Shown here in pieces: positions 1 to 64,000 of a stretch of DNA of 64,000 nucleotides (position 1 is the first letter of the stretch; every line of letters starts with the position of its first letter). The notes under the pieces are model-generated. The model saw nothing but the letters and a program-made list of their open reading frames with translations, did not search any database and was not told the origin of the DNA. The stretch is taken from assembly GCA_032027085.1 (NCBI GenBank), contig JAVSMS010000001.1:3449730-3513729 (forward strand), read 5' to 3'. The stretch is from Pseudorhodoplanes sp. Lineage in GTDB: Bacteria; Pseudomonadota; Alphaproteobacteria; Rhizobiales; Xanthobacteraceae. Both the position numbers and the translations under genes were made by a program.

Positions 1-513
1 GATGGGCGAGAATGGCCATTTTCGCCCACAGTGGCGCTATGGCAAGGACAGCTACCCGCCCGCCCTGTAGCCCACTACGGGCGCAAAGGGGGCTGGAACC
101 AACGGCGCGGTCGTCGGTTAAGGGATACGCAGCCCACCCGTCGGCTGCAGACCGCGCCGGACGGCCGACACCCCTCCCCCCCGACAGAGGTCGTCCGGCG
201 CTTCCTTTCTCATTTCGCTAAAGAAAAAAGCAGGGCAACGGGCCCTGCTGATGTGATTTCGTGCGCTTCGTTGTGCTCTCTGGGTGAAGCGACGGCGGCG
301 GTTTGCGCTCGCAATTCCCTCCCAAGACTTGGACCGGCCAGGCCCAGAGGCCCAACGCCCGCGGACGGTAGCCCGTGGCAAAAAAACTGGCAAGAGGTGG
401 CTGCAACTGGAAGAAAATTAGTCCCCGCCATGGCCGAGCGTAGCCGCGCTTGTCTTTTCGGGCGCGATCCGCCACTCAGATCGGGTCCGGTCCCGATTCA
501 GAAACCCCCTTAT
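1..513. other. Non-coding or unassigned lead region before proS
   Basis: About 510 bases precede the proS start without a gene I can recognise. An open frame runs in phase upstream of proS (from 31), but its translation is arginine- and proline-rich and unlike any ProS N terminus. A short frame 2-70 could be the tail of a gene lying left of the window, ending in [10 protein letters not shown], but it is too short to assign. The only clear signal is a stem-loop with a T tract on the minus strand at 220-249. Confidence 0.5.
220..249 (-). terminator. Rho-independent terminator, minus strand
   Basis: An 8-bp perfect stem, AGCAGGGC (229-236) with GCCCTGCT (242-249), closes a five-base loop. Read on the minus strand it is followed by a T-rich tract (complement of the A run 220-228). 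It would end a transcript coming from the right, roughly 250-500, where no protein gene is evident. This makes it a hint of a small RNA or a short unrecognised gene. Confidence 0.6.
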
Positions 514-1833
514 ATGCGACTGTCGCGCTTCTTTCTGCCCATTCTGCGTGAAACCCCGAAAGAGGCGGAGATCGTCTCGCACCGCCTGATGCTGCGCGCC
601 GGCATGATGCGGCAGGAGGCGGCCGGTATCTACGCCTTCCTGCCGCTCGGCCTGCGGGTGCTGCAGAAGATTTGCGGCATCGTGCGCGAGGAGCAGAACC
701 GCTCCGGTGCCATCGAATTGCTGATGCCTACCTTGCAATCGGCGGATCTATGGCGCGAGAGCGGGCGCTACGACGATTACGGCAAGGAAATGCTGCGCAT
801 CAAGGACCGGCACCAGCGCGATATGCTGTATGGTCCGACCAACGAGGAGATGATCACCGACATCTTCCGCGCCTATGTACGCTCCTACAAGGACGTTCCG
901 CTCAATCTCTACCACATCCAGTGGAAATTCCGCGACGAGGTGCGCCCGCGTTTCGGGCTGATGCGCGGCCGCGAATTCCTGATGAAGGATGCTTATTCCT
1001 TCGACGTTGACCAGCACGGCGCCGTCCATTCCTACAACAAGATGTTCGTCGCCTACCTGCGCACCTTCGCGCGCATGGGCCTCAAGGCGATTCCGATGGT
1101 CGCCGATACGGGGCCGATCGGCGGCAATCTCAGCCACGAATTCATCATTCTCGCCGAGACCGGAGAGAGCGAAGTCTTCTGTCACAAACAGTATCTCGAT
1201 TTTGCGGTGCCGGATGAGAACGTGGATTTTGACGATATCCCCGGCCTGCAGCAGATCGTCGACAAATGGACGTCGCTCTATGCTGCGACGTCGGAGAAGC
1301 ACGACACGGCTGCGTTCGACGCTTTGCCGGCGGAGGCGCGGGTGTCCGCGCGCGGCATCGAGGTCGGCCACATCTTCTATTTCGGCACTAAATATTCCGA
1401 ACCGATGAAGGCCGTGGTGCAGCTCGCCGACGGCACCGAGAAGCCCGTGCATATGGGCTCCTACGGCATCGGGCCCTCGCGGCTTGTCGCCGCCATTATC
1501 GAAGCCTATCACGACGACGCTGGCATCAAATGGCCTGAAAGCGTGGCGCCGTTCAAGGTTGCAATCCTGAACCTCAAGCAGGGGGACGGCGCGACCGATC
1601 AAGCCTCGGAAAAAATCTACAACGCCCTGCGCGGAAAAGGCGTCGAGGTGCTGTATCATGATCTCGACGAGCGGCCTGGCTCCAAATTTGCCACCGCCGA
1701 TCTGATCGGCATTCCCTGGCAGATCCTCGTGGGCCCAAAAGGACTCGCCAACGGGCAAGTGGAACTGAAAAAGCGCACCGACGGCAGCCGCGAGATGCTC
1801 AGCCCCGAGGACGCGGTTGCTCATCTGTCCTGA
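514..1833 (+). CDS. proS: Proline--tRNA ligase (ProRS), short bacterial type
   Basis: Cytoplasmic class II aminoacyl-tRNA synthetase that attaches proline to tRNA-Pro. The start chosen is the ATG giving [19 protein letters not shown], the usual N terminus of alphaproteobacterial ProS; the longer open frame upstream reads as noise. The product is 439 residues. TNEE lies at about 109-112, motif 2 ([18 protein letters not shown]) at 138-155 and motif 3 (GSYGIGPSR) at 315-323, followed by a C-terminal anticodon-binding domain. There is no editing insertion between motifs 2 and 3, which explains the length of about 440 instead of about 570 residues and is normal for this class. lolC follows on the same strand after 121 bases. 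Confidence 0.96.
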
Positions 1834-1954
1834 TCGCCGCAGGGCGCCGCAAGGGCCATGGCGCGAAATATGGTGTGTGCTTCTGCCGCCCTCAGGTAAT
1901 GGGCGGTGGCTTGAAAGCGCCAGAATCGGATGAGATCGGGGCTGGGGAGTGTTG

Positions 1955-3220
1955 ATGAACGAACCCACCGGGACAAAACCCTTCGCGCCTTTCGAATGGA
2001 TGCTGTCGCTGCGCTACCTGCGGGCGCGGCGCAAGGAAGGATTTATTTCCATCATCGCCGGATTCTCGTTTCTCGGCATCATGCTGGGCGTCGCGACCTT
2101 GATTATCGTGATGGCGGTGATGAACGGCTTCCGCAAGGAATTGCTCGGCAAGATTCTCGGCATCAATGGGCACGTGCTGGTGCAGCCGCTGGAATCGCCG
2201 CTGACCGATTGGGATGCCGTGGCCAAGCGCATTTCCGGCGTTGCCGGCGTGCGCCTTGCCGCGCCGATTGTGGAGGGACAAGCGCTGGCATCAGGCACTC
2301 AGGCGAGCGGCGTGCTGGTACGCGGCATTCGCGCCGCCGATCTTGAAAAGCTGCCGTCGATTGCCAAAAACATCAAACAAGGCACGCTGGAAGGATTCGA
2401 CGAGGGGCAGGGGCTCGCGATTGGACGCAGACTCGCCGATCAGCTCTCGTTGCGCGCCGGCGACAACATCACGCTGGTCGCGCCGCGCGGCGCGGTGACG
2501 CCGATGGGCACGACACCGCGTATCAAGGCCTACAAGGTCGCCGCCGTGTTCGAGATCGGCATGTCAGAATATGACTCGGCCTTTGTGTTTATGCCGCTGC
2601 CGGAATCGCAGGCCTATTTCAACCGTTCCGGCGATGTCACGGCAATTGAAGTCTATATCGACGACGCCGACGCCGTGCAGTCGTTCCGCAAGCCGATCGC
2701 GGACGCGGCGCAACGTCCCATCTTCATGGTCGATTGGCGTCAGCGCAATGCCACCTTCTTCAATGCGCTGCAGGTCGAACGCAATGTGATGTTTTTGATC
2801 CTGACGCTGATCGTGCTAGTGGCGGCACTGAACATCATTTCCGGCCTGATCATGCTGGTGAAGGACAAGGGCCGAGACATCGCCGTCCTGCGCACCATGG
2901 GCGCTACACAGGGCGCCATCATGCGAATCTTCTTCGTTACCGGCGCATCCATCGGCGTGGTTGGCACCTTTCTCGGCGTCATTGTTGGCACTATTGTGTG
3001 TCTGAATATCGAGAGCATCAGGCAATTCGTGTCATGGCTGACGGCGACCGAATTGTTTTCACCCGAACTATATTTCCTCTCGCGTCTGCCGGCTGAAATG
3101 TCGGCCGGCGAAACCACAGCCGTGGTTCTGATGGCGCTGATCCTGTCCTTTGCTGCGACCTTGTATCCCTCCTGGCGTGCCGCCCGGCTCGATCCTGTCG
3201 AAGCCCTGCGGTACGAGTGA
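1955..3220 (+). CDS. lolC: Lipoprotein-releasing ABC transporter permease LolC/LolE
   Basis: Inner-membrane permease of the LolCDE system, which extracts outer-membrane lipoproteins and passes them to LolA. The start is the ATG at 1955 (421 residues); GTG 1949 lies two codons upstream in frame and GGGGAG precedes both. The topology is typical: one membrane span at about 31-56 ([20 protein letters not shown]), a large periplasmic domain to about 270, then three C-terminal spans in an FtsX-type fold and a final [16 protein letters not shown] cytoplasmic tail, the MacB/FtsX signature. lolD starts 7 bases downstream, so the two are co-translated. Alphaproteobacteria commonly have one permease in place of separate LolC and LolE, hence either name could be used. 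Confidence 0.93.
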
Positions 3221-3227
3221 GGGCGCG

Positions 3228-3923
3228 ATGGCTGAACGGAACAATCCGCCTGCCTTGTATCTGGATGCGATCGAGCGCCGTTATCACCAGGGCGACAACA
3301 CCCTCGAGATCTTGCGCGGCGCCGAACTGGGCTGCTGGCTCGGCCAGTCGATTGCGCTGATCGCACCCTCTGGTTCCGGAAAATCGACGCTTCTACATAT
3401 TGCCGGATTGCTGGAGCATCCGGATGCCGGAGAGGTCTACATCGACGGCGTGGCGACTTCCTCTTTGAGCGACGCCGAGCGTACCCAGATCCGCCGCACC
3501 GACATCGGCTTTGTTTATCAGGCGCATCATCTGTTGCCGGAATTCTCAGCGCTAGAAAATGTGATGTTGCCGCAAATGGTGCGGGGCCTCAGCAAGGCGG
3601 AAGCGAATAAACGCTCGACGGAATTGCTGGCTTATCTCGGCCTCAAGGCGCGCTTGACACACCGGCCGGCCGAACTCTCAGGCGGTGAGCAGCAGCGGGT
3701 TGCGATCGCGCGTGCAGTTGCCAACGCGCCGCGCATCCTGCTCGCCGACGAGCCGACCGGAAATCTTGATCCGCATACCGCCGATCATGTGTTCGACACC
3801 TTGATGCAACTGGTGAAAGCGTCGGGGCTTGCGGCGATCATCGCCACTCACAATCTCGACCTTGCCGCGCGCATGGACCGGCGTGTGACCATCCAGGAAG
3901 GATTGGTTGTCGAATTGGCGTAA
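3228..3923 (+). CDS. lolD: Lipoprotein-releasing ABC transporter ATP-binding protein LolD
   Basis: Cytoplasmic ATPase of LolCDE that powers lipoprotein release from the inner membrane. The start is the ATG at 3228 just after the lolC stop, giving 231 residues, usual for LolD; the open frame extends upstream only inside lolC. Walker A is APSGSGKST (about 46-54), the Q-loop glutamine is near 98 ([11 protein letters not shown]), the ABC signature is LSGGE at 150-154 and Walker B with the catalytic glutamate is [11 protein letters not shown] (171-181). It ends 17 bases before the stop of the convergent zinc-ribbon gene. Confidence 0.95.
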
Positions 3924-3939
3924 GAGATTGGCAGCCCGC

Positions 3940-4140
3940 TCAGTCGTCAATGCAACACTGCGTCATGTGCCCGCAGGCAGCGCATTCAAAGGTCCAGATC
4001 GAGGCGTGATGCAGCATGTGGTGATGCCCGACGGCATCTCCCGTCAGCAGCACAAGATGGGCTTTGCCACCGCAGTTCTCACACGCAATCGGCGTGATAT
4101 GCGGCAGGTTCGGAAAATGGACGTGCTGCGTCGACGACAT
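3940..4140 (-). CDS. Small zinc-ribbon-like protein of unknown function
   Basis: A 66-residue protein with two CxxC knuckles, CENC (about 20-23) and CAAC (53-56), separated by a histidine-rich stretch (GHHHMLHHA), plus a final QCCIDD. This is the pattern of a one-zinc ribbon. The start at 4140 is preceded on the minus strand by GGGAAAGGGG, a strong ribosome-binding site; the open frame extends upstream to 4350 but without such a site. Small proteins of this kind are found next to lolD/dnaE in related genomes as I remember them, without an assigned role. It is convergent with lolD. DNA, RNA or metal binding would be speculation. Confidence 0.75.
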   Translation of the reverse strand: MSSTQHVHFPNLPHITPIACENCGGKAHLVLLTGDAVGHHHMLHHASIWTFECAACGHMTQCCIDD

Positions 4141-4336
4141 ACGGCGCCCCTTTCCCGTCAGCGGGAGCGCGAGTGAATTCTCACCCAGTGCTGAATTCCA
4201 ACAACCGACAATAAAGTTTGTACCCGTTTGGCGAAGCTTGCGAGTGCGCATCGGGTGGGGGGCACTACCACTTTTTGAATAGCGGCTTAGGCCGGGCGGA
4301 CCAGACGCATTTGGCGCCCTTAGTGCATCATTGCGG

Positions 4337-4365
4337 TTGACAATGAACAAAAGGGGAACTATGTT
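4337..4365 (+). promoter_or_regulatory. Near-consensus sigma-70 promoter of the 32-residue peptide gene
   Basis: A perfect -35 hexamer TTGACA (4337-4342), a 17-bp spacer and a -10 hexamer TATGTT (4360-4365). This places the transcript start near 4372 and gives a leader of about 20 bases before the ATG at 4392. It is the best-looking promoter in the window, as expected for a gene held off by a repressor. Both LexA half-site pairs overlap it. Confidence 0.8.
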
Positions 4366-4377
4366 CCCTTTCTGTTC
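4345..4377. promoter_or_regulatory. Double LexA operator (two SOS boxes, inverted)
   Basis: Box 1 is GAAC-N7-GAAC at 4345-4359, the reverse complement of the alphaproteobacterial LexA consensus GTTC-N7-GTTC. Box 2 is GTTC-N7-GTTC at 4363-4377. Three bases separate them, and together they form a 33-bp near-perfect inverted repeat. Box 1 fills the -35/-10 spacer and box 2 covers the -10 and the start of transcription. Two LexA dimers bound here would block the promoter tightly. Confidence 0.85.
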
Positions 4378-4391
4378 TTTAGGAGAGATCG

Positions 4392-4490
4392 ATGTTTCGC
4401 ACCGTTATTGCTGAAGCCGCCGCTCTGACCTCCATGGCACTGTTCTTAGGGATGATCGCCATTTGGGCGCAGGTGCTGGGGACCTTGTGA
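4392..4490 (+). CDS. 32-residue single-span membrane peptide, predicted SOS-induced
   Basis: A very short gene with sequence MFRTVIAEAAALTSMALFLG (1-20) and then MIAIWAQVLGTL. Residues 5-31 are almost wholly hydrophobic and would form a single membrane helix, with an N-terminal arginine as topology signal. AGGAGAG (4381-4387) is a near-perfect Shine-Dalgarno at suitable distance from the ATG. Upstream lie a strong promoter and two LexA boxes, so the peptide should be made only during DNA damage. Known SOS micropeptides of this form act on the divisome (SidA, Caulobacter) or on membrane potential (TisB, E. coli). I claim no sequence homology to either, and the function here is inference. dnaE lies 282 bases downstream. 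Confidence 0.8.
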   Translation: MFRTVIAEAAALTSMALFLGMIAIWAQVLGTL

Positions 4491-4574
4491 GAACCATGCC
4501 GCGCCTGCCGCTCGCGCGTCTGCCCCGCGTGAGCGGCCTCCTTGTCTGCCGTTGCCTCCGAGTATTCCCCAAGT

Positions 4575-4594
4575 GGCGTCTGGAGACGCCGTTT
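4575..4594 (+). terminator. Possible weak terminator between the peptide gene and dnaE
   Basis: A GGCGTC/GACGCC stem (4575-4580 with 4585-4590), loop TGGA, is followed by only GTTT. The T tract is poor, so termination would be partial. It matters because it decides whether dnaE can be read from the SOS promoter. The rest of 4491-4772 shows no gene. Confidence 0.35.
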
Positions 4595-4772
4595 CGGCCG
4601 GGCGAGGCTTTGTTGCGTTGAGTTTGCGTAAGGCCTGCCCGGCCGCTTCTGGGATGATCCGCTCGTTTTGGGGACAGCGGGAATCCCGCCACGCCCGTCG
4701 TGAGGCACGGCTGGACTTGGCGCTCTGCAATCCCCACCATCGCGGCAAACCACAAAGATTCGCGAGGGCGTC

Positions 4773-7700
4773 ATGGCGGATGCACCCTTCGTGCACCTGC
4801 ATGTGCACTCTTCCTATTCCCTGCTTGAGGGGGCGCTGAAAATCGGCGCATTGGCTGATCTCGCCAAGGCCGACAAGCAGCCGGCGCTGGCGCTCACCGA
4901 CACCGACAACATGTTCGGGGCGCTGGAATTCTCTGAAAAGATGGCGGCGTCGGGCATTCAGCCGATTGTCGGCTGCTGCCTGTCGGTCGACTTTGGCGAT
5001 CAGGAGCGCGATCCGCGCAATCCGGGCCTCATGCGCAAGCTGCCGCGTCTTGTGCTGCTCGCTGCGCGGGAGGAGGGCTATCGCCGCCTGATGCGGCTCA
5101 ACTCGCGCGCCTTCCTGGAAACGCCCGCGCACGAGGCGCCGCATCTCAAGCTCGATTGGCTGCAGGGTGAATCCGACGGGATCATCGCGCTGACCGGCGG
5201 GCCGCTCGGGGGCCTCGACCAGGCGTTGCTGTCCGGCCAGAAGGATCTGGCCTTGGCGCGAGCGGACAAGCTGCTGCGCCTGTTCGGCGACCGCCTCTAT
5301 GTCGAGTTGCAGCGCCACGGCATGGCGGAGGAGCGGCAATGCGAGCCTTTGCTGGTCGAACTCGCCTACGCGAAGTCGTTGCCGCTGGTTGCAACCAACG
5401 AGCCGTTCTTTGCCGCCGCTGACGACTATGAGGCGCATGACGCGCTGATCTGCATCGCCGACGGCAAAGTCATTGCCGAAACCGATCGGCGCCAGCTCAC
5501 ACCCGAACATCGTTTCAAGTCGCAAGCCGAAATGAAGGCGCTGTTCGCCGATCTGCCTGAGGCCATCGCCTCGACGGCCGAGATCGCGCAGCGCTGCGCC
5601 TATCGTCCGCGCACGCGCGCACCCATTCTGCCGCGCTTCTCGACCGAGGCCAACGTTGTGACCGACGAAGCCGAAGAATTGCGCCGCCAGAGCGAAAGAG
5701 GCCTCGCGGCCCGTCTTGCGCATCACGGGTTCGCGCCAGGTCGCACCGCGCAGGATTATCAGGAGCGGCTGGCCTTCGAACTCGATGTCATCTCCCGCAT
5801 GAAATATGCGGGCTATTTTCTGATCGTGTCCGACTTCATCAAATGGGCGAAGGAACAGGGGATTCCGGTTGGGCCGGGTCGCGGTTCGGGCGCAGGCTCG
5901 CTTGTCGCCTATGCGCTCACCATCACCGATCTTGATCCGATCCGGTTCAACCTGCTGTTCGAGCGGTTTCTCAATCCGGATCGCGTGTCGATGCCGGACT
6001 TCGATATCGATTTCTGCCAGGACCGCCGCGACGAGGTGATCCGCTATGTGCAGGAGCGCTACGGGCGCGATCAGGTGGCGCAGATCATCACCTTCGGTAC
6101 GCTGCAGGCGCGCGGGGTGCTGCGCGATGTCGGCCGGGTGCTGGAAATGCCCTATGGCCAGGTCGACAAGCTCTGCAAGCTGGTGCCGCAAAATCCCGCC
6201 GCTCCGGTCACGCTGAAACAGGCGATCAACGATGAGCCGCGGCTGCAGGCGGCGCGAGATTCCGAGCCGGTGGTCAAACGCGCTTTCGATATCTCGCTGA
6301 AGCTCGAGGGGTTGACGCGCCACGCCTCGACCCACGCCGCCGGCATCGTCATCGGCGACCGCCCATTGTCGGAGCTTGTGCCGCTCTACCGCGATCCGAA
6401 ATCCGACATGCAAGTGACCCAGTTCAATATGAAATGGGTGGAGCCGGCGGGCCTCGTCAAATTTGACTTCCTCGGCCTCAAGACCCTCACGGTGCTGCGG
6501 CAGGCGGTCGATCTCGTGAAGCGGCGCGGCATCGACATCGATCTGTCGGCGATCCCGCTCGATGACCCGAAGACCTACGAGCTCCTCGCGCGGGCGGAGG
6601 CGGTCGGCATCTTCCAACTGGAAAGTCAGGGCATGCGGCGCGCGCTGCTCGACATGAAGCCCGACCGTTTTGAGGACATCATCGCGCTGGTCGCGCTCTA
6701 CCGTCCCGGTCCGATGGCGAATATTCCGACCTATTGCGCGCGCAAGCACGGCGACGAGGAGCCGGACTACATTCATCCGAAACTGGAAACGGTGCTGAAG
6801 GAAACCTTCGGCGTCATCGTCTACCAGGAACAGGTGATGCAGGCGGCGCAATTGCTCGCCGGCTATACGCTCGGCCAGGCTGACCTCCTGCGCCGCGCCA
6901 TGGGCAAGAAGATCCGCAGCGAGATGCAGGCGCAGCGCGCCGAATTCGTGAAGGGCGCCACCGAGCGCGGCGTCGAACGCGCGCAGGCGGATGCGATCTT
7001 CGATCTGCTCGAGCGCTTTGCCGAATATGGCTTCAACAAGAGTCACGCCGCCGCGTACGCGCTGGTTGCCTACCAGACGGCGTATATGAAGGCGAACTAC
7101 CCGGTCGAGTTTCTGGCCGCCTCGATGACGCTCGACATGAGCAATACCGACAAGCTGTCGGAATTCCGCGCGGAAGCGGAGCGTCTTGGGATCAAGATCG
7201 AACCGCCCTCGATCAACCGCTCATCGAAGAATTTCGAGGTCGAGGGCAACACGATCTTCTATGCGCTCGCGGCGCTGAAGGGAGTTGGCGGACAGGCGGT
7301 GGAATCGATCGTCGAAGTGCGCGGCAGGCAGCCTTTCCGCGATCTGTCGGATTTCGCACACCGCATCAATCCGCGCGCGGTCAACAAGCGCGTGCTGGAA
7401 AGCCTTGCCGCGGCGGGCGCCTTTGACGAGCTCGAGCCGAACCGCGCCCGCGCGCATGGCGCGGTGGAGGCTATATTGGCGACCGCGCAGCGCACGCACG
7501 AAGCCGCAACGATCGGTCAGGATGAATTGTTTGGTGGGCCGGCGCATCGGGAGGAATTGCGCATCCCCGCCCGCGAGCCTTGGCTGCCGTCCGAGCGGCT
7601 GCAGCGCGAATACGAGGCCATCGGCTTCTTCCTCACCGGCCATCCGCTCGATGACTATGCTGGAGCGCTGGCGCGGATGAAGGTGATGAACTGGGCGGAT

Positions 7701-8204
7701 TTCTCGCGCTCGGTCAAAATGGGAGCGACCGCTGGAAAAACCGCTGCAACTGTCGTTTCCAGGACGGAGAGGCGCACGAAGACCGGAAACAAGATGGGAA
7801 TAATCGGTCTTTCCGACCCGTCCGGCCAATACGAGGCGGTGCTGTTCTCCGAAGGCCTGCAGCAATACCGCGATTTGCTGGAGCCCGGCACGGCGGTTTT
7901 GCTGTTCCTGTCCGCCGAGGCCCAGGGAGAAGAAGTGCGCGCCCGCATCCAGTCGGTCGAACGCCTCGATCAGGCGGCCGAGAAGGTCCAGAAGGGCCTG
8001 CGCATCTTTTTGCGCGACGAGAAACCGCTGGAAGGCATCCATCGCCGCCTGGAGCCGCGCGGTGACGGGGATGTCAGCATGATTCTGATGCTGGCAGATG
8101 GCAGCGAGGTCGAGGTCAAGCTGCCGGGCCGCTTCAAGGTTTCCCCACAGGTCGCCGGTGCCATCAAAGCTGTCCCCGGGGTGGTCACGGTCGAGGCCGT
8201 CTAG
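4773..8204 (+). CDS. dnaE: DNA polymerase III subunit alpha (replicative)
   Basis: Catalytic subunit of the replicative polymerase, 1143 residues. The N-terminal PHP domain begins with FVHLHVHSSYSLLEGAL (from about 6). The polymerase core follows, with PGRGSGAGSLVAY and the catalytic acidic pair in MPDFDIDF at 407-414 (Asp409 and Asp411, matching Asp401/403 in E. coli). The C-terminal part holds the helix-hairpin-helix and OB domains (for example TVVSRTERRTKTGNKM). The length and motifs suit DnaE1, not the shorter error-prone DnaE2 partnered with ImuAB. The start is ATG 4773 with MADAPFVHLHVHSS. Its own promoter is not obvious. The upstream SOS promoter raises the question of damage-dependent read-through. 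Confidence 0.96.
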   Translation: MADAPFVHLHVHSSYSLLEGALKIGALADLAKADKQPALALTDTDNMFGALEFSEKMAASGIQPIVGCCLSVDFGDQERDPRNPGLMRKLPRLVLLAAREEGYRRLMRLNSRAFLETPAHEAPHLKLDWLQGESDGIIALTGGPLGGLDQALLSGQKDLALARADKLLRLFGDRLYVELQRHGMAEERQCEPLLVELAYAKSLPLVATNEPFFAAADDYEAHDALICIADGKVIAETDRRQLTPEHRFKSQAEMKALFADLPEAIASTAEIAQRCAYRPRTRAPILPRFSTEANVVTDEAEELRRQSERGLAARLAHHGFAPGRTAQDYQERLAFELDVISRMKYAGYFLIVSDFIKWAKEQGIPVGPGRGSGAGSLVAYALTITDLDPIRFNLLFERFLNPDRVSMPDFDIDFCQDRRDEVIRYVQERYGRDQVAQIITFGTLQARGVLRDVGRVLEMPYGQVDKLCKLVPQNPAAPVTLKQAINDEPRLQAARDSEPVVKRAFDISLKLEGLTRHASTHAAGIVIGDRPLSELVPLYRDPKSDMQVTQFNMKWVEPAGLVKFDFLGLKTLTVLRQAVDLVKRRGIDIDLSAIPLDDPKTYELLARAEAVGIFQLESQGMRRALLDMKPDRFEDIIALVALYRPGPMANIPTYCARKHGDEEPDYIHPKLETVLKETFGVIVYQEQVMQAAQLLAGYTLGQADLLRRAMGKKIRSEMQAQRAEFVKGATERGVERAQADAIFDLLERFAEYGFNKSHAAAYALVAYQTAYMKANYPVEFLAASMTLDMSNTDKLSEFRAEAERLGIKIEPPSINRSSKNFEVEGNTIFYALAALKGVGGQAVESIVEVRGRQPFRDLSDFAHRINPRAVNKRVLESLAAAGAFDELEPNRARAHGAVEAILATAQRTHEAATIGQDELFGGPAHREELRIPAREPWLPSERLQREYEAIGFFLTGHPLDDYAGALARMKVMNWADFSRSVKMGATAGKTAATVVSRTERRTKTGNKMGIIGLSDPSGQYEAVLFSEGLQQYRDLLEPGTAVLLFLSAEAQGEEVRARIQSVERLDQAAEKVQKGLRIFLRDEKPLEGIHRRLEPRGDGDVSMILMLADGSEVEVKLPGRFKVSPQVAGAIKAVPGVVTVEAV

Positions 8205-8252
8205 ATCGAAGGCGGAAAATCGGCCGTTTCCGGCGGTCCGGCTGGCTTTTCC

Positions 8253-8281
8253 TTGCATCTTGGGGAACCGGCGGCTATATG
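8253..8281 (+). promoter_or_regulatory. Probable promoter of rpsB-tsf
   Basis: TTGCAT (8253-8258), 17 bp, TATATG (8276-8281) lies in the 198-bp gap after dnaE. It would start transcription near 8288 and leave a leader of about 115 bases with GC-rich inverted segments (for example 8342-8365). Such a leader could hold an S2 autoregulatory structure, as known for rpsB in other bacteria, but I cannot confirm a fold. Confidence 0.5.
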
Positions 8282-8402
8282 ACCGCCCATCTCACACGCG
8301 GATCAAGGTTTTGGCCCCGACAACGGGCCTTCAAGCCGTCCGGTGGCGCCGGCCGGAAGGCGGGTGCTCACATATCCGCGGCGGATCAACCGGAGAATTT
8401 CT

Positions 8403-9401
8403 ATGGCGCTTCCTGACTTCAGCATGCGTCAGCTTTTGGAAGCTGGCGTGCATTTCGGCCATCAGGCCCATCGTTGGAACCCGAAGATGAAGGATTACAT
8501 CTTCGGCGTACGCAACAATATCCACATTATCGACCTGGCCCAGAGCGTCCCGGCGTTGCATCAGGCGCTGGCCGCGGTGTCCGAGACCGTGGCCAAGGGT
8601 GGACGTATCCTCTTCGTCGGCACCAAGCGGCAGGCGCAGGATTCCGTCGCCGACGCGGCCAAGCGGTGCGCGCAATACTATGTCAATTCGCGCTGGCTCG
8701 GCGGCACGCTGACCAACTGGAAAACAATTTCCGCATCTATCCAGCGCCTGCGCAAGCTGGAAGAAATGCTCTCCTCCAACGAGGCGCAGGGCTACACCAA
8801 GAAAGAACGCCTCGACCTGCAGCGCGAGCGCGACAAGCTCGACCGTTCGCTCGGCGGCATCAAGGACATGGGCGGCATTCCCGACATGCTGTTCGTGATC
8901 GACACCAACAAGGAAGACATCGCGATCAAGGAGGCCCGGCGTCTGGGCATTCCGGTTGCGGCGATCGTCGACACCAATTGCGATCCGCAGGGCATCACCT
9001 TTGCCGTGCCGGGCAATGACGACGCCAGCCGGGCGATTTCGCTTTATTGCGATCTGATTGCAAAGGCGGCCATCGACGGTATCTCACGCTCGCAGGGCGA
9101 ACGCGGCATTGATATCGGCGCTGCGGCTGAGCCCGTTGCGGAAGACCTGACAGCCAAGACCAACGAACCGGGTTACGAAGTGCTGCCCGGGCCGCGCGGC
9201 GTCGCCGACGATCTCAAGAAACTGCCGGGCGTCTCGGGTGCGATCGAGAAGCAGCTCAACGACCTCGGCATCTTCCACTACTGGCAGATCGCAGACCTCA
9301 AGTCGGACGCGGCGCACGCGATCGGCGAGGAGGTGGGTCTGCCCGGCCGCGTCGATGGCTGGGTGGCACAGGCGAAGAAGCTCGTCGCCGAAACCGAATA
9401 A
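8403..9401 (+). CDS. rpsB: 30S ribosomal protein S2
   Basis: Ribosomal protein of the small subunit that helps recruit S1. The start is ATG 8403 ([20 protein letters not shown]), preceded by CCGGAGAAT. The product is 332 residues, against about 240 in E. coli. The extra C-terminal part from about residue 255 ([20 protein letters not shown]) looks like a helix-hairpin-helix extension, common in alphaproteobacterial S2. The S2 core shows [16 protein letters not shown] and GTKRQAQ. tsf follows after 56 bases, the classic rpsB-tsf pair. Confidence 0.97.
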
Positions 9402-9457
9402 CGTGATGCGCGGCGCAGGCCGCGTATCGTTTATCCTCAAGAGTTCGGACCTGAACA

Positions 9458-10381
9458 ATGGCAGAGATCACGGCATCGCTGGTCAAGGAACTGCGCGAGA
9501 AAACTGGCGCAGGCATGATGGATTGCAAAGCGGCGCTCAACGAAACCCAGGGCGAATTGGAGGCCGCCGTCGACTGGCTGCGTAAGAAAGGTCTTGCAAA
9601 GGCGGCCAAGAAGGCCGGGCGCGTTGCGGCTGAGGGTCTTGTCGGCATTGCGCGTAGCGGCACCAAGGCGGCTGTGGTCGAGGTGAATGCCGAGACGGAT
9701 TTCGTGGCGCGTAACGATCACTTCCAGGGGCTTGTGAAGATGATTGCAGACGTCGCGCTTTCCGCCGGCAGCGATATCGAGAAGATCAAGGCCGCCAAGG
9801 CTGGCTCGATGACCATCGATGAAGCGATCGCCCATGCGATTGCGACCATCGGGGAGAACATGACTTTGCGGCGCGCTGCGGAAATTTCCGTCAGCAAAGG
9901 CGCTGTCGGCATTTATGTTCACAATTCGATCTCGGATGGCCTTGGCAAGATCGGCGTCATCGTCGGGCTGGAATCGCCTGGGCAGGTCGATGAGCTGACT
10001 GCGCTCGGCCGCCTTGTTGCTATGCATGTCGCAGCTGCCAACCCGCTCGCCGTTGATGCGTCAGGGCTCGATCCCGCCGTGGTGGCGCGAGAGAAGAATG
10101 TTCTCGCCGACAAGTCCAAGCAGCAGGGCAAGCCGGCGAACGTGATCGACAAGATCGTCGAGTCCGGGTTGAAGACATACTACAAGGAAGTGTGTCTCCT
10201 TGAGCAGGCCTTCATTCATGACACCAGCAAGTCAGTGGCTCAGGCTCTCAAGGAAGCGGAAGGCAAGGTTGGTGGCCCGATCAAAGTCACCGGCTTTGTG
10301 CGCTACGCCCTCGGCGAAGGCATTGAGAAGCAGGAATCGGATTTTGCCGCGGAAGTCGCGGCGGCTGCCAAGTCCTCCTGA
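9458..10381 (+). CDS. tsf: Translation elongation factor Ts
   Basis: Guanine nucleotide exchange factor for EF-Tu, 307 residues, usual length. The N-terminal UBA-like region carries [16 protein letters not shown] (about 12-27), the EF-Ts signature. The second signature lies around [15 protein letters not shown] (about 72-86), which contacts the EF-Tu P-loop region via TDFV. The two core subdomains follow, up to [16 protein letters not shown]. The start at ATG 9458 gives [17 protein letters not shown], the family norm. pyrH follows 36 bases later on the same strand, and co-transcription with rpsB is likely. Confidence 0.97.
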
Positions 10382-10417
10382 TATCGGGATGCGGCGGTCG
10401 AACGAGGCGATCGCGTC

Positions 10418-11134
10418 ATGACCGAGCCGACTTATCGGCGAGTCATCGTCAAGCTGTCGGGGGAAGCCCTGAGCGGGGCCGCCGGTTTTGGTATTGATCA
10501 GCCAACGCTCGATCGCATTGCGAAAGATCTGATCGCGACCACCAGGCTGGGTGTGCAGGTCGGTGTTGTTGTTGGCGGCGGAAACATTTTCCGCGGTGTT
10601 GAGGTGTCGACGCGAGGTGTATCGCGTGCGACCGGCGATTCCATGGGCATGCTGGCAACCGTCATGAACAGCTTGGCGCTGGAAGCGGCGGTCTCACGCG
10701 GCGGCTGCGAGGCGCGCACCTTGTCTGCCATCACGATGCCCGATATTTGCGAAAGCTTTTCGCGGCAGCGTGCGCTCAAGCATCTTCGTGAGGGGCGGAT
10801 TGCCATTCTGGCGGGCGGCACCGGCAATCCATATTTCACGACAGATACGACGGCCGTGTTGCGCGCCGCCGAGCTCGATTGCCAGGCCGTACTCAAGGCG
10901 ACGAATGTGGACGGCGTCTATAGCGCCGATCCGAAACGGGACAGGAACGCGACTCGTTACGAGCGCCTGACCCCGCAGGAAGCCATCGAGAAAAGCCTGA
11001 AGGTCATGGATGGTACGGCCTTCGCGCTTGCCCGCGAGACCCGTATGCCTATCATTGTCTTTTCGATCGGGGAGCCGGGGGCGGTCGAAGCGGTCATGCG
11101 CGGAAAGGGCCGCGCGACGATCGTTAGCGACTGA
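10418..11134 (+). CDS. pyrH: UMP kinase
   Basis: Hexameric bacterial UMP kinase of the amino-acid kinase fold, making UDP from UMP and ATP for RNA, nucleotide sugars and CTP. 238 residues. Motifs: [16 protein letters not shown] near the N terminus, [10 protein letters not shown] (about 49-58), and [18 protein letters not shown] in the nucleotide-binding part. The start is ATG 10418, with GAGG about 11 bases upstream. It sits between tsf and frr, the standard bacterial order. Its product feeds pyrG, found at 43708 in the same window. Confidence 0.97.
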
Positions 11135-11194
11135 GCGCAGGCCGGCGAGCCAAAGCGGAATGCTGTGGCTGTTTGTAGGATAAATGAGAGAAAC

Positions 11195-11758
11195 ATGGCA
11201 GCGGCAACTCACGACTTGAATGAATTGAAGCGGAAGATGCAGAACACGCTCGGCGTTCTGAAGCAGGAATTTTCCGGCCTTCGCACCGGTCGCGCCTCCG
11301 CAAACCTGCTTGATCCGGTTCACGTGGATGCTTATGGCGCCAGCATGCCGCTGGCGCAGGTCGCAACTGTCAGCGTTCCGGAACCTCGTCTTCTCAGTGT
11401 TTCGGTATGGGATCGTTCCCTTGTTCATGCGGTCGAGAAGGCCATCACCGCGGCCAATCTCGGCCTCAATCCGCAGACTGAAGGGCAGACCATACGTCTT
11501 CGTATTCCTGAGTTGAACGAGGAACGCCGCAAGGAGCTCGTCAAGGTCGCGCACAAATATGCCGAAGCTGCCCGCGTCGCGATCCGCCATGTGCGCCGCG
11601 AAGGTCTCGATGTGATCAAGAAGCTGGAGAAAGATCACGCGATCAGCAAGGACGATCACGAACGGATGGGCGACGAAATCCAGAAGATCACCGATCAGAT
11701 GATCAACGATGTCGATCATCTGCTGGCAGCCAAGGAAAAGGAAATCCTCACGGTGTGA
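11195..11758 (+). CDS. frr: Ribosome recycling factor
   Basis: Splits post-termination ribosomes together with EF-G. I chose the ATG at 11195 ([16 protein letters not shown]), with GAGAGAA directly upstream. A start 10 codons earlier at 11165 is possible but atypical. The 187-residue length matches the family. Motifs include [11 protein letters not shown] near 30-40 and the conserved [17 protein letters not shown] stretch ([20 protein letters not shown]), then the C-terminal helix [15 protein letters not shown]. uppS begins 27 bases downstream. Confidence 0.96.
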
Positions 11759-11785
11759 GGAAGCGCGTCATGGCAGGAGCCCCCG

Positions 11786-12541
11786 ATGTCGCTACCTGAA
11801 ACGACATTGCCCGCAACGACTGGGGTTGAGATTCCGCGCCATGTTGCCATCATCATGGACGGCAACGGGCGCTGGGCGGCAGCGCGCGGGCTGCCGCGCG
11901 TCGAGGGACATCGCCGCGGCGTCGAGGCGTTGCGGCGAACCGTGCGGGCAGCGGGCGAGATCGGTATCCAGTTTCTGACCATCTTCTCCTTCAGCTCGGA
12001 AAATTGGTCGCGCCCCGCCACCGAGATTCGCGATCTCATGGGGTTGCTGAGACGCTTCATCCGCAACGATCTCGCCGAATTGCACAAGAACGGCATCCGC
12101 GTGCGGGTGATCGGCGAACGCGACAATCTCGACGCCGATGTGCGCCGGTTGCTGGAAGAAGCGGAAGATTTGACACGCGAAAACGATCTGTTGACGTTGG
12201 TCGTTGCCTTCAATTACGGCGCGCGGCAGGAAATCGCCGGTGCTGCGAGGAGGATGGCCGAGCAGGTCGCCGCGGGCAAACTCGACCCGGCGACCATCAA
12301 CGCCGAGACGCTCTCGCGCTTTCTTGATGCGCCGGACCTGCCCGATCCCGATCTGATCATCCGCACGAGCGGCGAGCAGCGTTTGTCCAATTTCCTGCTC
12401 TGGCAGGCCGCCTATAGCGAACTGGTTTTCGTGCCGACCTTCTGGCCCGATTTCGATCGCGCCACACTTGAAAACGCAATCGCGGAATATTCAAAACGCG
12501 AGCGCCGATTTGGCGGTCTGTCCGCACAATCGGGGGCCTGA
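11786..12541 (+). CDS. uppS: Undecaprenyl diphosphate synthase (cis-isoprenyl transferase)
   Basis: Adds isopentenyl diphosphate units to farnesyl diphosphate to give the C55 carrier for peptidoglycan and O-antigen. 251 residues. The catalytic aspartate is Asp25 in [23 protein letters not shown] and the C-terminal [19 protein letters not shown] motif (substrate and metal binding) are intact. CAGGAG upstream supports the ATG at 11786. Its stop overlaps the cdsA start (ATGA, one shared base), so the two are translationally coupled. It works downstream of Dxr, encoded two genes on. Confidence 0.97.
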
Positions 12542-13398
12542 TGATGGTCAGTGACCCTGCCACGGTGTCCGGCCAGAACACCAGCGTTCCTTCAAACCGC
12601 AACCTTCTGTTGCGCGTGCTGTCTGCATCGGTGCTGGCGCCGCTCGCAATTGCGGTGGCGTATTGGGGCGATTGGCCTTTCGCTGTGTTTTGGGCGATCG
12701 CCGCACTGGCCGTCTGGTGGGAGTGGGTGAGACTCATCGACCCTCGTGGGAGCCAGGGCGCGCTTGCACTGGGCGCTTGTGCTTTGATCTTGGAAGCTCT
12801 GCTCACGGCCAGTGATCGTGTCGACAAGGCCCCGATCATTATCCTGCTCGCGCTGTTCGGCATTGCCGTGACGGCGACGAAACATGCCAAATGGATCGCG
12901 GGCGGAATTGTATACGCAAGTGCCTTGCTCATTGCGCCGTTGGTCATCCGGGCCGATCCAGCATTCGGTTTTCAGGCCATCTTGTTTCTATTCGCCATCG
13001 TATGGTCGACAGATATCGGCGGCTATTTTGGCGGCCGGGCCTTGGGAGGGCCGAAGCTGTCTCCGGCCATCAGCCCCAAAAAGACCTGGTCGGGCGCAAT
13101 CGTGGGAACGGCCGTCGCAGTGGGTGCTGCCTTGGCGATCGGGCGCTGGCAGGGATCGCCGATAATCCCGATTGCACTTGTCGCCATTTTACTGTCGATC
13201 GCGTCGCAGGCGGGCGATCTGTTCGAGTCGGCCTTCAAGCGTCGCTTCGATGCAAAGGACGCCAGCGGTCTTATTCCGGGCCATGGCGGCGTGATGGATC
13301 GTCTGGACGGATTTATCTTTGCGGGCTTGGTGGCGGCAATTTTCGGTGTTCTGCGCGGGGGACTGGAGAACGCTGGCGGCGGACTCATCGCATGGTGA
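12541..13398 (+). CDS. cdsA: Phosphatidate cytidylyltransferase
   Basis: Inner-membrane enzyme forming CDP-diacylglycerol from phosphatidic acid and CTP, the branch point to all phospholipids. 285 residues with about seven to eight hydrophobic spans. The signature near the C terminus is [20 protein letters not shown] followed by GVMDRLD. The start is taken at ATG 12541, overlapping the uppS stop; ATG 12544 is the next codon and equally possible. dxr begins 4 bases after the stop. Confidence 0.95.
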
Positions 13399-13402
13399 GA
13401 TC

Positions 13403-14632
13403 ATGACGATCCGCGCGCCGATGGCGCAGCAAGCAATGGCGGGCAAGCGGGAGGCGCGATCCATCAGCCTGCTCGGCGCCACGGGCTCGATCGGCGCCAG
13501 CACCGTCGACCTGCTGCAGAGGGACCCGGGAGGATATTGCATTGAGTCCGTCACGGCGCATCGCAATGCGGCGGCGCTCGCGGCGTTAGCGCGATCACTC
13601 AACGCGCGGTTTGCGGCGATCAGCGATCCGGCGCACTACGCGGAGTTGAAAGATGCCTTGTCCGGGACCGGTATTGAAGCAGGGGCCGGCGGCTCCGCGT
13701 TGATCGAAGCCGCCCAGCGGCCAGCGGATTTGGTGATGGCCGCGATCATGGGCGCCTCCGGCCTCGCGCCGACCATGGCTGCAGTGGAACGGGGCGCCAC
13801 AATCGCGCTCGCCAACAAGGAGTGTCTAGTATGCGCAGGGTCGTTGTTCATGCAGCGCGCGGCAACGGTCGGTGCGACGGTCCTTCCCGTCGACTCTGAG
13901 CATAATGGCGTCTTTCAGGCGCTGAAGGCGGGAGGGCGCAACGAGGTTCAGCGGGTCATTCTGACCGCGTCCGGAGGACCATTCCGGACCTGGGATGCCG
14001 CTGCAATTACCGCAGCCACGCCTGAACAGGCCCTGCGGCATCCGAACTGGTCGATGGGCGCCAAGATCACCATCGACTCCGCAACGCTGATGAACAAGGG
14101 CCTCGAACTGATCGAAGCGCATCACCTGTTTCAGTTGCCTCCCGACCAATTGGATGTCCTGGTTCATCCTCAGTCGGTCGTGCATGCCATGGTGGAATTC
14201 CGCGACGGTTCGCTGGTGGCCCAGCTTGGCGCGCCCGATATGCGCGTTCCGATTTCCTATTGCCTCTCCTGGCCCGACCGCAGCCAGCAACCAGCCTCCC
14301 GCCTCGACTTCAAGCAGCTTGCCACATTGACCTTCGAAGCGCCTGACTTTGCCCGCTTTCCGGCGCTTGCTTTGGCCCGGCAGGCACTTGCCGCAGGAAA
14401 TGGGAAAACAACGGTGCTGAATGCCGCGAATGAGGTGGCGGTGGCCGAATTTCTCAACCGCCGCCTCGGATTTGCCGGTATTGCAATGCTCGTAGAGGCG
14501 ACAATGCTCGCCGCCGAGCGCCGCAACATCAGCCGCGAGCCGACGAGCATCGAAGATGCTCTCGCCATTGACCATATATCGAGAAGCCTGGCCGCCGATC
14601 TCTTGCCAGAAATCGCGGCTAAGGCATCCTAG
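13403..14632 (+). CDS. dxr: 1-deoxy-D-xylulose 5-phosphate reductoisomerase
   Basis: Converts DXP to MEP with NADPH, the committed step of the non-mevalonate pathway that feeds UppS. The start is ATG 13403 (409 residues); the longer open frame runs back into cdsA. The Rossmann motif is [12 protein letters not shown] (about 23-34). [10 protein letters not shown], the metal-binding [13 protein letters not shown], and [17 protein letters not shown] with the flexible loop are all present. The N-terminal 20 residues are slightly long for the family, so a start at the internal Met7 or Met12 is conceivable. Confidence 0.96.
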
Positions 14633-14659
14633 CCATCGTCCAGCCTGAGGTGCGCAATC

Positions 14660-15820
14660 ATGAGTTTTGACCTTCTGTCTCCCCTCAGCGCGCTTGGCGG
14701 CGGCATCACCGGCTACCTGATCCCGTTTCTCTTCGTCCTTACCATCGTGGTCTTCTTCCACGAGTTGGGACATTTTCTCGTGGCCCGCTGGGGCGGGGTC
14801 AGGGTGCTCACCTTTTCTGTCGGCTTTGGCCCCGAACTCGTTGGCTTCAATGACCGCCACGGCACCCGCTGGAAGATTTCGGCCATTCCGCTTGGCGGCT
14901 ATGTGAAATTCTTCGGCGACGAAAACGCCGCCAGCGCCCCCGACCAGGCGACCGTTGCAGCCATGACTGCGGCCGAGCGCAAGGAAAGCTTCCATCACCA
15001 GCCGGTGGCAAAACGCGCGGCCATCGTTGCCGCCGGGCCGATCGCCAATTTCATTCTGGCGATCGTGATTTTCGCCGGGATCTTCATGTTCCACGGCAAG
15101 CAGTCGACGACCGCCCGCGTGGATTCGGTGCAGCCGGACAGTGCGGCAGCCGCGGCCGGCTTTGTGGCCGGGGACGTCATCACCGCCATCAACGGCCGCC
15201 CGATCGCGACCTTCTCGGACATGCAGCGGGTGGTCAGCGGTAGCGCCGGCGAGCCGCTCGAAATCACGGTGGATCGGGGCGGCATGCGGCTGGTCCTGAA
15301 GGCGACCCCGTCTCTGCGCGAGGTGAAGGACAATTTCGGCAATGTGCATCGCATCGGCGTCCTCGGCATCAGCCGGGCGCTTGATCCGGGCGGTGCCAAG
15401 CTGGAAAAATCCCCGCCACTCAGGGCCTTGTCGGAAGGCGTTGAAGAGACATGGTTCGTGATTGAGCGCACCATGTCCTATCTGGGCGGCGTGATTGTCG
15501 GCCGGGAAGCGGCCGACCAGCTCGGCGGGCCGCTGCGGATCGCCCAGGTGTCGGGGCAGGTTGCGACGCTTGGATTTGTCGCGCTGATGAACCTGGCGGC
15601 CGTGCTCTCAGTCTCGATCGGCCTGCTCAACCTGTTCCCGGTCCCGCTTTTGGACGGTGGACACCTTTTGTTCTACCTGATCGAGGCCGTGCGGCGGCAG
15701 CCGCTCTCCGAGCGTAGCCAGGAGATCGGCTTCCGGATCGGACTGGTACTGGTTGCCGCCCTCATGATCTTTGCCACCCGCAACGACATCATGCATTTCC
15801 TCAAGGCGGCCGGGTCGTGA
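14660..15820 (+). CDS. rseP: Site-2 protease RseP (RIP zinc metalloprotease)
   Basis: Inner-membrane zinc protease that cuts membrane-embedded substrates such as anti-sigma factors and remnant signal peptides. 386 residues. The zinc site HELGH is at 34-38 in the first span. A single PDZ domain lies at about 140-225 (DSVQPDSAAAAAGFVAGDVI), whereas E. coli RseP has two. The second zinc ligand motif, NLFPVPLLDGGHLLFY, is near the C terminus. TGAGGTGCG precedes ATG 14660. Position between dxr and bamA is the rule in proteobacteria. Confidence 0.96.
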   Translation: MSFDLLSPLSALGGGITGYLIPFLFVLTIVVFFHELGHFLVARWGGVRVLTFSVGFGPELVGFNDRHGTRWKISAIPLGGYVKFFGDENAASAPDQATVAAMTAAERKESFHHQPVAKRAAIVAAGPIANFILAIVIFAGIFMFHGKQSTTARVDSVQPDSAAAAAGFVAGDVITAINGRPIATFSDMQRVVSGSAGEPLEITVDRGGMRLVLKATPSLREVKDNFGNVHRIGVLGISRALDPGGAKLEKSPPLRALSEGVEETWFVIERTMSYLGGVIVGREAADQLGGPLRIAQVSGQVATLGFVALMNLAAVLSVSIGLLNLFPVPLLDGGHLLFYLIEAVRRQPLSERSQEIGFRIGLVLVAALMIFATRNDIMHFLKAAGS

Positions 15821-15972
15821 CCTGATCTGTGTCTTGGGCGCAACTTGTTGAGGGCTCAGGGAAATGTGGCAGCCTATTTGTTTGCATGACCGATCAAAGC
15901 CTGTAAGAACATGGGGCGATTAGAGGCTTTTTTAACGATTCGGCGTTCGATAGAGGGCGGGGTATAGGGCGC

Positions 15973-18393
15973 GTGGGAATGGGAATTGCCCGGGTAATCC
16001 GAGGGCTCGGCCTTGCGGCCTTTCTCCTCGTGGGGAGCGTATTGGGGGGTGTTGCCACTGCCGTGGTGACGGCCGACGTAGCCTATGCTCAATCGATTTC
16101 GGTCGAAGGTAATCGCCGCGTCGAGGCGGACACCATCCGCTCGTATTTCCGGCCCGGTCCCGGCGGCCGTATTGGCCCGGTCGAAATCGACGCCGCGCTC
16201 AAGGCGCTTTACGCTACTGGTCTTTTCCAGGATGTGCGGATCAGCCAGCCCGGTGGCCGCATTGTCGTGACCGTGGTTGAGAACCAGGTTATCAACCGCA
16301 TCGCCTTTGAGGGCAACAAGCGCGCCAAGGACGAACAGCTCCTCGCCGAAATCCAGTCGAAGCCGCGCGGCACGCTCTCGCGTCCGGTCGTGCAGAGCGA
16401 CGTTCAGCGCATCGTCGAAACCTATCGCCGCAACGGCCGCTTCGATGTCTCGGTCACACCGAAAATCATCGAATTGCCGAACAATCGCGTCGACCTCGTC
16501 TTTGAAATCCGCGAAGGCGAGAAGACCGGCGTCAAGAAAATCCGCTTCGTCGGCAACAAGGCCTATTCCGATTTCCGGCTGAAGGACGTCATCAAGACGA
16601 CGGAGAGCAATCTCCTCAGCTTCCTGAAGAATTCCGACATTTATGATCCGGACCGGATGGAAGCCGACCGCGACTTGCTGCGCCGCTTCTATCTGAAGCA
16701 CGGCTTTGCCGATGTGCGCATCGTGTCCGCCATTGGCGAATACGATCCTGGCCAGAAGGGCTTCATCATCACCTTCACGATCGAAGAAGGCGACCAGTAT
16801 CGCTTCGGCGCCGTCGAGCTGTTGTCGAATGTGCGGGCGATCGACGTCAACCAAGTGAAGTCCAGGCTGAAGACCAAGTCCGGCGCGGTCTATAACGCAG
16901 AGGCGGTTGAGAAGACGGTTGAAGACGTCTCGATCGAACTAGCCAGAGCCGGCTATCCCTTCGCCACTGTGCGGCCGCGCGGCGAGCGCGATTTCGAACG
17001 GCGTCTGATCAACGTCGCTTTTGTCGTCGACGAAGGTTCGCGCGCCTATATCGAGCGCATCAACATCCGTGGCAACACGCGCACGCGCGATTACGTCATT
17101 CGCCGCGAATTCGATATTTCGGAAGGCGACGCCTATAACCGCGCGCTGGTCGATCGCGCCGAGCGGCGCCTGAAGAACCTGAACTATTTCAAGACCGTCA
17201 AGATCACGAACGAGCCGGGCTCGGCACCTGACCGTATTGTTCTGAACGTCGATGTCGAAGAGCAGTCGACCGGCGAATTCGCCATCATGGGCGGCTATTC
17301 GACCGCGGACGGCTGGCTGGGCGAGGTGTCGGTCGGTGAGCGCAACCTCCTGGGCCGCGGCCAGTACGTGAGGGCGTCGGTGCAATACGGCCAGCGCGCC
17401 AGGGGCTTCGAGGTCGGCTTCGTCGAGCCCTATTTCCTCGGCTATCGCATGGCGCTGGGCCTCGACGTGTTCGCCAAGGAGACCAACAACAGCGACTACT
17501 CGTCGTATAATACCCGCAATATCGGCGGCGCCGTCCGGCTTGGATTCCAGTTGCGCGAGGACCTGACATTCCAGGTCCGTTATTCGCTCTATCAGCAGGA
17601 AATCACGCTGGATGATGATCTGAGCAGCTGCTTTACAACCATTCCTCAGACGCAGGCTCAGATCAACTCTTGCGCCTCCGCGGGCACCACGGTTCCCTCG
17701 CTTCCGGTGCGTATCACGCTGCTGGACGGTGCGACCCTCACGTCGATGGCCGGTTACAGCTTCATCTACAACACGCTCGACAACAACAAGAACCCAACCC
17801 AGGGCATTCGCGCCGAGTTCAAGCAGGATTTCGCCGGCCTTGGCGGCGACGTGAAATTCATCCGCACCACCGGTGACGCGCGCTTCTACCAGGAAGTGTT
17901 CCCCGACATCGTCGGCGTGCTTCGCCTTCAGGGTGGTCATATCGCCGGGTGGGGCGGCGGTGATTTGCGGTTCCTCGATCAGTTCCAGATGGGCCCCAAT
18001 CTGGTGCGCGGTTTCCGCACCAACGGCATCGGCCCGCGCGACCAGACCCCCAATACGACGCAGGATTCCCTGGGGGGCACCATGTACTGGGGCGCCTCGG
18101 TTGAATTCCAGGTCCCGCTTTACTTCATCCCGAAGGATATCGGCATCAAGGCCGCCGTCTTTGCGGATGCCGGTTCGGTCTGGAATTACAAGGGACCGAC
18201 CGCGTTCACGAGTGGCGGACTTACAGAAACCATGACCTTCGTTGACGAGAACGCCGTGCGCGCCTCGGTCGGCGCCGGCCTGATCTGGGATTCGCCATTT
18301 GGTCCGCTACGGTTCGACTACTCGATCCCGGTGATGAAGCAGAACTACGATATCGTTCAGGAATTCCGGTTCGGCGGCGGCACCCGCTTCTGA
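15973..18393 (+). CDS. bamA: Outer membrane protein assembly factor BamA
   Basis: Essential Omp85-family protein that folds and inserts beta-barrels into the outer membrane. 806 residues from GTG 15973; ATG 15979, two codons later, is an alternative, and no good Shine-Dalgarno decides. A signal peptide spans 1-39, with likely cleavage after AYA. Five POTRA domains follow to about 430 (for example [18 protein letters not shown] and [19 protein letters not shown]), then a 16-strand barrel with the conserved VRGF loop motif at 678-681. The last residue is phenylalanine (GGTRF), the outer-membrane sorting signal. The 152-bp gap upstream may hold an own promoter. Confidence 0.97.
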
Positions 18394-18436
18394 TTATTCT
18401 TCACGGATTGGCCATCCCCGGCCACGGCATGGTGGC

Positions 18437-19516
18437 ATGACCGAGCCGCACTTCTTCAAGGCAAAGAAAGGGCTGACGATCGGCGAGATCGCGGCCCTGA
18501 CCGGCGCGACGCTCAGGAACGAGGGCGCGGCCGATCGCGTCATCACCAATGTGGCGCCGCTCGATCGCGCCGGTCCGCGCGACCTCTCCTTTCTGGAAAA
18601 AGGGCAGTATGCCGACGCGGCCGCCAAGACCCGGGCAGGGGCCTGCCTTGTCTCGGCGCGGCTCGCCGCGCGCGTTCCCGAGCATGTCGTCGCCTTGCAG
18701 GTGCGCGATGCGTTTCGTGCCTATGTGACGGTGTCGCGCGCGCTGTTTGCGGATGCGCTGCGTCCGTCATCTCTGTTCGAGGCACAGGGGGTCTCGCCCA
18801 GCGCCACCATCCACCCCACGGCGCGGCTGGAAGAGAATGTCACCATCGATCCGGGCGTCGTGATCGGGCCGCGGGCGGAGATCGGCGCCGGCAGCATCAT
18901 CGGCGCCAATGCCGCCATCGGCACCGACGTCCGGATCGGACGCGACTGCAATATCGGACCCCAATGCTCGATCACACATGCCCTGATCGGCGACCGGGTC
19001 ATCATTCATTCCGGATGCCAGATCGGCCAGGACGGCTTCGGCTATTCGATGGCGCCGACCGGGCATGTAAAGATACCGCAGGTGGGCCGCGTCATCATTC
19101 AGGACGATGTCGAGATCGGCGCCGGCACCATGATCGACCGGGGGGCCATTCGTGACACCGTGATCGGCGAGGGCAGCAAGATCGACAATCTCTGCCAGAT
19201 CGCCCACAACGTCGTGATCGGCCGCCATTGCATCATCGTCGCCCACGCCGCGATCGGCGGCACCGTCACCCTCGAAGATTACGTGGCGCTGGGTGGACGG
19301 GTAACCATCGCGCCGCAGACCGTGATCGGCGAGGGGGCCCAGATCGCCGCCATGAGTGCACTGCACGGCATTGTGCCCGCAGGCGCCCGCTGGGCCGGCA
19401 TTCCCGGGCGACCGGCCAAGCAATGGATGCGCGAAGTGTTTATACTTGAGCGCCTGGCCAAACGGGCCGACAAGGATCATTGGGACAATTCCGAAAAAGC
19501 CGATATCGACGAGTGA
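18437..19516 (+). CDS. lpxD: UDP-3-O-acylglucosamine N-acyltransferase
   Basis: Third lipid A step: transfers a second 3-hydroxyacyl chain from ACP to the amino group of UDP-3-O-acylglucosamine. 359 residues. The N-terminal uridine-binding domain includes [15 protein letters not shown] long left-handed beta-helix of hexapeptide repeats follows ([19 protein letters not shown]), with the catalytic histidine in [13 protein letters not shown]. It begins 43 bases after bamA and ends 8 bases before fabZ, in the standard bamA-lpxD-fabZ-lpxA order. Confidence 0.96.
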
Positions 19517-19524
19517 ACTTTGCC

Positions 19525-19986
19525 ATGAGTGATAGCCCAAGCCAGGTTGAAGCCGCCGATATCGCCAGAATCCTGAAGTCGTTGCCGCATCGCTATCCGT
19601 TTCTGATGGTGGATCGGGTGGTGCAGATGCGCGGCGCGCAGTCCGGCATCGGCATCAAGAACGTGACCTATAACGAGCCGCAATTCATGGGGCATTTTCC
19701 GGAAAATCCGGTCTTCCCCGGCGTGCTGATGATCGAGGGCATGGCGCAGACGGCGGGCGTCATCTGCATTTCGTCGGGCGAGGTCGGCGGCCCGTCCAAC
19801 ACGGTGTTCTTTCTCACCATCGACAAGGCCAAGTTCCGCAAGCAGGTGGGCCCCGGCGACACCCTGGAATATCACATGGCCAACATCGCCCGGCGCAAGA
19901 ACATGTGGTGGTACCGCGGAGAAGCTAAAGTCGGCGACAACATTGTCGCCGAAGCCGAAGTCGGCGCCATGATTGTCAGCAAGTGA
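19525..19986 (+). CDS. fabZ: 3-hydroxyacyl-ACP dehydratase FabZ
   Basis: Dehydrates 3-hydroxyacyl-ACP in fatty acid elongation, competing with LpxA and LpxD for the same substrate, which explains the shared operon. The start is ATG 19525 ([17 protein letters not shown]), 153 residues; the open frame upstream overlaps lpxD. The hot-dog fold catalytic pair is His57 in [13 protein letters not shown] and Glu71 in MIEGMAQ. lpxA starts 10 bases after the stop. Confidence 0.96.
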
Positions 19987-19996
19987 GCGAGCGCGC

Positions 19997-20815
19997 ATGA
20001 CGATGATCGATCCGACCGCCCGCGTCGCCGACGGCGCGGTCATCGCGAAAGATGTTTTCGTCGGCCCCTATTGCGTCATCGGCCCCGATGTGTCGATCGC
20101 CGAAGGCTGCCGGCTGACGGCACATGTGCATGTGACGGGGCATACGAGCATCGGCCCACGCACTAGGATCGCTCCCTTCGCGTCGCTCGGCACGCCGCCG
20201 CAATCGGCGCGCTACCGCGGCGGGCCGACGCGGCTCGTCATCGGCGCCGATTGCGACATCCGGGAACACGTGACGATGAATACGGGCACCGAAGACGATC
20301 GCGGCGTGACCGAAGTCGGCGACAAATGCTTCCTGATGGTCAACACGCATGTGGGGCATGATTGCAAGGTCGGCAACAACGTGATCATGGCCAACAATGC
20401 CGTGCTCGGCGGCCATGTGCTGGTCGAGGATTTCGTCTTCATCGGCGGCAATTCGGCGATCCATCAATTCGTGCGCATCGGCGAAAGTGTGATGATCTCC
20501 GGTGTGGCGGGCGTCGCCGCCGACATCATTCCCTTCGGATTCGCCATCGGACAGCGCGCCGTGCTGGACGGGCTGAATGTCGTCGGTCTGCGCCGGCGCG
20601 GTGTGTCCCGCACCGACATCCACAATCTGCGTCAGGCCTATCGCGCGCTCTTTCATGTGCGCGGCGTTTTCAAGGAGCGCGTGGAGGCAGTGTCGCGCGC
20701 CTTCGGAGAAGATCCGCTGGTGGCGAAAGTGCTTCAGTTCATTCGTGACGGCGGATCGCGTCCGTTGATGAAGCCGGACAGCGCCGGCCTCGAAAGCGAA
20801 CCGGCCACCGTCTGA
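19997..20815 (+). CDS. lpxA: UDP-N-acetylglucosamine acyltransferase
   Basis: First lipid A step: adds 3-hydroxyacyl from ACP to UDP-GlcNAc. 272 residues from ATG 19997 (MTMIDPTARV; the ATG at 20003 is also possible). It is a hexapeptide-repeat beta-helix followed by a C-terminal helical bundle (GLRRRGVSRTDIHNLRQAYR). The catalytic histidine is His121 in VNTHVGHDC, equivalent to His125 in E. coli. The stop shares one base with the lpxI start. Confidence 0.96.
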   Translation: MTMIDPTARVADGAVIAKDVFVGPYCVIGPDVSIAEGCRLTAHVHVTGHTSIGPRTRIAPFASLGTPPQSARYRGGPTRLVIGADCDIREHVTMNTGTEDDRGVTEVGDKCFLMVNTHVGHDCKVGNNVIMANNAVLGGHVLVEDFVFIGGNSAIHQFVRIGESVMISGVAGVAADIIPFGFAIGQRAVLDGLNVVGLRRRGVSRTDIHNLRQAYRALFHVRGVFKERVEAVSRAFGEDPLVAKVLQFIRDGGSRPLMKPDSAGLESEPATV

Positions 20816-21672
20816 TGAGCGCGGCCGCCGCGACCGAGACCGGGACCGTCGCCATCATTTGCGGCGGCGGCACCTTTCCGCAGACGGTGGCGGAAGCGGT
20901 GATGCGGCAGGGGCGGCGGGCCGTGCTATTTCCCCTGCGCGGTTTTGCTGACGCCGACGTGGTCGAGCGCTTTCCGCATCACTGGATGAAGATCGGCCAG
21001 GTCGGCTGGTTTCTGAAGACGGCGCGCAGCGAGGGCGTGCGCGATGTGATCATGATCGGTTCGCTGGTGCGGCCGGCGATTTCGCAGCTTGCGCTGGACT
21101 GGCAGACCCTGCTGGTGCTGCCGCGTGTGATCCGCGCCTATTATGGCGGTGACGATCATCTGCTGTCCGGCGTGGCGCGGATTTTCGAGCATCATGGCTT
21201 TCGCCTTCTGGGCGCGCATGAAGTGGCGCCGGACATTCTGGTGCCGGAAGGCGCGCTGGGGGCGCGCAAGCCCGATGACACCGACAATGCCGATATCGGG
21301 CGCGGCTTGGCGCTGTTGCATGCGATCGGGCCGTTTGACGTTGGACAAGCGGTTGTTATTGCGAACAATCATGTGCTGGCGCTGGAAGCCGCAGAAGGCA
21401 CCGATCGCATGCTGGAACGCGTCGCCGAACTCCGGCGCAGCGGGCGTATTCGCAAGCAGAAGGGCGGCGTGCTGGTGAAGGCGCCCAAGCCCGGCCAGGA
21501 CCGCCGCTTCGATCTGCCCTCGATCGGGCCGCGCACTATCGCAGGCGCTGCGCAGGCAGGACTCTCGGGGATTGCGGTAATCGCGGGCGGCACCATCGTC
21601 GCCGAGCCGCAGGCGTTGATCGATGCCGCCGACAAGGCCGGCCTGTTCGTGGTCGGGATGCGGGACACATGA
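20815..21672 (+). CDS. lpxI: UDP-2,3-diacylglucosamine diphosphatase LpxI
   Basis: Cleaves UDP-2,3-diacylglucosamine to lipid X and UMP, the role played by the unrelated LpxH in E. coli. 285 residues of the former DUF1009 family. Visible family features are VAIICGGGTFPQTVAEA near the N terminus, IGSLVRPAISQL, the GGDDHLLSG stretch and the C-terminal GIAVIAGGTIVAEPQALIDA. Its place between lpxA and lpxB, with start and stop overlaps on both sides, supports this. The use of LpxI in place of LpxH is normal in alphaproteobacteria. Confidence 0.93.
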   Translation: MSAAAATETGTVAIICGGGTFPQTVAEAVMRQGRRAVLFPLRGFADADVVERFPHHWMKIGQVGWFLKTARSEGVRDVIMIGSLVRPAISQLALDWQTLLVLPRVIRAYYGGDDHLLSGVARIFEHHGFRLLGAHEVAPDILVPEGALGARKPDDTDNADIGRGLALLHAIGPFDVGQAVVIANNHVLALEAAEGTDRMLERVAELRRSGRIRKQKGGVLVKAPKPGQDRRFDLPSIGPRTIAGAAQAGLSGIAVIAGGTIVAEPQALIDAADKAGLFVVGMRDT

Positions 21673-22835
21673 AGGTCTTTCTGGTCGCGGGCGAGGAATC
21701 CGGCGACCGCCTCGGCGCGGCGCTGATGCGCTCGCTGAAGGCGAAAGAGCCTGGCATCGTGTTCCGCGGAGTGGGGGGCTTCGACATGGCGGCGGAAGGC
21801 TTGCCGTCGCTGTTCCGCATTGACGATCTCGCCATTGTGGGCCTCGCCACCATTCCGCAGCGGCTGCCGAAAATCCTGAGCCGGATTCGCCAGACTGCGC
21901 GGGCGGCAGTGAGCGAAAAGCCGGACGTGGTGGTGATCATCGACGCGCCGGATTTCACCCACCGCGTGGCACGGCGCATCCGCAAATATGCGCCGCAGAT
22001 CCCGATCGTGGACTACGTCTCGCCCTCGGTCTGGGCCTGGCGGCCGCGGCGGGCGCGCGTGATGCGGCGCTATATCGATCACGTGCTGGCCTTGCTGCCG
22101 TTCGAGCCGGAAGTGCACCGCAAGCTCGGCGGGCCGCTCTGCACCTATGTCGGTCATCCGCTGGTGGAGCAGGCAGGCGATCTGCGGCCGGATGCGCAGG
22201 AGACAGCGCGGCGCACCGCCGATCCGCCGGTGCTCCTGGTTCTGCCGGGCAGCCGGCGCGGGGAGATCAAGCGGCTGATCGAGCCGTTCCGCCGCACCGT
22301 GGAGCTGATTGCGAAAAAGGTCTGGCCGCTCGACATCGTCATTCCAACGACAGCGCATCTTGCTGACGTGGTCACCCGGGAAACTGCGCATTGGCCGATA
22401 CGGCCCCGTATTGTAGTGAAGCGGGAGGACCGCCACGCCGCCTTCCGTACGGCACGGGCAGCCCTGGCCAAGTCCGGCACGGTAACGCTGGAGCTCGCGG
22501 TGTCCGGAGTGCCGATGGTGACCGCCTACAAGGTGTCCGGCCTCGAGGCGGCGATCGCGCGGCGCCTGATCAAGGTTCCTTCGGTGATCCTTGCCAATCT
22601 GGTGCTGGCGGAGAACGTGGTTCCTGAATTCATCCAGCAGGATTGCCGGCCAGAGACGCTCGCCGCCGCCCTGCAGCCGCTCTTATCTGATACGCCGGAA
22701 CGGCGGCGCCAGACCGACGCCTTTGCCCGGCTCGATGCCATCCTTGAGATCGGCACGGCCGCGCCGGCCGGTAAGGCCGCTGACATCGTCCTCGATCTCG
22801 CCCGGGCACCGTCGCAGGTCGGTTACAGACGGTGA
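21669..22835 (+). CDS. lpxB: Lipid-A-disaccharide synthase
   Basis: Glycosyltransferase (GT19) condensing lipid X with UDP-2,3-diacylglucosamine at the inner face of the inner membrane. 388 residues. N-terminal AGEESGDRLGAALM, VVIIDAPDFTHRVARRIR, then SPSVWAWRPRRAR and the C-terminal GTVTLELAVSGVPMVTAYKVS (nucleotide-sugar binding) are all present. It overlaps the lpxI stop by four bases (ATGA). It closes the lipid A block. The 122-bp gap that follows holds no recognisable gene. Confidence 0.96.
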   Translation: MKVFLVAGEESGDRLGAALMRSLKAKEPGIVFRGVGGFDMAAEGLPSLFRIDDLAIVGLATIPQRLPKILSRIRQTARAAVSEKPDVVVIIDAPDFTHRVARRIRKYAPQIPIVDYVSPSVWAWRPRRARVMRRYIDHVLALLPFEPEVHRKLGGPLCTYVGHPLVEQAGDLRPDAQETARRTADPPVLLVLPGSRRGEIKRLIEPFRRTVELIAKKVWPLDIVIPTTAHLADVVTRETAHWPIRPRIVVKREDRHAAFRTARAALAKSGTVTLELAVSGVPMVTAYKVSGLEAAIARRLIKVPSVILANLVLAENVVPEFIQQDCRPETLAAALQPLLSDTPERRRQTDAFARLDAILEIGTAAPAGKAADIVLDLARAPSQVGYRR

Positions 22836-22957
22836 CAATTTGTTTCCAATGACGGCCGTGCATCGCGCCGAAAGGCTGGCATCCCGCGCTGCACCCGTCT
22901 AATTTGCCGCGGGGACGTGCCGGCGGATATTGCCGCGGTCGATGGGTCCGGGATTAG

Positions 22958-23995
22958 ATGCAGAACGGCCATTTTCCAAAAAGAGCTGCAATTACAGGTG
23001 TTTACGGCTACCTTCCGGACTATGTCCTGAGCAATGCCGAACTCGCCCGCATGGTCGATACCTCTGACGCCTGGATCACCGAGCGCACCGGCATCAAGGA
23101 GCGCCGCATCCTGAAGGGCGAGGGGCTCGGCACCTCGCATATGGGGGCGGAGGCCGTGCGAGGGCTCTTGGAGCGGACCGGCACCAAGGCGAGCGAGATC
23201 GACCTTTTGATCTGCGCCACGACGACTCCCGATTTCGTTTTTCCTTCCACCGCCAATCTCATTTGCGACATGGTCGGTGTCGGTCCCATCGGCTCGTTTG
23301 ACGTGCAGGCAGCGTGTTCGGGCTTTATCTACGCCGTCACCATCGCCTCGCAATTCATCGCCACCGGGCAATGCAGGAAGGTGGTGGTGGTCGGCGCCGA
23401 CAAGATGTCCGCGATCATCGATTACACCGACCGCGCCACGTGCGTGATTTTCGGCGATGGCGCCGGCGCGGTGCTGGTTGAGGCGAGCGAGAACGGCGAA
23501 GGCATTATGGACACGCTGATCCGCTCCGACGGCTCCGGCATGATCCATCTGCACCAGAAGGCCGGCGGCAGCCGCCTGCCGCCAAGCGCCGAGACCGTCG
23601 CCAAGCGCCTGCACTACGTGCATCAAGAGGGCGCCGCGGTCTACAAATTCGCCATCGCCAAGATGGCGGAGGTGTCGCAGGAGATCATGTCGCGCAACAA
23701 TCTGCGCGCCGACATGATCGACTGGCTGGTGCCGCATCAGGCCAACAAGCGCATAATTGAATCCACCGCCGAACGCATGGGCCTGCCGATGGATCGCGTG
23801 ATGATGGTGATCCAGAAATACGGCAACACGACCGCCGCGACGATCCCGCTCTGCCTCTGGGACTACGAAGACAAACTGAAAGCCGGCGACCGTCTCGTGC
23901 TCGCCGCCTTTGGCGGCGGCTTCACCTGGGGCGCGGCGTATCTCACCTGGGCGTATGACGGGGCGCGTGCGAACGGAAACGGGAAGGTGCGATAG
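22958..23995 (+). CDS. Beta-ketoacyl-ACP synthase III family protein
   Basis: Thiolase-fold enzyme of the FabH family, 345 residues, condensing an acyl-CoA or acyl-ACP with malonyl-ACP. The catalytic triad is complete: Cys120 in AACSGFIY, His260 in VPHQANKRI and Asn290 in YGNTTAATIP. It is not in the usual alphaproteobacterial plsX-fabH-ihfA setting but alone after lpxB. Features such as RTGIKERRILKGEGLGTSHM, ADKMSAIIDYTDRATC, LPLCLWDYEDKLKAGD-like and AFGGGFTWGA recall Bacteroidetes-type FabH (from memory, no alignment run). A primary fabH is therefore expected elsewhere. The substrate is unknown. Convergent with msrQ. Confidence 0.88.
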   Translation: MQNGHFPKRAAITGVYGYLPDYVLSNAELARMVDTSDAWITERTGIKERRILKGEGLGTSHMGAEAVRGLLERTGTKASEIDLLICATTTPDFVFPSTANLICDMVGVGPIGSFDVQAACSGFIYAVTIASQFIATGQCRKVVVVGADKMSAIIDYTDRATCVIFGDGAGAVLVEASENGEGIMDTLIRSDGSGMIHLHQKAGGSRLPPSAETVAKRLHYVHQEGAAVYKFAIAKMAEVSQEIMSRNNLRADMIDWLVPHQANKRIIESTAERMGLPMDRVMMVIQKYGNTTAATIPLCLWDYEDKLKAGDRLVLAAFGGGFTWGAAYLTWAYDGARANGNGKVR

Positions 23996-24021
23996 AGCGC
24001 CGCGAAGACCGCCGTCGGATA

Positions 24022-24672
24022 TCAGACAGGCAACTTCGCTCGTGTCCGTCGGCGTTTGCGGAACGACATCACCAGCCGGAACAGCAGCAGTCCCGCAATC
24101 AGCGCGACATAAAGTGCCAGTTCCGGCGTCCACGATTTCACCAGCATCACAAAATGCAGGACGGCAGCCGCCGCCACGACATAAACTAGGCGGTGCAGCC
24201 GGTTCCAGGCCGAACCGCCGAGCCGGCGGATCATCGCGTTGTTGGAGGTGATGGCGAGCGGCACCAGCAGGGTAAAGGCCAGCATGCCGACGGTGATGAA
24301 CGGACGTTTGATGATGTCGGCCCAGATCGCGGACCAGGCGAGCCCCTGATCCAGCAGCATGTAGACGCTCAGATGCAAGCAAGCATAGTAGAAGGCGAGC
24401 AGACCGATGGTGCGCCGCCAGCGGATCAGGTTGGGCCCGCCGAGCTGGCGCAACGGCGAGATGGCAAGCCCGATGATCAGAAAGCGCAAGGCCCAAAGAC
24501 CGAGCAGCCGCTCGAGCGTCTTCTGCGGATCGGCGCCGAGCGTGTCGGTGACGCCGAGATAGAAATACCAGACTGCCGGAGTCAGCCCCATTATGTAGAT
24601 GGCGCGACGCACCGGGTCGGTGCCGACGGCCAGACGGGTGAGCGGCGCGGGGATTGCGGCGGATATCGCCAT
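24022..24672 (-). CDS. msrQ: MsrQ, heme-binding membrane subunit of periplasmic Met-sulfoxide reductase
   Basis: Inner-membrane b-type cytochrome passing electrons from the quinone pool or a flavin reductase to MsrP. 216 residues with about six spans. Histidines likely to bind heme are in LLAFYYACLHLSVYM and AWNRLHRLVYVVAAAAVLHF. The tail is strongly basic (FRKRRRTRAKLPV). It follows msrP with a two-base gap on the same strand, so both are made together. The family was formerly named YedZ. Confidence 0.94.
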   Translation of the reverse strand: MAISAAIPAPLTRLAVGTDPVRRAIYIMGLTPAVWYFYLGVTDTLGADPQKTLERLLGLWALRFLIIGLAISPLRQLGGPNLIRWRRTIGLLAFYYACLHLSVYMLLDQGLAWSAIWADIIKRPFITVGMLAFTLLVPLAITSNNAMIRRLGGSAWNRLHRLVYVVAAAAVLHFVMLVKSWTPELALYVALIAGLLLFRLVMSFRKRRRTRAKLPV

Positions 24673-24674
24673 GT

Positions 24675-25625
24675 TCAGTAATTGGCCTTCAGATCAAGGC
24701 CGGCATAGAGCGAGGCGACCTGTTCGCCATAGCCGTTGAACATCAGCGTCTCGCGCCGTTTCACGAACAGGCCGCTCTCGCCGATGCGGCGCTCGGTCGC
24801 CTGACTCCAGCGCGGATGATCGACCTTCGGATTGACGTTCGAATAGAATCCATATTCGCGCGGGTTCTGCAGATTCCACGACGTAGGCGGCTGCTTCTCG
24901 GTGAAGCTGATGCGTACAATCGACTTGATGCTTTTGAAACCGTATTTCCACGGCACTACGAGGCGAATAGGCGCGCCATTCTGATTGGGTAGGGTCTCGC
25001 CATAGAGACCGACCGCAAGAATGGTGAGCGGATGCATGGCCTCGTCCAGCCGCAGGCCTTCGACATAGGGCCAGGGCAGCGGTTGGAAGAATCCGCGCTG
25101 ACCTGGCATTTCCTCCGGGCGCACCAGGGTTTCAAAGGCGACATATTTGGCGCTGCCTTGCGGCTCCACACGCTTGAAAATGTCAGCGAGCGGAATGCCG
25201 ATCCAGGGGATCACCATCGACCAGCCCTCGACACAACGCATGCGATAGATGCGCTCTTCCAGTGCGGCGTTCCTGATCAGGTCGTCAAAATCATAGTCGG
25301 CGGGCTTGCCGACCAGTCCGTCGATTTTCACCGTCCAGGGCTTGGTCGTCAGCGTATGCGCGTTGCGCGCCGGATCATCCTTGTCGGCACCAAACTCGTA
25401 GAAATTGTTGTAGGCAGTGACGTCCTTGCGCGGCGTGAGCGGCTCCGTGGCGGACAGGGGGCTTTTGGAGAATTGTAGCGGCGCGGCCACTGCCGACGTC
25501 CACGGCATCATCGTGCCGACCAGCCCGGCCGAAACCGCACCAGCCACGAATTCGCGGCGCCGCAGATAGATGGCGCGCGGCGTGATTTCGGAAGGCGCAA
25601 TGTCGGGGGTGAAGCGCTTGCCCAT
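24675..25625 (-). CDS. msrP: MsrP, molybdenum-dependent protein-methionine-sulfoxide reductase catalytic subunit
   Basis: Periplasmic molybdoenzyme repairing oxidised methionines in envelope proteins. 316 residues. A Tat signal is visible at the N terminus ([17 protein letters not shown], twin arginines at 22-24, then AVAAP). The molybdenum-ligating cysteine is Cys131 in [15 protein letters not shown]. The C-terminal part ([20 protein letters not shown]) is typical. TGAGGATCG precedes the ATG. moaC and moeA, needed for its cofactor, are also in this window. The 258-bp region upstream (25626-25883) carries the gltA terminator and presumably the msrPQ promoter. Confidence 0.95.
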
Positions 25626-25835
25626 CGATCCTCACAAATGTCGTTCGCCTTAGGCCGAACAGCGGCGAGCCGGCAAAATTCCCGAACGTTAATGTCGGAG
25701 TTTGCCCGCTCCCCGTCCAGTCATTCGCTGGTGAGGACAACAATGTTACGCGCACACGCGTTCGTGAACGGACGCGACAGCTGCGACAAAAAGGCCGGTG
25801 CTCGGATAGTTCCGGCCTAGGCAAAACGATAATGA

Positions 25836-25861
25836 CCGAACGCGGTAACCTCCGCGTTCGG
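25836..25861 (-). terminator. Terminator hairpin after gltA
   Basis: A perfect 10-bp stem CCGAACGCGG/CCGCGTTCGG (25836-25845 with 25852-25861) with a six-base loop lies 23 bases past the gltA stop on the minus strand. The bases that follow on that strand are moderately T-rich (TCATTATCGTTTTG). A terminator for gltA is likely, though the T tract is broken. Confidence 0.55.
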
Positions 25862-25883
25862 CGTCAGCCGGCCTGACAAATCT

Positions 25884-27197
<1,314 letters not shown>

Positions 27198-27410
27198 GAA
27201 AATTTCCTCTGTGAGCGGGCAGACCTCATGACCCCGTCTGGTCGGGGCCGGGTGTCGGCCGCAAGCCCCGGAAACTTGCGGCGGGTGAGGTCTGTTGCCG
27301 ATTGGCCTAGCCCATCCCATTCCGTGCTGCAAGATGCGGCAGGCGCGACCGGGGACCCCGACGAAAGGATGAAAATCGGGGGATGCCGGCGGGTTCACCG
27401 CGAGCCTGGA

Positions 27411-28832
27411 TCAGGCCGCCTGATCCCTCAGACGCGCCAGGGTCTCGTCCTTCCCGAGAACCTCGAGCACCTCAAAAATGCCCGGCGAGGTGGTCCGGCC
27501 GGTCAGCGCGGCGCGCAATGGCTGGGCGACCGAGCCGAGCTTCACACCCGCGGCGTCCGCCACCGCCCGCACATCGAGCTCGGTCGAAGCCGCGCTCCAC
27601 GTCGTGTTGGCTGACAGCTTCTCCACAAGCTGCGCAAGTAATTTGCGGGCATCGGGCGTGAGCAGGGCCTGCGCCTTGTCGTCGATCTGCAACGGGCGCT
27701 CGGCCCAGATGAAGCGCGTACCCTCGAACAACTCGATCAGCGTCTTGGCACGCTCCTTCAGCCCCGGCATGGCCTTCAGAAGCCTGGCCCGCAAGGCCGG
27801 CGTCATCTTCGCGGCCAGATCTGCGCCGCCGGCGATATGGGGCAGGGCCTGCTCCAGCGCCGCCAGCAAATCCGTATCGGCGCTCGCACGCATATAATGG
27901 CCGTTGAGATTTTCCAGTTTCGCGAAGTCAAATCGCGCCGGGGAGCGACCGATCTGCGGCAGGTCGAACGCAGCCACCATTTCCTCGGTTGAAAAAATTT
28001 CCTGGTCGCCGTGGCTCCAGCCGAGTCGCACCAGATAATTGCGCAAGGCCGCCGGCAAGTAACCCATCGCCCGATAGGCATCGACGCCGAGCGCGCCATG
28101 CCGCTTGGAGAGCTTCGAGCCATCCGGCCCGTGGATGAGCGGGATATGTGCCATGACCGGCACATCCCAACCCAGCGCCTCGTAGATCTGTTTCTGGCGC
28201 GCGCCGTTGGTCAGGTGGTCGTCGCCGCGGATGATATGCGTCACGCCCATGTCGTGATCGTCGACCACGACCGCGAGCATGTAGGTCGGGGTCCCATCGG
28301 AACGCAGCAGCACCAGATCGTCGAGATTTTCGTTCTGCCAGACCACGCGGCCCTGGACCTGATCCTCGACTACGGTCTCGCCGGTCAATGGCGCCTTGAG
28401 CCGGATCGCCGGTTTCGCGCCAGGCGGCGCCTCGCGCGGATCGCGGTCGCGCCAGAGGCCGTTGTAAAGGCGGGTCTTACCTTCGCTCCGCGCCTTCTCG
28501 CGCATCTCCTCGAGTTCCTGCGGCGTGGCAAAACAGCGATAGGCCTGCCCGCGCGCCAGCAATTCCTCGACCACCTCGCGATGCCGTGCCGCGCGGGAGA
28601 ATTGATAAATGACGTCGTCATCCCAGGTAATGCCGAGCCAGGACAGGCCGTCGAGAATGGCGTCGATCGCCGCCTGGGTGGATCGCTCGCGGTCGGTATC
28701 CTCGATCCGCAGCAGCATCTTGCCGCCGCGTCCGCGGGCGTAGAGCCAGTTGAACAAAGCCGTACGTGCGCCGCCGATGTGAAGAAACCCGGTCGGGGAC
28801 GGCGCGAAACGGGTAACGACGGTTTCAGTCAT
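27411..28832 (-). CDS. gltX: Glutamate--tRNA ligase
   Basis: Class I synthetase charging tRNA-Glu. 473 residues. The HIGH motif is HIGG at 18-21 ([18 protein letters not shown]). The KMSKS motif is KLSKRHG near residue 240. The C-terminal anticodon-binding domain is all-helical. It stands divergent to glnS across 247 bases. Alphaproteobacteria often have two gltX copies, one able to misacylate tRNA-Gln. With GlnRS next door this one is likely discriminating, but that is inference. Confidence 0.96.
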
Positions 28833-29079
28833 GGCAAGAGCGGCGGCGTCCCAATCGAAAGCCGCGTCCCTGTAGCACAGCTACAGGTCAGGGCAATGTG
28901 AAGGCGTGCCGCCGCAGGTGCTCGTAGGGTTTCCCGACGGTAAACGGCGGTTCCGTCCCCCGCTTCGGCGCGGAGTCGCCGGCCTTGGCGGATCGGCACG
29001 AAACTGGCAGATAGGCCGCGCATCGGGCCGCGCAACGGATGGCGGCGCGGCGCATAGACGACAGACAGGATCATTCAGA

Positions 29080-30759
29080 ATGACGGCAGCCGAACCGGCC
29101 ACGACGGAAGCAGGGCGCGATTTCATCCGCGACATCGTGCAGGCCGACCTTGCATCCGGGCGCCACAAACAGGTCGTCACCCGCTTCCCGCCGGAGCCGA
29201 ACGGCTATCTGCATGTCGGCCATGCCAAGTCGATCTGCCTGAATTTCGGCATCGCGGAGGAGTTCGGCGGGCGCTGCCATCTGCGCTTCGACGACACCAA
29301 TCCGACCAAGGAGGAACAGGAATATATCGATGCCATCGAGCGCGACGTGCGCTGGCTCGGCTTCGACTGGGGGGCGCATCTCTACCACGCCTCCGACTAT
29401 TTCGAGCGGCTCTACGGCTGGGCCGAGGACCTCATCCGCGCCGGCAAGGCCTATGTCGACGACCAGACGCAGGAAGAGATGCGCGCCAATCGCGGCACGC
29501 TCACCGAGCCTGGAAAGAACAGTCCGTTCCGGGATCGCAGCGTCGAGGAAAATCTTGATCTGTTTCGCCGCATGCGGGCGGGCGAATTCCCGAATGGCGC
29601 GCGGGTGCTGCGCGCCAAGATCGATATGGTGTCGGGCAACATCAACCTGCGCGACCCGGTGCTCTATCGCATCCTGCACGCCACCCATCCGCGCACCGGT
29701 GACACGTGGAAAATCTATCCGAGCTACGACTACGCGCACGGACAATCGGACGCGATCGAAGGCATCACCCATTCGATCTGCACGCTGGAATTCGAGGATC
29801 ACCGTCCGCTCTACGACTGGTTTATCGAAAATCTTCCGGTGCCGTCGCGGCCGCGCCAGTACGAATTCGCTCGGCTCAACCTGACTTACACGGTGCTGTC
29901 CAAGCGCGTGCTGAACGCGCTGGTGAAGGGCGGACACGTGTCGGGCTGGGACGATCCGCGCATGCCGACGCTGGCCGGCATTCGCCGCCGCGGCGTGCCG
30001 CCCTCGGCGCTACGCGATTTCATCAAGCGCATCGGCGTCGCCAAGGCGAACAGCCTCGTCGATCTCGGCATGCTGGAATTTTCCATCCGCGAGGTTCTCA
30101 ACAAGACCGCGCAGCGTCGGATGGCGGTGCTGCGGCCGCTGAAGGTGGTCATCGAGAATTATCCGGAGGGGCAGAGCGAAGAGCTCGAGGCCGTCAATCA
30201 TCCCGACGATCCGGCCGTGGGCACGCGGCGCCTGCGTTTCGGCCGCGAGATCTATATCGAGCAGGACGACTTCATGGAGAACCCGCCGAAGAAGTTCTTC
30301 CGCCTGTCGCCCGGCAGCGAGGTGCGGCTGCGCTACGCCTATTTCATCACCTGCCGCGAGGTGGTGAAGGACGCCGCCGGCAATGTGGTCGAGCTGCGCT
30401 GCACCTACGATCCGGCAACCAAGGGCGGAAACGCGCCGGACGGCCGCAAGGTGAAGGCGACGATCCATTGGGTCTCGGCCAAGGACGCCGTGCCCGCGGA
30501 AGTGCGGCTCTATAATCCGCTCTTTATAAAGCCGGAGCCGGATGCGGCGAATTTCGTCAACGATCTCAACCCGAATTCGCTGGAAGTGCTGAGCGATGCG
30601 CGGGTCGAGCCCGCCCTGGCGCAGGGCAATTCACCCGAGCCAGTGCAGTTCGAGCGGCAGGGCTATTTCTGCCTCGATCCGGATTCCCGGCCTGGACGCC
30701 CGGTTTTCAACCGCACCGTCGGCCTGCGCGACAGTTGGGCCAAGGTGCAAGGCACCTGA
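29080..30759 (+). CDS. glnS: Glutamine--tRNA ligase
   Basis: Class I synthetase charging tRNA-Gln directly. 559 residues from ATG 29080 ([20 protein letters not shown]); the open frame goes back to 28906 but with no homology. The HIGH motif is HVGH at 45-48 ([15 protein letters not shown]); the KMSKS region is VLSKR near 272-276. The two C-terminal beta-barrels typical of GlnRS are present ([41 protein letters not shown]). Most alphaproteobacteria make Gln-tRNA through GatCAB, so a GlnRS is a trait of only some lineages. Confidence 0.96.
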
Positions 30760-30838
30760 CCTGCAACTTGCGGCTGTTCCCGCGGCCGCGCGCATGTCAC
30801 AATGACGGTGGGCAGCATGCGCGGAACGGGGCCGCGCC

Positions 30839-33097
30839 ATGGACAAGACGCGTGGGGGACAGGCGACAACCTGGCCGCCCGAGGCGCGGCAGCGCGCCGG
30901 GGCGATGCCGTGGCGGCTATCCGGCTTCGCCGACAGGGTCCGTGCGCAATTCAATCGCTGTCTTGCGGTTGATCTTGCACCGGGCCGGCCGATCCTCTGG
31001 CTGCCGGTCGCCTTCGGCAGCGGCATCATCCTGTATTTCACTGCCGCGCATGAGCCGTTCTGGTGGGCAGGTCTGGGGCTGACCTCGGCGCTTGCCGCTG
31101 CGGCCATCGCACTGCGCGCCAGTGCCGTCGGATTTCCGGTGCTTGTTGCCCTGGCGGCCATTGCAGCCGGCTTCACAACCGCAACCATGAGAAGCCGTTT
31201 CGTCGCACATCCGGTTCTGACGACGCCGATCTTCAGCGCGCAGCTCTCCGGCTTCGTCGAAGTTCGGGAAGAACGCGAGCGCAGCGACCGCATCGTGCTG
31301 CGCGTGCACCGCATGCAAGCGGGCAGGGTGACAGAAAAGCTCGAACGCGTCCGGCTCTCGGTGCGCAAGGGAACAGCGCCCGCCATCGGTGCCTTTGTCG
31401 AATTGCGCGCCCGGCTCAATCCGCCGCTCGCGCCCTTGCGGCCGGGCGGCTACGACTTCGCGCGAGATCTCTATTTCCAGCGCATCGGTGCGTCCGGTTT
31501 CGTGCTCGGTCAGATCAGACAGGTGACGCCGCCGGAGCCACCGGATTTGCGGCTGCGCTATGCCGCCGCCGTCAATAGCCTGCGCGACAGCATTGACGCG
31601 CGCATCCGCGCGGCACTGCCCGGCGACAAGGGCGCCATCGCATCGGCGCTGATCACCGGCAAGCGGGACACGATTTCGACGCCGGTCAATGACGCGATGT
31701 ATGTCTCAAGCCTCGGTCATGTGCTGTCGATCTCCGGCTATCACATGGCCGTCGTTGCCGGCGTCGTCTTCTTTGTCATCCGCGCAGGGCTCGCGCTGGT
31801 CCCGTTGTTGGCCAGTCTTTATCCGATCAAGAAATGGGCGGCCTTCTGCGCGCTGAGCATGGCGGCGTTCTATCTGCTTCTGTCCGGCGCCGAAGTTGCA
31901 ACCCGCCGCGCCTTCATCATGACCGCGATCGTGCTGATCGGCGTGATGTGCGATCGGCCGGCCCTGACCTTGCGCACCATTGCGGTGGCGGCTCTCGCCG
32001 TGCTGCTGCTCGCGCCGGAAGCCATTGTGCATCCGAGTTTCCAGATGTCGTTTGCGGCAACGCTGGCTTTGATCGCGGCCTATGAACGCGGGCTGCCGTG
32101 GCTGTCGGCGGCGCCAAAGACTTCGCTCGGGATGCGCGTCGCGCTCTGGGGTGGACGGGAAGTTCTCGGACTGGTGTTGGCGTCATTGCTCGCCGGTCTC
32201 GCCACCACGCTGTTTGCTGCCTATCACTTTCATCGTCTCGCGCCATACGGTCTGATCTCCAACCTTCTGGCCATGCCCATCGTCTCGGCCTGGGTCATGC
32301 CAGCCGGCCTTCTGGCGCTCGCCACCATGCCTTTCGGATTCGACGGCATGTTCTGGCATCTGATGGGCGGCGGCATTGACTGGATGACCGCCGTGGCTTT
32401 GTGGGTGGCGAGCCTGCCCGGTGCTGTCGGCCGCGTTCACGCTTTCGGGATCGGGCCGCTTCTGCTCGCGAGTTTCGGGCTGGTGGTGATCTGCTTGCTA
32501 CGCTCGCCGCTGCGATGGGGCGGTGCGCTTCTGATTGGTGTCGCCTGTCTTGGCGCGTGGCGAGCGCCCTTGCCCGATGTTCTCGTGTCGCATGACGCGC
32601 GCATAGTGGCGGTGCGCGCGCCGGAAGGCCGCTTGTCCTTCATGAGCACGGAATCTGACGATTTCACCGTGCGGGAATGGCTCGCCGCTGACGCCGATCC
32701 GCGCCTTGTACGCGATGAGACGCTATCGAAACACGTGCGCTGCGACGATCTTGGCTGCACAGCGCCACTCATGAGCGGCGGCGTGGTAGCGATGGCAACA
32801 AGTGCGGAGGCATTCGCTGATGACTGCAATCGTGCGGCAATCGTCGTGACACAGCGGCAGGCGCCGCCGCATTGCAAGGCGCAGGTGATCGATCGCGACG
32901 TCTGGCGGCCTTACGGAGCCGCGACGCTGACTCGGGCAGCGGATGCGTTCGAGATCACCTATGCGCGTCCACCTGGATATGACAGGCCTTGGGCGAAACG
33001 CCTGCCAGGCACCAGCGAGAACCGGGCTGTTTCGTCTGCACAAACACCCGCGCGCGATGCCACGCCGCGTCGTGAGGACATGGAAGCAGGAGATTGA
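30839..33097 (+). CDS. ComEC/Rec2 family DNA-uptake channel protein
   Basis: A 752-residue polytopic inner-membrane protein. An N-terminal soluble OB-like domain (DUF4131, about 100-250) sits between the first hydrophobic segments and the Competence domain (about 270-560), which shows LGHVLSISGYHMAVVAG, the hallmark of ComEC. The family carries single-stranded DNA across the inner membrane in transformation. The C-terminal domain (about 590-740) aligns in place with the metallo-beta-lactamase domain of ComEC but lacks an HxHxDH zinc motif. Convergent with lexA at 9 bases. The natural competence of this organism is not known. Confidence 0.9.
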   Translation: MDKTRGGQATTWPPEARQRAGAMPWRLSGFADRVRAQFNRCLAVDLAPGRPILWLPVAFGSGIILYFTAAHEPFWWAGLGLTSALAAAAIALRASAVGFPVLVALAAIAAGFTTATMRSRFVAHPVLTTPIFSAQLSGFVEVREERERSDRIVLRVHRMQAGRVTEKLERVRLSVRKGTAPAIGAFVELRARLNPPLAPLRPGGYDFARDLYFQRIGASGFVLGQIRQVTPPEPPDLRLRYAAAVNSLRDSIDARIRAALPGDKGAIASALITGKRDTISTPVNDAMYVSSLGHVLSISGYHMAVVAGVVFFVIRAGLALVPLLASLYPIKKWAAFCALSMAAFYLLLSGAEVATRRAFIMTAIVLIGVMCDRPALTLRTIAVAALAVLLLAPEAIVHPSFQMSFAATLALIAAYERGLPWLSAAPKTSLGMRVALWGGREVLGLVLASLLAGLATTLFAAYHFHRLAPYGLISNLLAMPIVSAWVMPAGLLALATMPFGFDGMFWHLMGGGIDWMTAVALWVASLPGAVGRVHAFGIGPLLLASFGLVVICLLRSPLRWGGALLIGVACLGAWRAPLPDVLVSHDARIVAVRAPEGRLSFMSTESDDFTVREWLAADADPRLVRDETLSKHVRCDDLGCTAPLMSGGVVAMATSAEAFADDCNRAAIVVTQRQAPPHCKAQVIDRDVWRPYGAATLTRAADAFEITYARPPGYDRPWAKRLPGTSENRAVSSAQTPARDATPRREDMEAGD

Positions 33098-33106
33098 CTC
33101 GCGCGA

Positions 33107-33802
33107 TCAGTAACGCCGGAACAGGCCGATCAGCTTGCCCTGGATGCGGACCCGGTTGGGCGGAAGAATGCGCACTTCATAAGCGGTGTTGGCCGGCTCA
33201 AGAGCGATGGACGCGCCGCGGCGGCGAAAGCGCTTCAATGTCGCTTCCTCATCGTCGATCAGCGCCACCACGATATCGCCGGTATCGGCGGTATCGGACT
33301 TGCGGATCAGCGCCATGTCGCCATCGAGGATGCCCGCCTCGATCATGGAATCGCCGCGCACTTCCAGCGCATAATGTTCGCCCGAAGTGAGCAGATCCGG
33401 CGGCATGTTGATGGTGTGGCTGCGGGTCTGAATCGCTTCGATCGGCGTACCGGCAGCGATCCGGCCCATGACAGGCACCGGCACGGGACGGCCACTGTCC
33501 TCCTCGGATGCCGTACGGACGCGGCCGAGATTGCCTTCGATGACGCTCGGGGTGAAGCCGCGCCGCAATCCACTGGTTGGCGTCGCCGATTCGGGCAGCT
33601 TGATCACCTCGATGGCGCGCGCCCGGTTGGGCAGGCGGCGGATGAACCCGCGCTCTTCCAGTGCGGTGATCAGCCGGTGGATGCCGGATTTGGAGCGCAG
33701 ATCCAGAGCGTCTTTCATCTCGTCGAAGGACGGCGGCACGCCGGCTTCCTTCAGGCGCTCATTGATGAAGCGCAGCAGCTCGAATTGCTTGCGGGTCAGC
33801 AT
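33107..33802 (-). CDS. lexA: Transcriptional repressor LexA
   Basis: Repressor of the SOS regulon, cleaving itself when bound by RecA filaments. I chose ATG 33802 ([17 protein letters not shown]), 231 residues; a TTG six bases upstream is closer to GGAG but unusual. The N-terminal winged helix is at 1-68 ([20 protein letters not shown] is the recognition region). The cleavage site is Ala117-Gly118 (IAAGTP). The Ser-Lys dyad is Ser152 (RGDSM) and Lys190 (EEATLKRF). A LexA box lies upstream, so it represses itself. Its predicted second target in the window is the peptide gene at 4392. Confidence 0.97.
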
Positions 33803-33882
33803 CGGCAAGACACTCCAGGTTCGGCCTCAGGGCTCCGTTCGACGATCCAGCCTCAAGGGCTAGAAACAAATCATGAACGGAC

Positions 33883-33909
33883 ACTATATGTTCCATATGT
33901 GTTCCGCAA
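33883..33909 (-). promoter_or_regulatory. lexA promoter with LexA box
   Basis: GTTC-N7-GTTC occurs exactly at 33890-33904, the alphaproteobacterial LexA operator. On the minus strand a possible -35 TTGCGG (33909-33904) and -10 TATAGT (33888-33883) flank it, although the spacer of 15 bp is short. The box sits about 90 bases before the lexA start. This is the expected autoregulation site. Confidence 0.8.
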
Positions 33910-33943
33910 GTGTTTAATTTGGAGTGAAGAAATCTACAGATCT

Positions 33944-35155
33944 CTAAAGGGGAAGCTTAACAATGCGGCACGGCTCGCCGGCGCGCAAAGCCGGTGCAAA
34001 AGGCTCCCGCACGACAAGGCAGTCGGCCTTGGCAAGCGCCTGCATCATGGAGGAGTCCTGGGCGAAGAAGGGGGTGGCGACCGGGATTCCACCCGGACCG
34101 GCCTTCAGCGTTGCCCGCTGATAGTCGCTGCGCTCGCCATTTGCCGGCAGATCGATTCCCGCAACCGCCGGTTCGGTCAGTGGACCAAGGTCGCTGCGGC
34201 CTGACAGTCTGCGGATCAAGGGCGAGAGAAACAACACGGCACAGACGAAGGCGGATACGGGATTGCCCGGCAGTCCAAGCACATGCATCGCCCCGAGTCG
34301 GCCATGCATCATCGGCCGGCCGGGTCGCAGGGCGACTCTCCAGAAGGAGATATCGAGGCCTTCGGCGGACAGCGCCTGCTGCACCAGATCATAGTCGCCG
34401 ACGGAAGCGCCACCCGTGGTGACAAGGATGTCGGCTTTCGCTTCCCGCGCCCGGCGGATAGCGGCGACGGTCTCCTCAACACGATCGGGCACGACCCCGA
34501 GATCAATCACCTGCGCGCCTTCACCGCGGGCCAGCGCCATCACCGAATAGCCGTTGGAATAGACGATCTGGCCGGGGCCGGGCTCGGTGCCGGGCATCAC
34601 GAGTTCGTCGCCGGTCGCCAGCACGGCCACATGCGGCGCGCCATGCACCGGCAAAGTTGCGTGGTTCATCGACGCGGCCAACGAAATGTCGCGTCCCGTC
34701 AGCACGCGACCCTTCTTCAGCAGCACGTCACCCTTGCTGAAATCAAGGCCGGCGCGGCGAATGTGCTTGTTCAGGGGCGTCGCGATATTGATGGTGATCG
34801 TGTCACCCTCGCGCACGACATGTTCCTGAATGACAATGGTGTCGGCGCCGTCCGGGACGACGCCGCCGGTGAAAATGCGCGCCGCGCATCCCGGCGTCAC
34901 CGATCCCGCAAAAGGCCGGCCGGCTGCGACTTCGCCGATCACCTTCAAGGTTGTCGGAACATGCGCGACATCGTCCGCGCGCGCGGCATAGCCGTCCATC
35001 GCCGACACATCTTCCGGCGGCTGCGTGCGGCGCGCGGCGAGGTCTTCGGCCAGCACGCGACCGTGCGCATCCTGCAATCCGACATGATGTGGCGGGAGCG
35101 GCGTGGCGTGCGCGAGGACACGGGCGAGCGCTTCAGCAACCGGCATCAGCGCCAC
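33944..35155 (-). CDS. moeA: Molybdopterin molybdenumtransferase MoeA
   Basis: Last step of molybdenum cofactor synthesis: inserts molybdate into adenylated molybdopterin. 403 residues. The start is taken at GTG 35155 because GAAGGAG lies six bases before it; ATG 35146 is three codons in. Features: SAMDGYAARADD, FTGGVVPDGADTIVIQE, VAVLATGDELV, TTGGASVGDYD, PGRPMMHG and LGLPGNPVSAFV, the MoeA/MogA fold. It follows moaC with three bases between, so they are coupled. Its product serves MsrP. Confidence 0.95.
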   Translation of the reverse strand: MALMPVAEALARVLAHATPLPPHHVGLQDAHGRVLAEDLAARRTQPPEDVSAMDGYAARADDVAHVPTTLKVIGEVAAGRPFAGSVTPGCAARIFTGGVVPDGADTIVIQEHVVREGDTITINIATPLNKHIRRAGLDFSKGDVLLKKGRVLTGRDISLAASMNHATLPVHGAPHVAVLATGDELVMPGTEPGPGQIVYSNGYSVMALARGEGAQVIDLGVVPDRVEETVAAIRRAREAKADILVTTGGASVGDYDLVQQALSAEGLDISFWRVALRPGRPMMHGRLGAMHVLGLPGNPVSAFVCAVLFLSPLIRRLSGRSDLGPLTEPAVAGIDLPANGERSDYQRATLKAGPGGIPVATPFFAQDSSMMQALAKADCLVVREPFAPALRAGEPCRIVKLPL

Positions 35156-35158
35156 GGG

Positions 35159-35650
35159 CTACTCCTTCACTTTATAGGGACCGGATTTGCCGCCCTGCTT
35201 TTCCACGAGGCGAATGCCTCCGATCACCATGTCGCGCTGGATCGCCTTCGCCATGTCGTAGATGGTGAGGCAGGCGACAGAGACTGCAGTCAACGCTTCC
35301 ATTTCGACACCGGTTTGGCCCGATACCTTCACCGTGGCTTCGACCAGAATGCCAGGCAGTCGGTGATCCGGCGACAGGTCGACCGCCACCTTGGTCAGCG
35401 GCAGCGGATGACATAGCGGAATAAGCTGATGTGTTTTCTTCGCCGCCATGATTCCGGCAATGCGCGCGGCGCCCATCACATCGCCTTTTTTGGAATCGCC
35501 GGCGAGCACTTTGTCCAAAGTCTCGATCGACATTTCCACATGGCCTTCGGCGACGGCCATGCGCTCGGTGACATCCTTCCCAGACACATCCACCATGCGG
35601 GCCTCCCCGGCATTGCCAAGATGAGTCAGTTGCTTGTCGTCTTCAGCCAT
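35159..35650 (-). CDS. moaC: Cyclic pyranopterin monophosphate synthase MoaC
   Basis: Second enzyme of molybdopterin synthesis, forming cPMP from the MoaA product. 163 residues. Conserved [18 protein letters not shown] at the N terminus, [20 protein letters not shown] with the catalytic lysine and histidine region, and [20 protein letters not shown] at the hexamer interface. It starts 9 bases after trpC. Placement of moaC-moeA after trpC is common in Rhizobiales. Confidence 0.96.
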
Positions 35651-35659
35651 GATGTCAGT

Positions 35660-36478
35660 CTAACCAGTAGCGACGTGTCGACGTTGATCCTTCGCAACCA
35701 GCGCGCGTGTCGCAGCCGTCACATCCTGCGCGCGCATCAGGCTTTCGCCGACAAGGAATGTTGAAATGCCAACGGCCGACAGACGCGCCAGGTCGTCCGG
35801 GGTGAAGATGCCGCTTTCGCCGACCAGCACGCGATCTTTTGGCACGCGCGGCGCAAGTCTTTCGCTGACCGACAACGACGTCTCGAAGCTTTTCAGGTCG
35901 CGATTGTTGATCCCGACCAGACGCGACTTCAGTTTTAACGCGCGATCGAGTTCGGCTTCATCGTGCACTTCCACGAGCACGTCCATGCCATAGGCGAAGG
36001 CCGCGTCCTCCAGATCGCGCGCGGTTGCCTCGTCAAGGCTGGCCATGATCAGCAGAATACAGTCAGCGCCCCAGGCGCGCGCCTCCGCAACCTGATAGAC
36101 GTCGTACATGAAATCCTTGCGCAGAGCGGGCAGGGCGACGGCGGCACGTGCATTGGTGAGAAATTCGGGACGGCCTTGGAATGAAGGCGTGTCGGTGAGG
36201 ACCGACAGGCAGGCAGCACCGCCGGCTTCATAGGCTTTTGCCAGTGACACCGGATCAAAGTCGGAGCGGATCACACCGCGCGACGGCGACGCCTTCTTGA
36301 TCTCGGCGATGAGCGCGTAGTGGCCGTCCGCGAGCTTGCGTTCGATCGCATTCAGAAATCCGCGCGGGGCGGAAGCGGCCTTCGCCGCCTGTTCAATCTC
36401 TGCAAAGGGCCGCGCGCGCTTGGCGGCGGCGATTTCCTCGCGCTTGTAATCCTCGATCTTCTTGAGGATGTCGGCCAT
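35660..36478 (-). CDS. trpC: Indole-3-glycerol phosphate synthase
   Basis: TIM-barrel enzyme of tryptophan synthesis that closes the indole ring from CdRP. 272 residues. Key stretches: [20 protein letters not shown] (catalytic lysine and phosphate loop), [52 protein letters not shown] and [16 protein letters not shown]. It is a stand-alone TrpC without the fused TrpF found in E. coli. It begins 7 bases after trpD on the same strand. Confidence 0.97.
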
Positions 36479-36485
36479 GGCGGTC

Positions 36486-37502
36486 TCAGGCGTTGGACAC
36501 GGCGATCAGGCGCTCAAGTTTCACCTTTGCCGCACCTGACTCAAGCGATTTCCGGGCCAGCGCCACGCCTTCCTTGATGTCTTTCGCCGCGCCGGCCACC
36601 ACCAGCGCCGCACCCGCGTTCAGACAAGCGACGTTGAGATAGGCGCACTCCTTGTTGTCCAGGACGGCTTTCAACGCTGCCGCATTGGCGTCGGCATCGC
36701 CACCGCGCAGCGCTTCGGCTTTCACGGGCTTCATGCCGATCTCGTCAGGAGTGATTTCGAAGGTGCGGATTTTGCCGCCAGCGAGTTCAGCCACATAGGT
36801 GGGGCCTGCCGTTGTGATCTCGTCGAGACCGTCGGAACCATGCACAACCCAGACGCTCTCCGAACCGAGATTCTTCAGCACCTGCGCCAAGGGCTCGATC
36901 CATTGCCGCGAGAACACGCCGACGAGCTGCCGTTTCACGTTGGCCGGATTGGAGAGGGGGCCGAGCAGATTGAAGATGGTGCGCGTGCCAAGCTCGACCC
37001 GCGTCGGGCCGACATTCTTCATCGCCGGGTGATGCGCCGGGGCGAACATGAAACCGATGCCGGCCTCGCGGATGCAGCGGCCGACATCTTCAGGCGTCAG
37101 ATCGATCTTGACGCCGAGCGCCATCAGCACGTCGGCGGCGCCTGATTTCGACGACAGCGCGCGATTGCCATGCTTGGCGACCGGGATGCCGGCAGCGGCC
37201 ACGATGAAGGCGGCGCAGGTCGAGATATTGTAGGAGCCTGACGCATCGCCGCCGGTGCCGACCACGTCGACTGCATTGGCCGGCGCGTTGACGGTCAGCA
37301 TCTTGGCCCGCATGGCGCTCACCGCGCCGGTGATCTCGTCCACCGTCTCGCCGCGCACACGCAGGGCCATCAGCAGGCCGCCCATCTGCGAAGGGGTCGC
37401 TTCGCCCGACATCATACGGTCAAAAGCCTGCGCGGATTCCTCACGGGACAACGCTGCGCCGGTGGCCGCCTTGGCGATGAGGGCCTTGAATTCGTCGATC
37501 AT
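36486..37502 (-). CDS. trpD: Anthranilate phosphoribosyltransferase
   Basis: Transfers phosphoribosyl from PRPP to anthranilate. 338 residues from ATG 37502 ([15 protein letters not shown]); a GTG at 37511 directly after the trpG stop is an alternative. PRPP binding [14 protein letters not shown] and [16 protein letters not shown] are intact, as is [20 protein letters not shown]. It is separate from trpG, unlike the fused form of enterobacteria. The gap to trpG is 9 bases. Confidence 0.96.
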
Positions 37503-37511
37503 CGGAGACAC

Positions 37512-38105
37512 TCAATGTGCACGGGTGGCATTCCAGGCGGCAGCAAGGTCGAGGAAATTCTTCAGGATCACATGTCCATGTTCGGAAGCGATGCTTTCGG
37601 GATGGAATTGCACGCCATGCACCGGCAACGTCTTGTGCGATAGGCCCATCACCAGCTCGTCATTGGTCTCTGCGGTGACCGCGAGATCGTCCGGCATGGT
37701 TTTGCGATCGACCACCAGCGAATGATAGCGCGTCGCCTTGAAGGGGCCGTTGATTCCCCGGAACACGCCGCCACCCTGATGCCGGATCTCATGCACCTTG
37801 CCATGCACCGGCTCCGGGGCGCGCACCACGCCGCCGCCAAAGGCCTGGCCCATCGCCTGATGACCGAGGCACACGCCGAGCATCGGGATACTTGCCGACG
37901 CCTTGTGAATCAGATCGAGGCAGATGCCGGCTTCGTTGGGCGTGCAGGGGCCGGGCGACAGCACGATGGCGTCGGGTTTTGCAGCGATCACCTCGTCGGC
38001 GCCGATCTTGTCGTTGCGATGGACGACAACATCCGCGCCCAGCCCACCGAGGTAATGGACCAGGTTGAAGGTGAAGCTATCGTAATTGTCGATCAGAACG
38101 ATCAT
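37512..38105 (-). CDS. trpG: Anthranilate synthase component II (glutamine amidotransferase)
   Basis: Class I amidotransferase giving ammonia to TrpE. 197 residues from ATG 38105 (MIVLIDNYDSFTFNLVHYL), the family start; the frame can begin at 38129. The nucleophile is Cys79 in MLGVCLGHQAMG, the other triad members His168 and Glu170 in GVQFHPESI. Conserved LSPGPCTPNEAG. It may also serve PabB in folate synthesis. A cupin gene separates it from trpE. Confidence 0.96.
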   Translation of the reverse strand: MIVLIDNYDSFTFNLVHYLGGLGADVVVHRNDKIGADEVIAAKPDAIVLSPGPCTPNEAGICLDLIHKASASIPMLGVCLGHQAMGQAFGGGVVRAPEPVHGKVHEIRHQGGGVFRGINGPFKATRYHSLVVDRKTMPDDLAVTAETNDELVMGLSHKTLPVHGVQFHPESIASEHGHVILKNFLDLAAAWNATRAH

Positions 38106-38225
38106 GACGCCCGCGTTTCCCGCGTTCATTCAAGGTCTTAGACGCGGCCTTCCGGGGGGTCAAGCGAGCCGCCATGCGCCTGACAGAATTGCCTTATCTG
38201 CGGACGCTGCCTCCAACGAGGGTGT

Positions 38226-38699
38226 TCAGCTGCGATGGATCGAGTCGATCCAGGGCACGTTCTCGGGCTTTTCGGCAGGCTCGATGTCGAGATTCACCAC
38301 CACCGCCTCGTTATCGCTGCGGATCACCACGCATTCGAGCGGATCGTCGGAACTGGCGTTGATCTCCTGATGGGGCACGTAGGGCGGCACAAAGATGAAG
38401 TCGCCGGGGCCGGCCTCGGCGGTAAATTCGAGCTGCTCACCCCAGCGCATGCGCGCTTTGCCACGCACCACGTAGATCACGCTCTCGAGTGCGCCATGAT
38501 GGTGTGCGCCCGTCTTGGCGTTGGGCTGGATACTGACTGTGCCGGCCCAGATCTTCTGCGCACCGACGCGCGCATAGTTGATGGCGGCCTTGCGGTCCAT
38601 TCCCGGCGTTTGCGCCGTGTTGGGATCGAGCGAATGCCCGGGGATGACCCGGACGCCATCGTGCTTCCACTTCGGCTCATGCTCGTGATGATGGCTCAT
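38226..38699 (-). CDS. Cupin-domain protein inside the trp operon
   Basis: A 157-residue single-cupin protein. The metal-binding motifs are GAHHHGALESVIYVVRGKARM (GX5HXHX3-4E type, shortened) and the second motif around FVPPYVPHQEINAS. The N terminus is histidine-rich (MSHHHEHEPKWKH) and may bind metal. It lies between trpE (64 bases upstream) and trpG (120 bases downstream), all on one strand. No enzyme activity can be read from the sequence. A role in tryptophan metabolism would be inference from position alone. Confidence 0.8.
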   Translation of the reverse strand: MSHHHEHEPKWKHDGVRVIPGHSLDPNTAQTPGMDRKAAINYARVGAQKIWAGTVSIQPNAKTGAHHHGALESVIYVVRGKARMRWGEQLEFTAEAGPGDFIFVPPYVPHQEINASSDDPLECVVIRSDNEAVVVNLDIEPAEKPENVPWIDSIHRS

Positions 38700-38763
38700 G
38701 ACGCTGCTCTCGGGGAGGACAGGTGGCCAATCCTATCAGGCGAAGGAGAGGCCGGCCATGCGG

Positions 38764-40284
38764 TTACTGCCCGCGCCCAGCCGCGCTGGCGAAGCGGCGC
38801 GCTTCCTCGGCTGCGCGGAACAACGCCTTGGCCTTGTTGACGCATTCCTGTTGTTCGGAGGCCGGGTTGCTGTCGGCAACGATGCCGGCACCCGCCTGCA
38901 CGAACATCCTGCCGTCCTTCACCAGAGCGGTGCGCAGGACAATGCAGGTGTCCATGTCTTCGCCGTTCGCCGAGAAATACCCGACGCTGCCGGCGTAGAT
39001 CCCACGCTTCCCCTTCTCGAGTTCATCGATGATCTGCATGGCGCGGACCTTCGGCGCCCCCGAGACTGTACCGGCGGGAAAACCCGCGACGAGCGCATCC
39101 AGCGGGTCGCGATCCTTGGCGAGGTCGCCCTCGACATTGGATACGATATGCATGACCTGGCTGTAGCGCTCGATGAAGAACTGATCGGTGACGGTGACGC
39201 TGCCGATCTTCGCCACGCGGCCGACATCGTTGCGACCGAGGTCGAGCAGCATCAGATGCTCGGCGCGCTCTTTCTCGTCGGCGAGCAGCTCCGCTTCGAG
39301 TGCCTTATCCTCATGCGGCGTAGCGCCGCGCTGGCGCGTGCCGGCGATCGGGCGGATGGTGACGCGGCCCTCGCGCGCGCGCACCAGTATTTCCGGACTC
39401 GATCCGGCAATGGCGAATGAGCCGTAATCGAGAAAGTATAGAAAGGGTGCCGGGTTCACGCGTCGCAGCGCGCGATAGAGCGAGAAGGGCGGCAGGGTGT
39501 AAGGCGATTCGAACCGCTGCGACAGGACCACCTGAAAGATATCGCCGGCGAGGATGTAGTCCTTCGCCTTGCGCACCATGGATTCGTATTCGGCCGGGGT
39601 GGTGTTTGATTGCGGCGCGACAGCAATGGGTCCGGTGTCGATGCCGGCGGCCGATTTGTCGAGCGGCTTGTCGAGCGCATCGACAATTGCCGAGAGCCGC
39701 TCGGTTGCGCGCGTGAGTGCGATGTCGGCGCTGGCGCCTTTCTCGGGACGGACCGGCGTGACGACCGTGATGCTATCGGTCACCGCGTCGAACACAATCA
39801 CGACTGTCGGGCGGATCAGGATCGCATCGGGTAAACCCAGCGCATCCGGATTGACGTCCGGCAGGTGCTCCATCTGCCGGACCATGTCATAGCCGAGATA
39901 GCCAAAAATGCCCGCGGCAGGCGGCGGCAAACCATGCGGCAACGCGATACGGCTTTCGGCGATTAGGCTGCGCAAGGCCTGCAATGGCTTTTCGCTGCAC
40001 GGCTTGAATGCGTCAGGCGTCGCGCGGATCTTGCGGTTGATTTCTGCCTTGTCGCCGTTGGCTCGCCAGACAAGATCGGGATCAAGACCGATCACCGAAT
40101 AGCGCCCGCGCACGGCGCCGCCTTCAACTGATTCCAGCAGAAAGCTCATTGGCTTTCCGCCCGCCACCTTCAGAAAGGCCGAGACTGGCGTTTCCAGATC
40201 AGCCACAAGCGTCGACCAGACCACCTGCGGTTCGCCGCGATTGTAGCGCCGGGCAAAATCCTCGGCGGAAGGCTCGATCCGCAT
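38764..40284 (-). CDS. trpE: Anthranilate synthase component I
   Basis: Forms anthranilate from chorismate and ammonia. 506 residues from ATG 40284 (MRIEPSAEDFARRYNRGEP); the open frame upstream overlaps the preceding gene. The N-terminal tryptophan-feedback region carries FLLESVEGGAVRGRYSVIG (LLES motif). The chorismate-binding core has PIAGTRQRGATPHED, LLDLGRNDVGRV, HIVSNVEGDL, FPAGTVSGAPKVRAMQIID and QAGAGIVADSNP. It starts one base after the stop of the PpiD-like gene, with no leader peptide or attenuator in between. Confidence 0.96.
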   Translation of the reverse strand: MRIEPSAEDFARRYNRGEPQVVWSTLVADLETPVSAFLKVAGGKPMSFLLESVEGGAVRGRYSVIGLDPDLVWRANGDKAEINRKIRATPDAFKPCSEKPLQALRSLIAESRIALPHGLPPPAAGIFGYLGYDMVRQMEHLPDVNPDALGLPDAILIRPTVVIVFDAVTDSITVVTPVRPEKGASADIALTRATERLSAIVDALDKPLDKSAAGIDTGPIAVAPQSNTTPAEYESMVRKAKDYILAGDIFQVVLSQRFESPYTLPPFSLYRALRRVNPAPFLYFLDYGSFAIAGSSPEILVRAREGRVTIRPIAGTRQRGATPHEDKALEAELLADEKERAEHLMLLDLGRNDVGRVAKIGSVTVTDQFFIERYSQVMHIVSNVEGDLAKDRDPLDALVAGFPAGTVSGAPKVRAMQIIDELEKGKRGIYAGSVGYFSANGEDMDTCIVLRTALVKDGRMFVQAGAGIVADSNPASEQQECVNKAKALFRAAEEARRFASAAGRGQ

Positions 40285-40285
40285 G

Positions 40286-42190
40286 CTAGTTGGTTCTGGC
40301 GCCGATTGCCTGATTGAGCGCCGCCTCGTTGATGACGGCCCCGAGATCAGTCTGCAGCTGCCCGACATATTGCGCGATCAAGTCTTCGGCATAGGCCGTG
40401 CGCAGGCTTTCCCGAATCTCCTTCGTTTCGGCCGACTCCATGTTGAGCGGCGGCACGGTGATGTCAGTCAGGCGGAAGACGATCCATTGGGTCGGACTAT
40501 CTCCCTCACTCGAACTGACGGCGCCTTTGGGAACCGAGAAGATTTCGCCGAGCGCGCGCGCAGGGACGCCTTCGGCGCTCTTATCGCGCTTCAAGCCGGA
40601 GGTCGTCTGCCATTTCAGCTCGCCGAGAACAGCGGCGTCGTTTCCGCCGGACATTTTCAGCTTGTCGGCGAGTTCGGTGGCCTTGGCGCGCAGACGCGCC
40701 GCGATCTGCTCCTGCCGCCAACGTTCGATCACGCGATCCTTGACTTCATCAAGCGTCCGCTCACGCGACGGCGTGATATCGAGCACTTCGTACCAGAGAT
40801 AACCGCCGCCCGGCACTGACAAGGCGTCGTTCTCGGCGCCGACATCGGTTGTGAAGGCGTTGGAGATCAGGTCGACCCCTTGCGGCAGGCCGGTGACGGG
40901 TCCCCCCTCCGGATTGCGCCCGGAGCGATCGACTGCATCAATCGTGCGAGTCGGCAGGTTCAGCTTTTTCGCAATATCGGCGAGCGGTGCACCGGCCCCG
41001 CGCTCATCCTCGAACTTGTCGTGCAGGCTTGCGATCTGCGCGCGGGCGCGCTCCAGCGCCAGCTCTTTTTTAAGCTCGCCGGCCACTTCCTGAAAGGACC
41101 GTTCCTTACCTGGCTCTATTTTGGCCACCCGCACGATGGTGATGCCAAACCGCCCTTCGATCGGCGCGCTGACGCCGCCTTCGGCAAGAGCGAAAGCGGC
41201 CTCCGCAACCGCCTTGTCGAGAACGGCTGATTTCGCCAGCACACCGAGATTGAGGTCCTTTTCGGAAATCTTCCGCTCTGCGGCGAGTTGCGCGAAGGTC
41301 ATGCCTTTGGAGAGTTGTTCGGCCGCGGCTTTTGCTTCTTCGGCGTTCGGAAAGACGATTTGCTGCAGTTCGCGCCGCTCGGGTGTCGCAAAGGTCGCAC
41401 GCCGTTCCTCGTAGGCCTTCTTCAGATCATCGTCGGAGATTTGCGTCCAGGTGGCAATTTCCGACGGCGTCAGCGCGACATATTCGATCTTTCGAAATTC
41501 CGGCGCGCGGAAGACGGATTTGCGTTCGTCGAAATATTTGCTCAGCACATCCGGCGCCGGCGCTTCGATCTCGCCGGCCTGTTTGGTATCAAGCAGTACG
41601 TATTGAATCGTCCGCTCTTCATTGCGATACCGATGCTGGGCCTGCACAGCCGTGGCAGGAACATGCAAACCGTCGCTGAGAACGCCGGCAATCTGGCGCC
41701 GCAGGATCAGCTTGCGCTGTTCGGCGACGTAACGCTGCTCGGTGTAGCCTGCCTGGCGGATCAACGCCTGAAAGCGAGACTGGTCGAACTGGCCGTTGAA
41801 GCCGCGGAAATTTGGATCGTTGCGGATGCGGTCGGCAACCTGCGCGTCCGACACCGCGAGGCGCAGGTTCCGCGCTTCTTCGTCGAGCGCCGTTTCGGCG
41901 ATCAACTGCGCCAACAATTGGCGGTGCAGACCCAGCGCCCGCAATTGCTCGGCATTCAACGCCCGGCCGAACTGACGGATCAATTGCTGCTGGCGGTCCG
42001 TATAAAGCTGCCGGAACTGATCAACCGTGATCTCTGTGCGGCCGATTTTCGCGACGGTGGATTGGCCGAAGCCGCGGAAGATGTCGCCGATACCCCAGAC
42101 TGCGAAGCTGATTGCAATCAGGCCCAGGATCACCCCGGTGATGGCGCGGCCCAGCCAGTTGCGGGTCGCAGTGTGAATTCCTCGGAGCAT
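40286..42190 (-). CDS. PpiD-like periplasmic chaperone with parvulin-type PPIase domain
   Basis: A 634-residue protein with one N-terminal membrane anchor (about 15-35, ITGVILGLIAISFAVWGIG), a SurA_N-like helical domain, then a parvulin-like domain at about 245-365 (TFATPERRELQQIVFPNAEEAK, GRFGITIVRVAKIEPGKE) and further helical parts. Its family holds newly exported outer-membrane proteins near the Sec exit, upstream of BamA. It is divergent from tpiA across 165 bases and reads directly into trpE. Whether the PPIase site is active cannot be judged; E. coli PpiD's is not. Confidence 0.88.
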   Translation of the reverse strand: MLRGIHTATRNWLGRAITGVILGLIAISFAVWGIGDIFRGFGQSTVAKIGRTEITVDQFRQLYTDRQQQLIRQFGRALNAEQLRALGLHRQLLAQLIAETALDEEARNLRLAVSDAQVADRIRNDPNFRGFNGQFDQSRFQALIRQAGYTEQRYVAEQRKLILRRQIAGVLSDGLHVPATAVQAQHRYRNEERTIQYVLLDTKQAGEIEAPAPDVLSKYFDERKSVFRAPEFRKIEYVALTPSEIATWTQISDDDLKKAYEERRATFATPERRELQQIVFPNAEEAKAAAEQLSKGMTFAQLAAERKISEKDLNLGVLAKSAVLDKAVAEAAFALAEGGVSAPIEGRFGITIVRVAKIEPGKERSFQEVAGELKKELALERARAQIASLHDKFEDERGAGAPLADIAKKLNLPTRTIDAVDRSGRNPEGGPVTGLPQGVDLISNAFTTDVGAENDALSVPGGGYLWYEVLDITPSRERTLDEVKDRVIERWRQEQIAARLRAKATELADKLKMSGGNDAAVLGELKWQTTSGLKRDKSAEGVPARALGEIFSVPKGAVSSSEGDSPTQWIVFRLTDITVPPLNMESAETKEIRESLRTAYAEDLIAQYVGQLQTDLGAVINEAALNQAIGARTN

Positions 42191-42355
42191 CGGCGCTTTT
42201 ATCTCGACTGTGGAAGGGGATAGTCCAAAGGGGGCGCATCATAGGGAGGGCGGTTGTGCCCCGCAACAGACGCAGCCGCCAGTCAGGAAAGCGCTGGCGC
42301 GGCTGCGGTCGGTTTGCTACCGCGTCTTCTACCGCCAACGCATGAGGTGTCAAAG

Positions 42356-43111
42356 ATGGCGAACGCGCCGCGTCCGCTGGTCGCAGGTAACTGGAAGATG
42401 AACGGACTCAAGGCCTCGCGCAGCGAGCTTGAGAAAATCATTCAGGGGGCCAAGGCAAAGCCGACCAATTGCGACCTGATGATTTGTCCGCCGGCAACCT
42501 TGCTGGACAGTTTCGCGGCCACGGCGCAGGGATCACCGGTCGCCATCGGCGCCCAGGATTGCCATGCTGAAGTCTCCGGAGCGTTTACCGGGGATATTTC
42601 GGCGGAAATGTTGAAAGACGTGGGCGCCGGCGCCGTGATCGTCGGCCATTCCGAGCGCCGAACCCTGCACAAGGAAAGCGACGCCGATGTAAAGGCCAAG
42701 GCGGCGGCGGCGGCGCGGGCCGGGCTCATCGCCATTCTCTGCATTGGCGAAACGCAGGAGGAACGGCAGGCCGGAGCCACCCTGGCGCGCATCGAGCGCC
42801 AGCTCGATGGCTCTTTGCCGGACAGCTTTGATGAGCGGACCCTGGTGATCGCCTACGAGCCGGTCTGGGCCATCGGTACCGGCTTGACGCCCACGACCAA
42901 GGACGTGGCCGAGGTGCATGACTTCATCCGGAAACGGCTGGTCGGGGGCAATGCGCAGGCCGGCGAGGGCGTCCGCATTCTGTATGGCGGCTCGGTGAAG
43001 CCAGCAAATGCCAGGGAGCTTTTGGCGGTTCCCCATGTCAACGGCGCTCTGGTGGGAGGAGCCAGCCTGAAAGCAGAGGATTTTCTGGGAATTGTGGCTG
43101 CGTATCTCTGA
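42356..43111 (+). CDS. tpiA: Triosephosphate isomerase
   Basis: Interconverts DHAP and glyceraldehyde 3-phosphate. 251 residues from ATG 42356 ([17 protein letters not shown]), with GAGGT upstream. The active site is complete: Asn12 and Lys14 in GNWKMNG, His98 in VIVGHSERR, Glu168 in [11 protein letters not shown], and the C-terminal phosphate loop [12 protein letters not shown]. secG follows after 109 bases, a conserved neighbourhood. Confidence 0.97.
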
Positions 43112-43220
43112 CAAGGGCGAGGGTGGAAATCTCGCGGGGGATCGTGTAGAGACGCGCCCGACTTCCTATATCGAGGCGGTTCCGGCGCGGCGCTGAGCCG
43201 GCCTTATCGGATTTTAGCTT

Positions 43221-43592
43221 ATGCAGACCGTTGTGATCGTTGTCCACCTTATGATCGTGCTGGGTATTATCGGCCTGGTGCTTCTGCAACGCTCGGAAGG
43301 CGGCGGCCTTGGCATCGGTGGCGGCGGCGGCTTCATGAGCACCCGCGGCACCACCAACACCCTGTCCCGGACAACGGCAATTCTGGCAGGGCTGTTCTTT
43401 GCCACCAGCCTGATGCTGTCGTGGTTGGCGGGCTACGAGCGTCAGCCGACGTCAATTCTAAATACTGGGGCACCGGTGACGGCACCTGGCACGCCTGCCC
43501 CCCCGCTCAGCCAGGGAGGGGGGGTGCTCGACACCCTGCGACAGCAGGGACAGGGACAGCCATCGGGGCCACAGGTGCCTCGCTCACAGTAA
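43221..43592 (+). CDS. secG: Protein-export membrane protein SecG
   Basis: Small subunit of the SecYEG translocon. 123 residues with two spans (about 2-22 and 50-70), the cytoplasmic loop LLQRSEGGGLGIGGGGGFMS between them, then a proline- and glutamine-rich tail that is longer than in E. coli. The order tpiA-secG-pyrG is standard in alphaproteobacteria. A strong hairpin follows the stop. Confidence 0.95.
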   Translation: MQTVVIVVHLMIVLGIIGLVLLQRSEGGGLGIGGGGGFMSTRGTTNTLSRTTAILAGLFFATSLMLSWLAGYERQPTSILNTGAPVTAPGTPAPPLSQGGGVLDTLRQQGQGQPSGPQVPRSQ

Positions 43593-43602
43593 GACCCATT
43601 CA

Positions 43603-43632
43603 GAAGGGCCGGGAAACCGGCCCTTCGAATTT
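43603..43632 (+). terminator. Hairpin terminator after secG
   Basis: A perfect 10-bp stem GAAGGGCCGG/CCGGCCCTTC (43603-43612 with 43617-43626) closed by a stable GAAA tetraloop, 10 bases after the secG stop. The following bases GAATTTGT are only weakly T-rich, so release may be partial. pyrG starts 76 bases further on. Confidence 0.6.
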
Positions 43633-43695
43633 GTGGGGATAGCCATACGGAAACAGGTAGATGCGCCTCTCGTCGAATCGAACGCCGATCGTTAA

Positions 43696-45339
<1,644 letters not shown>

Positions 45340-45347
45340 TGCCCACC

Positions 45348-45388
45348 TTGATCTGGATCAAGGTCCTGGCACCGGCCGAGCATATCTT
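45348..45388 (+). promoter_or_regulatory. FixK/FNR box and -10 of the 78-residue gene
   Basis: TTGATCTGGATCAA at 45348-45361 is an exact TTGAT-N4-ATCAA site. A -10-like TATCTT follows at 45383-45388, so the box would be centred about 41 bases upstream of transcription start, the class II activator position. The predicted start, about 45395, falls directly at the ATG (45398), giving a leaderless or nearly leaderless message. Confidence 0.7.
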
Positions 45389-45397
45389 GCTCCATTG

Positions 45398-45634
45398 ATG
45401 GGACACGAGCGATCAAAGTACGCGACCGCCGAAGACCTCGTGCGGCAGTGCACAGAGGCCATTCGGGATTCGGATTTCCCAACCGTCTGGCATTCCCTTC
45501 TGCGTCAACACCACTTGGTCGTCGGGCCGCCGGTGCAATACATGAACGGCGGCAACGCTGAATTGCACGTACGTCTGCTCAGCGGCCAGCGCTTGGTCTT
45601 TGACTCGGCCTCCAAGACATTTTCCGTAACTTGA
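45398..45634 (+). CDS. Hypothetical protein, 78 residues, predicted oxygen-regulated
   Basis: A soluble, mildly basic protein starting MGHERSKYATAEDLVRQCTE and ending LSGQRLVFDSASKTFSV. A helical N-terminal half and a beta-rich end (AELHVRLLSGQRLVF) are suggested. I do not recognise a characterised family. The frame can be extended back to 45332, overlapping pyrG, but the promoter signals point to ATG 45398. No Shine-Dalgarno is seen, consistent with leaderless translation. The FixK/FNR box suggests expression at low oxygen. Its stop is about 80 bases from the terminator of the convergent ctaD. Confidence 0.65.
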   Translation: MGHERSKYATAEDLVRQCTEAIRDSDFPTVWHSLLRQHHLVVGPPVQYMNGGNAELHVRLLSGQRLVFDSASKTFSVT

Positions 45635-45712
45635 CCGTCAGATGAGAATGGACAACCGCGGGCCCGGCTTGGGGTCGGTCGGCGGTTGGAAACTGTCGGC
45701 GCGGCGTCCACG

Positions 45713-45743
45713 CAAAAAACCGTGGGCGTTTGTCACCCACGGT
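45713..45743 (-). terminator. Rho-independent terminator of ctaD
   Basis: A perfect 9-bp stem AACCGTGGG/CCCACGGTT (45717-45725 with 45735-45743) with a nine-base loop. On the minus strand it is followed by six T residues (complement of A 45713-45718). It lies 17 bases past the ctaD stop. This is the most convincing intrinsic terminator in the window. The remainder of 45635-45759 holds no gene. Confidence 0.85.
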
Positions 45744-45759
45744 TCACGGGTCTTGCCGA

Positions 45760-47364
45760 TCAGACGATCCGCGGCAGCTTCTCGAACTGATGGAAGGGCG
45801 GCGGCGACGACAGCGTCCATTCCAGCGTCGTCGCTCCAGCGCCCCATGGGTTGTTGGCGGCCTTTTCCTTGCGCGAGAATGCAAGAAAGACGCCGAGGAA
45901 GAAGACGACAAGCCCCGCCGCAAACGCATACGAACCGACCGAGGATAGGTAGTTCCAGCCCGCATAGGCGTCCGGATAGTCCACGATGCGGCGCGGCATT
46001 CCCGCCAAGCCGAGGAAATGCTGCGGAAAGAAGATCAGGTTGGCGCCGATGAACGCAAGCCAGAAATGCAGCTTGCCGACGAATTCCGAATACATGTAGC
46101 CGGTGATTTTCGGGAACCAGTAGTACCAGGCCGCAAAGATTCCGAATGTTGCTCCCAGCGACATCGTGTAGTGGAAATGCGCCACGACATAATAGGTGTC
46201 ATGCAGCGAGCGGTCGATGCCGGCATTGGCCAGCACGACGCCGGTCACACCGCCGACGGTAAACAAGAAGATGAACCCAAGGGCCCAGACCATTGGCGCG
46301 CGGAACTCGATCGAGCCGCCCCACATCGTGGCGATCCAGGAGAAGATCTTTATGCCAGTCGGCACCGCGATCACCATGGTGGCGGCGACGAAGTAGGCCT
46401 GCGCACCAGTCGACATGCCGACCGTGTACATGTGGTGCGCCCAGACGATGAAGCCGACGGCGCCGATCGCGACCATGGCATAGGCCATGCCGAGATATCC
46501 GAAGACCGGCTTGCGCGAGAAAGTCGAGATAATCTGGCTGATGGCGCCGAAGGCCGGCAGGATCAGGATGTAGACTTCCGGATGACCGAAGAACCAAAAC
46601 AGATGCTGGAACAGGATCGGATCGCCGCCTCCTTCGGGAGCGAAGAAAGTGGTGCCGAAATTGCGGTCGGTCAAAAGCATGGTGATGGCGCCCGCCAGCA
46701 CCGGCAGCGACAACAGCAGCAGAAACGCGGTCACCAGCACCGACCACACAAAGAGCGGCATCTTGTGCATGGTCATGCCGGGCGCGCGCATGTTGAAGAT
46801 CGTGGTGATAAAGTTGATGGCGCCGAGGATCGACGAGGCGCCGGCAATGTGCAGGGCAAGGATGCCGAAATTCATCGCCGGCCCAGGATGTCCCGTGGTC
46901 GACAGGGGCGCATAGACCGTCCAGCCCGCGCCAACGCCCGGCTCGCCGGGAGGTCCTTCCACGAACATGGATATCACCAGCAAGGCAAGTGCCGTCGGCA
47001 GCAGCCAGAACGAGATGTTGTTCATGCGCGGGAACGCCATGTCCGGCGCACCGATCATCAGCGGAACGAACCAGTTGCCGAAGCCACCGATGAGCGCGGG
47101 CATGATCATGAAAAATACCATGATCAGGCCGTGCGCTGTGACGAAGGCGTTGAAAGTGTGCGCGCTGGCAAAGACCTGCATACCGGGCTCTTGCAATTCG
47201 AGCCGCATGCCGATCGATAGGATGCCGCCGACAATGCCGGCAATGATCGCGAACACCAGGTACAGCGTACCTATGTCCTTGTGGTTCGTCGAATAGACAT
47301 AGCGGCGCCACCCGGTTGGATGCGCATGTTCATCGTGTGTGGTTTGGATCGTCGCCGTGTCCAT
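45760..47364 (-). CDS. ctaD: Cytochrome c oxidase subunit I, isolated copy
   Basis: Catalytic subunit of an aa3-type heme-copper oxidase. 534 residues from ATG 47364 ([21 protein letters not shown]), with GAGGGG upstream. Twelve spans. Heme a ligand in [20 protein letters not shown]. The copper and cross-linked site is [17 protein letters not shown], followed by [11 protein letters not shown]; the heme ligands are in [14 protein letters not shown]. No genes for subunit II, III or assembly factors lie near it, unlike the usual ctaC-ctaD-ctaB-ctaG-ctaE cluster. A FixK/FNR box lies upstream. It is probably a second copy that shares partners encoded elsewhere. Confidence 0.95.
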
Positions 47365-47444
47365 TGGCCCCTCGTCCCTATGTGGCTGGAAAATGCGAAC
47401 GGTTTCAATTGCAACCATTGGCAATCAGGAACCCGGGCACGTCT

Positions 47445-47458
47445 TTGATTCAGATCAA
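47445..47458 (-). promoter_or_regulatory. FixK/FNR box upstream of ctaD
   Basis: TTGAT-TCAG-ATCAA is an exact FNR/FixK-type palindrome, centred 88 bases before the ctaD ATG. At -41.5 this would place transcription start near 47410. No good -10 hexamer is seen at the matching place on either strand, so direction is uncertain, but the plus strand (VOC gene) looks worse. The rest of the 199-bp gap shows nothing else. Confidence 0.6.
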
Positions 47459-47563
47459 TGACAGCAATTCAGCGCATGCTCGCGCGGATGCGAATCTCGC
47501 CGTATATGCCGGGGGCCGGCGCGCCAGCCCGGCCAGCTGAAACCACCCTCGGATGCTTTATTC

Positions 47564-48436
47564 ATGGCTCGCGGTCTTGATCACATCGTCCATGCCGTTC
47601 GCGACCTTGACGCGGCGGCGGATCTTTACCGACGGCTGGGCTTCACCGTGGGTGCGCGGAACCGGCATCCCTGGGGCACGCAAAACCACGTCGTGCAACT
47701 GCCGGGTTTCTTCATCGAATTGCTCACAGTTGCGGACCTCGAAAAACTTGGTCAGGACACCATCTCGATCCATTTCGGCCGGTTCAACCAGACCTTCCTC
47801 CAACATCAGCAAGGCTTCTCACTCCTGATCCTGGAAAGCCATGACGCAAAAAGGGATTCGGAGGAATTTTCAAAAAGCGGGTTTGGCCTCGGGACCGCCG
47901 CGCGCTTTGAACGTCTCGGCCGGCGGCCGGACGGTTCGGAGGTGAAGGTTGCGTTCTCGCTGGCCTTTGCGCGCGATCCTCGTGCGCCCGATTGCGGCTT
48001 CGCCGTCTGTCAGCAGCATTTTCCGGAAAATTTCTGGAACCCGGCGTTTCAACAGCATCGCAATGGCGTGACCGGCGTTGCAGGCGCCGTGCTGGTCGCT
48101 GACAACCCGAGCGACCATCATATCTTTTTGTCGGCGTTATCCGGCGAACGCGAATTGCTGTCGACCTCAAGCGGCATCAAGGTTGCCACACCGCGAGGCG
48201 ACATCCAGGTCATGGATCGCTCCGCCTACAGCAATCATTTCGGCGCGGTACCCCCCGACGTTACCAAGGGCGCGCGGCTTGCAGCCCTGCGGGTAACGAC
48301 GTCCGACATGAACAAAGCGCGTGAAGCCCTGTCGGAAGGACGTCTGCCTCTCCGGGAGGAACACGGACGCCTGGTCATCGGACCGGAACAGACGCTCGGC
48401 GCCGCGATTGCGTTCGAGACAGGGAATCCCGCCTGA
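47564..48436 (+). CDS. VOC-superfamily (glyoxalase-like) protein
   Basis: A 290-residue protein built from vicinal-oxygen-chelate modules. It begins MARGLDHIVHAVRDLDAAADLYRRLGF, with the first metal-binding histidine at residue 7 and the typical beta-alpha-beta start. HPWGTQNHVVQLPGFFIELLT and AARFERLGRRPDGSEVKVAF follow, and a second, poorer module in the C-terminal half (GVTGVAGAVLVADNPSDHHIF). It fits the glyoxalase-like domain set (PF13468 type). The substrate is unknown. kdsA follows after 91 bases. Confidence 0.85.
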   Translation: MARGLDHIVHAVRDLDAAADLYRRLGFTVGARNRHPWGTQNHVVQLPGFFIELLTVADLEKLGQDTISIHFGRFNQTFLQHQQGFSLLILESHDAKRDSEEFSKSGFGLGTAARFERLGRRPDGSEVKVAFSLAFARDPRAPDCGFAVCQQHFPENFWNPAFQQHRNGVTGVAGAVLVADNPSDHHIFLSALSGERELLSTSSGIKVATPRGDIQVMDRSAYSNHFGAVPPDVTKGARLAALRVTTSDMNKAREALSEGRLPLREEHGRLVIGPEQTLGAAIAFETGNPA

Positions 48437-48527
48437 AATCTGGGACCCGAGTGGCGCATGGGCGGTCCGTCCGGACCGTTGTTGATTCCGGGGCGGGCCG
48501 GAGGCATGGTCGCGGCCGCGAGGACAG

Positions 48528-49367
48528 ATGGACGCACGACTTATTCCAAATCCCGTCGTTGAAGCGGGCCAGACCCGTTTCGGAAACGATTTGCCGCTGG
48601 CGCTGATCGCGGGGCCTTGCCAGCTTGAGAGCCGGGCGCACGCGCTCGAAATGGCGTCGGCGCTCAGGGAAATCGCCGCACGCGTCGGAATCGGCCTCGT
48701 TTACAAGTCATCCTTCGATAAGGCCAACCGCACCAGCGCCAAGGGCGCTCGCGGTCTCGGGCTGGAGGCCTCGTTGCCGATCTTTTCCGAGATCCGTTCG
48801 TCGCTCGGATTGCCGGTATTGACCGACGTACACGAGGCGGATCAATGCGCGCGCGTGGCGGAAGCCGTCGACGTCTTGCAGATACCCGCGTTCCTTTGCC
48901 GTCAGACCGATCTTCTGGTGGCGGCAGCGCAGACCGGTCGCACCATAAATGTGAAGAAGGGGCAGTTTCTCGCGCCCTGGGACATGAAGAACGTAGTCGA
49001 GAAGATCATCTCTGCCGGCAATCGCAACGTGCTGGTGACCGAGCGCGGCGTGTCCTTCGGCTACAACACGCTGGTCTCCGACATGCGCGCCTTGCCGGAA
49101 CTCGCCAAGACCGGTGCGCCGGTCATCTTCGACGCGACACATTCCGTGCAGCAACCAGGCGGGCAGGGCACCTCATCGGGCGGGCAGCGCGAATATGTCG
49201 AGGTGCTGGCGCGCGCGGCGGTGGCGGTCGGTGTCGCCGGCGTATTCATCGAAACGCATCAGGACCCGGACAAGGCGCCATCCGACGGCCCCAACATGAT
49301 TGCGCTGAAGGATCTGGAAGCCCTGTTGCGCAAGCTGGTCGCGTTTGACCGGCTCGCCAAGAACTGA
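48528..49367 (+). CDS. kdsA: 3-deoxy-8-phosphooctulonate synthase (KDO-8-phosphate synthase)
   Basis: Condenses arabinose 5-phosphate with PEP to make KDO for the lipopolysaccharide core. 279 residues. TIM barrel with [33 protein letters not shown] (PEP and phosphate site), [50 protein letters not shown] and [26 protein letters not shown] supports ATG 48528. The usual alphaproteobacterial neighbourhood pyrG-kdsA-eno is kept, with insertions. It supplies the pathway that follows the lpx genes at 18437-22835. Confidence 0.97.
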
Positions 49368-49416
49368 CCTTCCCGTTCCGCGTCCCTGAACTGCATTTGC
49401 TTCACGAATTTCCAAT

Positions 49417-50583
49417 ATGACCCGAGAATTGAGCGTCGTCGCGCTGATCGTGTTCGTGACGTCGCTGTTCACGCGTTCGGTTGATCCGGTCATACCGCAG
49501 ATCGCGGATGGCTTGTCGGTCGAGATCGCGATGGCGGCCTTGCTGTCGACTGCCTTCGCGCTTCCCTATGCGATTGTCCAGCCGGTACTCGGCGCGCTCG
49601 CCGACATGATGAGCAAGACCCGCTTGATGACTGTCTGCCTCATCCTGCTGGTTCTCTCGACATTGGTCAGCGCGTTGGCGCCGAATTACACCGTGCTCAT
49701 GGTGTCCCGTGCCGTGGCCGGCATTGCGGCTGGCGGCGTATTTCCAATTGCGCTGGCCGCCGCGGGAGACCGTGTGCCGGTGAAGATGCGCCAGGTGGCG
49801 ATCGGGCGTCTGTTGGCCGCCGCGATGATCGGCAATCTCATGGGCGCCTCGGTCTCCGGCGTGATTGGCGATCTCGCCGGTTGGCGCGCGGTGTTCTTTG
49901 TGACCGGTGCGCTCGGTGTGCTTGTGATGATCACCGCCTTTGTCGGCTTCCGCAATGTGCCGAAGGAAGAAACCACAGGCTTCGATCTTTCCACCCTTGG
50001 TCCGAATTACCGCGCCATCTTCGGCAATCCTCAGGCGAAATATTGCTACAGCGCGGTGTTCTTCGAAGCGTTGTTCCTGTTCGGGCTGTTTCCGCATATG
50101 GCGGCGCTGCTTGTCGAATCGGGCGAGCCGCGCGCCTCGATCGCCGGCATCGTTATCGCGGGCTTCGGCGCGGGGGCTATCGTCTACACCTTCGTGGTCG
50201 GCTGGCTTCTCTCGCGTGTCGGCGAGATGAGGCTGATGCTGGGCGGCGGCCTGATCATGGCGCTCTGTTACCTGCTGATCAGCCTGCGACTGCCCTGGCC
50301 AATTGAATTCCTCGTCTTCGTGCTAATGGGCTTTGGCTTCTACTGGCTGCATGGCTGCATCCAGGTTTACGCCACCGAGCTAGCGCCAGCCGCGCGCGGC
50401 TCGGCCATGGCGCTCCATTCCGCATTCTTCTTCGTCGGGCAGGCAGCGGGACCAGTCGTTTATGGCGTCGGCTTCGCCTATCTGGGCAAGACACCGATGC
50501 TGCTGATCGCCGCTGTAGTCATTGCCGTGACGGGCTTTGTCTGTTCGCAACGGCTTCGCCGGGCGCCGGCGGTGACAACCTGA
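49417..50583 (+). CDS. Major facilitator superfamily transporter
   Basis: A 388-residue secondary carrier with twelve predicted spans in two halves. The motif-A-like loop between spans 2 and 3 is GALADMMSKTRLM. The AGIAAGGVFPIALAAAGDRV stretch in span 4-5 is typical of drug or sugar efflux (DHA-type) members. The substrate cannot be inferred. It ends exactly where the convergent queF ends, with no bases between the stops, so each 3' end lies in the other gene. Confidence 0.88.
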   Translation: MTRELSVVALIVFVTSLFTRSVDPVIPQIADGLSVEIAMAALLSTAFALPYAIVQPVLGALADMMSKTRLMTVCLILLVLSTLVSALAPNYTVLMVSRAVAGIAAGGVFPIALAAAGDRVPVKMRQVAIGRLLAAAMIGNLMGASVSGVIGDLAGWRAVFFVTGALGVLVMITAFVGFRNVPKEETTGFDLSTLGPNYRAIFGNPQAKYCYSAVFFEALFLFGLFPHMAALLVESGEPRASIAGIVIAGFGAGAIVYTFVVGWLLSRVGEMRLMLGGGLIMALCYLLISLRLPWPIEFLVFVLMGFGFYWLHGCIQVYATELAPAARGSAMALHSAFFFVGQAAGPVVYGVGFAYLGKTPMLLIAAVVIAVTGFVCSQRLRRAPAVTT

Positions 50584-53262
<2,679 letters not shown>

Positions 53263-53351
53263 TGCGCTTTCCGGCGCTGATTGTGCGTTAATTGGGAGCG
53301 CTGGCGCGTCCCATTAAAGACACCTTAAGACCGAATCCGCATGGTCGGCCA

Positions 53352-53669
53352 ATGGTCTCCCGCCGTCGCCTAAAATCCGCTCTGACTGCGCTCGGGCTCT
53401 ACGTCATGGCCGCGCTCATGATCGGCTATTTCTGGTTTCACGCCTATTCGGGCAACCGCGGCCTGCGCGCCAAGCAGGATATCGACGCCCAGATGGCCGA
53501 ACTGTCGGCCGAGCTCGGGCGGCTCAAGCAAACGCGGGAGCAGTGGAACAAGAAAGTTGCGCTATTGAGGTCGGATAAGATCGATCCTGACATGCTCGAT
53601 GAGCGAGCGCGGGCGCTCCTGAATCTTGTGCATCCAAACGACGCAGTGCTGATGCTGCATCGCCCCTGA
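53352..53669 (+). CDS. Septum formation initiator, FtsB/DivIC family
   Basis: A small bitopic cell-division protein of the FtsB-FtsL-FtsQ complex. 105 residues from ATG 53352 (MVSRRRLKSALTAL): a short basic cytoplasmic end, one span at about 9-29, then a coiled coil at about 38-70 (RAKQDIDAQMAELSAELGRL) and a periplasmic tail with DPDMLDERARALLNLVHPND. The eno-ftsB order is conserved across proteobacteria. pdhA follows 151 bases downstream. Confidence 0.92.
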   Translation: MVSRRRLKSALTALGLYVMAALMIGYFWFHAYSGNRGLRAKQDIDAQMAELSAELGRLKQTREQWNKKVALLRSDKIDPDMLDERARALLNLVHPNDAVLMLHRP

Positions 53670-53820
53670 CGGGTTGCGGTGTCCGGAATTTCCTTGCACC
53701 GCCAGATATTTCGCCGCGCGGAAGCATTGGGATTGCATAGCTCTCGTGCTTCCGCCCCGGCATGATTTCCGCTATGGGAGAGGCCGAACAACCTCCCGTC
53801 GAGTTTGCCGAGGAACACGC

Positions 53821-54855
53821 ATGGCCGTGGCCAAGAAGACGCAGGCGGCAGAGCCTGCCGCAACGCGTAGCCCTTCCGAGAAAGCGAAAGCCGCCGAATT
53901 TAGCAAGGAGCAGGAACTCCGGGCCTATCGCGACATGCTCTTGATCCGGCGCTTCGAGGAGAAGGCCGGCCAGATGTATGGCATGGGGCTGATCGGCGGC
54001 TTCTGCCACCTCTATATCGGCCAGGAAGCGGTCGTGATCGGCATGCAGATGGTGCTGAAAGAGGGCGATCAGGTCATCACGGGCTACCGCGATCATGGTC
54101 ACATGCTCGCCTGCGGCATGGACGCCAAGGGTGTCATGGCCGAACTTACCGGGCGCCGCGGCGGCTATTCCAAGGGCAAGGGCGGCTCCATGCACATGTT
54201 CTCGGTGGAGAAAGCCTTCTATGGCGGGCACGGCATCGTCGGTGCGCAGGTCTCGCTCGGCACCGGTCTCGCCTTCACCAACCGGTATCGTGGCAACGAT
54301 CATGTCTGCCTGACCTATTTCGGCGACGGCGCCGCCAATCAGGGTCAAGTCTACGAGAGCTTCAACATGGCGGAGCTCTGGAAGCTCCCGGTGGTCTACG
54401 TCATTGAGAATAATCGTTACGCCATGGGCACCGCGGTGCATCGTTCGTCGGCGCAGCAGGATTTTTCCAAGCGCGGTGTTTCCTTCAATATTCCAGGCGA
54501 GCAGGTCGATGGCATGGATGTCCGTGCCGTCAAGGCCGCAGGTGAGAAGGCGGTCAAATGGTGCCGTGAAGGCAAGGGCCCCTATATTCTGGAAATGATG
54601 ACTTACCGCTATCGTGGACACTCGATGTCCGATCCCGCGAAATACCGAACGCGTGAAGAAGTGGAAAAGATCCGCGGCGAGCAGGATCCGATCGAGCAGG
54701 TGCGTCAGCGTCTCCTGAAGACCAAGATGGCAAGCGAGGACGATCTGAAGAAAATCGACGCTAAGGTGCGCGAGGTCGTCAACGAAGCGGCCGAATTTGC
54801 CACCCACGATCCCGAACCCGATCCGTCCGAACTCTGGACGGATGTCCTGCGCTGA
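53821..54855 (+). CDS. pdhA: Pyruvate dehydrogenase E1 component subunit alpha
   Basis: Thiamine-diphosphate half of heterotetrameric E1, decarboxylating pyruvate. 344 residues from ATG 53821 with GAGGAAC upstream. The N terminus is rich in lysine and alanine. The TPP motif GDG at 168-170 starts FGDGAANQGQVYESFNMAEL and ends with the IENN pair. MYRYRGHSMSDPAKYRTREE (written here from its core TYRYRGHSMSDP) is the phosphorylation-loop equivalent. It heads the cluster pdhA-pdhB-DUF5076-pdhC. Confidence 0.97.
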   Translation: MAVAKKTQAAEPAATRSPSEKAKAAEFSKEQELRAYRDMLLIRRFEEKAGQMYGMGLIGGFCHLYIGQEAVVIGMQMVLKEGDQVITGYRDHGHMLACGMDAKGVMAELTGRRGGYSKGKGGSMHMFSVEKAFYGGHGIVGAQVSLGTGLAFTNRYRGNDHVCLTYFGDGAANQGQVYESFNMAELWKLPVVYVIENNRYAMGTAVHRSSAQQDFSKRGVSFNIPGEQVDGMDVRAVKAAGEKAVKWCREGKGPYILEMMTYRYRGHSMSDPAKYRTREEVEKIRGEQDPIEQVRQRLLKTKMASEDDLKKIDAKVREVVNEAAEFATHDPEPDPSELWTDVLR

Positions 54856-54905
54856 TGCCGCGTCGCTATTGCATAATCTGAATTGAACCGGATCAAGAAG
54901 CGTCC

Positions 54906-55145
54906 ATGCCGATCGAAGTTTTGATGCCCGCGCTTTCGCCCACGATGGAGAAGGGCAACCTCGCCAAGTGGCTGAAGAAGGAAGGCGACGCCGTGAAGTC
55001 CGGCGACGTCATCGCCGAGATCGAGACCGACAAGGCGACGATGGAGGTCGAAGCCGTGGACGAGGGGACGCTCGGCAAGATTTTGGTGCCGGAAGGCACC
55101 GCCGACGTCGCGGTGAATACGCCGATCGCCGTCTTGCTCGGCGAC
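54906..55145 (+). repeat. Direct repeat copy 1: lipoyl domain coding DNA
   Basis: The first 240 bases of pdhB are highly similar at the DNA level to the first 240 of pdhC (56659-56898), with runs such as GAGAAGGGCAACCTCGCCAA shared exactly. The proteins differ at only about a dozen of 80 positions. Direct repeats 1.75 kb apart permit recombination or gene conversion. Confidence 0.8.
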
Positions 55146-56324
55146 GGCGAGAAGGCCTCCGACATCAAGGTCGGTGCAGCGCGCAAGGAAAGTCCCGCCG
55201 AGAAACAGAAGGACGAGGAATCCGCCGCGCCTGACGCACCCGCCGTGGCAAGGGCGGAAACGCCCGCCGAACCCGTCTCGGCCGTCGCAACGCCTCCGCA
55301 GCCGCAGGCTCAGCCCGAACCCGACGTGCCGGAAGGCACCGAAATGGTCACCATGACTGTGCGCGAAGCCTTGCGCGACGCCATGGCGGAGGAGATGCGC
55401 CGCGACGACACCGTGTTCGTTATTGGCGAGGAAGTCGCCGAATACCAAGGCGCCTACAAGGTGACGCAGGGCCTGTTGCAGGAATTCGGCGCGCAGCGCG
55501 TTGTCGACACCCCGATCACCGAGCATGGCTTCACCGGTCTCGGCGTCGGCGCGGCCTTCGGCGGTCTGAAGCCGATCGTCGAATTCATGACCTTCAATTT
55601 CTCGATGCAGGCGATCGACCAGATCGTGAATTCGTCGGCCAAGACGCTCTACATGTCCGGCGGACAGATGGGATCCTCGATTGTCTTCCGCGGCCCGAAC
55701 GGCGCCGCTGCGCGCGTTGCCGCCCAGCACAGCCAGGATTACACCGCCTGGTATTCGCACATTCCCGGCCTGATCGTGATCGCGCCCTACACCGCTGCCG
55801 ACTCCAAGGGTCTGCTGAAGTCCGCGATCCGCAATCCCAACCCGGTTGTTTTCCTGGAAAACGAAATCCTTTACGGCCATTCCTTCCCAGTACCGAAGCT
55901 CGACGACTATCTGGTGCCTATCGGCAAGGCGAAGGTGGTCCGGCCAGGCAATCACGTGACACTGGTGTCTTACTCCATCGGGATGACCTATGCGCTGAAG
56001 GCTGCTGAAGAGCTTGCCAAGAAGCATATCAACGCCGAGGTGATCGACCTGCGCACCATTCGACCGATGGACACGCAGACCATCGTCGATTCCGTGAAGA
56101 AGACGGGACGACTTGTCACGATCGAGGAAGGGTGGCCGCAATCGGGGGTCGGCGCGGAGATTTCCGCGCGCGTGATGGAAAACGCCTTCGATTACCTGGA
56201 CGCCCCGGTGCTGCGCATCACCGGCAAGGACGTGCCGATGCCGTATGCGGCCAATCTCGAAAAGCTGGCGCTGCCGTCGGTTCCCGAAATTGTCGAGGCT
56301 GTGAAGGCCGTCACCTACAGGTGA
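54906..56324 (+). CDS. pdhB: Pyruvate dehydrogenase E1 component subunit beta with lipoyl domain
   Basis: E1-beta, 472 residues, longer than the usual 330 because a lipoyl domain is fused at the N terminus. Residues 1-80 carry [20 protein letters not shown] and the lipoylation site ETDKATM with Lys43. A charged and proline-rich linker (about 85-140) leads to the transketolase-like part ([20 protein letters not shown] onwards). This fusion is known in alphaproteobacteria. The 54905-side gap is 50 bases. A 16-base tandem duplication spans its stop codon. Confidence 0.97.
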
Positions 56325-56346
56325 GTGTCACTACAGGTAAGTGTCA
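56315..56346 (+). repeat. 16-bp tandem duplication at the pdhB stop
   Basis: CTACAGGTGAGTGTCA (56315-56330) is followed at once by CTACAGGTAAGTGTCA (56331-56346), 15 of 16 bases alike. The first copy holds the pdhB TGA; the second ends in the A of the downstream ATG. It has widened the spacing between the two genes. Confidence 0.85.
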
Positions 56347-56639
56347 TGGCTGTGACCTATGACGCCTTGCAGATTTCGCCGACCGCCCAGGAGAGGGGCG
56401 GCATCGAGGTGTTGCGTGCGGGCGTGGTCGAAGGCGGTTTGCATGTCATGCTGCGCCGCGCCTTCAATGATCCCCGCGCTTGGGGAATCCTGCTCGCCGA
56501 CGTGGCGCGACAGGTGTCGCGCATCTATGCGCAGGAGAAGAACGAGGAGGAAGCGCAGATGCTCGCCAGCATCCGCGACGCCTTTGCCGCCGAGATCAAT
56601 GCGCCGGCCAATTCCGGCATGATCGGCCCCGCCGGTTGA
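56346..56639 (+). CDS. DUF5076-family protein between pdhB and pdhC
   Basis: A 97-residue protein ([20 protein letters not shown]), with the conserved core [20 protein letters not shown], then [19 protein letters not shown] and [21 protein letters not shown] recognise it as DUF5076, a small family seen in this position in alphaproteobacterial PDH clusters. GTAAGTGTC precedes the ATG, a weak ribosome site created in part by a tandem duplication. A role in PDH assembly or regulation is suggested only by location. pdhC follows after 19 bases. Confidence 0.75.
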
Positions 56640-56658
56640 ATTCGAACGAGACGCAAGA

Positions 56659-56898
56659 ATGCCGATCAACATCCTGATGCCCGCCTTGTCGCCCACCATG
56701 GAGAAGGGCAACCTCGCCAAGTGGCTGAAGAAAGAGGGCGACACGGTAAAATCCGGCGACGTTATCGCCGAGATTGAGACGGATAAGGCGACGATGGAAG
56801 TGGAAGCGGTCGACGAGGGCACGCTCGCCAAGATCGTCGTGCCGGAAGGCACCGCCGACGTGCCGGTCAACCAGGTGATCGCGGTGCTGGCTGGCGAC
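56659..56898 (+). repeat. Direct repeat copy 2: lipoyl domain coding DNA
   Basis: Second copy of the lipoyl repeat described at 54906-55145. Differences are mostly at third codon positions, so selection on the protein and possible gene conversion both contribute to the likeness. Confidence 0.8.
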
Positions 56899-57999
56899 GG
56901 CGAGGACGTGAAAGCGGCGGCCGCCGGTGTCGGCGCTGCACCAGCCGCGAAGCCGCAGCACCCAACCGAGTCGAAACCCGCACCCGCGCCTGCCGCCGCT
57001 CCGGCACCAAAAGCCGCGCCGTCGGCGCCTATCCCGCAGGCGCCGGCACCCGCGCCGCATGACGGCAATCGCATTTTCGCGTCTCCGCTCGCCCGCCGTC
57101 TCGCCAAGGAAGCCGGCATCGATATTGCGCGCATCCAGGGTTCCGGCCCGCACGGCCGCGTCATTCAGCGCGACGTTGAAGCGGCGCAATCCGGCAAGGG
57201 TCTGAAAGCGCCTGGGGCCGCGCCCGCCGCTTCGCCGGCCTATGTCCCGCCCGCCGGCCCGTCCGACGAACAGGTGCGTGCGCTGTTCGAGGAGGGCTCC
57301 TATGAAGTGGTGCCGCATGACGGCATGCGCCGCACCATCGCACAGCGCCTCGCGCAGTCGACGCAGACCATCCCGCATTTCTATCTCACGATGGACTGCA
57401 ATATCAGCAAGCTGTTGCAGGCGCGCGAGGAGATCAACGCCTCCGCGCCGAAGGACAAGGACGGCAAGCCCGCCTACAAGCTGTCGGTCAACGATTTCGT
57501 CATCAAGGCGCTGGCGCTGGCGCTGCAGCGCATTCCAGATGCCAATGTAAGCTGGACCGACGCCGGCATGCTCAAACACAAGCATTCTGATGTCGGCGTC
57601 GCGGTCGCCATGCCAGGTGGCCTGATCACACCGATCATCCGCAAAGCGGAGACGAAATTGCTCTCGGCGATCTCGAATGAGATGAAGGATTTCGCCAGGC
57701 GTGCGCGCGACCGCAAGCTGAAGCCCGCCGAATATCAGGGCGGCACATCCGCCGTGTCCAATCTCGGCATGTACGGCATCAAGGATTTCACCGCCGTGAT
57801 CAATCCGCCGCATGCGACGATTCTGGCGGTCGGCAGCGGCGAGGAGCGCGCGGTCGTGAAAAACGGCAAGATCGAAGCCGCCTGGATGATGAGCGTGACC
57901 TTGTCTTGCGATCACCGCGCGGTCGACGGCGCGCTCGGCGCGGAGCTGCTCGGCGCGTTCAAGACGCTGATCGAGAATCCGGTGATGATGGTGGTGTGA
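56659..57999 (+). CDS. pdhC: Dihydrolipoamide acetyltransferase, PDH E2
   Basis: Core of the PDH complex, moving the acetyl group from lipoate to CoA. 446 residues. One lipoyl domain (1-80, Lys43 in ETDKATM), an Ala-Pro linker (about 95-130), the subunit-binding domain [20 protein letters not shown] (about 140-160) with [16 protein letters not shown], a second linker, then the catalytic domain from about 215 with [20 protein letters not shown] and the active site [14 protein letters not shown] near the C terminus. It lies 3 bases from the convergent binding-protein gene. Confidence 0.97.
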
Positions 58000-58002
58000 C
58001 GC

Positions 58003-58743
58003 TCATTCCGGCGTCAGCCCTTTTTCTCTAATGACCGCTTGCGCCTCCGGCGTGCGCAGGAACGCAACAAGCGCCTTTGCGACATCCACGTCTGTCGCAT
58101 CGACCAGCAGGCCAACCGAAAACTGTGTCGTTCCGTCAAGCTCCGACGGCAGCGGGCCGAGCAATTCCGCACCCGGCACGGCGATCAGTTCGGAGATCTG
58201 CTGCGCGGCGATATCGGCTTCTCCGCGCACCACAAAGCCTGCGGCCGGCGAGCCGAGTTTCGCTTTTGCCTTGATCGCATCGGTGATGCCAAGCCTGTTC
58301 AGGGCAGCCTCGAACAACGTGCCGCTCAGGCCGCCCTGCACATAGGCAACCGCTTTGGCGTCCAATAGCGCCCGTTTGACAGCTTCCGGCGTGGAAATGT
58401 CCGGCCGTTTGGCCCCGGCTTTGACGGCCAGTCCCACCTGGGCGCGGGCGAGGTCAGTGCGCGCGCCGGTGATCTTTCCCTCCTTCGCAAGCTCATCGAT
58501 ATTCGGCGCATTGGCGATCAAGAGATCGGCGGTTTCTCCCGCGCGCACCCGCTTCACCAACTGGCCGGACGGCGCCACCTCCAGCGTGACTTTGTGGTCG
58601 GTCGCCTTCTCGAAGTGGGGCGCCAGCTCCAGCAGGGAAGTCCGCAGCGCCTGGGTGCAGAAGACCTTGAGTTCGGCAGACTGTAATGGGGAGGGCAAGA
58701 GCGACAGTCCTAGGAACATGGTGAAACCAGCTGCTCTTACCAT
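58003..58743 (-). CDS. ModA-like periplasmic substrate-binding protein
   Basis: A 246-residue exported protein from ATG 58743 (AGGACA upstream). The signal peptide ends at SPLQSAEL. The body is of the type II binding-protein fold seen in molybdate-binding proteins (LKVFCTQALRTSLLELAPHF, TADLLIANAPNIDELAKEGK, VVRGEADIAAQQISELI, FLRTPEAQAVIREKGLTPE). There are no permease or ATPase genes next to it. It is transcribed against the PDH cluster, splitting pdhC from lpdA. Molybdate, another oxyanion or an organic ligand are all possible. Confidence 0.82.
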   Translation of the reverse strand: MVRAAGFTMFLGLSLLPSPLQSAELKVFCTQALRTSLLELAPHFEKATDHKVTLEVAPSGQLVKRVRAGETADLLIANAPNIDELAKEGKITGARTDLARAQVGLAVKAGAKRPDISTPEAVKRALLDAKAVAYVQGGLSGTLFEAALNRLGITDAIKAKAKLGSPAAGFVVRGEADIAAQQISELIAVPGAELLGPLPSELDGTTQFSVGLLVDATDVDVAKALVAFLRTPEAQAVIREKGLTPE

Positions 58744-58870
58744 GATTGTCCTGCCGTCTGGTTTTCTTTGCAGGATAAACCTGCTATCCGGCCGCCTGCA
58801 AAGGCTCTGCACAAGGCAAACCCGGCATGGCCGCGTTTATTCGCCTCGCCGAATGTGAGGAGGGGACGCT

Positions 58871-59113
58871 ATGACACGGCTGCCCTGGTTCACGCTGATT
58901 GCGGCCGCCGTCCTGATCCTCAATCCGCTGGGCCGTGACATCGTCGGCTCGGCGATTCGCTATTCCCCGACAGACTGGCTGCGGGATTTGTGGGTGACGG
59001 TGACGCTGATCGGGGTTGCGGTTCTGGTAGTGATGGGTGGCCTCGAAGCGTGGTACAGGGGGCGGCGCCTGCGGGCCAAGGCCGACTTGCTGAATTCGGG
59101 TACGGAGACATAG
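58871..59113 (+). CDS. Small two-span membrane protein ahead of lpdA
   Basis: An 80-residue protein with hydrophobic segments at about 6-20 (WFTLIAAAVLILNPL) and 42-58 (TVTLIGVAVLVVMGGLEAW), then a basic end (YRGRRLRAKADLLNSG). GAGGAGGGGAC precedes ATG 58871, so translation should be strong. Its stop is one base from the GTG start of lpdA, so lpdA translation depends on it. No family recognised. Confidence 0.75.
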   Translation: MTRLPWFTLIAAAVLILNPLGRDIVGSAIRYSPTDWLRDLWVTVTLIGVAVLVVMGGLEAWYRGRRLRAKADLLNSGTET

Positions 59114-59114
59114 C

Positions 59115-60533
59115 GTGGCAGAAGCGTTCGACATCATCATCATCGGCTCCGGCCCCGGCGGCTACGTGACCGCAATCCGCGCCGCGCAGCTTGGCTTCAA
59201 GACCGCGGTCGTGGAGCGCGACTTCCTCGGCGGCATCTGCTCGAACTGGGGCTGCATTCCGACGAAAGCACTGCTGCGCTCGGCCGAAATCTTCCACTAC
59301 ATGCAGCACGCCAACGACTATGGACTGGCCGCGCAGAATGTCAGCTTCGATCCCGCCGCGGTTATCAAGCGTTCGCGCGGGGTTGCCGGTCGCATGAATA
59401 CGGGCGTCGGATTTCTTTTGAAGAAGAACAAGGTGAGCGTGATCTGGGGCGAGGCCGTGATCGACGCCCCCGGCAAGATCACGGTGAAGGCGTCGAAGAC
59501 CGAAGCGCCGAAAGGCGCGCTCGGTCCGGGCAGCTATCAAACCAAGCACATCATCATCGCGACCGGCGCCCGCCCGCGCGTGCTGCCGGGTCTTGAGCCG
59601 GACAAGAAGCTGGTCTGGACCTACTTTGAGGCGATGAATCCCGACAAGATGCCAAAGTCGCTCTTGATCGTCGGCTCCGGAGCCATCGGCATCGAATTCG
59701 CGTCCTTCTATCGCACGCTCGGCGCGGAGGTCACGGTCGTGGAAATTCTGCCGCAGATCCTGCCGGTGGAAGACGCCGAGATCGCTGCCTTCGCGCGCAA
59801 GCAGTTCGAAAAGCAGGGCATGAAGATCATCACCGGCGCGAAGGTGAGCAAGCTTGACAAGAAGGCCGACAGCGTCACAGCCACGATCGATGACGGCAAG
59901 GGCAAGACCGAGCAGATCACCGTCGACCGCGTCATCTCCGCAGTCGGCGTCGTCGGCAATGTCGAAAATCTCGGACTGGAAAAGCTTGGCGTGAAGACCG
60001 ATCGCGGCACCATCGTCATTGATGGGTACTGCAAGACCAATGTGCCCGGCATCTATGCCATCGGCGACGTCGCAGGTCCCCCGATGCTGGCGCACAAGGC
60101 AGAGCACGAGGGCGTGGTCTGCGTTGAAGCGATCAAGGGTCTCAAGCCGCATCCAATGAAGAAGGAATTGATCCCCGGCTGCACCTATTGCCATCCGCAG
60201 GTTGCATCTGTCGGGCTCACGGAACAGGCCGCCAAGGAGAAAAAATACGACATCCGCGTCGGACGCTTCCCGTTCATCGGCAACGGCAAGGCGATCGCGC
60301 TCGGCGAGGACCAGGGCATGACCAAGGTCATCTTCGACAAGAAGACCGGCCAGCTCTTGGGCGCCCATATGGTCGGCGCGGAAGTGACAGAACTGATCCA
60401 GGGTTTCGTTGTCGCGATGAACCTGGAGACGACGGAAGAAGAATTGATGCACACGATCTTCCCGCATCCGACGATTTCAGAGACAATGAAAGAGGCGGTG
60501 CTGGATGCTTACGGGCGTGTACTGAACATGTAG
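59115..60533 (+). CDS. lpdA: Dihydrolipoyl dehydrogenase, PDH E3
   Basis: FAD-dependent disulfide oxidoreductase reoxidising dihydrolipoate in PDH. 472 residues with a GTG start (59115), coupled to the preceding small gene. FAD motif IIIIGSGPGGYVTAIRAAQ, redox disulfide Cys42-Cys47 in GGICSNWGCIPTKALLRS, NAD motif IVGSGAIGIEFASFY, and the interface His-Glu in FPHPTISETMKEAV. It is separated from pdhC by about 1.1 kb of other genes. A second E3 for the oxoglutarate dehydrogenase is likely elsewhere. Confidence 0.97.
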   Translation: MAEAFDIIIIGSGPGGYVTAIRAAQLGFKTAVVERDFLGGICSNWGCIPTKALLRSAEIFHYMQHANDYGLAAQNVSFDPAAVIKRSRGVAGRMNTGVGFLLKKNKVSVIWGEAVIDAPGKITVKASKTEAPKGALGPGSYQTKHIIIATGARPRVLPGLEPDKKLVWTYFEAMNPDKMPKSLLIVGSGAIGIEFASFYRTLGAEVTVVEILPQILPVEDAEIAAFARKQFEKQGMKIITGAKVSKLDKKADSVTATIDDGKGKTEQITVDRVISAVGVVGNVENLGLEKLGVKTDRGTIVIDGYCKTNVPGIYAIGDVAGPPMLAHKAEHEGVVCVEAIKGLKPHPMKKELIPGCTYCHPQVASVGLTEQAAKEKKYDIRVGRFPFIGNGKAIALGEDQGMTKVIFDKKTGQLLGAHMVGAEVTELIQGFVVAMNLETTEEELMHTIFPHPTISETMKEAVLDAYGRVLNM

Positions 60534-60554
60534 CGATCTGAAGGGGAGGCGAAG

Positions 60555-60836
60555 ATGGGCGACATCCAATACGCGCTGGGCCAGCCCGGTGTCGGCCTGT
60601 TTATGATGCTGATCATCGGCGCCATTGCCGGCTGGATCGCCGAAAAAGTCACCGCCTCCAATCACGGCATCTTCACCAATATCCTCGTCGGCATTGCAGG
60701 CGCCTTTGTCGGCGGCAAGCTAGCTGAGGTACTGAATGTACCCGTCTTCGGCTTCTGGCGCACGCTGGTGTCGGCGTCGATCGGTGCGATCATCATCCTG
60801 TGGATCTGGCAGGCGATCCGCACGCGATCAGCCTGA
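60555..60836 (+). CDS. GlsB/YeaQ/YmgE family membrane protein
   Basis: A 93-residue inner-membrane protein with three spans. Characteristic GLFMMLIIGAIAGWIAEKVT, NILVGIAGAFVGGKLAEVL and LVSASIGAIIILWIWQAIR. The family, also called transglycosylase-associated, is linked to general stress in several bacteria but has no defined activity. AGGGGAGGCGAAG precedes the ATG. It follows lpdA after 21 bases. Confidence 0.9.
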   Translation: MGDIQYALGQPGVGLFMMLIIGAIAGWIAEKVTASNHGIFTNILVGIAGAFVGGKLAEVLNVPVFGFWRTLVSASIGAIIILWIWQAIRTRSA

Positions 60837-61162
60837 CGGGCATCAGCACGCCCAGAATCGAAATCAGGGAGACGACAGCAGGTTTGCCGTTGTCGACATC
60901 GCGGCCGGCCCGAATAAACAGCGTGGTGGCCGCCGAGGCGAGCGTCTCGCCCACCAAAGAACCATCACCACGTACAGCGGAGCAGTACAGATAACGCAGG
61001 AATTCCAAGCGGCTGACAGGGTCGGTTCATTTGGGAAGTCCTGCATTTTCAGCTGATCTGGGTTCAATCCAGCGTGTTTTTTGTTCCTTGCGGTCGCGGC
61101 AAGGGCCCCGTAAGTAATTGACGCTACATTTCTTTGAACCCCGCCGACCCGGGAAACTCGCC
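60837..61162. other. Gap between the GlsB-like gene and lipA
   Basis: About 325 bases without a supported gene. Two overlapping minus-strand frames (60793-61008 and 60864-61067) contain hydrophobic stretches such as PLYVVMVLWW and VVSLISILGVLMPVRL in different frames. They could be the remains of a membrane-protein gene broken by a frameshift, but neither has a ribosome site. No clear lipA promoter or terminator is seen. Confidence 0.4.
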
Positions 61163-62119
61163 TTGGCCGTTATCATCGACACCATTTCCAATCTGCGTCC
61201 GCGCCATCCCGAAAAGGTGCATCGGCCGGATGTCCCCGCGTTGCCCAAGCCGAACTGGATTCGCGTGCGTGCACCGGTGTCGAAGGGCTATGCGGAGACG
61301 CACAAGATCATCCGCGACAACAAGCTGGTGACGGTGTGCGAGGAGGCCGGCTGTCCCAATATCGGCGAATGCTGGGACAAGAAGCACGCCACCTTCATGA
61401 TAATGGGCGACACCTGCACGCGGGCCTGCGCCTTCTGCAATGTGAAGACGGGCTTGCCGGGCGCGCTCGATGCGCTGGAGCCGGAGCATGTGGCCGAGGC
61501 GACCTTGAAGCTCGGTCTGCATCACGTCGTGATCACCTCGGTCGATCGCGACGATCTCGCCGACGGCGGCGCCGAGCATTTTGCGCAAACCATCGGCGCG
61601 ATTCGTGCCCGTTGCCCGTCAACCACCATCGAAGTCCTGACGCCGGACTTTCTGCGCAAGGACGGCGCGCTCGAAATTGTCGTTGCCGCCAAACCCGACG
61701 TGTTCAACCACAATTTGGAAACTGTGCCGTCTCGTTATCTGACCGTCCGGCCGGGCGCGCGCTATTTTCACTCGATGCGTCTGTTGCAAAGGGTGAAGGA
61801 ACTCGACCCGTCGATGTTCACCAAGTCCGGCATCATGGTCGGGCTGGGCGAGGAGCGAAACGAGGTCCTGCAATTGATGGACGATCTGCGTTCGGCCAAT
61901 GTCGATTTTCTCACCATCGGCCAGTATCTTCAGCCGACCAAGAAACATCACCCGGTCGTGCGATTCATCACCCCGGAGGAATTCAAGGCCTACGAAACCA
62001 TCGCTTATGCGAAGGGATTCCTCATGGTATCGGCATCGCCGCTGACCCGATCATCGCACCATGCCGGCGATGACTTCCAGCGCCTGAAAGCGGCGCGCGA
62101 GGCAAAGCTGTCGCGTTGA
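61163..62119 (+). CDS. lipA: Lipoyl synthase
   Basis: Radical SAM enzyme inserting two sulfur atoms into octanoyl groups on lipoyl domains, including those of PdhB and PdhC here. Start choice is uncertain: TTG 61163 gives [18 protein letters not shown] and 318 residues, close to family length; TTG 61118 adds 15 residues. The auxiliary cluster cysteines are Cys59, Cys64 and Cys70 ([12 protein letters not shown]); the SAM cluster is CTRACAFC (85-92). [19 protein letters not shown] and the SSHHAGDDF end with its serine ligand are intact. Confidence 0.95.
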
Positions 62120-62125
62120 CGACTG

Positions 62126-62599
62126 ATGCCTCAATTCTCCACAACGCGACGGGTGCGGCACGCAGCGGCTGACATGTTCGCCCTCGTGGCCGATGTCGAG
62201 CGCTATCCGGAATTCGTGCCGCTATGTAAGTCGCTGCGCATTCGCAATCGGATCGACGAGCCAGAAGGCGTGCAAATCATCGTCGCCGACATGACGGTGT
62301 CCTTCAAACTGATCGAGGAGAAGTTCACCAGCCGTGTGACACTCGATCACGCTAACCTGCTTATTCTCGTCGAGTATCTTCAGGGTCCATTTAGCCGGAT
62401 GCAGAACCGTTGGGAGTTTCATCCGGTTGAGGAGCAGATCTGCGACGTGAAATTCTTCATCTCTTACGAATTCAAGAGTCGCGCCCTTGGCTTTCTGATG
62501 GGCACCATGTTCGAGACCGCCTTCCGTCGCTTCTCGGATGCCTTCGAGCGGCGTGCCGACGTGGTTTATGGCAAACGCGACGTCCCACGGCGAGCGTAG
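62126..62599 (+). CDS. RatA/COQ10-like START-domain protein
   Basis: A 157-residue SRPBCC-fold protein: PQFSTTRRVRHAAADMFALV, DVERYPEFVPLCKSLRI, VADMTVSFKLIEEKFTSRV and a C-terminal amphipathic helix (FETAFRRFSDAFERRADVVY). In mitochondria and alphaproteobacteria such proteins bind ubiquinone (COQ10); the E. coli homologue was described as the toxin RatA. Here COQ10-like quinone binding is the more plausible role, as no antitoxin gene is adjacent. It is 6 bases after lipA, the usual order. Confidence 0.88.
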   Translation: MPQFSTTRRVRHAAADMFALVADVERYPEFVPLCKSLRIRNRIDEPEGVQIIVADMTVSFKLIEEKFTSRVTLDHANLLILVEYLQGPFSRMQNRWEFHPVEEQICDVKFFISYEFKSRALGFLMGTMFETAFRRFSDAFERRADVVYGKRDVPRRA

Positions 62600-62633
62600 C
62601 CGCGCGCCGTCAGAATGCGCGATTTGAATTTGC

Positions 62634-63047
62634 TCAGGCCGCCGCTTTACGGGGCGCTGGCTTGATATGCGTCTCAGTCGGCTTGGTTTCCCGCTCTTCT
62701 GCAAACCGGGTGGACGCGCCGAACGACGCCATGGCATATCGTTGACACGCCGTAACGTCTGCGATCACGCGTCCGAACGCGCCGGATGCCCAGTTCTGAT
62801 ACTCTCGCATCAGATCGAGCGGATTCTCCGCCTGGCACATGCGTTCTGCGGCCTCGAGGGCGTGGTGCGTGCCGGTGTGCCGCCGTTCAAACCAGCCGTT
62901 TGCAAATTCCTGCATCTCATTAAGAAGCTTGTCCTGGTTTTCCCAGAAGGTGCAGGCATTTTCCCGCATTGGGCCCGCCATGGTGCCGGGCAACGCAAGC
63001 ATGCGTTGTATGGCATTCACCTGCTGCGCAAAAGTGGTCTCTGTCAT
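62634..63047 (-). CDS. Phasin-like protein
   Basis: A 137-residue helical protein with a phasin pattern: FWENQDKLLNEMQEFANGWF, ALEAAERMCQAENPLDLMRE and YQNWASGAFGRVIADVTACQ. Phasins coat polyhydroxyalkanoate granules; the lysine-, alanine- and proline-rich tail (IKPAPRKAAA) resembles that of some granule proteins. GGGAGTAAAGG lies upstream. A 62-residue gene precedes it by 43 bases on the same strand. It is convergent with the RatA/COQ10 gene. A generic helical stress protein is the alternative. Confidence 0.72.
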   Translation of the reverse strand: MTETTFAQQVNAIQRMLALPGTMAGPMRENACTFWENQDKLLNEMQEFANGWFERRHTGTHHALEAAERMCQAENPLDLMREYQNWASGAFGRVIADVTACQRYAMASFGASTRFAEERETKPTETHIKPAPRKAAA

Positions 63048-63090
63048 CGCCTTTACTCCCTCTACTCGCGCTTGTTGGTTTTCTTTTATT

Positions 63091-63279
63091 TCAGTCTGTT
63101 TCCCGGGGAACGGTTAGAACACTGCCGGCAAGCGCCGACTCTTGCAGCGACATCTGCGTGCGATTGGCCTCGTCGTCGAGTCCCATCCAGCGCAGCTTTC
63201 GTGCCTGCTTCAGCAGCGCGTCGGAGATTTTCTGTTCCGGCGGAACTTCGGGTGTTGCTTCGCGTGGGTGATGAATCAT
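63091..63279 (-). CDS. Hypothetical 62-residue protein upstream of the phasin-like gene
   Basis: A charged protein, MIHHPREATPEVPPEQKISD onwards, then a helix ALLKQARKLRWMGLDDEANR. GAGGAGGAG about 8 bases before the ATG is a strong ribosome site and supports it as real. The family is unknown to me. The leader, about 150 bases, contains a stable hairpin and starts from a promoter with a FixK/FNR box. Together with the phasin-like gene it forms a probable two-gene operon. Confidence 0.72.
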   Translation of the reverse strand: MIHHPREATPEVPPEQKISDALLKQARKLRWMGLDDEANRTQMSLQESALAGSVLTVPRETD

Positions 63280-63304
63280 GGACGAACTCCTCCTCTAATT
63301 TTGT

Positions 63305-63348
63305 CGTCGTTTCCGGCAAATGCCGGATAATCAACGACGCTTTTTTTT
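63305..63348 (+). terminator. Hairpin with T8 on the plus strand, in the leader of the 62-residue gene
   Basis: The outer stem CGTCGTT/AACGACG (63305-63311 with 63333-63339) encloses CCGGC/GCCGG around an AAAT loop. C and eight T residues follow at 63341-63348. On the plus strand this has the form of an intrinsic terminator, yet no plus-strand gene is seen before it. On the minus strand it is a hairpin in the 5' leader, about 25 bases before the ATG. Confidence 0.55.
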
Positions 63349-63438
63349 GGTGGTTGATGTGAGCGATCACTGCAGCGTCATGCTGCGAAGAGTTTTGCGA
63401 CCTTTTAACGATCCAAGCTCGATTGAGTTTCAGGGCTG

Positions 63439-63484
63439 AATATAAAATGGAGAAAAAAAGCATTCCGAGCTTGATCTGGATCAA
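63439..63484 (-). promoter_or_regulatory. FixK/FNR-dependent promoter of the 62-residue/phasin pair
   Basis: TTGATCTGGATCAA at 63471-63484 is an exact box, identical over 14 bases to the one at 45348. On the minus strand TATATT (63444-63439) or TTTTAT (63449-63444) gives a -10 with the box centred 42-46 bases upstream of the start. Transcription would begin near 63432. The remaining DNA, 63485-63583, is A+T-rich and holds no gene. Confidence 0.65.
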
Positions 63485-63583
63485 TCGTGGATCTTTTACC
63501 CAGTTCGATGGATCGATTTCACGTGCCCCGAAGATATCGATGGATCATCAAAAAGCTGAATATCAATCGACTAAAAAAATAGT

Positions 63584-64000
63584 CTAGCGCCGCGCCGGCT
63601 CTTTCTCCGCCATTTCGTGCAGCATCACAAAGGCCTGCAGCACCGAGCGTTTCCGGATTTCTGCGCGGCCGGGATTACCGAACCGTCTTTCAACATGGTT
63701 CAGCAGCCCCGAGCGGGAAGCGGCGGCAAAATGCACAAGGCCGACAGGCTTGCCCCCTTCGTCTGCGGTTGGTCCGGCAATGCCGGTGACCGCGATCGTC
63801 AGATCGACCGGCGCATAGCCGAGCGCGCCTTTGGCCATGGCTTCGGCGGTTTCGCGGCTCACAGCCCCGTATTGCTTCAGGATATCTTCGGGCACGCCAA
63901 GCATCTCCTGCTTGGCTTCGTTGCTGTAGGTGATGAAGCCGCGGTCGAGCATGCCGGACACCCCCGGCACTTCCGTCAGCGTGCCCGCAACGAGGCCGCC
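63584..64000 (-). CDS. CinA-family protein, C-terminal amidase domain (partial)
   Basis: The gene runs off the right edge: the frame is open to 64000 and its N terminus lies outside. The visible 138 residues begin GGLVAGTLTEVPGVSGMLDR and carry GFITYSNEAKQEMLGVP, DLTIAVTGIAGPTADEGGKP and VGLVHFAAASR, the PncC/CinA nicotinamide-nucleotide amidase domain. It hydrolyses NMN to NaMN in pyridine nucleotide salvage. Whether the N-terminal domain of full CinA is present cannot be seen. Stop TAG at 63584. Confidence 0.93.
   Translation of the reverse strand, partial: GGLVAGTLTEVPGVSGMLDRGFITYSNEAKQEMLGVPEDILKQYGAVSRETAEAMAKGALGYAPVDLTIAVTGIAGPTADEGGKPVGLVHFAAASRSGLLNHVERRFGNPGRAEIRKRSVLQAFVMLHEMAEKEPARR

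What the first reader, a model, noticed from the sequence alone, without database searches (positions are those of the whole stretch)
4337..4490. SOS-controlled 32-residue membrane peptide gene
Seen: a promoter TTGACA-N17-TATGTT, two LexA boxes, AGGAGAG and an ORF for a 32-residue peptide whose residues 5-31 form one hydrophobic helix. Known: SidA (Caulobacter) and TisB (E. coli) are LexA-controlled single-span micropeptides acting on cell division or membrane potential. Inference: this is a micropeptide of the same kind, perhaps not annotated because of its size. Its place right before dnaE would link replication stress to a membrane effect.
Basis: partly seen in the sequence, partly recalled or inferred. 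Interest (0 to 1): 0.85.

Follow-up and report, generated by a model that had tools for sequence, protein, structure and literature searches.

The report
SidA-type SOS micropeptide before dnaE
A tiny gene with the control sites of a DNA-damage gene encodes a 32-residue membrane peptide that looks like a distant version of SidA, the Caulobacter peptide that stops cell division after DNA damage, and relatives of it lie in many other bacteria of the same order.

Summary
In detail: promoter, two exact LexA boxes, ribosome-binding site and a 32-codon ORF lie at 4337-4490, 282 bp before dnaE. The ORF behaves as a real gene: 80 of 80 named relatives have exactly 32 codons, 79 carry the same operator pair, 76 have dnaE downstream; in-frame pN/pS is 0.28. 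A broad profile hits 178 of 397 genomes of the order at E 0.01; 33 of 40 held-out hits have an exact LexA box, against 2 of 719 background windows. The link to SidA: in 29 of 30 SidA loci DnaE also begins right after sidA, behind LexA boxes, and the two families share an ungapped core above shuffled controls in both directions. Against: the window peptide alone scores within the shuffles and passes no curated model, so it is a divergent homologue by family, operator and place, not a filed member. Read from dnaE, box plus membrane micro-ORF occurs in 9 of 90 class genomes, the window included. Induction, translation and the FtsW target are inferred.

The parts
4337..4342 (+). -35 hexamer TTGACA
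   Evidence: relatives printed
4345..4359 (-). LexA box 1 (GTTCCCCTTTTGTTC on the - strand, GAACN7GAAC on +)
   Evidence: pair in 79 of 80 loci
4360..4365 (+). -10 hexamer TATGTT, directly after box 1 and overlapping box 2
4363..4377 (+). LexA box 2 GTTCCCTTTCTGTTC
4381..4387 (+). ribosome-binding site AGGAGAG
   Evidence: by eye
4392..4490 (+). 32-residue membrane micropeptide gene, SidA-type
4507..4537 (+). 12-bp G+C-rich hairpin after the ORF, possible terminator with a weak T tail; hairpins here are not a consistent feature of relatives
   Evidence: window above all 40 shuffles; 16 of 103 loci at 5% or less
4773..8204 (+). dnaE, DNA polymerase III alpha subunit, the recurrent neighbour
   Evidence: PF07733, PF17657, PF02811
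33890..33904 (+). LexA box before lexA (lexA on the - strand, start codon at 33802-33800): the same box type at the repressor gene

Best explanation
The gene is a divergent SidA-type SOS cell-division inhibitor. LexA bound to two back-to-back boxes around the -10 region shuts the promoter tightly. When RecA filaments on damaged DNA make LexA cleave itself, a message is made and a 32-residue single-helix peptide enters the inner membrane. There it binds the septal wall-synthesis complex (most likely FtsW, with FtsN or FtsI near) and holds it inactive, so that division waits for repair. Shown here by sequence: operator, reading frame under selection, predicted helix, shared place before dnaE, shared core motif with SidA. 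Inferred: derepression on damage, translation, membrane insertion, FtsW as target, the division delay.
For: Frame: 80 of 80 named loci are 32 codons with ATG; pN/pS 0.28 in frame, 1.05 and 3.2 in the other two, over 95 distinct ORFs; entropy of codon positions 1, 2, 3: 0.63, 0.19, 1.13. Operator: pair 18 nt apart in 79 of 80 loci; held-out distant hits 33 of 40 exact and 40 of 40 with at most one mismatch, background 2 and 37 of 719. SidA link: NF033228 is over its cut-off in 71 of 119 genomes of family f115 and in the control Caulobacter vibrioides. Of the 30 best SidA loci, 29 have the DnaE N-terminal motif starting 40-86 nt after the sidA stop; 20 have an exact box and 30 one with at most one mismatch. 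Profile-profile A2 against SidA: probability 85%, 25 columns, no gap. A2 profile on 29 SidA peptides: mean 15.8 bits against 2.2 for class-preserving shuffles, largest of 40 means 3.7; SidA profile on 129 family peptides: mean 7.2 against 1.1, largest 1.7. dnaE-first test: 9 of 90 places with box plus membrane micro-ORF, 0 of 90 on the reverse strand. SEDS proteins: one per genome in 5 of 5 genomes of this order, two over the cut-off in 4 of 4 f115 genomes. FtsW A31 and F145, sites of SidA-suppressing changes in PMC4211646 (passages), read A and F in this genome.
Against: The window peptide scores 3.9 bits with the SidA profile, within the shuffle range. None of the 31 A2 members passed the curated SidA cut-off of 35 bits; one matched at all, 13.2 bits, E 0.067, and two unrelated families had isolated hits with better E in the same scan. 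With the narrow alignment the profile comparison gives 23%. The C-terminal third differs: W at +7 and mostly Q or D at +9 here, FVWM-C in SidA. FtsW sites are only partly kept in the 5 genomes of this order: A31 in 3, F145 in 5, A246 in 3 (S in this genome). No dnaE in the stretch read in 18 of 40 of the first distant set and 20 of 40 of the held-out set. Eight of 37 genomes of the window's own family gave no convincing member. No expression or phenotype data.
Confidence: 0.75

Rival explanations
1. A TisB- or DinQ-like SOS peptide that lowers the membrane potential and brings dormancy rather than stopping the divisome.
For: Similar size, one predicted helix, LexA boxes. DinQ is a toxic SOS-regulated single-span peptide of E. 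coli (start of the abstract of PMC3567139).
Against: Positional conservation of a few residues (E/D at -10 in 92%, S/A at -4 in 97% of 127 peptides, which were anchored on F-x6-W) and the family-level homology with SidA point to a partner protein. No promoter on the opposite strand in 3900-4900 by a simple scan, so no sign of an antisense RNA.
Confidence: 0.1
2. A leader ORF or leader RNA of dnaE: LexA controls dnaE supply and the peptide itself does little.
For: dnaE is the next gene in most near relatives; no consistent terminator hairpin lies between them.
Against: Amino-acid conservation against synonymous change. About half of the held-out distant members keep box and peptide without dnaE in the stretch read (19 of 40 by the pattern, 20 of 40 by that). 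Distance to the DnaE motif is variable (134 to over 800 nt). This genome has a hairpin between them.
Confidence: 0.07
3. An SOS-induced regulator of another membrane protein (transporter, protease, respiratory complex).
For: Small single-span subunits of such complexes are known (recalled); no target in these bacteria was found in print by the ten searches listed in the report.
Against: The homologous and similarly placed SidA acts on FtsW (PMC4211646, passages).
Confidence: 0.08

Closest known systems
SidA of Caulobacter crescentus (NCBIfam NF033228), SOS-induced inhibitor acting on FtsW
   Same: LexA boxes before the start, 29 against 32 residues, DnaE next, ungapped core E/D-x3-L/F-x-S/A-x3-F-x2-M.
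   Different: Below the curated cut-off. F-x6-W then mostly Q or D here, FVWM-C in SidA. Inverted operator pair in the window's family; in SidA loci the boxes stand in one orientation.
DidA of Caulobacter (71 residues, DriD-induced, binds FtsN; PMC4211646, passages)
   Same: Damage-induced single-span division inhibitor.
   Different: Over twice the length and SOS-independent. No sequence comparison made here.
YneA, SosA, ChiZ (division inhibitors of Gram-positive bacteria)
   Same: Damage-induced small membrane proteins; YneA interacts with FtsW (PMC13396833, title and passages).
   Different: Longer proteins (recalled). No sequence comparison made here.
TisB and DinQ of E. coli
   Same: SOS-regulated single-span peptides (DinQ by its abstract; TisB and both lengths recalled).
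   Different: Toxins with antisense RNA (DinQ by its abstract; TisB recalled); no opposite-strand promoter seen here.

Membership tests
SidA (NCBIfam NF033228) | Passes the curated score cut-off of 35 bits | tested here: not met
   Window peptide: no family at E 1 or E 10; best of 31 relatives 13.2 bits
SidA (NCBIfam NF033228) | Sequence homology of the family, profile against controls | tested here: met
   weaker with the narrow alignment, 23%
SidA (NCBIfam NF033228) | Sequence homology of the window peptide taken alone | tested here: not met
   3.9 bits with the SidA profile; 99th percentile of class-preserving shuffles 9.5
SidA (NCBIfam NF033228) | LexA box directly before the start | tested here: met
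   SidA loci
SidA (NCBIfam NF033228) | Place directly before dnaE | tested here: met
   Window, 76 of 80 named loci, 29 of 30 SidA loci
SidA (NCBIfam NF033228) | About 30 residues, one membrane helix | tested here: met
   (prediction only)
SidA (NCBIfam NF033228) | Induced by DNA damage through RecA and LexA | not testable with these tools
   no expression data
SidA (NCBIfam NF033228) | Acts on FtsW and stops division | not testable with these tools
   only three FtsW sites were looked at
TisB-type toxin | Antisense RNA partner | tested here: inconclusive
   no opposite-strand promoter in 3900-4900 by a simple consensus scan
TisB-type toxin | Depolarises the membrane | not testable with these tools
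   none

The most novel reading that the evidence does not exclude
LexA box, single-span micropeptide and dnaE form an ancestral module of Alphaproteobacteria, of which SidA is only the Caulobacter branch. It would be the general SOS division brake of the class, standing where SulA stands in E. coli, and its place before dnaE would raise the replicative polymerase while division is held. It went unseen because the peptide is too short and too variable for annotation.
Probability: 0.45. Interest if true: 0.85.

Novelty: new variant of a known kind. Interest (0 to 1): 0.76.

Why it matters
How bacteria such as Bradyrhizobium, Rhodopseudomonas and Afipia hold division after DNA damage is not described in the papers listed by the searches made here (open-licence library only). 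The gene gives a candidate with a known operator, a likely target and a single-gene deletion test. It also ties SidA, over its cut-off in 0 of 289 genomes sampled across the class and 71 of 119 of family f115, to a peptide whose profile hits 178 of 397 sampled genomes of another order (weak end of that list not verified). And it shows how operator plus neighbour can carry homology where a 30-residue sequence alone cannot.

Tried and rejected
Family libraries: the window peptide has no Pfam or NCBIfam hit at E 1. Scanning 31 relatives gave isolated single-member hits only: four in Pfam at E 0.024-0.07 and three in NCBIfam at E 0.011, 0.037 and 0.067; the third is SidA, which became the lead because of its biology, not its rank. 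PDB by profile: none at E 10. Plasmids: no match with two of the peptides; phages: none with the window peptide. A conserved terminator after the gene: not found (16 of 103 loci). Class-wide search with A2: 24 of 385 genomes. Outside the order I first set aside all but L183 (peptide of fitting form, no exact box); the dnaE-first reading then showed that the weak hit L189 (E 0.0081) is a box-led micro-ORF before dnaE (same place as L396). My first dnaE pattern missed the form of Caulobacteraceae and was widened. In one search minus-strand loci were not turned; redone. In one search three FtsW frames were read wrongly; redone.

Selection to be told: A2 was chosen by hand, mostly from hits with a LexA box, so its own boxes prove nothing; the 40 held-out places are the test, and they come from the middle of the list (E 2e-9 to 8e-5), not from its weak end. 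Of 51 places listed without a locus, 40 were fetched; 30 of the 40 have an exact box within 300 nt (my count from the print). One search used 107 of 110 loci (32-residue ORFs only). One search dropped six loci (L144, L163, L171, L299, L305, L306) and peptides outside 24-40 residues, and anchored on F-x6-W (127 of 129), so F and W there are invariant by construction. The SidA set is the 30 best of 71. Of 98 dnaE places listed, 90 were read, two of them cut short by contig ends (L444, L447). The f115 SidA L436 is not among the 9 because its hydrophobicity fell under my cut-off. The two background hits (of 250 windows) look like members themselves: L189 is the place of L396, and L236 is from the window's order.

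Full report
What is there. The promoter, two LexA boxes, ribosome-binding site and 32-codon ORF are at the stated places. The -10 hexamer begins right after box 1 and overlaps box 2. dnaE starts 282 bp after the stop (Pfam). The window also holds lexA, with the same box type before it, so a repressor with a matching box at its own gene lies 29 kb away.

Is it more than chance. A single box is not rare: 105 places on both strands of the genome against 125 for the pattern read backwards. The inverted pair with 3 nt between occurs once here and in 114 of 198 genomes of the family, with no backward-pattern match in the rows listed. A first search gave a match at E 7e-5 or better in 30 of 61 genomes, the own one included, and 32 of 61 at E 10. 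Turned to one strand, 30 of 30 of these loci have an exact box within 160 nt. A scan of named genomes gave 178 relatives, of which 80 were kept: Bradyrhizobium, Rhodopseudomonas, Afipia, Pseudolabrys, Pseudorhodoplanes, Variibacter and MAGs, with two odd titles (Frankia sp., Rhizobium sp.). All 80 are 32 codons with ATG; 79 have the pair 18 nt apart, 80 at least one box, and 76 the DnaE motif downstream. The window's genome shares its genus with G005, whose contig of 78,816 bases has the length of a contig of a Pseudorhodoplanes MAG.

Is it a protein gene. Over 95 distinct ORF sequences pN/pS is 0.28 in frame, 1.05 and 3.2 in the other frames, and the second codon position is nearly fixed. AlphaFold2 gives one helix, residues 2-31, mean pLDDT 97, from 30 sequences.

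How far it reaches. The narrow profile hit 79 of 397 genomes of the order. Many weak hits were short ORFs right behind a box. A broad alignment of 31 hit 178 of 397 at E 0.01. Of 40 hits that are not rows of that alignment, 33 have an exact box within 110 nt and 40 one with at most one mismatch; background windows gave 2 and 37 of 719. The DnaE motif follows in 20 of these 40 (21 by the pattern). So peptide and LexA box are kept more widely than the place before dnaE. Eight of 37 genomes of the window's own family gave no convincing member.

The link to SidA. One of 31 members of the broad alignment matched NCBIfam's SidA model, weakly (E 0.067, 13.2 bits, cut-off 35). The SidA model was then searched in the class (0 of 289 genomes over the cut-off, two sub-cut-off hits in f115 with exact boxes) and in family f115, where 71 of 119 genomes pass, as does the control Caulobacter vibrioides. 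That f115 is Caulobacteraceae is my inference from this. In 29 of the 30 best SidA loci the DnaE N-terminal motif begins 40-86 nt after the sidA stop; 20 of the 30 have an exact LexA box and 30 one with at most one mismatch. The two peptide families align without a gap over 25 columns, probability 85%. Each profile scores the other family well above shuffles that keep the pattern of hydrophobic and polar residues. Against this, the narrow alignment gives 23%, the window peptide alone 3.9 bits, within the shuffles, and none of the members tested passes the curated cut-off. I therefore call it a SidA-type homologue by family, operator and place, and do not file it under NF033228.

Starting from dnaE. 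To test the arrangement without using the peptide, the stretch before dnaE was read at 90 of 98 places in class genomes drawn mostly one per family. Sixteen of 85 with a recognised DnaE start have an exact box within 700 nt; a few of these lie so near the DnaE motif that they are probably chance. Nine of 90, the window included, have a box followed by an ATG-led membrane micro-ORF, none on the reverse strand. In 8 of the 9 an ATG lies 44-49 nt after the start of the box, as in the window (47). Four of the new ones keep a K-D pair before the helix (L396, L410, L433, L438). This fits an old module of the class, lost or moved in most families; the sample is thin, and the alternative that short SOS membrane peptides arose there more than once is open.

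Mechanism. SidA is a 29-residue inner-membrane protein that stops division by interacting with FtsW, and changes in FtsW and FtsI suppress it (PMC4211646, passages). YneA interacts with FtsW as well, and SidA was modelled on TM7 of FtsW with low confidence (PMC13396833, passages). The 5 genomes of this order examined have one SEDS protein each, by alignment FtsW; 4 of 4 f115 genomes have two over the cut-off. In this genome FtsW A31 and F145 are kept and A246 is S; over the 5 genomes A31 is kept in 3, F145 in 5, A246 in 3. As FtsW is conserved anyway, this is weak support. The double operator fits a peptide that would be harmful if leaky (inference).

What is known. Ten literature searches listed no paper whose title or abstract describes a SidA relative in these bacteria; the passages read in four SidA-citing papers name none either. 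The library lacks most subscription journals; the original SidA paper and Erill 2004 are not held. In the S. meliloti small-proteome paper a whole-word search of the main text found no dnaE, LexA or SOS; its supplements were not seen. The verdict on novelty is limited to what is held.

Noticed in passing
window 3943-4140 (-): A 66-residue ORF with CENCGG and CAACGH pairs, like a small zinc-ribbon protein, between the ABC-transporter gene and the micropeptide gene; no Pfam family at E 0.01.
   Followed up: partly
window 33614-33904: lexA on the - strand with a GTTCN7GTTC box about 87 nt before its start codon.
   Followed up: partly
L167 and L144: Second hits in genomes G376 and G029 with no exact LexA box within 300 nt and no DnaE motif in the stretch read; several other f44 genomes also show two hits.
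   Followed up: no
L156, L158, L162 (family f50): LexA box and peptide are kept but no DnaE motif follows in 2.2 kb; in L141 and L142 of the same family the wider pattern does find it.
   Followed up: no
f115 genomes, e.g. G1016:C65, G1045:C22, G983:C2: A second weak SidA-model hit inside a frame of roughly 430-540 residues, 2-3 kb from sidA, recurs; it may be chance similarity in one neighbouring protein.
   Followed up: no
L047: A record titled Frankia sp. RB7 carries the Bradyrhizobium-type locus; a contig of the same length (359,685) belongs to G373, placed in the window's family. The title looks wrong.
   Followed up: no
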